Origin: Deltaproteobacteria bacterium
GTDB taxonomy: Bacteria > Myxococcota_A > UBA796 > UBA9615
DNA: 32,817 bases
NCBI GenBank assembly: GCA_002724675.1
Contig: PBPL01000124.1
Location: 1 to 32,817, forward strand
Direction of reading: 5' to 3'
The position numbers and the translations under genes are program-made. Below, piece after piece: positions 1 through 32,817 of the stretch. The notes beneath the pieces are model-generated. The model saw nothing but the letters and a program-made list of their open reading frames with translations, searched no databases and was not told where the DNA came from. Position 1 is the stretch's first letter; the number at the start of each line of letters is the position of its first letter.

Positions 1-51
1 CTGACTCTGACTCTGACTCTGACTCTGACTCTGACTCTGACTCTGACTCTG
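1..51. repeat. Hexanucleotide tandem repeat (CTGACT)n
   Basis: At least eight perfect copies of CTGACT start at base 1 and may continue beyond the window. On the minus strand they read as alternating Glu and Ser codons in the tail of the lipoprotein. An 8-bp G run (51-58) follows, encoding prolines. Copy-number changes would keep the reading frame because the unit is 6 bp. Confidence 0.95.
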
Positions 52-499
52 GGGGGGGCTCTGGCTGTTCTGGGCCCATAGGAAGGTCCTCTTCTGCCGG
101 CGGCACTGGCTGATCAGAAGGCAAGGCCCTCGTCTCGTCAGGCTGCGAAACCGGCTCGGGCGCTGCAGAAACAGAAGGCGCCACACCCCCGCCTTCGCGG
201 CAGATCGCGAGTGCTTCGGTCGCAAGGGTCTGTGCCTGCTCCGCGAGGTCCGTCGAGACGTCATAGGACGAGTAGCCCTGCTCCTCGCGAGCCTTTCCGA
301 GGAGATTACGGGCCAGCTCGGTGGGATAAGGTGCCTTCTCGTCACTGCCTGCTGCAACCGCCTCCTGCAGCGCCCTTTCGGCCCTGACAATCCCCACCGT
401 CGACATGATCGGGCCACAGCCACCCAACAAGGACGCGGTCAAGACAAGGACAAGGCTCAGGGCCAGGCTGCGCAGTGGCGCCATCAAGAGACCAAGCAT
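1..499 (-). CDS. DUF4398-like lipoprotein, C-terminus cut by window edge
   Basis: The minus-strand frame opens at ATG 499 and is still open at base 1, giving about 166 residues. The start is chosen because GGAG lies just upstream. Residues 10-28 form a hydrophobic segment ending in a lipobox (LLGGC, Cys28), so an acylated envelope lipoprotein is predicted. Residues about 36-93 are helical and Ala/Glu-rich (RAERALQEAVAAG, then PTELARNLLGKAREE), resembling DUF4398-type lipoproteins; that family match is from memory. A Pro-rich stretch follows, then a Ser-Glu dipeptide tract encoded by a 6-bp tandem repeat that runs off the edge. The gene starts 13 bp after the stop of the secreted-protein gene at 513-1163, so they are probably one operon. 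The function is unknown. Confidence 0.72.
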   Translation of the reverse strand, partial: MLGLLMAPLRSLALSLVLVLTASLLGGCGPIMSTVGIVRAERALQEAVAAGSDEKAPYPTELARNLLGKAREEQGYSSYDVSTDLAEQAQTLATEALAICREGGGVAPSVSAAPEPVSQPDETRALPSDQPVPPAEEDLPMGPEQPEPPPESESESESESESESES

Positions 500-512
500 G
501 CTCCGAATCCTA

Positions 513-1163
513 TCAGTCCGCGGCGGGTCGCCGCGCTTCTCCAGCAATACAGAGCAGATCCAGTGTCAACGCTCCCCCCCCGGAACCAAATCCACCGTGG
601 CGTACTCCGCTAGTTGGGGAACCAAGGGCGGTCGAAGCCCCGCTGGGATGATGTGCGGTCAGACGAACGCCCGCGCCAAGCCGCAACTGAAGGGCAACGA
701 CCCCTCGGCCGCCAGCAGGGGCGTCCTCGATGCGCAGTCGGTGGCTGCCTGGACCCAGCACACCGCGGGACACAGTCACAACCTCAAAGTGGATCCCACC
801 ACCAGGCTCTACACCGGGACCGCCGTCCAGGGCGAGGCGCTGGTAGTCCAAAGCAAGTGGCAGCGCTGTTTCATTGAGGGTCAACGACAATTCAGATGTC
901 GCGAGAGCCTTCAGTCGAAGGCTGAGCCCATCTTGCTCCGCGCCGTTGCTCACCAGGCCGTCCCCATCCAGATCGGCTGCGGCCCGGAGGCGAGCCGCCT
1001 CGGGGCCTTCGTGGAGAAAGAGTCGAGTACGAACCTCCACATCCTCCGGCCCCACCGTGATGAGCATCTCCCGCGCCTGTGCGACCAAGTGGCCCTCTGC
1101 CTGATCGCCCAAGAGGAGCGAAGCAACCATGACAAGCAGGAACGTCGTGGTGACCCGGTGCAT
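513..1163 (-). CDS. Secreted or periplasmic protein of unknown function with an EF-hand-like loop
   Basis: The 216-residue product starts at ATG 1163. An upstream GTG at 1184 would add seven residues, but ATG 1163 puts the signal peptide in normal position (MHRVTTTFLLVMVASLLLG). Neither start has a strong ribosome-binding site. Around residues 55-70 it has DLDGDGLVSNGAE, matching the DxDxDG calcium-loop pattern found in some bacterial EF-hand or dockerin-like segments. The rest looks like beta-rich extracytoplasmic domain sequence, with a Gly-rich C-terminal third. I see no further transmembrane segment, so the protein is probably periplasmic or surface-exposed. It precedes the lipoprotein gene by 13 bp and is divergent from gshB. 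I do not recognise the family, and calcium binding is inferred from the loop pattern alone. Confidence 0.68.
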   Translation of the reverse strand: MHRVTTTFLLVMVASLLLGDQAEGHLVAQAREMLITVGPEDVEVRTRLFLHEGPEAARLRAAADLDGDGLVSNGAEQDGLSLRLKALATSELSLTLNETALPLALDYQRLALDGGPGVEPGGGIHFEVVTVSRGVLGPGSHRLRIEDAPAGGRGVVALQLRLGAGVRLTAHHPSGASTALGSPTSGVRHGGFGSGGGALTLDLLCIAGEARRPAAD

Positions 1164-1302
1164 TGTGGAATTATGCCCATCCACAGACGAGCCTGTAGCT
1201 TGAGCCGCGCCGTCCGATGAAGAGACACGATGGCGTTACTGCTAGGCTGAAGGGCTCTGCTTAACTGGGAACGTCACCTCCGACTCGCTGGGAGACTCTT
1301 CG

Positions 1303-2247
1303 ATGCGCGCGCTGTTCGTCATGGATCCACTCTCCACGGTCCACGTCGATCAAGACTCTTCCTACGCGCTGATGCTGGAATGGCAGAAGCGGGGAGGCGA
1401 GGTCTGGCACTGCCTCGCCCGAGACCTCTGGGCAGAGGGAGAGCACGCCTTCGCGCGAGCGTCCCGCCTGGCCGTGGGACCCCGGCCCAAGGTGGCTGAC
1501 GTGCTTGAGACCCGCGAGATCGCGCTCAAGGACATGTGGGCCATCTTCAAGCGGACCGACCCACCCTTCGACATCAACTACATCTTCTGCACCTATCTGC
1601 TGGAGCTCGCCCAACCCGAAGCCGTCGTCGTGAACGCCCCCCAGGGGCTTCGAGACGCCAACGAAAAAATGGCGATTCTGGCCTTTCCCGATCTGATCCC
1701 GCCCACCATCGTGACCCGAGACATGGCCGCTATTCGAGCGTTCATCCGCGAGCAAGGGGGCAGGGGGGTGATCAAGCCCTGGGATGGAAACGGGGGCCGA
1801 GGTGTCTTTGTTCTCGAAGAAGGGGACGGCAACCTTGGGCCGATCATCGAAACATCCACAAACGACGGTAGGACCTTTGTGATGGTCCAGAGCTACCTGG
1901 AAGAGGTCCAGACAACGGGCGATAAGCGAATCATCCTCGTGGATGGTGAATTTGCGGGCGCGTTCGCACGGGTGCCCGGGAAAGAAGACCACCGAGGAAA
2001 TATGCACGTGGGTGCATCCGTCGAACCCTGTGAAATGACCACGAGAGATCTGCAAATATGCGAACAGTTGGCGCCCTATCTCAAGAAGAAGGGGTTGCTC
2101 TTCACAGGCATCGACGTGATCGGCAACTACCTCACCGAGATCAACGTCACGAGCCCCACTGGCGTCCAGGAGTGCTCCAGGTTGTACGGAACCACCATCG
2201 AAGCCGACATCGTGGATGCTGTCCTAGCAGCGAGAGACAGCCGATGA
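1303..2247 (+). CDS. gshB: Glutathione synthetase
   Basis: This 314-residue protein matches bacterial GshB over its full length. GshB is the cytoplasmic ATP-grasp ligase that joins gamma-glutamylcysteine and glycine in the second step of glutathione synthesis. Family landmarks are MDPLSTVHVDQDSSYALMLE at the N-terminus, KRTDPPFDINYIF, the NAPQGLRDANEK substrate region, the ATP-grasp loop IKPWDGNGGRGVF, and the C-terminal TEINVTSPTGVQE. Length is normal (E. coli about 316). The start has GGGAG about ten bases upstream. The next gene overlaps it by ATGA at 2244-2247, indicating translational coupling. No gshA (glutamate-cysteine ligase) lies in the window, so the first step must be encoded elsewhere. 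Confidence 0.96.
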   Translation: MRALFVMDPLSTVHVDQDSSYALMLEWQKRGGEVWHCLARDLWAEGEHAFARASRLAVGPRPKVADVLETREIALKDMWAIFKRTDPPFDINYIFCTYLLELAQPEAVVVNAPQGLRDANEKMAILAFPDLIPPTIVTRDMAAIRAFIREQGGRGVIKPWDGNGGRGVFVLEEGDGNLGPIIETSTNDGRTFVMVQSYLEEVQTTGDKRIILVDGEFAGAFARVPGKEDHRGNMHVGASVEPCEMTTRDLQICEQLAPYLKKKGLLFTGIDVIGNYLTEINVTSPTGVQECSRLYGTTIEADIVDAVLAARDSR

Positions 2248-3470
2248 CTGCTGTTTATCCAAGTCCCCGGTTGCTCAACATCCTGGTCGCAGCAGCCATG
2301 ACGCTCATCCTCGTGTGCCCGGCACCAGCGGAGGCAAGGCGTCGACAAGACTTCAGCGGCAAGGGGTTCTCCGGTGAAAACAACATCGGCGTTCATCGCG
2401 CCGAGTTCCGAGCGGCACAAGAAGGGATGGAGCTGCTCTACCAGCGACGGTACCTGGAGTCCCTCCAAGTCTTCGAAGTCGCTGGCATCGACTTTCCCGA
2501 CTCTCCGCTGGGTCCTGTGGGTCGAGCGATCGTCTACCAAGCCATGATGCTGGAGAACTACGACTACTCGTGGGACCGGGCGTATATGACTGAATACGGT
2601 GAAGCGAAAGACCGCATGCGCGTCGCGCTTCGCAGCGACCAATACAAAGCCTGGAACTACTTCTTGGCGGCAATCCACCTGGGCATTGACGCGATGTATC
2701 AGGTCCGAAAGAGCGAGTACCTGTCCGCCTTCAACAAGGCATGGGATGCTCTGGAGTACATCAAGAAGGTCGAGCGCGTCGCCCCCCAATTCGTGGACGT
2801 CCAGCTTGGTCTCGGTCTGTACAACTACTGGCGAACCGCCATCACCGAAAAGGCCTCCTACCTGCCGTCTTTCGGTGACCATCGGGCAGAGGGCCTCGAG
2901 CAGATGAGGCTCGCCAAAGACAAAGGGCTCTTGGCTTCCGCTCCAGCCGCGATAGCGCTCTCTTACAGCTACATGGAGCAGCGCAACTGGTCTTCAGCGC
3001 TCGCTGAAGGGGCCTGGGCCAACCGGCTCTACCCCAACAACATCATCAACCAGATGACCATCGGCCGAGTTCATCGCATGAAGAAGGACTGGCCCGCCGC
3101 CCTGGCGATCTTTGAGCGCATCCTGGAGATCGATCCAGAAAACAAGCGGGTCTGGTTTCATATCGGCGAGACGCACTACAAGAGTCGTCGCAACAACACC
3201 GAAGCCAAGAAGGCCTACAACCGGTACATGGAGACCCAGCCGCACGCCGAATACCTGGCACACACCTACTACCGGCTAGGCCTAATCGAGCGGCGGCGAC
3301 GACACTATGACGCAGCCATCGACCTGCTGAAGAAGGCCGTCACCACCTGGCCCAAGTTCAAGCCTGCCGGAGCCCGCCTCGATCAGGTGAAGAAGGAAAA
3401 GGAGCGCCGCTCCTCAGGGCAGGCGCCCCCACCAAGGGTCGAACACCAGGCTCAACGAAGGCCCTCGTGA
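2244..3470 (+). CDS. Exported TPR-repeat protein
   Basis: The frame is open further upstream, but ATG 2244 is the likely start because it overlaps the gshB stop as ATGA and gives an immediate signal peptide (hydrophobic residues about 10-30, ending near AEA). The mature part of this 408-residue protein is alpha-helical with TPR-like repeats. Clear units lie around residues 245-290 (SYSYMEQRNWSSALAEGAWA), 280-315 (RVHRMKKDWPAALAIFERIL) and 345-385 (YRLGLIERRRRHYDAAIDLL). The tail is basic and Pro/Gln-rich. A periplasmic or outer-membrane scaffold role is inferred; I do not recognise a named family. It converges on priA with a 17-bp gap. Coupling to gshB suggests co-expression but does not establish a shared pathway. 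Confidence 0.85.
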   Translation: MTAVYPSPRLLNILVAAAMTLILVCPAPAEARRRQDFSGKGFSGENNIGVHRAEFRAAQEGMELLYQRRYLESLQVFEVAGIDFPDSPLGPVGRAIVYQAMMLENYDYSWDRAYMTEYGEAKDRMRVALRSDQYKAWNYFLAAIHLGIDAMYQVRKSEYLSAFNKAWDALEYIKKVERVAPQFVDVQLGLGLYNYWRTAITEKASYLPSFGDHRAEGLEQMRLAKDKGLLASAPAAIALSYSYMEQRNWSSALAEGAWANRLYPNNIINQMTIGRVHRMKKDWPAALAIFERILEIDPENKRVWFHIGETHYKSRRNNTEAKKAYNRYMETQPHAEYLAHTYYRLGLIERRRRHYDAAIDLLKKAVTTWPKFKPAGARLDQVKKEKERRSSGQAPPPRVEHQAQRRPS

Positions 3471-3487
3471 CATCGCTCGGCCCGTCA

Positions 3488-6037
3488 TCAGAGCAAGTCC
3501 ACCGGGTCCCGATCGATGGCCAGCCGACTGTCCCCCCCTTGCTTTCGCACCACATCGAACAATGCTGGCGCCAGAGCCGCTAGCAGGCGTCCCATGGTGG
3601 CGTGATCGTGTGCCTTGACGCTCACCTGCCATCGGAAGCGACCCTTGATCCGGTAGATGGGGGCCGGTGACGGACCCAGTATGCGCAGCTGACCAGGGCC
3701 GGTGACCAGAGCTCGCGCGGCCTCTTCCACCCGCTCACGGCACGCACGCGCGGCGGCAGCTCCCTTGCGTTCGTTTACAGCACTGACTCGAAACATGCAT
3801 AGGCGCGCATGGGGCGGATACCAGAGGCCGCGACGTAGCCGCATCTCGCGCTCGACGAAGCCATCAAAGTCATGGTCGAGTGCCAACCGGATGGCGTGGT
3901 GGCCCGGGTGCCATGTCTGCACCAGCACCCGGCCGGGGCGCTCGCCGCGACCCGCGCGGCCTGCGACCTGAGAGACCAATTGAAACGTCCTCTCACTCGC
4001 GCGGAAGTCGGGCATGTGGAGCGCCGAGTCCGCATGAAGCACACCCACGAGCGTCACCCCGGGGAAGTCGTGCCCCTTGGCCACCATCTGCGTACCCACC
4101 AGCACATCCACTTCGCCCCGCCGAAACCGATCGAGGATGCGACGGTGCGAAGCACGGCTCCGAGTCGTGTCCGTATCCATCCGGTCCACCCGAACTTGCG
4201 GCCACAGCGCCACCAACTCTTCCTCCAGCCGCTCCGTTCCCCGCCCCACAAGGCTGAGTGTCTGGTAGCCCGAACAGGCCGGGCAGTCCTCGGGAAGCGG
4301 TATCGCTTGGCCGCACAGGTGGCAGAGCACCTGATGACGACGACCGTGATACGTCATGGACAGGTCACACTCACTGCAACGAAAGTGCTGCCCACACGAG
4401 GTACACAAGACCGTCGTTGCAAAGCCCCGTCGGTTCAACAGCAAGATTGCCTGGCCGCCTACGGCCAGGTTCTCGGTGAGGGCGTCCCGCATGGGGGGAG
4501 ACAGGCAAGCCCCCGCCTCGTCAGGATCGGCCACCGGGTACTGGCGGAGGTCGACCAGCTCGATCTCCGGCATGCTGCGACCCACCACACGCTCTGGTAG
4601 GGAGAGCTTCACATAGCGACCGAGCTCGGCGTTGTGCAGGGTCTCTAGAGAGGGTGTCGCGCTACCCAAGACCACCACAGCCTTCTCGCGCATCGCCCGT
4701 ACCACCGCCACATCGCGCGCGTTGTATCGCAGTGAGGAGTCTTGCTTGTACGAGCCGTCGTGCTCCTCATCCACCACCACAAGACCCAAGTCTCTGACTG
4801 GAGCGAAGACCGCCGAGCGCGGGCCCACCACCAGCCGAGCCTCCCCTACGGCGATGCGAAGCCACTCGTCGAATCGCTCCCGTTCCGTGAGGCCAGAGTG
4901 CAAGACAGCAACCTCTCGCTCCCCAAATCGCGCTCGAAACCGACCCAGGAACTGGGGCGTCAAGCCAATCTCTGGAACCAGCAAGACCGCGCTCTGACCG
5001 CGGCTCAAGACCGCGTCCGCCGCCTGCAAATAGACCTCTGTCTTGCCCGAGCCCGTGACACCGTGAAGCAGAAAGGCTCGGTAGGCACCCTCATCAAGCG
5101 CTGTCACAATCGCATCCAGGGCCTGTTCTTGCGCCTCCATCAGGGCGTGGGGCGTGGCCGCGGAGGGCTCAAGAACGACGCGCTCTGCTGCCCCCGGCAC
5201 CACCTCCCGCTCTTCCACCTGAAGCAGGTCTTTGACCTGGAGTTGTCGAAGCGACGCCGAGGCGGTCGGAAACGCCTCTTTCAGATCGCCTCGAGAGACC
5301 GGACCGAAGCGACCGATGTAGTCGATGAGCCGATCGCGAACGGGACCGGGCCTCGGGAACACCTGACGGGCCGAGCGCGCATCGACCGCAAGCGAAAACA
5401 TGGTCTCGGTCCGGACCTTCACCGCTACCCGAGACTGGGCCTGGCTCTTCTCCACATAACCCTCACGAACCGCCCGCTGGAGGAGTGTGCCGGAGATCCC
5501 GTCACGACGGCGCAAGCTGGTGACCGTCAGGGTTGGGGAAGAGGACTCCGCGAGCCGCAGCAAGAGCGCCCGCAGATCGTCTGGGAGCTCGGCGGAACCC
5601 AGGGCGTCCAGACCCACTGGCAGCAGCCCAACAACCTCGCGGCTGGCGCTCCGGGTCGAGCCCGGCAGGGCCGTGCGAACCACCTCTCCCAATGGATGCG
5701 CATAGTACTCAGCGATCCACCGAAACAGCGGCACGATCTCGGGGGGAAAGAGCGGCTGCTCGATGTCGACTCCCACGATGCTCTTCAGGTCCCGAGGCAC
5801 GTCGTCCACATCACCAAGGTCTCTGGCGAGGTCCACGTCGAGCACATAGCCCGTCAAGCGACGACGACCGAACGGAACGGTGACCGCGTGGCCGACCGTG
5901 AGGCGTTCATGCAATGACTCGGGAATGCGGTAGTGAAAGCTGCCCGGCGCAGCAACAGGAACAGCGACCTCAGCCACAGACTCCACGGTCAGTGGAGCCC
6001 CAGGCTCTGAGTTCTTCGCTCGAAGGACGCCCGACAT
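3488..6037 (-). CDS. priA: Primosomal protein N', replication-restart helicase
   Basis: This 849-residue protein is a PriA-type superfamily 2 DNA helicase, which recognises stalled forks and reloads the replicative helicase with PriB/DnaT or DnaC-type partners. An N-terminal 3'-end-binding domain (about residues 15-110, FHYRIPESLHERLTVGHAVTV) comes first. The helicase core follows, with Walker A GVTGSGKTEVY, the DEEH box and GSATPS. Next is a Zn-binding cysteine cluster (CTSCGQHFRCSEC and later CHLCGQ, CPACSG) and the motif V-VI region (VGTQMVAKGHDFPGV, QVAGRAGRGERPG). It is longer than E. coli PriA (732), mainly in the N-terminal half. It lies 30 bp downstream of dksA on the same strand, so the two are probably cotranscribed. 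Confidence 0.97.
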   Translation of the reverse strand: MSGVLRAKNSEPGAPLTVESVAEVAVPVAAPGSFHYRIPESLHERLTVGHAVTVPFGRRRLTGYVLDVDLARDLGDVDDVPRDLKSIVGVDIEQPLFPPEIVPLFRWIAEYYAHPLGEVVRTALPGSTRSASREVVGLLPVGLDALGSAELPDDLRALLLRLAESSSPTLTVTSLRRRDGISGTLLQRAVREGYVEKSQAQSRVAVKVRTETMFSLAVDARSARQVFPRPGPVRDRLIDYIGRFGPVSRGDLKEAFPTASASLRQLQVKDLLQVEEREVVPGAAERVVLEPSAATPHALMEAQEQALDAIVTALDEGAYRAFLLHGVTGSGKTEVYLQAADAVLSRGQSAVLLVPEIGLTPQFLGRFRARFGEREVAVLHSGLTERERFDEWLRIAVGEARLVVGPRSAVFAPVRDLGLVVVDEEHDGSYKQDSSLRYNARDVAVVRAMREKAVVVLGSATPSLETLHNAELGRYVKLSLPERVVGRSMPEIELVDLRQYPVADPDEAGACLSPPMRDALTENLAVGGQAILLLNRRGFATTVLCTSCGQHFRCSECDLSMTYHGRRHQVLCHLCGQAIPLPEDCPACSGYQTLSLVGRGTERLEEELVALWPQVRVDRMDTDTTRSRASHRRILDRFRRGEVDVLVGTQMVAKGHDFPGVTLVGVLHADSALHMPDFRASERTFQLVSQVAGRAGRGERPGRVLVQTWHPGHHAIRLALDHDFDGFVEREMRLRRGLWYPPHARLCMFRVSAVNERKGAAAARACRERVEEAARALVTGPGQLRILGPSPAPIYRIKGRFRWQVSVKAHDHATMGRLLAALAPALFDVVRKQGGDSRLAIDRDPVDLL

Positions 6038-6067
6038 GGGACGCGAGGGTGGAGGACGAAGACCGGG

Positions 6068-6430
6068 TCAAATGCCCCGGACGCGCTCCTGCTGCTCAGC
6101 TTCAGTCTTGCAGTCGATGCAGTGCGTTGTGACCGGGCGAGCCATCAGCCGACCAATAGAGATCTCTTCTCCGCAGACCTCACACTCGCCGTACTCATCT
6201 TCGTCGATCTTCACCAGAGCCTTTCGGATCTTGTAGATGAGCTTCCGCTCTCGGTCCTTCATCCGCAGCGAGAAGTCGCGGTCGGACTCATGAGTCGCCA
6301 GGTCTATGGAGTCGGGGAGGTTCTCCTTCTCGGAGACCAACTCTCCCACGCCAGACTCGGCTTCCCGAATCAGGTTCTCCAGGCGTTCTGTCAGCAGAGC
6401 TCGGAAGTGTTCGCGGTTTTTGGCGTCCAA
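6068..6430 (-). CDS. dksA: DksA/TraR-family RNA polymerase-binding transcription factor
   Basis: This 120-residue protein matches DksA, which enters the RNA polymerase secondary channel and works with ppGpp in the stringent response. The coiled coil spans about residues 1-80, with the tip motif DxxDxA present (DSIDLA). A canonical segment follows (RMKDRERKLIYKIRKALVKI). The C-terminal zinc finger has four cysteines as two CxxC pairs (CEVC, and CIDC at the end). The likely start is TTG 6430 because GGAGGGG lies at ideal spacing; an unusual start codon for a global regulator could limit its level. Length is shorter than E. coli DksA (151) at the N-terminus, as in many non-enteric homologues. 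priA follows after 30 bp. Confidence 0.93.
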   Translation of the reverse strand: MDAKNREHFRALLTERLENLIREAESGVGELVSEKENLPDSIDLATHESDRDFSLRMKDRERKLIYKIRKALVKIDEDEYGECEVCGEEISIGRLMARPVTTHCIDCKTEAEQQERVRGI

Positions 6431-6486
6431 GAGATCCCCTCCTTCGGTCCGCAGTAGGCGCCGTTGTGGCTCTCTGGGCTATGGAG

Positions 6487-6533
6487 CCCGGCCACCGACT
6501 GGGGCCGGAACTATAAGGCAACCGGTGGCCGGG
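6487..6533. repeat. Perfect 11-bp inverted repeat around the dksA -10 box
   Basis: CCCGGCCACCG (6487-6497) and CGGTGGCCGGG (6523-6533) are exact reverse complements separated by 25 bp that contain the candidate -10 hexamer. Because the predicted transcript starts between the arms, a DNA operator for a dimeric regulator is more likely than an RNA hairpin. Confidence 0.6.
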
Positions 6534-6539
6534 AGGCAA
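6510..6539 (-). promoter_or_regulatory. Candidate sigma-70 promoter of dksA-priA
   Basis: On the minus strand TTGCCT (6539-6534) and TATAGT (6515-6510) are separated by 18 bp. Transcription would begin near 6503, about 70 bp before the TTG start of dksA. It is the best promoter-like match in the 208-bp gap. The -10 lies inside an 11-bp inverted repeat described separately. Confidence 0.5.
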
Positions 6540-6638
6540 CACGCTTTCGAACGCTGGCAGCAGCGCCCGAGTCGCGACCCAGCAGCGGTCTCTGGGCAAG
6601 CCAGGCGCGCCGAGCATCCAGAACCGCCTGCAAAAACT

Positions 6639-7715
6639 TCAGTGAGGGTGTCCTCGACTCTTCTTGGGACGCAGATCCAGGAACCCCGAGATGCCGAACG
6701 TAAGCGTCAGCGGCCGTGTGAACTGACCTCCACGGCTTTTCTGAAAGGCGTTGGCAAGCATCGCGCCCTGCACCGCAAGCTGGGGAGTAATGTTCCAGAT
6801 GAGACCCAGATGTACGCCCGCAGACAGCAAGCCTGAGTTCTGGCCCAGCTCGCCTTGCCATCGCTCTGGCCAGTTACCGCTCACCACAGCGAGCAACAAC
6901 AGCTGCAGGGAGCGAAGAGGGGCAGGCGGACGAAGCATCGGCCCCACCGACCCGCGCAATTGGACTGGGCCTTGGTACCCCTTCTTGTTGGCGTAGAGCG
7001 GGAACCGCCCCGAGACGCTACTAAACATGCCCAAGGTCTCGCCTCGGACAATGAGACGAAACGAGGCGAGGGGGTCGACGGTTCCGTTGCCGAACTGCAG
7101 GTGTTGATGCTCTTCCTGGGACTCAGCCGCGGCAAAAGGATCTTCCTCGGTGCGCCCCGTGGGCAGCGCAACACCCACCCCACCACCCACGATCAAAGGG
7201 GAACCGGGAGGCTCCCCCGTCCAACCGGCAACAAATCGCGCGTCGCCCAAACCAAACAACCACTCGTTGCGGTGATGGAAGTCCCCATAGGCTGGCTCAT
7301 AAGGGGTCCCATCGAACAAGAGGTACTCGATCTCCGCGCGGCGAAGGTCGATGGGCAGGTGGAACCCAAGATGAAAGCCTCGACCAAGACCCGCCGAGAT
7401 CGAAGGCTCGAGACGAGCCAAGAAAATGCTCTGATGGTGTCTGTGGTCGGGAACGAATTGCTCCGCACAGGTCTCAGGCGCAACCTCGGGGCAGACCGCG
7501 TCGTGGACGGCCTGGCTCCGGGCGCCGGTGACCGCAAGATCCAGGCGCAGCTGTCCCAGCAGTAAGCCGGGATTCGTATCGGATGCTCCAACCTGGAGCC
7601 GCGGGTTGCTTCAGCCCGCTCACTGAGCGACCGCCGCCGAGGGCAGTGCCATGAGCAGCACGATGATCGCGAGCCAGAGCGGGCGCAGCCGCCAGGACAA
7701 ACTCTCTTCGCTCAT
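6639..7715 (-). CDS. Putative outer-membrane beta-barrel selenoprotein with two in-frame TGA codons (Sec-x-x-Sec)
   Basis: The frame starts at ATG 7715, overlapping the upstream stop as ATGA. Residues 1-31 form a signal peptide (WRLRPLWLAIIVLLMA, cleavage near AVA-Q). Residues 32 and 35 are TGA codons (7622-7620, 7613-7611), reading Q-U-A-G-U-S-N-P if decoded as selenocysteine. The same frame is then open to 6639, 358 residues in all. The mature part looks like an outer-membrane barrel: alternating amphipathic strands, conserved-looking FDGTPYEPAYGDFHHRNEW and GVGVALPTGRTEEDPF, two further cysteines (75, 83) and a terminal strand-like segment. No ATG, GTG or TTG occurs in frame between the TGAs and TTG at 7421, so restart would lose the first strands. 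TGA ends other genes here, so a wholesale code change is unlikely. I recall related myxobacterial proteins with CxxC at this position but cannot verify that. The alternative is a gene with two nonsense mutations. Confidence 0.62.
7585..7619 (-). promoter_or_regulatory. Candidate bacterial SECIS element downstream of the paired UGA codons
   Basis: On the minus strand GCTCCA (7599-7594), loop GGT, TGGAGC (7590-7585) forms a perfect 6-bp hairpin. It starts 11 nt after the second TGA, and its loop lies 17 and 26 nt after the two TGAs, both within the usual bacterial SECIS window. The CAGGUU apex resembles the AGGUCU loop of the E. coli fdhF SECIS. A second hairpin, GCGGG/CCCGC (7619-7615 with 7605-7601), holds the second TGA in its loop. 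Short GC-rich hairpins also arise by chance, so this is suggestive only. Confidence 0.5.
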
Positions 7716-8530
7716 GGCTGGCCGCCTCGCTTTCGGTGCCGCTCAATCACCGACAGGACTCGCTTCACATCCATGCCCTTGTAGATCAGCTTCCCGCCCG
7801 GTGCGTGGACCAGAAACCAAGGCACGCCCTTGACGTAGGCAAGGTGCTGACCAACCACGGGCTGATTGTACGAAGTCTCCGGGTCCTGGCCGTCCAGACT
7901 CACCGCCCGAATGGCCACGTCAGGATGAGAGGTCAAGTATTCCTGCAATGTCTCAGCGGCATCATGACACGGAGAACACCAAGGGGCGCCAAAGTCGATC
8001 ACCGTGTACTTGTCGGCGACGATGTGCTGGTCGAGTTCTACCTCCTCCCCACGGGAGATGGTGACCACATCCAGCCCTTGTCCGCGGTGGTCCCAGGGGT
8101 CGGCAAAGGCCACCTTGATGTCCTCTGGGCAACGCTCGGTCGAATCGAGCCGCACCAACGCATAGCCGGCAGCCAGCAGCGCTTCCCCCATCGCTGATGA
8201 CGAGACCGAAGCCTCGGTCTTGACGCAAGCCACTCCTTTGTGAGTAGACACTAGGGCTGAGGCAACGCCGGGGACGCTCTCCAGCGCGGAACGAACCTTC
8301 GACGCACAGCCCACACAGGTCATGCCACTCACTTCCACCAGCAGTACGGAGCCAGAGGCTTTGGCTGTCTCGGCGGTCGCCGAAGGCGCCGCAGAGCCCT
8401 CAGACGCCCAACAAGCACCCAAGAGCAAGGCTGCGCACAGAAGCGCTGGATGGACACCTGGCGTGGTGAACGTTTGTAGCACCTCAAAGAGTCTAGCGAG
8501 ATTCGCTGAGCATGCCGCCCACAGGAGCAT
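7712..8530 (-). CDS. Exported HMA-thioredoxin fusion lipoprotein
   Basis: This 272-residue product is predicted from ATG 8530, chosen for its GGGAGG site four to five bases upstream. GTG 8482 would give a more normal signal length, and the frame itself opens at 8608. The hydrophobic segment ends in lipobox LLGAC (Cys40). An HMA heavy-metal-binding domain follows (about residues 61-125) with the metal site MTCVGC (Cys72, Cys75). A thioredoxin-like domain (about 165-272) has active site WCSPC (Cys185, Cys188) and the cis-proline segment KGVPWFLV. HMA domains bind soft metals such as copper or mercury, and thioredoxin-fold domains do disulfide exchange; joining them suggests metal-linked thiol redox chemistry outside the cytoplasm (inference). 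The stop overlaps the start of the barrel gene as ATGA, so the two products are translationally coupled. It is divergent from the MOSC gene. Confidence 0.85.
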   Translation of the reverse strand: MLLWAACSANLARLFEVLQTFTTPGVHPALLCAALLLGACWASEGSAAPSATAETAKASGSVLLVEVSGMTCVGCASKVRSALESVPGVASALVSTHKGVACVKTEASVSSSAMGEALLAAGYALVRLDSTERCPEDIKVAFADPWDHRGQGLDVVTISRGEEVELDQHIVADKYTVIDFGAPWCSPCHDAAETLQEYLTSHPDVAIRAVSLDGQDPETSYNQPVVGQHLAYVKGVPWFLVHAPGGKLIYKGMDVKRVLSVIERHRKRGGQP

Positions 8531-8591
8531 CTGTCCTCCCTGGCCCCCCAGACTGCTAGGCTTGCTCCACCGCCAGTGAAGAAGGCCCCCA

Positions 8592-9263
8592 ATGAAGCTC
8601 CTCTCCATCCAGGTAGGACAGCCCCGAAGCTACGGAACACGGGGCGCTGACGACCCCATGGAGCGGCCGTTTCGAACGTCCTTCCGCAAGGAGGCCGTTG
8701 GGGGCTCTGTGTTTGTGCACCACACTCATGTGGAGGGAGACAAGGTCTCCAACACCCGTGTGCACGGGGGCCCAGAAATGGCCGTCCTGGCCTACGCGAC
8801 GGAGCATTACGAGCGATGGCGCCAGGAGCTCAGTCTCGAGGACATGGGACCTGGGGGCTTTGCGGAGAACCTCTCTGTCCAAGGCATGAGCGAAGACTCT
8901 GTCTGTATCGGTGACATCTACGACCTTGGCCCCTGTCGGCTTCAGGTCTCCCTCCCCCGGCTTCCCTGCCCCAACATCTCCCGGTTTTGGAAAATCAAGG
9001 GGCTTCACCTTCAGGTCAAAGCCACTGGAAGGACGGGCTGGTACCTGCGGGTGCTCCGCGAAGGTTCCATCCATGCTGGGCTCCCGTTTGAGCTCGTGGA
9101 GCGCCCCTGTCCCACCTGGACCATCTCCTCTACCAACCGGGTGTGGCACGGAGAAGGCAGCGAGGAGGAGGTCGCAAGCCTCGCAGCGTGCGCGCACCTA
9201 ACGCTCCACTGGCGGGACCAACTGCAGGCGCGCCTCCAGCGTGCACAAGCCAGGAGGTCATAG
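8592..9263 (+). CDS. MOSC domain-containing protein (YiiM-like)
   Basis: The 223-residue protein carries a MOSC domain (about residues 30-165), the beta-strand-rich fold shared with molybdenum-cofactor sulfurase C-termini and YiiM, which act on sulfur transfer or on N-hydroxylated base analogues. Matching landmarks are RVHGGPEMAVLAYATEHY, the GGFAENLSV segment, IGDIYDLGPCRLQVS and the conserved cysteine in LPRLPCPNISRF (Cys126). A C-terminal helical region of about 50 residues follows, as in YiiM-type proteins. The substrate cannot be read from sequence. It is divergent from the HMA-thioredoxin gene with a 61-bp gap that must hold both promoters, and ends 11 bp from the convergent hemL stop. 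Confidence 0.9.
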   Translation: MKLLSIQVGQPRSYGTRGADDPMERPFRTSFRKEAVGGSVFVHHTHVEGDKVSNTRVHGGPEMAVLAYATEHYERWRQELSLEDMGPGGFAENLSVQGMSEDSVCIGDIYDLGPCRLQVSLPRLPCPNISRFWKIKGLHLQVKATGRTGWYLRVLREGSIHAGLPFELVERPCPTWTISSTNRVWHGEGSEEEVASLAACAHLTLHWRDQLQARLQRAQARRS

Positions 9264-9274
9264 CTTCCCCGCGG

Positions 9275-10525
9275 CTATGCCAGGGCGAGAGACCAGGCTT
9301 GAGACGTCGCATCGATCGCTGCGTCGTCATGGGCCGTGCCAACAAACGCTGCCTCATAGGCGGACGGCGCAATGTAGATGCCATTCTCAAGCAAGCGCTG
9401 GAAGACCGGTGGGAACCGGTCGGCATCACAGGCCCTGGCGTCTTCCAGATCGTGGACGGGGGCCTCGCGAAAATAAACCGCGAGCATCGAGCCCACTCGT
9501 TGAACGCGCGCCCCCCCCCCTGTGCTCGAAATGGCGGCCTCGAGCCCCTCGTAGACACCCGCTTGGTCCAAGAGGTCCAAGGTTGCCTGACCCGCAGCTA
9601 CGGCCAGAGGGTTTCCCGACAAGGTGCCAGCCTGATAGATGGGGCCCGCGGGGGCCATCTTCGCCATCAGGTCCCCTCGTCCGCCATAGGCCCCCACAGG
9701 CAAGCCCCCGCCAATGACCTTGCCGAGACAGACGAGGTCTCCCACAACACCGTAGCGCTCCTGCGCTCCACCTCTGGCCACACGAAACCCGGTCATCACC
9801 TCGTCCATGATGAGCAGCGCCCCCGCCTCATCGCATAGGTCTCGGAGCCCCTGGAGGTAGCCCTCCCGGGGCGGCACACAGCCCATGTTCCCCGCCACGG
9901 GCTCCACAATCACGGCCGCAATGTCCGCACCATGTGACGAAAACGCCTCTCCGAGCGCATCGAGATCATTGAAGGGTAGCGACAACGTCAGGTTGGCCAC
10001 TGCGGCGGGCACGCCCGGAGAGTCGGGGATGCCCAGCGTCTCAGCACCGGAGCCTGCCGAAACAAGGAGGCCGTCACTGTGCCCGTGATAGCAGCCGTCG
10101 AACTTGACGATGAGGTCTCGCCCCGTCACCCCCCTGGCAAGCCGGAGAGCAGACATGGTGGCCTCTGTTCCCGAGTTGACGAGACGCACCATCTCCAGCC
10201 CCGGGACCCGTTCGCACAAGGTCTGGGCAAACCGCACCTCACCCTCCGTGGCCGCCCCAAAGGATGTGCCGTCTCTGAGGCGTCGCTCCACGGCCTCGAT
10301 CACCTCTGGGTGAGCGTGCCCGAGGATCAGCGGGCCCCAGGAGCCCACGTAGTCCACATACTCACGGCCGTCCACGTCTTCGATTCGGCAGCCCCACCCC
10401 CGGCGAATAAACGGAGGGAGGCCACCGACGGCTCCAAATGCTCTCACGGGGCTGTTGACTCCCCCAGGGATCCGGCCGACGGCCTGCTCCATCAACTGGG
10501 TGCTTCGTAAAGGAGAACTCTGCAT
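9275..10525 (-). CDS. hemL: Glutamate-1-semialdehyde 2,1-aminomutase
   Basis: This 416-residue protein is the PLP enzyme that converts glutamate-1-semialdehyde to 5-aminolevulinate in the C5 route of tetrapyrrole synthesis. Family landmarks include [10 protein letters not shown] near the N-terminus, [30 protein letters not shown], the [14 protein letters not shown] segment and the PLP lysine region [16 protein letters not shown]. The C-terminal domain is conserved ([21 protein letters not shown]). It is about ten residues shorter than E. coli HemL: the helix before VQRVGSM is reduced to [11 protein letters not shown], coded partly by a ten-base C run on the plus strand (9511-9520). The frame is intact. 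It is the last gene of the gyrB-to-hemL run, 37 bp after the TPR lipoprotein. Confidence 0.95.
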
Positions 10526-10562
10526 GGGCTCGTCTCACATGGTTCGAGGTGGGTAAGAAGGA

Positions 10563-11423
10563 TCAGTGTGGGTCGATGGTCGTGTCAGGCGGAAGCAGTC
10601 GGCCTCGCTCCACCACCTCGGTCATGGGCCGGTCCCTGCGGAGCTTTCGTTCCTTCAGAGCCTCCAGCTTGATCTCAATGGCCGCGGGGTTGGGGTGCTT
10701 GTCTCGAAGTTTCTCATATACGGATACAGCCAAATCAAGACGACCCAGCTGCTCGAGAGACTCCGCCTCTCCAAGCGCGGCGAGCGGACCGACCGAGTGA
10801 TCGGGGAACTCTTGCTGCACCAACCGAAAGGCATCGAGCGCCTCCTTGTGGCGCCCCTCCAGGTCGTAACTGCGCGCGCTCTCCAGCGCAACGGTTGGCC
10901 GAAATGGGCTGTTGGGAAACTGCTTCAATAGCTCGTCCCACTCCACTCGGCTCTGGGCATATTCTCCAAGGGCCAAATAGCCCCTCCCCGACTGCAGCTG
11001 ACAGTGCTCGGCATAGGCTCCCCGAGGGCGCATCTCCAGCGCTGCGCGATACGCAGCAATCGCCTGGCGGGGACGAAACTCATCCAGGCGCAAGTCTCCT
11101 AGCTCAACCTGGCAGGAGTAACCCCAGTCGTCCTCCGCATACAGATCGGCACAACGATGAAACGCCTCTTCTGCGCGAACCGGATCGTTGAGAGCGTCGC
11201 GGTAAATCGTGGCAGAACGCCAGGCTCCATAGGTCCGCCAGGCCCCAGTTGATTCGGGCAGGGTGGCGTAGGCAAGGGCAGCCTCTTCCCACTGACCCTG
11301 GTGGACAAGCCGGTCGGCCGCGAGCACCCCGGCATCATCGCGAGAGCCACAGGCCTGGAGGTGCAAGACAAACACCAGGCCGAGGAGCCAAGATCCAGAG
11401 CGCCCAAGGCAGGCAGGCATCAT
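10563..11423 (-). CDS. TPR-repeat lipoprotein, YbgF/BamD-like
   Basis: The 286-residue product starts with two adjacent Met codons (11423, 11420). Its hydrophobic signal ends in the lipobox-like LQAC (Cys25). The rest is a string of TPR-like helices with spacing typical of YbgF/BamD relatives, for example RADRLVHQGQWEEAALAYA-type units near residue 40, then EEAFHRCADLYAEDD, QAIAAYRAALEMRP, EYAQSRVEWDELLKQFPNSP and EALDAFRLVQQEFPDHS. The repeated [Y/W]xxLxxxFP pattern is characteristic of outer-membrane-associated TPR lipoproteins. A role in envelope assembly or in cell-division-linked scaffolding is plausible but not shown. It lies 26 bp after gyrA and 37 bp before hemL on the same strand. 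Confidence 0.83.
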   Translation of the reverse strand: MMPACLGRSGSWLLGLVFVLHLQACGSRDDAGVLAADRLVHQGQWEEAALAYATLPESTGAWRTYGAWRSATIYRDALNDPVRAEEAFHRCADLYAEDDWGYSCQVELGDLRLDEFRPRQAIAAYRAALEMRPRGAYAEHCQLQSGRGYLALGEYAQSRVEWDELLKQFPNSPFRPTVALESARSYDLEGRHKEALDAFRLVQQEFPDHSVGPLAALGEAESLEQLGRLDLAVSVYEKLRDKHPNPAAIEIKLEALKERKLRRDRPMTEVVERGRLLPPDTTIDPH

Positions 11424-11449
11424 CGAAGGCTGTCCTGGGTGTGTTCGCC

Positions 11450-14053
11450 TCAGCCCTCATCCCCCGTTTCGCCAGAGTCCAGACCCTCGGCGTCGGCTAC
11501 CTCGGCGTCGGCTACCTCGGCGTCGGCTACCTCGGCGTCGGCTACCTCGGCGTCGGCTACCTCGGCCTCAGCGTCGCTGTCCTCGAGACGAACCGTCTCC
11601 ATCTCCTCTAGGTCATCCTCTTCTCGTTCTCCAAGTCGAGCAAAGGAAACGACCTTCTCGTCTTTATCGAGACGTATCAGCCGAACACCCATCGTGTTGC
11701 GGTTAATGACTGAGACCTCGTGAATTCGGGTCCGAATAATCTTGCCCCCCGACGTCACAATCATGAGCTCGTCATTGTCGTCAACCTGGACCGCGCCGAC
11801 GACGCAGCCATTGCGACCCTGGGTCTTGATGTCGATGAGACCCATGCCGCCACGGTTCTGTTGTCGGTACTGGTCGATCGGGGTCCGCTTGCCATATCCG
11901 TTCTCGGTCAACGTGAACAGGCTCGCGTCCTCTCGAACGATCTCGATACCTACCAGGCAGTCATCTTCCCCGATGCGGATCCCCTTCACGCCCCGAGCTG
12001 TCCGACCCATCTCGCGGGCCTGCACAGCTTCGAAGTGAATGCACTTGCCCGCAGCGGTGGACAAGAGCACCGAGCCATTCTCCCGATCCTCCAGCAGTCG
12101 AACCGCCAAGACCTCGTCATTCTCTTTGAGGCTGCAAGCGATGATCCCGTTGGAGCGAATGTTCTTGTAGTCAGACAAAATGGTTCGCTTGATCATGCCG
12201 CCCTTGGAGACCATGACGAGCGAGCGATCGTCAAACTCGCGAATCGCCAGGACGGTCGCAGTCTCCTCTTCGGGTTTGAATGGAACCAAGTTGACAATTG
12301 GCCGGCCCCTCGCCGCACGACCGCCCTCTGGCACCTGCCAAACAGGCAAGAGGAACACCCTCCCCTTGCTCGTGAAGACCATCAGCTTGTCGTGGGTGCT
12401 TGCCACGAACAGGTCTCGGACGAAGTCTTCGTCCCGGGTCCCCATGCCCTTCTTGCCCACACCTCCCCGTCGCTGGCTCTGATACTCCCGAACGGGCGTT
12501 CGCTTCACGTAACCCAGGTGAGAGAAGGTAACGACCACCTCTTCTTCCTGGATCAGATCTTCGATCGCAAAGTCCGCGGAGGCCGCAACGATCTGCGTGC
12601 GGCGCTCGTCGGCGTAGAGGTCGCGGATCTCGAGCAGCTCCCGGCGGATCTCGTCACGGACGAGCGCCTCGTCACCGAGAATCGCGCGCAAGACCTCGAT
12701 GCGCTCGCGCAACACCTTTAGCTCGGCGTTGATCTTATCGCGCTCCATTCCCGTCAATCGGGCGAGGCGCATGTCCAAGATGGCCTGAGCCTGGACGTGG
12801 GTGAAGCCGAACTGATCAATGAGCCCGGTCCGAGCGATCTCTGTGTCAGCGCTGCCCCGAATCAACGCGATGATTTCATCAATGATGTCGAGCGCCTTGA
12901 GATAGCCTTCGAGGATGTGGGCTCGGGCCTCGGCCTGGTTCAGTTCAAAGCGACATCGGCGAACCGTGACCTCTTTGCGGTGCGCAATGAACTCTCCGAT
13001 GATCTCCCGCAACGAGAGCACCCGGGGACGACCGTCCACCAGCGCCAGGTTGATCACTCCAAACGTGCTCTGAAGCGCTGTGTGCTTGTAGAGGTGGTTC
13101 AGCACGACCTGTCCGATGGCATCACGCTTGAGTTCGACAACAATCCGCATGCCCGTACGGTCGGACTCGTCGCGGATGTCGCGGATCCCTTCCACCTTCT
13201 TGTCCCTCACCAAGTTGGCCATGTTCTCGATGAGACGACTCTTGTTCACCTGATAGGGGATCTCCGTGATGATGATGGCGCTGTCATCCCCCCTGTGGTC
13301 CAACTCGATCTCTGCGACACCGCGCACAATGACGCGACCTCGACCGGTTCGGGCCGCATCCACCGCGCCCTGGAGCCCATAGATCACGCCGCCTGTGGGG
13401 AAGTCCGGGCCAGGAATGATCTCCAGCAAGTCATCGTTGGTCAGCTCGGGGCTGTCCATCAAGGCAATGGTTCCGTCCACCACCTCTCCCAAGTTGTGGG
13501 GCGCGATGTTGGTCGCCATTCCCACCGCGATACCGGACGAACCATTGACCAAGAGGTTGGGCACCCGGGTGGGCAGCACCATGGGCTCCATCGTCGTGCC
13601 GTCGAAGTTCTCCGTGAAGTCGACCGTCTCCTTGTCGATGTCAGAGAGAAGGTCTTCTGCCATGCGATCGAGCCGGCACTCCGTGTAGCGGTAAGCAGCA
13701 GCGGAGTCTCCGTCGATGTTGCCGAAGTTGCCCTGCCCGTCCACTAGCGGGTAACGCAGGTTCCAGCTCTGAGCCATGCGCACAAGGGCGTCGTAAACCG
13801 CCGAGTCTCCGTGGGGGTGGTACTTCTTGAGCACCTCCCCCACCACACCAGCACACTTGCTGTAGCGACGGTTGTGAAGAAGCCCCTCTCGGAACATCGC
13901 GTAGAGGATCCGCCGATGCACCGGCTTCAGCCCGTCCCTGGCCGAGGGAAGCGCACGCCCAACAATCACGGACATGGAGTAGTCCAGATAGCTGGACCGC
14001 ATCTCGTCCTCGATGTTCATTCCGGTGACTGCAGCTGCAAATTCTGTCGTCAT
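11450..14053 (-). CDS. gyrA: DNA gyrase subunit A
   Basis: This 867-residue protein is the breakage-reunion subunit of gyrase. The winged-helix domain holds the quinolone-resistance region [20 protein letters not shown] with wild-type-like Ser84 and Asp88, and the catalytic tyrosine Tyr123 in AAYRYTE (E. coli Ser83, Asp87, Tyr122). The C-terminal beta-pinwheel is complete and carries the GyrA box QRRGGVG that marks gyrase rather than topoisomerase IV. Beyond the pinwheel there is an acidic tail of about 50 residues containing five EVADA repeats. gyrA is about 3.3 kb from gyrB, separated by fabH and the ArsA pair on the same strand. Confidence 0.98.
11486..11560. repeat. Five perfect 15-bp tandem repeats in gyrA
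   Basis: CTCGGCGTCGGCTAC is repeated five times without a mismatch and is followed by a partial copy. On the minus strand it encodes Glu-Val-Ala-Asp-Ala repeats in the acidic GyrA tail. Identity at the DNA level indicates recent expansion by slippage, and the frame is kept whatever the copy number. Confidence 0.95.
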
Positions 14054-14091
14054 GATCGAACGTCCTCAGGCCGCGCGGGCCCGTTATGTCT

Positions 14092-15369
14092 TTAGGCCGT
14101 CTTTCGGCCCTCATCCTTGTGCGTTTCTGCCTCAGAGGGAGAGTTGTCGTCTGGCGAGGGTGTCTCTGAATCCACCCCAAACAGGTGCTTGTCGATGGCC
14201 AATAGGCCATCAAAGTCAAAGATATCGTCTTCCATGCGCGGAACATCCACGATCTGGACCTTGCGGCCCGCAAAGGCCTTCAGGCTTTCAATGGCTCGCT
14301 GCTCTTCGTTCGCTCGCGCAACCGCCCGATCAAAGTGGCCCTCGAGCCGATCACAGAACACCCGAAGCTCTCCGTCATCGGCCGCAGAGCCCAGATGATC
14401 CGCAATCCACTCTCGCTCCATCTGCCCCAAGAAGCGGCCGCTGTTGTCTTCCGCGCGCTCGGTTCCTGCGTGCGGGGTGACTTGGTTCACCACGAACAGG
14501 CCCCCTGGCATTTCCCGCTCCACGAGCTGGGAGTGGAAATAGCGAGCCTCCTCCATGGACGTACTCTGGGGCGTACACACCACGACAAACCGGGTCAGTT
14601 GCCGGTTGCGCAACAAGGCCGAGACGGCCTCCGCCCGCTCTCGGAACCCCGCGATGAGCTGGTGAAAGGCCAGGAAGAATTCAGCTATTTCGTCGAGGAA
14701 CTCGTTCCCGAACACATTGCCCAGGAGCCGATACACGAGAGATCCCGTCCCCGAGAGAAGCTGAATGCCGCGCTTCCGGCCATCTTCATGGGGCTTCAAG
14801 AACCACCCGACGATCTTCTCGTCGAGGAACCGAGACAAGCGACCACTCGCTTCCAAGAAGTCGATGGCGTTCTTCATCGGTGGCGTATCGAGCACCACCA
14901 GGTCGTAGCGACCACTGTTGTGGAGGTCGTAGAGCTTCTCGCTCGCCATATAGTCATGCGAGGCGGAAAGCGTGTCGCTGATGTGTCGATAGACTCGGTT
15001 GCCCAGCACCCGCGATCGTGTCGTGTCGTCGGGCGAGACCCGCGCGATGACCTCGTCAAAGGTCGTTCGCGTGTCCAACATCATGGCGTGCAAGGTCCCC
15101 TTCGGCTTCACACCAAACTGCTCGAACTTCTCGAGGGGTATCTGTCGTTCGTCGTTGCCCAGTGCCTCCAAGCCAAGGGAGTTTGCTAGGCGCCGCGCGG
15201 GGTCGATGGTGACCACAATGGCCCGCCGTCCGGCGATCGCTGCCTGGATCGCGATGGCCGCGGCCGTCGTTGTCTTGCCCACACCCCCGCTGCCCACGCA
15301 GACCACCAATCGGCGATCTTCGATCACCGAGAGAAGCTCGTTCTGGGCCGGGCTCTGGTCGGCACTCAT
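14092..15369 (-). CDS. ArsA/Get3-family ATPase, subunit with atypical P-loop
   Basis: This 425-residue product starts at ATG 15369, which overlaps the upstream stop as ATGA; a GTG nine bases earlier is less likely. The N-terminal P-loop is GSGGVGKT (residues 26-33) followed by TTAAAIAIQAA, with VTIDPARRLANSLG (the A-loop/switch region of the ArsA/Get3 family) and DLVVLDTPPMKNAIDFL (switch II). The signature lysine of deviant Walker A motifs (GKGG) is Ser27 here. The C-terminal third is acidic and charged. ArsA/Get3 ATPases are dimers that bind thiol metals or tail-anchored proteins. The pair with the next gene resembles actinobacterial Rv3679/Rv3680-type pairs (from memory). The cargo is unknown, and no arsB or arsR gene is nearby to support arsenite export. 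Confidence 0.88.
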   Translation of the reverse strand: MSADQSPAQNELLSVIEDRRLVVCVGSGGVGKTTTAAAIAIQAAIAGRRAIVVTIDPARRLANSLGLEALGNDERQIPLEKFEQFGVKPKGTLHAMMLDTRTTFDEVIARVSPDDTTRSRVLGNRVYRHISDTLSASHDYMASEKLYDLHNSGRYDLVVLDTPPMKNAIDFLEASGRLSRFLDEKIVGWFLKPHEDGRKRGIQLLSGTGSLVYRLLGNVFGNEFLDEIAEFFLAFHQLIAGFRERAEAVSALLRNRQLTRFVVVCTPQSTSMEEARYFHSQLVEREMPGGLFVVNQVTPHAGTERAEDNSGRFLGQMEREWIADHLGSAADDGELRVFCDRLEGHFDRAVARANEEQRAIESLKAFAGRKVQIVDVPRMEDDIFDFDGLLAIDKHLFGVDSETPSPDDNSPSEAETHKDEGRKTA

Positions 15370-16298
15370 TGCATCCACGCTCCCAAGACCAGCGAGAGGG
15401 CGTCGGCCACCTGCGAGTGGGCTCCCGGGACCTGCGGCAAGAAGCCCGTGTCCTCACCAAAGTCCACCTTGAGTCGGGTCAAGCCTTCTTCGGCAACCCG
15501 CTGCTCCCGCCGAATGTCTCGAGCAGCCGAAGCAGCAGCAGCAACTCGGGAGGGGACGTCTGCGAGCCGGTCTTGGCCTTCACTGAGCTCTAGGAGGTCT
15601 GCCAACAGGGTCAAGTCACGCTCTGTGAGGCGCTCGTCGGGATACCGGTTCAAGAGGACGCCGCCCACCGGAGGCAGGCCCATAGCAACCATTTTCTCCC
15701 GGGTCTCCAGTGTCTCGTTGATGGGCATCTCCCCCGGAAGCGCGCAAAACAAGAGCGCTGCGACCTCGGGGTCATTGAAACGCTCAGCAATTTGCTCTGC
15801 TCGCTTCCGCAGCGGCCCTCGGTCGAAGGCGCGCTGCGCAAGAAACGGACACCGAAAGAGGGCAAGGGCGTGTCCAGATGCGGGAAGATCCACAATCAAG
15901 TGGTCCCACCGGGGGTCGTATGATTGCTCCCAAATTCGCGACAAGAGCACGAGTTCTCGAGCTCCGGGAGTCGCCGTAAGAAACAGACGAACAACCTTGT
16001 TTCTCAAGATGAGCCGCACGACGCTCTTCACAGGAACAACCGACTCCACATACGAACGGAGCGCATCGAAAAACTCGACGTTGGCGCCCTCTATTCGCGG
16101 CGCCAGGACGCGAGGCTCGAAGCTGGGCTCGCCACCAAAGTACGAGGGGAGGTTGGGCCGAGGCGCGTCCACCTCCAACAGCAGCACTCGCCGTCCACGA
16201 CGCGCCAGCGCTCGAGCGAGAGCAACACAAACAGCGGTCTTGCCCGTTCCACCCTTGCCGGTGACGAAGTAGACGCGACGAGAGGACAGGTCGATCAC
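15366..16298 (-). CDS. ArsA/Get3-family ATPase, subunit with intact deviant Walker A
   Basis: The 310-residue product starts at GTG 16298, four bases after the fabH stop. Its P-loop is GKGGTGKT (residues 14-21), including the signature lysine Lys15 that reaches across the dimer to the partner's nucleotide. Next come LLLEVDAPRPNLPSYF (switch I region) and DHLIVDLPASGHALALF (switch II). The second half contains the VGGVLLNRYPDERLTERD segment typical of this family. Together with the downstream subunit (overlapping ATGA) it probably forms a heterodimer. I infer a role in handling membrane or lipid-linked clients only from the location next to fabH; the sequence does not show the cargo. Confidence 0.88.
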   Translation of the reverse strand: MIDLSSRRVYFVTGKGGTGKTAVCVALARALARRGRRVLLLEVDAPRPNLPSYFGGEPSFEPRVLAPRIEGANVEFFDALRSYVESVVPVKSVVRLILRNKVVRLFLTATPGARELVLLSRIWEQSYDPRWDHLIVDLPASGHALALFRCPFLAQRAFDRGPLRKRAEQIAERFNDPEVAALLFCALPGEMPINETLETREKMVAMGLPPVGGVLLNRYPDERLTERDLTLLADLLELSEGQDRLADVPSRVAAAASAARDIRREQRVAEEGLTRLKVDFGEDTGFLPQVPGAHSQVADALSLVLGAWMQ

Positions 16299-16302
16299 GC
16301 GC

Positions 16303-17313
16303 TCAGAACCTCACCAGCGAAGCGGCCCAGGTGAAGCCCGATCCGAAGGCCGCCATGAGGACAAGGCTGCCCTCCTGTATTCGACCGTCCTCACGCGCCT
16401 CGTGCAGTGCGATTCCAATGGATGCTGCCGTGGTGTTTCCGTACCGCTGGATGTTGTGAACCACCTTCTCAGGAGGCAGGCCGAGCTGCTTCCCGATCAT
16501 CTCGTTGATCCTCATGTTGGCCTGGTGCGGCACCAAGAGATCCACGTCGTCGAGCGCGTACCCGGTCTTCTGGAGCACCTCCTGAATCACCTCGGGAACA
16601 TGGGTGCACGCATGCTTGAACACGGCCCTTCCGTTCATCTGGGGGTACACGGAGCGGTCCTCGAACATCGTCTCTGGTGCACGAAACGGAAAAACCGATG
16701 AGCCTGGAGAGGGCGTCCATAACTCTTTCGCCCCCCGACCGTCGGCATGCAGACAGTGGGCTAGAAAGCCCCGATCGGGATCTTCGGTCGGGCCGACGAC
16801 CACCGCGGCGGCCCCATCACCAAACAAGACCGTCACGTCACGTCCCTCGTCGGAGAAGTCGAGCCCCGTCGAGTGCACCTCCGTACCCACGACCAGGACG
16901 TACTTGCTCTGCCCAGAACGAATGAATGCGTCCGCAGTAGCAAGCGAGTACAACAAGCCGGTGCACTGGTTGCGAATGTCCATGCAGGCCGTGCCAGGCA
17001 GCCCCAGGCGATCCTGAAGAAAGCAGGAGGTTCCTGGAAAGGTGTGATCGGGGCTGAGGCTGGCAACCAAGATCGTGTCGACCTCAGAGAGGTCGATTCC
17101 CGCTTGCTCCACCGCCTTCCTGGAAGCCTTTTCAGCCATCGCTGCTGGGGTGTCTTCAGGACCTGAGTAGCGACGCTCTTCGATGCCGGTTCGCTGCCGA
17201 ATCCACTCATCACTCGTGTCGATTCTCTCCGCCAGATCGTCATTGGTGACAATCTTGGGCGGCACATAGAACGCACTGCCGAGGATCTTTGACGCGGCGG
17301 AATGTCGTGACAT
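16303..17313 (-). CDS. fabH: 3-oxoacyl-ACP synthase III
   Basis: This 336-residue protein is a KAS III condensing enzyme, which joins acetyl-CoA or a branched starter to malonyl-ACP to begin fatty-acid synthesis. The start is ATG 17313, four bases after the gyrB stop; an upstream in-frame start at 17340 would extend nine residues into gyrB. The catalytic triad is recognisable: Cys117 in RNQCTGLLYSL, His in LVPHQANMRI, and Asn in RYGNTTAAS. The C-terminal GSGFTWAASLVRF also matches. The nucleophile context QCTG differs slightly from the QAACSGF of E. coli FabH, so the starter preference cannot be assigned. Close packing with gyrB and the ArsA pair implies a shared transcript. Confidence 0.93.
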   Translation of the reverse strand: MSRHSAASKILGSAFYVPPKIVTNDDLAERIDTSDEWIRQRTGIEERRYSGPEDTPAAMAEKASRKAVEQAGIDLSEVDTILVASLSPDHTFPGTSCFLQDRLGLPGTACMDIRNQCTGLLYSLATADAFIRSGQSKYVLVVGTEVHSTGLDFSDEGRDVTVLFGDGAAAVVVGPTEDPDRGFLAHCLHADGRGAKELWTPSPGSSVFPFRAPETMFEDRSVYPQMNGRAVFKHACTHVPEVIQEVLQKTGYALDDVDLLVPHQANMRINEMIGKQLGLPPEKVVHNIQRYGNTTAASIGIALHEAREDGRIQEGSLVLMAAFGSGFTWAASLVRF

Positions 17314-17317
17314 CGCT

Positions 17318-19850
<2,533 letters not shown>

Positions 19851-19864
19851 GGGGCACTCAAGGG

Positions 19865-19888
19865 CTCGCGCGCGAGCACGCGCGCGTG
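19865..19888. repeat. Two adjacent 12-bp CG palindromes upstream of gyrB
   Basis: CTCGCGCGCGAG (19865-19876) is followed directly by CACGCGCGCGTG (19877-19888). Each is a perfect palindrome, and the pair can fold as one hairpin with an 8-bp CGCGCGCG stem and a four-base loop. Alternating CG tracts favour Z-DNA under negative supercoiling. Confidence 0.8.
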
Positions 19889-19909
19889 ACAATAAAATAA
19901 TGGAATAGT

Positions 19910-21106
19910 TCAACTGCCGGGATTGTAGCGGCAGATCGCCCCGTTCGCCACCTTCCAAGGCTGATAGTGCAGGGCATCTATCTTTAGATTCGACAGCTCA
20001 GTCGTCGTGATGACAACCTGAGCCGACAGGTCCATCAACAAGGCCATCAACTGGCGGTTTCTGTGAGGGTCGAGCTCACTGGAGACGTCGTCCAGCAAGA
20101 ACAAGGGACACGAGCCCAAGTCCCGCCGCGCCAGGACCATCTCAGACACTCGAAGGGCGAGTGCTGCTGAACGAATCTGTCCTTGGGACCCAAAGCTCCT
20201 TAGGGCCTCACCACCGACGACAAGCTGCCAGTCATCTCGTTGGGGGCCAACGGTGGCAAACCCTCGTCTCTGCTCATCTTCCATCGCCTCTTCGAGCCGA
20301 GCCGACAGGCGCTCTTCTATTCCCTTCAGGCCCCGAGATAGCGCGTCTGTTGTCACGCAACCTCGATATCGAATCTCTGCTCGACCTTTGGCTGCTCCGG
20401 TGATCCCTTCGTGGACCTCACGAAATACAGGAACGAACTCACCAAGAAACTGCATCCGGCGCGCGATGACCCGGGCCCCAGCAACCGCGACACGATCATT
20501 CCAAACGCCGAGCAGGGCCTTGTCTGGTGGACTTCTTCGCTGTCGACCGGCACGAAGCAAGGCGTTTTTTTGATTCAGAGCGTTTCTGAAGTCTCGAACA
20601 ACGTCCAAGTAAGCGGGATCTAACGTGAAGGCTGCGCGGTCCAGAAAGTTCCTACGACCTTCTGGTGGACCATCTACCAGCCTCAAATCTTCAGGAACGA
20701 AGGCTATGGCCTTAATCCCCGAAAAGTAGCCAGACAGGGCCCGAGGGTCCTTTCCATCGACCCGAGCACGCTTTCCCTGAGGGCCGAGAGAGACCTCTAG
20801 CTGGCGAGCAAGCCCCTTGCTCTCCACATCAGCGACAATCCTGGCGTGACTCTGACCTCTTCGCAGAAGCTGGCTGTTCTTGGCTCCGCGGAAGGACTTC
20901 AGAGTTGCCAGAACATAGATAGCCTCGAGCAGATTGGTTTTGCCCTGACCATTGTCCCCAACGAAGACTGAGATGCCCGACGGCATCTCCAGCTCGACGC
21001 ATTCGTAGTTCCGGAAGTCCCGGACCTGTAGCGTGCGCAGATACAGGAGGGAGGCCTGTTTCTTATTCGAGGCGCATGGGCATGATGACGTACAGCTCGT
21101 CGTCAT
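19910..21106 (-). CDS. recF: DNA replication and repair protein RecF
   Basis: RecF is a SMC/ABC-like ATPase that helps load RecA at single-strand gaps with RecO and RecR. Walker A is GDNGQGKTNLLEAI (residues 50-57 onward), the ABC signature region is SQGQIRSAALALRVSE and Walker B is LFLLDDVSSELDPHR. ATG 21106 is chosen because GAGGG lies just upstream, giving 398 residues. Family homology begins only at about residue 22 (LYLRTLQVRDFRNYE), so the first 20 residues overlap the 3' end of dnaN and may not all be translated; a CTG start near 21043 is possible. dnaN is immediately upstream and gyrB follows, the common dnaA-dnaN-recF-gyrB order. Confidence 0.93.
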   Translation of the reverse strand: MTTSCTSSCPCASNKKQASLLYLRTLQVRDFRNYECVELEMPSGISVFVGDNGQGKTNLLEAIYVLATLKSFRGAKNSQLLRRGQSHARIVADVESKGLARQLEVSLGPQGKRARVDGKDPRALSGYFSGIKAIAFVPEDLRLVDGPPEGRRNFLDRAAFTLDPAYLDVVRDFRNALNQKNALLRAGRQRRSPPDKALLGVWNDRVAVAGARVIARRMQFLGEFVPVFREVHEGITGAAKGRAEIRYRGCVTTDALSRGLKGIEERLSARLEEAMEDEQRRGFATVGPQRDDWQLVVGGEALRSFGSQGQIRSAALALRVSEMVLARRDLGSCPLFLLDDVSSELDPHRNRQLMALLMDLSAQVVITTTELSNLKIDALHYQPWKVANGAICRYNPGS

Positions 21107-22187
21107 CGCCCTCACCTGGCTTGAGAAGACACGGCGAAAGGGAGTCGCCTATCTCGATGCAGACCGTGTCGCTAGCCATAGCGCTCAAGACATCGAGGAA
21201 ATACCGAGCGTTGAATCCGATCTCCAGATCGCCACCCTCCACCTGCGCCTCGATCTCCTCGCTCGCCTCGCCCGCCTCCGGCTGCTTTGCCTGAATTGTC
21301 AGGCTCCCATCCTGAATGACGAACTTGACGGGGTGGGACTTCTCCGAGGCCAGAATTGACACCCGACGGAGAGCAAGCACCAACGTCTCACGGGCCACCA
21401 GGACACGGCGCTGCCAGTCCCCAGGCAGCACCTGGCTGTAGTCAGGAAACTCACCTTCCAAAAGGCGCATAGAGAAAGAGACTGTGTCCTGCTGGAAGAC
21501 GGCCTGGTTCTGGCTGAAGCTCACCTGCCAAGCACCGTCTCCCTCTTCCACCAGCTTGCGGAGCTCAGCAAGACCTTTCTTGGGCAGAAGAACCGAGTCC
21601 GGTAGATCAGCATCTCCAGCGTCGAAGTTCTGACCGCAGACAGCAAGACGGTGCCCGTCCGTGGTCACAAAGCGAAGGTGCGAACTTCCATTGTCTTTGT
21701 CGACCTCGATGTGTGCCCCATTCAAGCCCGTTCTGGTGTCATCGCTGCTGATCGCGAACAGCGTCTTGTCGACCAAGGCCTTCAGCGAAGACGACGGCAT
21801 GCTGATGCTGTAGCCATCAGACGTCTCAGGCATGGACGGAAAGTCCTTGGATGACAAGCCAATGACCTTGAAGAAGGCCTTGCCCGATGAAATCTCCATC
21901 TGGGCGCTTCCTTCTGGAAGGCTGAAGCGAACCTGATCTGTGGGCACAAGACGAGCGATGTCGAACAACTGACGTGCACCGAGAGTCAAGCTTCCCGGTC
22001 GGACACACTCCACCTGATAGTTCCCCACAAAGGAGACCTCTGTGTCGGTTGCGCTGACTTGCATTCCCTTTTCGTTCACGTCGAGCAAGACATTGGCGAT
22101 GATCGGGTTGGTGGAGCGCTTCTCAACAATGCCCTGCACACGAGAGAGGGCACGAATGAGTTCTTCCTTGGCGATTTGGAATTCCAT
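21063..22187 (-). CDS. dnaN: DNA polymerase III beta sliding clamp
   Basis: This 374-residue protein is the ring-shaped processivity clamp that tethers polymerase III and many repair factors to DNA. Length is typical (E. coli 366). The three-domain repeat is visible, beginning MEFQIAKEELIRALSRVQGIVEKRSTNPIIANVLL, with GARQLFDIARLVP in the first domain, DTRTGLNGAHIEV in the second and the canonical clamp terminus YVIMPMRL. The start is the only reasonable ATG, and the gene is separated from dnaA by 304 bp that probably contain origin sequence and a promoter. The recF start overlaps its 3' end. Confidence 0.98.
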   Translation of the reverse strand: MEFQIAKEELIRALSRVQGIVEKRSTNPIIANVLLDVNEKGMQVSATDTEVSFVGNYQVECVRPGSLTLGARQLFDIARLVPTDQVRFSLPEGSAQMEISSGKAFFKVIGLSSKDFPSMPETSDGYSISMPSSSLKALVDKTLFAISSDDTRTGLNGAHIEVDKDNGSSHLRFVTTDGHRLAVCGQNFDAGDADLPDSVLLPKKGLAELRKLVEEGDGAWQVSFSQNQAVFQQDTVSFSMRLLEGEFPDYSQVLPGDWQRRVLVARETLVLALRRVSILASEKSHPVKFVIQDGSLTIQAKQPEAGEASEEIEAQVEGGDLEIGFNARYFLDVLSAMASDTVCIEIGDSLSPCLLKPGEGDDDELYVIMPMRLE

Positions 22188-22491
22188 GTTCTTTGCCTGT
22201 TTTCGTAGCTGCCTATGAGTAGCTCAGTGGATCCTTGGAGGATCTTGTTCTGATCGAAGTATTAGAGCAGGTCCAATTCTGTGGAAAAGCATTCTAAACA
22301 GCGAGAATTATTCGGAACGCCTGTGGGGAATTCCCGTGGACGACTGGGTGGAAATTTCGGTGGAAAGCTTGGGCTCTCCATCGGAAGGGCTGGTTTTTAA
22401 CATGCTGTCCAGGGGGCCTTCAACAGGCAATCCCAAGGGATTTCCACAGGCTGTTTTGTGCAAGTTTCAAGGAAGATGGTTCGCGGGTCTC
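22188..22491. other. dnaA-dnaN gap: candidate replication origin with DnaA-box-like array
   Basis: This 304-bp non-coding gap holds several sequences near the DnaA box TGTGGATAA: TGTGGAAAA (22280-22288), TGTGGGGAA (22322-22330), and GGTGGAAAT and GGTGGAAAG starting at 22347 and 22359. A reverse copy lies at 22440-22448. The GTGG cores at 22323, 22336, 22348 and 22360 are spaced 13, 12 and 12 bp, about one helical turn. A palindrome AATCCCAAGGGATT (22429-22442) overlaps the last box. Box quality is one to three mismatches, so origin activity is inferred. Confidence 0.5.
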
Positions 22492-23859
22492 TTAGCCGGG
22501 CAGTCCGACAGTCCGACTGACGAGTTCAACCTGCTTCTTGAACTCGGGATCTTCGCCCAGGAGCCTCTCCACCTTTCGAATGGCGTGCATCACGGTGGTG
22601 TGATCTCGTCCACCAAACTGCTTGCCTAGCTCAGGCAGTGAGAGCCCCGTGTGCTTCCTCGCCAGCCACATGGCGATCTGACGTGGAATGACCAACTGCT
22701 TTGTGCGTCGAGGGCCTTTCAGGTCTGGAACCTTGACGTTGAATTGCCTTGCTGCACCGGTGAGGATGGACTCTACGCTTACGGCTGGTTGTTCAACCTG
22801 TAGGTATCCGTCTAGGCAGGTGCGGGTGAAGTCCAAGGTGATGGGAGCTGCGTGGAAGCTGCTCATGGCGAGGAGTCGAGTCAGGGTGCCCTCGAGCTTG
22901 CGGATGTTCGAGCTTGCGTAGCGAGCAATGAAGAAGGCGACATCTTGGGGTAACTCAATGCCCTCTTCGTCGGCTTTCTTGCGAAGAATTGCGACCTTTG
23001 TCTCCGTATCTGGAGGCTGTACGTCAGCCACAAGGCCCCAGTCGAATCGACTGCGCAAGCGCTCTTCGAGCCCTTCTATGTCCTTGGGATAGCGGTCAGC
23101 AGTCACCACAATCTGGCGACCAGCGCCATGCAAGAAGTTGAAGGTGTGAAAAAACTCTTCTTGAGTCTGTAGCTTTCCCGCAAGGAACTGGATGTCATCC
23201 ACCAGCAGGGCATCACAGCCTTGTCGATACCGCTCTCTGAAGGCCTCCATGCGCTTGAAGCGCAAAGAGTTGATCATCTGATTGGTGAAGTCTTCGGCGG
23301 ACATATAAACGATGCGGGCAGAGGGATCGCGAGCGATCATGCGGTTGCCCAGTGCATTCAGAAGGTGCGTCTTGCCCAGCCCAACGCCTCCGAAGATGAA
23401 CAGTGGGTTGTAGTTTTGAGCCGGGTTGTCCGCGACGTTTTGGCACGCAGCGCAAGCGAACTGATTGCCACCACCTACAATGAACGACTCAAATGTCTTG
23501 CGTGGGTTGGGTCGGAACTGCTCCCCAGTCACCGGCGCGAGAGATCCCGTAGTCACCTGGAGGTCCGACTGGGTCGTCGGTCCATTGGGTGAGTGATTGG
23601 GTCGAGCGGGAGCGAGCTCATAGGAGATCTGGTAGCTCAGCCCGGTAACCGCCAGAAGGTGATCGAGAAGGCGAGGCTCCAGGTTTTCCTGGATCCACTC
23701 CACGTACAGTCGGTTCGGCGTGGCGAGGACGACAGTGTCATCCTTGGAACTCACAAAGGAGATCCGGTCTAGCCATGGGTCGTAGCAGGCCGGTTCCTCG
23801 TGAGTGCGCACACGAGTACAGACTTCTTCCCAGTGGGATCGAAGCAATTGAGTCATCAT
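22492..23859 (-). CDS. dnaA: Chromosomal replication initiator DnaA
   Basis: This 455-residue protein is the AAA+ initiator that binds DnaA boxes and opens the origin. Domain I is at residues 1-80 (WEEVCTRVRTHEEPACYDPWL), followed by a Pro/Asn-rich linker. The AAA+ core has Walker A GGVGLGKT (157-164), Walker B ALLVDDIQFLAGK and the arginine-finger region. Domain IV contains the DNA-binding signature GGRDHTTVMHAIRKVERLL. A CxxC within NQFACAACQNVADNP just before Walker A is not typical of E. coli DnaA. The start is the first of two Met codons (23859, 23856), preceded by an AGG. A hairpin and a promoter candidate lie upstream. Confidence 0.98.
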   Translation of the reverse strand: MMTQLLRSHWEEVCTRVRTHEEPACYDPWLDRISFVSSKDDTVVLATPNRLYVEWIQENLEPRLLDHLLAVTGLSYQISYELAPARPNHSPNGPTTQSDLQVTTGSLAPVTGEQFRPNPRKTFESFIVGGGNQFACAACQNVADNPAQNYNPLFIFGGVGLGKTHLLNALGNRMIARDPSARIVYMSAEDFTNQMINSLRFKRMEAFRERYRQGCDALLVDDIQFLAGKLQTQEEFFHTFNFLHGAGRQIVVTADRYPKDIEGLEERLRSRFDWGLVADVQPPDTETKVAILRKKADEEGIELPQDVAFFIARYASSNIRKLEGTLTRLLAMSSFHAAPITLDFTRTCLDGYLQVEQPAVSVESILTGAARQFNVKVPDLKGPRRTKQLVIPRQIAMWLARKHTGLSLPELGKQFGGRDHTTVMHAIRKVERLLGEDPEFKKQVELVSRTVGLPG

Positions 23860-23887
23860 CCTGTTGGTTTCGGGCCTTGTGGACCAA

Positions 23888-23916
23888 TGAGAGGGTCTGC
23901 CCGGCTGGCCCTCTCA
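23888..23916 (-). promoter_or_regulatory. Leader hairpin upstream of dnaA
   Basis: TGAGAGGG (23888-23895) and CCCTCTCA (23909-23916) are perfect inverted repeats with a 13-base loop, about 30 bp upstream of the dnaA ATG. It would form in the 5' leader of the dnaA transcript. There is no T-tract after it. Confidence 0.55.
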
Positions 23917-23923
23917 AGGATGT

Positions 23924-23952
23924 TGATAACTAAGATCTGGCCGGGTTGTAAA
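23924..23952 (-). promoter_or_regulatory. Candidate dnaA promoter overlapping a DnaA-like box
   Basis: On the minus strand TTTACA (23952-23947) and TTATCA (23929-23924) are spaced 17 bp. The -10 is weak, but it coincides with TTATCAACA (23929-23921), one base different from the consensus DnaA box. This would fit autorepression of dnaA by DnaA. Confidence 0.4.
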
Positions 23953-24302
23953 CGGTGGGAACGGCAGAAAATAAGGGTTTTTTTGTTGTGGGAAAGTGCG
24001 CCGATACGACGCTCTCCAGGGTGCTGAAAACAGCGGAAAAAAAAGATCTCATTTGGGCCTTGCTGGGGAGGACTTCCGATGGATCGGTTTTCTGTTCGAA
24101 GGGCACACGAACAAAAGACGAACGGGCTGAGCGAAGAACGCCCAGCTCTCTTTTGAAATCAATGACTTAGGTTGGCTGTGGCGAGTTTTCGAAAAGTGGC
24201 CGATCTCCACCCAAAGGTGATGCACGATTGCTTTTGTCGTGTGTTCTGGAGCGAGCCGGTATTTGGCGAAGATTATCCCGAGGCCGGAGTGCCGCAGATC
24301 CT

Positions 24303-24359
24303 CACGCGTGCGTAGGCGCAAAAAGCGCACTCGCGCGCGCGACAGACTTATCGGTCTGT
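24303..24359. repeat. Cluster of palindromes upstream of rpmH
   Basis: Four inverted repeats lie within 57 bp: CACGCGTG (24303-24310), GCGC-AAAAA-GCGC, TCGCGCGCGCGA (24331-24342), and ACAGAC-TTATCG-GTCTGT (24342-24359). The 12-bp CG palindrome is of the same type as those upstream of gyrB. Confidence 0.65.
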
Positions 24360-24470
24360 GTCGAGCTGGTCCCGAGTGGCTCTCTCCAACGGTCTCCACA
24401 TCAGATCCGAAGAGCGGCTCGGCGGAGAAGGGGCTTTTGGGGGCCGATGGGGTGCTGGTTCAGTGAACCC

Positions 24471-24499
24471 TTGACACCCACGGTGTGCCTCTCTATGTT
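24471..24499 (+). promoter_or_regulatory. Sigma-70 promoter of the rpmH-rnpA run
   Basis: A perfect -35 TTGACA (24471-24476), 17-bp spacer and -10 TATGTT (24494-24499) lie 45 bp upstream of the rpmH ATG. Transcription would start near 24506. This is the best consensus promoter in the window. Confidence 0.75.
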
Positions 24500-24543
24500 T
24501 GCGCGCCCTTTCGACGAAAACCTCCCAAGGCGGAGCAGAAGCA

Positions 24544-24693
24544 ATGAAGCGCACGTTCCAGCCCAGCAACGTCTCCCGCAAGCGAACCCACGGGTTCCGT
24601 TTGCGAATGTCCAGCAAGGCGGGTCGCCGGGTGATCTCCCGTCGACGTCAGAAGGCGCGCCGGCGCCTCGCCGTTTCCATTTGGAAGAAGTAG
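24544..24693 (+). CDS. rpmH: 50S ribosomal protein L34
   Basis: The 49-residue product is L34, a small, very basic large-subunit protein. It begins [20 protein letters not shown] and ends with the family-typical basic stretch RRRLAVS. The ATG at 24544 is set by the invariant MKRT(F/Y)QPS start; GGAG lies about ten bases upstream. It is the first gene of the plus-strand run behind a consensus promoter, and its 3' end overlaps the likely start of rnpA by 13 bases in another frame. Confidence 0.97.
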
Positions 24694-25055
24694 CGCTGAA
24701 CGCTCGGTTTCACCGAGAGTTCAGGATACGGAAGTCGCGGGAATATCAGCGACACCGAGCGCGCTCTCGCACCTATCACACCTCCCACTTTCTCGTGACA
24801 TGGGCTCCCTCGAAGTGCGACAACAGTCGTCTCGGGCTCACGGTGTCCCGCAAAGTGGGTCGCGCTCACCAGCGCAACCTAACCAAGCGCCGACTTCGAC
24901 ACTGGTTCCGGCACATGCATCACGAGTTGAAGGCGCCATGGGATCTCGTGGTCATAGCGCGCCCCGGAGCAGCCGAGTTGGATTTCTCGGAGATGGCGGA
25001 ACAGCTTCGCCCTCTGGTGACTTGGCTCAACCGAAAGAGTGAGGGGCGGGCATGA
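24681..25055 (+). CDS. rnpA: Ribonuclease P protein component
   Basis: RnpA is the basic protein subunit that helps the RNase P RNA bind and process pre-tRNA 5' ends. The recognisable part starts [19 protein letters not shown], then [11 protein letters not shown] and the RNR signature [17 protein letters not shown]. Downstream of the predicted transcription start the only ATG, GTG or TTG in this frame before the homology begins is TTG 24681, giving 124 residues and overlapping the rpmH end. A CTG at 24696 is also possible. The stop overlaps the yidD start as ATGA. The rpmH-rnpA-yidD-yidC order is widely conserved. Confidence 0.92.
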
Positions 25056-25312
25056 AAGCACTTCTCCTCTTGTTGCTCCAGGCCTATAAGCGCTACGTAT
25101 CGCCCGTTCTTCCACCTGCCTGCCGCTTCCTGCCGACCTGTTCGGTCTATGCGATGGAAGCGGTTCAGGTCCACGGGGCTGCTCGGGGTAGTTGGTTGGC
25201 ATTGATGAGGTTGGGCCGCTGCCATCCGTTCAGCGCGGGCGGCCTTGACCCTGTTCCTCTCCTCAAGGCCAGTGAGGCTTCCATGACTTCAGATGACGAG
25301 GGGGCACGATGA
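25052..25312 (+). CDS. yidD: Membrane protein insertion efficiency factor YidD
   Basis: The 86-residue product is YidD, a small amphipathic membrane-associated protein that aids YidC-dependent insertion. Family landmarks are all present: [23 protein letters not shown], the [12 protein letters not shown] segment and [19 protein letters not shown]. The tail ([14 protein letters not shown]) is a short acidic extension. It overlaps rnpA and yidC by ATGA on both sides, so translation is coupled along the run. Confidence 0.96.
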
Positions 25313-27219
25313 GCCCACCTCCCCAGGATCCCGCCCAAGAGAAGCGGGTTATGGCGGCCGTGGCTCTGTCCATTGCGGTCCTTTGGTTCTTCCAGACCTT
25401 TGTCTTTGAGCCGCCCCCCCCTCTTACACAGCCCACCGAGCCCGCGGCCGGGGAACATGCGGCCGAGACCTCTGCGGCCACCGCAGCGCCGGCGCCCGAG
25501 GGAGTTCTTGCTGGTGCCCAGGGTGATGACGACTCTGCACGAGCGGGAGTGGCGGCCGCCGATCCGGCGCCCCAAGAGATCCTTCCGCCCATTGAGCCTC
25601 AGACTCTGCGGAGGGCCTGGGGCGTTTCTGACGGAGGTCCCTTCGACCGGGGGGTGAAGTCGCGATGGTCCAACTTCGGTGGATCTCCTGTCGGATTCAA
25701 GATTGGTGCTTATCAGGAACCCTACGATGTGGACTGGCTGCCCACCTGGCTGCTCAAGGGGGTCGTCTCGGGCCTGTCGTTTGGCGAGTTCGACATCGGC
25801 TGGCCGGAGCCCCCGGACACCGGCGCAGTCGAGCTTGTGCGAGGTGATGAGAGCGAACTGCTTCTTCCAGTGGGGGTCGACAGTGCCGGCGTGGAAGGCG
25901 ACGGTGGTTTTTACCGGGTTACCGAGGAACCGGGCCGCCTCACCTTTGTGACCCGTCGCTCTGGGTTCGAAGTTACGAAGCGGTTCACCCTTCCCGAGTC
26001 GGGTTACGTGATCACCTATGAGGTCACGTTTCGAAACGTGACCTCTCAGCCCCGGCCTCTTCTGCCCAGCTACGCGGTCGCCGATCAAATGGTGGCAGGC
26101 AAGGACCGCTTCGGGCCCCAGCCCGAGACCTGGGCAGAGGTTGGTGAGGACGTGGAGAACTACGTCTCCAGCAAGCTGGACAAGAAGCCACGGGAGTACC
26201 GTGGCGCGGTCAGTTGGTTTGGCGTGGGGGATCGGTATTTCATGGTGGGCCTTGAGCCCGACCAGCGCCAGGAAGGCTCGCTGGTAATGACGAAGCTAGA
26301 GGGTGAGGATCGATACGCGTCGGTCTTTACGGCTACAGAGAAGATGCTGGCGCCCAATGAGAGCCACAGCCAGAACTTCAAGCTGTTCGCTGGACCGAAG
26401 GTGCTCGACCTGTTGGAGGACAGCGGGCTCCGCATGGCCTCGGCGGTCAACTTCGGAATGTTTGGGGTCGTCGCCCTACCGATTCTTGCCTTCCTCAAGT
26501 TTCTGTTCGGGCTCATCGGGAACTGGGGCTTGTCGATCATTGCTCTGACGGTGGTCATCAAGGCCGTCCTCTTTCCGCTGTCTCAGAAGTCCTACAGATC
26601 TATGGAGGGCATGAAGAAGCTTCAGCCCGAGATCAACGCCCTCAAGGAGAAGCACGGCGACGATAAGGAGGCGATGAATCGGGAGATGATGGAGCTCTGG
26701 AAAGAGCACGGGGTGAACCCCATGGGCGGTTGCTTGCCCATGGTGATTCAGATGCCCATTTGGTTTGCGCTCTACCGGGTGCTCTGGAACTCCGTTGAGC
26801 TCTACCAGACACCGTTTCTGTATTTCTGCGACCTGTCTCTGCGAGATCCCATTGGGGTCTTCCCGCTCTTGCTGGGCGTGACCATGTGGCTCCAGCAGAA
26901 GATGGCACCGACAGCGTCGGCTGACCCGACCCAGCAGAAGATCATGCAGATGATGCCACTCATCTTTGCCTTCATGATGTTCGCTTTGCCGGCAGGTCTC
27001 GTGGTCTATATCCTCGTCAACACAGTCCTCAGCATCGTTCAGCAGTGGCTGATTCGGCGAGGCACTGTCCAGGCTGAGGGCGACTCGGCACAAGCTTCAA
27101 AGGCGCCGCCTCCCGGCAAGGGGGGGGGTGGAAAAAAGGCCACAGGGGGTGGCCAAAAAGCACGCGGACCCAAGGGAGGCGCTGCCGCACGTAGCGCCTC
27201 TGAGAGGAAGACAAGATGA
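25309..27219 (+). CDS. yidC: Membrane protein insertase YidC
   Basis: This 636-residue protein inserts and folds inner-membrane proteins, alone or with SecYEG. TM1 is at about residues 14-32 ([19 protein letters not shown]). A large periplasmic domain (about 60-370), as in Gram-negative YidC, begins with a Pro/Ala-rich linker. The conserved C-terminal core follows, with [18 protein letters not shown], the coiled cytoplasmic loop [19 protein letters not shown] and [21 protein letters not shown]. The groove residue equivalent to E. coli Arg366 appears to be Lys here (VVIKAVLF), still a positive charge. The C-terminal tail is Gly/Lys-rich and includes a nine-base G run near 27120. It is longer than E. 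coli YidC (548). Confidence 0.97.
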
Positions 27220-28025
27220 CTGAACCCGTTGCAGCAGAAGGATCCACCCTGTCGGAGGCCTTGAGCCAGGCCGCCAGCCTACTTGGAGTGGAAGGCCCCT
27301 TGGATCTCAGCTTTGATTACGACCGGGAGCACTTCCGGCAAGGCGCCTATACCGTACGCATCCTGGCCTCTCCGCAGAGCGCCGAGGACCTCGAGGCTCG
27401 CCAGGCTCGCAAGGACCTCGCCGAGGCCGCCCGCAATTGGATGGAGAAGGTGTTGTCGCTGTTTGGAACCAAGGCGGAGGTCGGGGTCTCTGGTGGGTCC
27501 CGAGGAGACGTGTTGGTTTCGGTGACGTGCCCGGACGATGGACGGCTGTTGATCGGCAAGGGAGGCCAGAACCTGGAGGCCTTCGAGGGCCTCCTTAAGG
27601 CGGTGATTGCCCGCTCTCACTCCGGGGCCTCGGTGAGCCTCGACATCGAGAACTACAAGACACGCGGCCCATTGGGTCGTGACGGTGGTGGCCGAGGTCG
27701 CGACGGCGGAGCCCGAGGTCGCGACGGTGGCGGAAGAGGTCGCGACGGTGGCGGAAGAGGTCGAGATGGTGGCGGAAGAGGTCGAGATGGTGGTGGCCGA
27801 GGTCGCGGACCGCGCCCCGATGACGAAGAGCGCAAGGCACGTATCAAGAAGCAGACTCTGGCGGCGATCGATCGGGTGCTGGATGGCACGGGCCCCATCG
27901 AGTTGGACAACCTCAACTCCTACGAGCGACACCTTGCTCACAGCTTTGTGAAGGAAGAGGACGGCGTCCGTTCCCGCTCTGTGGGCGATGGCGCAGACAA
28001 GCGTGTGGAGATCTACGCCGAGTGA
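27216..28025 (+). CDS. jag: Jag/KhpB-type RNA-binding protein with RG-rich linker
   Basis: This 269-residue protein belongs to the Jag/KhpB (SpoIIIJ-associated) family of small-RNA and mRNA-binding proteins, usually encoded next to yidC. A Jag_N-like segment is at residues 1-55. A KH domain (about 85-145) has the GxxG-type loop LIGKGGQNLEAFEGLLKAV. An R3H domain (about 205-269) has LDNLNSYERHLAHSFVKEE. Between them lies a linker of six 7-residue GRDGGGR repeats, which I would not expect in this family. Such RG-rich tracts often bind RNA without fixed structure (inference). The start overlaps yidC by ATGA. Confidence 0.93.
   Translation: MTEPVAAEGSTLSEALSQAASLLGVEGPLDLSFDYDREHFRQGAYTVRILASPQSAEDLEARQARKDLAEAARNWMEKVLSLFGTKAEVGVSGGSRGDVLVSVTCPDDGRLLIGKGGQNLEAFEGLLKAVIARSHSGASVSLDIENYKTRGPLGRDGGGRGRDGGARGRDGGGRGRDGGGRGRDGGGRGRDGGGRGRGPRPDDEERKARIKKQTLAAIDRVLDGTGPIELDNLNSYERHLAHSFVKEEDGVRSRSVGDGADKRVEIYAE
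27675..27800 (+). repeat. Six 21-bp tandem repeats in jag
   Basis: Six copies encode GRDGGGR, with one GRDGGAR variant. Copies differ mainly at synonymous third positions (for example GGT CGC GAC and GGT CGA GAT), so the repeat is partly diverged and not a fresh expansion. The unit is a multiple of three, so copy-number change keeps the frame. Confidence 0.92.
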
Positions 28026-28118
28026 CGATCCCCGGGGCCGGCGGAGGCACGGCGGGGCCCACGTGGTAGTCCTGCACCGCCCTCGCGGCTGTTGTGCCTT
28101 TGTTTCGGTGGAGTCGTG

Positions 28119-29501
28119 GTGAGTTCGCCAGAGCGACTCTTGAGTCAAGCGCAGTCGCTGACGGATGATCTCATCGTCGCGGTGTCGAGCCCTCCGGGCC
28201 GTGGCGCTATCGGGATCGTGCGGGTTTCCGGAAGTCCGGACGCGGTCTCCTCATTGCTACACAAGGTCGTCGGAGAGCGCGTCGCGGCCAACCTGCAGCC
28301 GAGAAGACTTCAACTCGTGGCGCTGAAGAGTCCCGAGGATGGCGCGGTGGTGGACAGGGGTCTTGTTGCGCGCTTTCCCGGCCCGAACTCGTACACCGGT
28401 CAGGACGTGGTGGAATTTCACCTCCACGGAAACCCAGTCATTCTGAGACTGGCCACGCTGGCCTTGTTGGCAGGAGGAGCAAGGGCCGCCTCCCCCGGAG
28501 AGTTCACGAGAAGGGCGGTGACCTCCGGGCGAATGAGCCTGGTTCAGGCCGAGGCGGTCGACGCTCTGGTGAGGGCCGAGAGCGAGGGCGCAGTTCGAGC
28601 GGCACATCGTCACCTGGGTGGAGAGCTTGCGACTCGTGTGGGGGCCTGGCGAGATCGCTTACTGGAGGTGGCTGCGGCGCTGGAAGCCTCGGTGGACTTC
28701 CCGGACGAACTACACGAGGGAGAAGGAGGCTGGGACGGGGCCGACCTCGGGCTATTGCAGGCCGACATGGCCTCTTTGGTTGAGAGTTACGAGGCTGGCC
28801 GCCGCTTGATGGAGGGGGCGCGAGTCGTCCTGGCGGGGCCCGTCAACGCTGGGAAGTCGACCCTCTTTAATAGTCTCCTGGGCCACGGCCGGGCCATTGT
28901 CTCAGACCGCCCCGGGACCACTCGAGATGTTGTTTCTGAGACGCTGAGTTGGGGTGGAGCTGCGCTTCGACTTGAAGACACCGCTGGCCTTCGTGGCGCC
29001 GAAGATCCGGTTGAGATCGAGGGGATTGAGCGGAGCGAGGAGGCAACCCGCCAGGCGGATCTTGTGGTGTGGGTCATGGATGGACGTCAGCTCTTGAAGC
29101 GCGCTGGAGACGACTCGGGCAACAGAGAAGATCGACTTCCTGTCGCGACTCATGGAGATCTGCTGACATCCGACGAACGCGCCAAGCTGGAGCAAGCAGG
29201 CTGGACGGTCGTCGCGGCACCTTCCGGCGCTGGCCTCAGCGCTCTGCGGGACCAGTTGGTTCGAGCTGTTGAGGGAGGCTCGTTGGGGTCTTCGTTGCTT
29301 CTCCATACGGAACGGCAGAGGGCTGCGCTAGAGACAGCCCTGTCCGGGGTCTCAGAGGCCATTGGGGTCGGCGCTGAGGAGCCGGTGCTTGCCGCGCTCG
29401 GGGTGCGCGCCGCCGGCCGAGCATTGGACGAGCTCTGTGGAGAGTGGACAGATGAGGGTGTGCTCGACACTCTCTTCGAGCGCTTCTGCATCGGAAAGTG
29501 A
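28119..29501 (+). CDS. mnmE: tRNA uridine-5-carboxymethylaminomethyl(34) synthesis GTPase
   Basis: MnmE works with MnmG to modify the wobble uridine U34 of several tRNAs. GTG 28119 is preferred (GGAG five bases upstream, 460 residues); the frame opens at a TTG at 28092. The N-terminal tetrahydrofolate-binding domain starts [23 protein letters not shown]. The G domain has G1 [13 protein letters not shown]2 GTTRD and G3 DTAGL, but the G4 position reads THGD instead of the usual NKxD. The C-terminal CIGK motif is intact. mnmG follows after 49 bp. The G4 change could alter guanine specificity or nucleotide affinity, though other parts look functional. Confidence 0.95.
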
Positions 29502-29550
29502 GCCCCAAACGTTCTTGCGGAGTCGCTCTATCTGTGGGACATCGGCGTCC

Positions 29551-31485
29551 ATGAGTTCTGTCCACCTTCCAAGGCCCTCTCTGGCTGGCGCGCACGACGT
29601 GGTCGTTGTGGGCGGCGGTCACGCAGGCATCGAGGCGGCTCTTGCATCGTCTCGACTGGGCGCCAAGACCCTGTTGGTCACACTCGTTCCGGGTGGGATT
29701 GGTCGGATGCCCTGCAATCCGGCGATCGGAGGGCAGGGCAAGGGACACCTGGTTCGCGAGATTGATGCCTTGGGTGGCGAGATGGCCCTGGCTGCCGACG
29801 AGACGACCATCCAGTTCAAGTATCTCAATACCCGAAAGGGTCTGGCAGTACGCAGCAGCCGCGCCCAGGTCGATCGCTTCCTCTACCAACGACGGATGTT
29901 CCATGTGGTCGAGGAGGCCCCAGGGCTGGACATCTTGGGCGCCGAGGTCGTTTCAGTAGCAACCGAGCAGTGCCGTGTCGTCGGCGTTCGGTTGGCCGAC
30001 GGCACCGTGGTTCGCTCCCGTGCCGTGGTGCTGACCACGGGCACGTACCTGGGCGGAACGCTACACACCGGCCGCTTGTGCCGCGAAGGGGGCGGTAATG
30101 GCGCGCCGGCCGCGAAGGCTCTCACGCGCAATCTCATGGGACTGGGCCACCGCATGGATCGTCTCAAGACAGGGACGGTTCCAAGGCTTGATGGGCGAAC
30201 TATCGCGTGGGACCGCCTGAACCCACAAGATGGCGATCACCCCGGCGGTCAGTTCTCGCACGTGGGTGCACCCTCGTCTCTACCTCACGTCCGCTGTTAC
30301 GTGACCGAGACCAAGGAGGCCACGCACGAGGTGATCCGGAGGGGACTTCGCAACTCTCCGCTCTACGGGGACTCGCCTGACATCGAGTCGGTTGGGCCCC
30401 GATATTGTCCCAGTATCGAAGACAAGATCGTTCGATTCCCCGACAAGCGGAGCCACCGGATCTTTCTTGAGCCGGAGGGGTTGGCGACCGCGGAGGTCTA
30501 TCCCAACGGCTTCTCGACGAGCCTCCCCGTCACCACTCAGCTGGAGGCGCTGAGAACGATGCCTGGGCTCGAGGCCGTACAGGTGGTTCGGCCGGGCTAT
30601 GCCATTGAGTACGACTTTGCCGACCCCCGTGACCTGAACCCGGGGCTGGAGAGCCGCATGGTCTCTGGTCTCTTTCTGGCAGGCCAACTGAACGGGACCA
30701 CCGGATACGAGGAGGCGGCAGCGCAAGGGCTCCTCGCCGGCATCAACGCGAGCCGTCATGTGGCTGAGAAGGAGTCGATCATCATTGGTCGGGATGAGGG
30801 TTACCTGGGAGTGCTGGTGGATGATCTGTGTACCCGCGGCACTCGGGAGCCCTACCGCATGTTTACGTCACGTGCGGAGTGGCGACTTGTCTTGCGCGAG
30901 GACAACGCAGACCTTCGTCTGACTCCACTCGGGCGGAAGATTGGGCTGGTCTCGGACGCGCGCTGGGCTCGCTTTTGTGCGCACCGGGACGCGGTAGAGA
31001 GGGGTCTGCTTTGGGCTCAGGCCACACGAGCGCCTCAGAGCGAACCATTGGATCGATGGCTAGGGGAGCAGGGAGAGGCACCATTGCGTAGACCGACCAC
31101 GATCGCCGAGCTTCTTCGCCGACCAGCGGTCGACCTCTCGGGCCTCCTCCGTACGACTGGGCTGGAAGCGCCTCACATGGACGAAGAGGATGCTCGCCAG
31201 GTGGTGATTCAGTGCCGCTATTCGGGCTACATCAAGCGAGAGAAAGAGGCCATCGAGCGACTTCGCGGCCTCGCTGAGTTGGGGCTGCCCCAGGACTTTC
31301 CTTACGACCAGATCTCTGGACTTCGGCACGAGCTTGTAGAGAAGCTGGGTCGGGCGCGGCCGCAGACTCTCGGCGATGCGGCGCGCATTCCTGGAATGAC
31401 ACCAGCAGCCCTAGCCCTCTTGGCTGGGCGCCTCAGCGCTTCGGCGAGACGGGCGGACGGCCCACAGGGCGGGGGTGTCTGCTGA
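29551..31485 (+). CDS. mnmG: tRNA uridine-5-carboxymethylaminomethyl(34) synthesis FAD enzyme
   Basis: This 644-residue flavoprotein is the MnmE partner in wobble-uridine modification. The frame is open further upstream, but ATG 29551 gives the usual N-terminus, with the dinucleotide-binding motif [17 protein letters not shown] at residues 23-39. Other landmarks are [32 protein letters not shown] and [33 protein letters not shown] and [20 protein letters not shown] follow. The C-terminal helical domain that binds MnmE and tRNA is present ([28 protein letters not shown]). Length is typical. The stop and the rsmG start share one base (TGATG). Confidence 0.97.
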
Positions 31486-32150
31486 TGCCCCGAGGCGGTG
31501 GTCAGCGTCGCTCCCGTGGTCGACCTCGTCTGGCTTGTGCTGACGAACAGTTGGAGAGGGCCCTCGCGGGCTCCGGCAGCCTGGACGCTGGGGCGGTCCG
31601 TCGCCTGAGGCTCTGGTCTGAGGAGCTGGAGCGGTGGAGCAAGACGCAGCGCCTCGTGGGCTGGTCAAGCGTGGACGGGCTCTTGCACGAAGGGGTCGCG
31701 GACGCGTGGGCGATGGCCCCACTCTTGAGCGCCCAAGAAGGTCGGCCGCTCGTAGACCTGGGATCAGGGGCAGGACTCCCGGGGCTGATCCTGGCCGCGG
31801 CGTACCCTGCTCTCCCGATCCACTTGATCGAGAGTCGCCGGAAGAGAGCATCCTTCCTGCGCCAGGCCGCCCGAGTCATGGAGCTCGAGCGGGTTCATGT
31901 GCATCACGGTCGCTCCGAGCAGTTCTGCAAGACGCTCTGCCAGGGCGAGTCGCCGACGGTGACCGCGAGAGCATTTGCGGCGCCATCGCAGGTGATTGCG
32001 AGCGCTGAAGCCTGGGGGGCGGGCGCTTGTATTCTCTCGATTGTCGGTGATGCACTGCCCCAACCGCTTCCGGAGGGCTGGGTTCGCAGCCAGACGGTTC
32101 CGGGGCTACCGGGGCCCACCAGGACTCATGTCCTCTTGACGCGGGCTTGA
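31485..32150 (+). CDS. rsmG: 16S rRNA m7G527 methyltransferase
   Basis: This 221-residue SAM-dependent methyltransferase methylates G527 of 16S rRNA; loss of the enzyme gives low-level streptomycin resistance in other bacteria. The N-terminus is a basic extension (RGGGQRRSRGRPR) before the helical domain (LWSEELERWSKTQRLVG). The SAM motif is LVDLGSGAGLPGLILAAAYP, followed by the acidic residue in IHLIESRRKRASFL. VTARAFAAPSQVIASA matches the conserved active-site region (usually VTSRAFA). The start overlaps the mnmG stop by one base. It is the last gene of this run. Confidence 0.95.
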   Translation: MPRGGGQRRSRGRPRLACADEQLERALAGSGSLDAGAVRRLRLWSEELERWSKTQRLVGWSSVDGLLHEGVADAWAMAPLLSAQEGRPLVDLGSGAGLPGLILAAAYPALPIHLIESRRKRASFLRQAARVMELERVHVHHGRSEQFCKTLCQGESPTVTARAFAAPSQVIASAEAWGAGACILSIVGDALPQPLPEGWVRSQTVPGLPGPTRTHVLLTRA

Positions 32151-32209
32151 GCGCTGGTGCGCAAGGGGTTTCCCAACGCAAGAAGACGGATATGGCGCTT
32201 TTTACCAAT

Positions 32210-32232
32210 TTCGCATTGCGAAGTATTTTCGC
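32210..32232. promoter_or_regulatory. Nested inverted repeats, possible operator upstream of the bactofilin gene
   Basis: TTCGCATTGCGAA (32210-32222) is a 6-bp inverted repeat with a one-base centre, and its right half GCGAA pairs with TTCGC at 32228-32232. It is in the A/T-rich part of the 161-bp gap, so it may be an operator near a promoter. Confidence 0.4.
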
Positions 32233-32272
32233 CTTTCGTACTCTCAGAAGAGATTCTGCCGTGCTGTACCCC

Positions 32273-32295
32273 CTCTCCCGGGGCGCCGGGAAGAG
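32273..32295 (+). promoter_or_regulatory. GC-rich hairpin just upstream of the bactofilin ribosome-binding site
   Basis: CTCTCCCGG pairs with CCGGGAAGAG (one bulged A, GGCG loop). It ends a few bases before the AGGAG site (32301-32305). With no T-tract it is more likely a leader structure than an rsmG terminator, although processing or attenuation is possible. Confidence 0.45.
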
Positions 32296-32311
32296 GCCAT
32301 GAGGAGCCGCC

Positions 32312-32817
32312 ATGAAGTTTGGACGCAAGGAGCCCCTGTTGGGATCGCTAGCTATGGATGATGGAAACAATGGAGAGACGGCAACTCTGCCTCGGGGACT
32401 GCCTAGTCCCGCGCCACCGGCGCGCTCAGCCTCGGGGATGAACCAGGAGCTCAACGCATTCCTGGGAGACGGCTGCATCTACGAGGGCAAGCTCACCTTT
32501 GAGGGGCGGGTTCGAATCGATGGCAAGTTCACAGGCGAGATCTTCAGTACGGATACCCTTGAGGTGGGTCCCGGTGCAGAGCTTGAGGCGGAAATTGATG
32601 TCCGCCAGGTGATCATTGCAGGCCGGGTCGAGGGCAACATCCATGCGCGGGGCCGGTGTGACCTGCGCGCGCCAGGCGAGGTCATTGGCAACATCGTGTC
32701 GCCCATCATTACGATGGAAGAGGGCGTCCAGTTCGATGGCGCCATGCAGATGAAGGCCGCCTTAGAGGGAACGATCGGAACAGTCGCAGACCAAGACCTG
32801 GTTCGTGTCGCCACCCA
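32312..32817 (+). CDS. Bactofilin, C-terminus cut by window edge
   Basis: The frame opens at ATG 32312 (AGGAG seven bases before) and is open to the right edge, giving 168 residues. A short N-terminal tail (MKFGRKEPLLGSLAMDD) and a Pro-rich linker precede the bactofilin beta-helix (about residues 50-150). Its repeating segments include FLGDGCIYEGKLTFEGRVRI, GKFTGEIFSTDTLEVGPGAE and RVEGNIHARGRCDLRAPGEV. Bactofilins are cytoskeletal polymers that in myxobacteria organise chromosome-segregation proteins and cell shape. Its position near the origin genes fits such a role (inference). ParA/ParB genes, often found here in other bacteria, are not in the window. Confidence 0.92.
   Translation, partial: MKFGRKEPLLGSLAMDDGNNGETATLPRGLPSPAPPARSASGMNQELNAFLGDGCIYEGKLTFEGRVRIDGKFTGEIFSTDTLEVGPGAELEAEIDVRQVIIAGRVEGNIHARGRCDLRAPGEVIGNIVSPIITMEEGVQFDGAMQMKAALEGTIGTVADQDLVRVAT

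Follow-up and report, generated by a model that had tools for sequence, protein, structure and literature searches.

A putative outer-membrane beta-barrel selenoprotein family with an N-terminal Sec-x-x-Sec motif and a thioredoxin partner

Gene arrangement and reading frame

The stretch of DNA analysed here, referred to as the window, comprises 32,817 nucleotides of contig PBPL01000124.1 from a Deltaproteobacteria bacterium, and carries on its reverse strand two overlapping genes, the second of which very likely encodes a protein with two selenocysteine (Sec, U) residues (Table 1). The frame of this selenoprotein gene (window:6639-7715) runs for 358 codons and is uninterrupted but for TGA at codons 32 and 35. 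From ATG 7715 it begins with MSEESLSWRLRPLWLAIIVLLMALPSAAVAQ, followed by TGA (7622-7620), Ala-Gly and a further TGA (7613-7611), after which 323 codons stay open up to an ordinary TGA stop at 6641-6639. No frameshift, TAA, TAG or other damage was seen in the gene. The earliest in-frame ATG, GTG or TTG past the two TGA codons is TTG 7421, at codon 99, so that a product restarted there would be without its export signal and its initial strands. Throughout the family a hydrophobic segment with small residues at its end precedes the motif. We considered whether the first Sec might carry a lipoprotein anchor but discarded the idea, since in most cases AxA or GxA precedes the motif in place of a lipobox.

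Directly upstream lies the gene of an exported protein with a heavy-metal-associated (HMA) and a thioredoxin domain, whose stop codon overlaps the start of the selenoprotein gene as ATGA. Since both genes terminate in TGA, this triplet is still a stop in the selenoprotein transcript. A first-pass annotation, made from sequence alone, had claimed two in-frame TGA codons behind a signal peptide and ahead of 323 open codons, the lack of a start codon between them and residue 99, an upstream gene coupled by ATGA and containing two CxxC motifs, and no general reassignment of TGA. All of these claims held, the two motifs being those of the HMA and thioredoxin domains, and the frameshift or added damage that would have spoken against the gene was absent. 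Elsewhere in the window, two adjacent ArsA/GET3-like ATPase genes (PF02374) are found at 14092-16298, and the contig opens (1-50) with a CTGACT simple repeat, likely an assembly break.

Table 1. Coordinates of the selenoprotein gene, its partner gene and their features in the window.
Feature	Position	Strand	Evidence or remark
Selenoprotein gene, predicted outer-membrane beta-barrel precursor, 358 residues	6639..7715	(-)	Reading frame, 67 characterised family members, model like 12-stranded channels
Signal peptide, residues 1-30 (..LALPSAAVA/Q)	7626..7715	(-)	Predicted by eye from sequence
First Sec codon, TGA, codon 32	7620..7622	(-)	TGA in 29/29 first homologues; Sec in 51/67, Cys in 16/67 members
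Second Sec codon, TGA, codon 35	7611..7613	(-)	TGA in 29/29 first homologues; Sec in 57/67, Cys in 10/67 members
SECIS-like hairpin, GCUCCA-GGU-UGGAGC	7585..7599	(-)	6 bp stem, comparative evidence; absent in Cys forms
Partner gene, exported, lipobox-like LGAC, HMA and thioredoxin domains	7712..8608	(-)	Pfam HMA 5.6e-10, Thioredoxin 7.5e-6
HMA domain of partner, residues 91-149, MTCVGC	8162..8338	(-)	Pfam
Thioredoxin domain of partner, residues 191-241, active site WCSPC	7886..8038	(-)	Pfam

Motif states among homologues

In a first survey 187 relatives were searched and homologues were found in 38 genomes, nearly all full-length matches having exactly two internal TGA codons. All 29 loci first examined showed the pattern U-[PA]-[GA]-U-[SAG]-N-P-x-L right behind the signal peptide, and at identities of 25-58% every one of these homologues (29/29) had TGA at both positions, which upholds the earlier claim that random decay would rarely give such a pattern. 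Wider sampling, in which a profile was run against up to 379 genomes from the same phylum and the motif was then inspected, led to 67 characterised members, in which the motif was Sec-x-x-Sec (UxxU) in 51, Cys-x-x-Sec (CxxU) in 6 and Cys-x-x-Cys (CxxC) in 10. The motif always lay directly behind the signal peptide and was always followed by x-N-P-x-L. The first-pass annotation had named Cys at the TGA positions of homologues as the sign to look for, and only Cys or Sec occupied the two positions in the 67 members; that each position exchanges by itself, and with Cys alone, is what classically marks Sec.

On a supported maximum-likelihood tree at least five changes are needed among the UxxU, CxxU and CxxC states, and CxxC forms are placed in at least two separate positions. 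Four of the six CxxU members make up a sister clade of barrel-thioredoxin fusions of 432-453 residues. These four (L146, L147, L149 and L173, of genomes G130, G155, G110 and G074) have the motif CA[TS]U[SG]NP[AT]LPVGD, a hairpin as in the main family and a C-terminal thioredoxin domain, and are set off by a branch distance of 2.26. A single-sequence scan of a contig collection found no homologue. In an alignment-based scan of contigs U was back-translated as Cys, so that only Cys forms could be found, and two were recovered, both from Myxococcota (a Polyangiaceae and a Myxococcales MAG). Both members sit inside the tree beside the same-phylum genomes, and from this placement the phylum searched is inferred to be Myxococcota. 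No plasmid-borne relative was matched among 72,556 plasmids.

A conserved SECIS-like hairpin behind the second TGA

Published criteria for bSECIS-like elements are a G within the first two nucleotides of the loop, a loop 16-37 nt after the TGA and a stem of 4-16 bp (PMC13188914). The window hairpin satisfies them: its loop, GGU, lies 17 nt past the second TGA and 26 nt past the first, both distances being within the 16-37 nt range. Its MFE is -9.4, and taken by itself its stability is not above that of dinucleotide shuffles (z -0.36). A hairpin is present in nearly all Sec forms and absent from Cys forms, and in every Sec form in which it was found the apical loop lies 16-18 nt past the second TGA. 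The median stem measures 6 bp in UxxU members versus 2.75 bp in CxxC members, and codon shuffling gave p<0.05 for 65% of the former versus 0% of the latter. Across 28 distinct sequences, double changes were seen in 4 of 8 pairs and 82% of cells were paired, against at most 52% in slid controls; the compensatory pairs included C-G/G-C, C-G/U-A and A-U/C-G, and RNAalifold independently recovered a five-pair core of the hairpin. Synonymous sites within the stem are locked (Leu CTC in 27/29, Gly GGA in 26/28), while adjacent codons vary. Comparison thus demonstrates that the hairpin is conserved where a SECIS must be, and its covariation and synonymous constraint are evidence beyond anything in the first-pass annotation. 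One UxxU member (L167, genome G287), with the motif UTGUMNPVL, lacked a clear hairpin in the position usual for the family. We propose that SelB, together with one SECIS-like hairpin just past the second TGA, would direct Sec into both TGA codons; that a single hairpin serves both is inferred.

Selenium machinery and its co-occurrence with the Sec form

In the genome to which the window belongs, selA, selB and selD were all detected, at 468.7, 306 and 364.6 bits respectively, and each score exceeds the curated cut-off. The SelD of this genome (L046, G000:C204:1319-2272) is itself a Sec form with an in-frame TGA at the known Sec position (GUASKLP), and therefore a second selenoprotein is encoded there; a hairpin also follows the TGA of this selD. 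Searches of this draft, which is 90% complete, with the Rfam model, with the DNA of a relative's tRNA-Sec and by a neighbouring gene did not recover the tRNA-Sec. With the anticodon UCA, it is present in the same-family genomes G001, G002 and G004. Thus, of the four genes by which the proposal was to be judged, selA, selB and selD were found, and selC was found in same-family genomes and not in the draft itself.

Among the genomes tested, tRNA-Sec(UCA) was detected in 9 of 12 with a UxxU form versus none of 3 with a CxxC form, and SelA in 48 of 54 Sec-form genomes versus 1 of 8 Cys-form genomes (Fisher p=2.5e-5, a value that ignores the kinship of the genomes, the events not being independent). 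There was no SelA match in the UxxU genomes G033 and G270 (reported to be at least 87% complete) or in the CxxU genome G307 (96%). In genome G160 (L100:7176-7438) a selenoprotein of the barrel-thioredoxin fusion type is followed about 163 bp downstream by a tRNA-Sec and then by selA, all on one strand. In the absence of protein or 75Se evidence, the comparisons make it very likely that both TGA codons are decoded as Sec.

The predicted barrel

In the 24 members scanned, searches of Pfam, NCBIfam and the PDB returned no sequence family for the barrel part, apart from a marginal match to DUF7840 (0.005) in a single member. An AlphaFold2 model made with a three-sequence alignment had about 12 strands past residue 55, at low confidence (pLDDT 60.7, pTM 0.61), and left the Sec segment unresolved; a repeat with the mature chain was no better. 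The best Foldseek matches of this low-confidence model were FapF (5o65, 1e-7) and the COG4313 channel 4rl8 (3.6e-6), with a target TM of about 0.6. In the model about 24 mature residues, the Sec motif first, lie before strand 1. Conservation beyond the motif includes His71, Cys75, Cys83, His147-His148-Arg149, His203-Gln-His205 and Trp286, with the five single-numbered or paired His (71, 147, 148, 203, 205) and both Cys kept by no fewer than 20 of the 24 members in the alignment. That the protein is an outer-membrane barrel is likely, as predicted from the low-confidence model and the signal peptide. Of what was originally proposed, then, the Sec-x-x-Sec selenoprotein core is supported, and the barrel nature rests on a model of low confidence. 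After export and cleavage of the signal peptide the mature chain would start (Q)-Sec-Ala-Gly-Sec-Ser-Asn-Pro and, as inferred from that model, may continue as an outer-membrane channel of about 12 beta-strands. The Sec-x-x-Sec segment would then be periplasmic, within the N-terminal residues that come ahead of strand 1, at the mouth or in the lumen.

The thioredoxin partner

A thioredoxin domain was found next door or fused in cis in 56 of 67 members. In several lineages it is fused onto the C-terminus of the barrel, and in three aligned members the fusion is made via a His-rich linker. The HMA motif is often degenerate (DDCC) in the partners of relatives, while the thioredoxin CxxC is kept. 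The exported thioredoxin protein lies upstream in most relatives, Cys forms among them, and the partners of the latter are lipoprotein-like thioredoxins that have segments rich in Cys and His. In two of these partners (L077:7285-7944 and L078:7348-7992) a repeated CEHxVPExxC ... CHPxL segment was seen before the thioredoxin domain, replacing the HMA domain. A survey of the neighbourhoods of relatives showed the thioredoxin partner to be the sole conserved neighbour and indicated no substrate. Gene fusion and constant adjacency are good evidence that the thioredoxin and the barrel act together, and a functional pairing of the two is likely.

Proposed function and competing explanations

The joint reading, a selenoprotein barrel served by a thioredoxin partner, is in our judgement likely, a judgement that leaves aside the choice between redox and metal. 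In this reading the exported thioredoxin would most likely keep a diselenide reduced or exchange a soft metal with the Sec pair, and the diselenol would serve as a redox relay or as a redox-sensitive channel gate. We consider such a relay or gate nearly as apt to be right as wrong, which places it slightly ahead of a role mainly in the handling of soft metals. The outcome may be that the channel is gated, that a substrate coming in is reduced or that soft metals are handled. A bolder reading, that the diselenide/diselenol state of Sec-x-x-Sec in an N-terminal plug, set by the dedicated periplasmic thioredoxin or by metal, opens and closes the pore, is unlikely; if true, it would define a novel class of redox-gated channels in the outer membrane.

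It could be argued that the TGA codons are nonsense mutations or sequencing errors and that the protein is not made. The gene does have two in-frame stops, it comes from a draft metagenome assembly and there are no experimental data. However, both TGA codons recur in 51 members and one in 6 more, the window gene has neither TAA or TAG nor a frameshift, and the hairpin and the synonymous constraint remain to be accounted for, so that this explanation is all but excluded. Alternatively, TGA might be read as another amino acid through general reassignment, a suppressor or read-through, and the failure to find tRNA-Sec in the draft genome could be taken to favour this. Against it, TGA terminates both the selenoprotein gene and the overlapping upstream gene, it exchanges only with Cys among members, selA, selB and a Sec-type selD are present in the same genome, and across genomes the Sec form goes together with SelA; we regard reassignment as very unlikely.

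A closer rival concerns function. Here the selenol pair, with the His and Cys of the barrel, would bind Cu, Hg or similar metals, the HMA-thioredoxin partner would be a metal chaperone, and the selenoprotein would be an outer-membrane metal port or sensor and not a thiol-redox device. The HMA domain of the partner with its MTCVGC, the His-rich linkers of the fusions, the conserved His and Cys of the barrel and the Cys/His-rich segments of the Cys-form partners all speak for this possibility, and many predicted transport selenoproteins have been linked to metal resistance (PMC13188914). On the other hand, the HMA motif has degenerated in many partners in which the thioredoxin CxxC persists, no conserved metal transporter or metal regulator was found in the neighbourhood, and redox pairs just as typically show CxxC or UxxU beside a thioredoxin. 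We therefore hold the metal reading to be a serious candidate that falls a little short of an even chance, and give a narrow preference to the redox relay or gate.

Whichever function applies, the family is a widespread addition to the selenoproteins, most of its members having two Sec, and comes from a phylum that the reviewed catalogue does not mention; for paired Sec, the N-terminus of an outer-membrane channel, if the predicted barrel is correct, is an uncommon site. Ordinary gene callers would place the start past the TGA codons and drop the signal peptide, and so the family is probably mis-annotated wherever it is found. The natural UxxU, CxxU and CxxC versions, together with the barrel-thioredoxin fusions, make the benefit of selenium over sulphur directly testable.

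Comparison with known systems

A 2026 review catalogues 119 prokaryotic selenoprotein families (PMC13188914). The new family matches none of them, although an earlier description elsewhere is not ruled out, and a word search of the review's text returned no myxobacterial names. The partner scored 35.2 bits against NF041115, for which the cut-off is 95, and the barrel protein matched 0 NCBIfam families, none of the 24 members scanned matching NF041027 or NF049945; likewise, a COG4313 or PF13557-type profile gave no Pfam match for any of 24 members.

Among known channels, the COG4313 protein Pput2725 (4rl8) is 12-stranded, and its lumen is constricted by the ~14 N-terminal residues, which fold inwards from the periplasmic side (PMC4493636). 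In its low-confidence model the new protein resembles COG4313 and FapF, with a predicted barrel of about 12 strands, a similar length and some 24 residues ahead of strand 1, but unlike them it has Sec or Cys at both ends of the x-x motif at its mature N-terminus, conserved His and Cys, and a thioredoxin partner. Two Sec as UxxU are also found in NF041115, a UxxU metal-binding selenoprotein, and the metal-binding, HMA-like theme of this family and of the MerT/CopZ-type selenoproteins (NF045683) is common to the partner gene. In those families, however, it is the metal-binding protein that contains Sec, whereas in the new one the barrel carries the UxxU and the HMA protein next to it has Cys. 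Thioredoxin-fold selenoproteins and the rhodanese/DsbD-like TsoB (NF045694) share with the new family, as proposed here, thiol/selenol exchange involving a thioredoxin domain, but only the fused thioredoxin domain of the new family matches them, and its Sec residues are outside that domain.

The first-pass annotation had known of no described outer-membrane barrel selenoprotein of this kind, a claim that held only in part, since other barrel families are listed (PMC13188914), namely the TonB-dependent receptor of FCYXU type (NF049945) and the GSU2204-family MtrB/PioB (NF041027). Like the new family, both are predicted outer-membrane barrel proteins containing Sec. Unlike it, each contains a single Sec and lacks an N-terminal UxxU, and neither is listed with a thioredoxin partner. 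Outer-membrane barrel selenoproteins as such were thus already listed, and what likely is new, and appears so from these comparisons, is the present family and its arrangement of an N-terminal UxxU with a thioredoxin partner.
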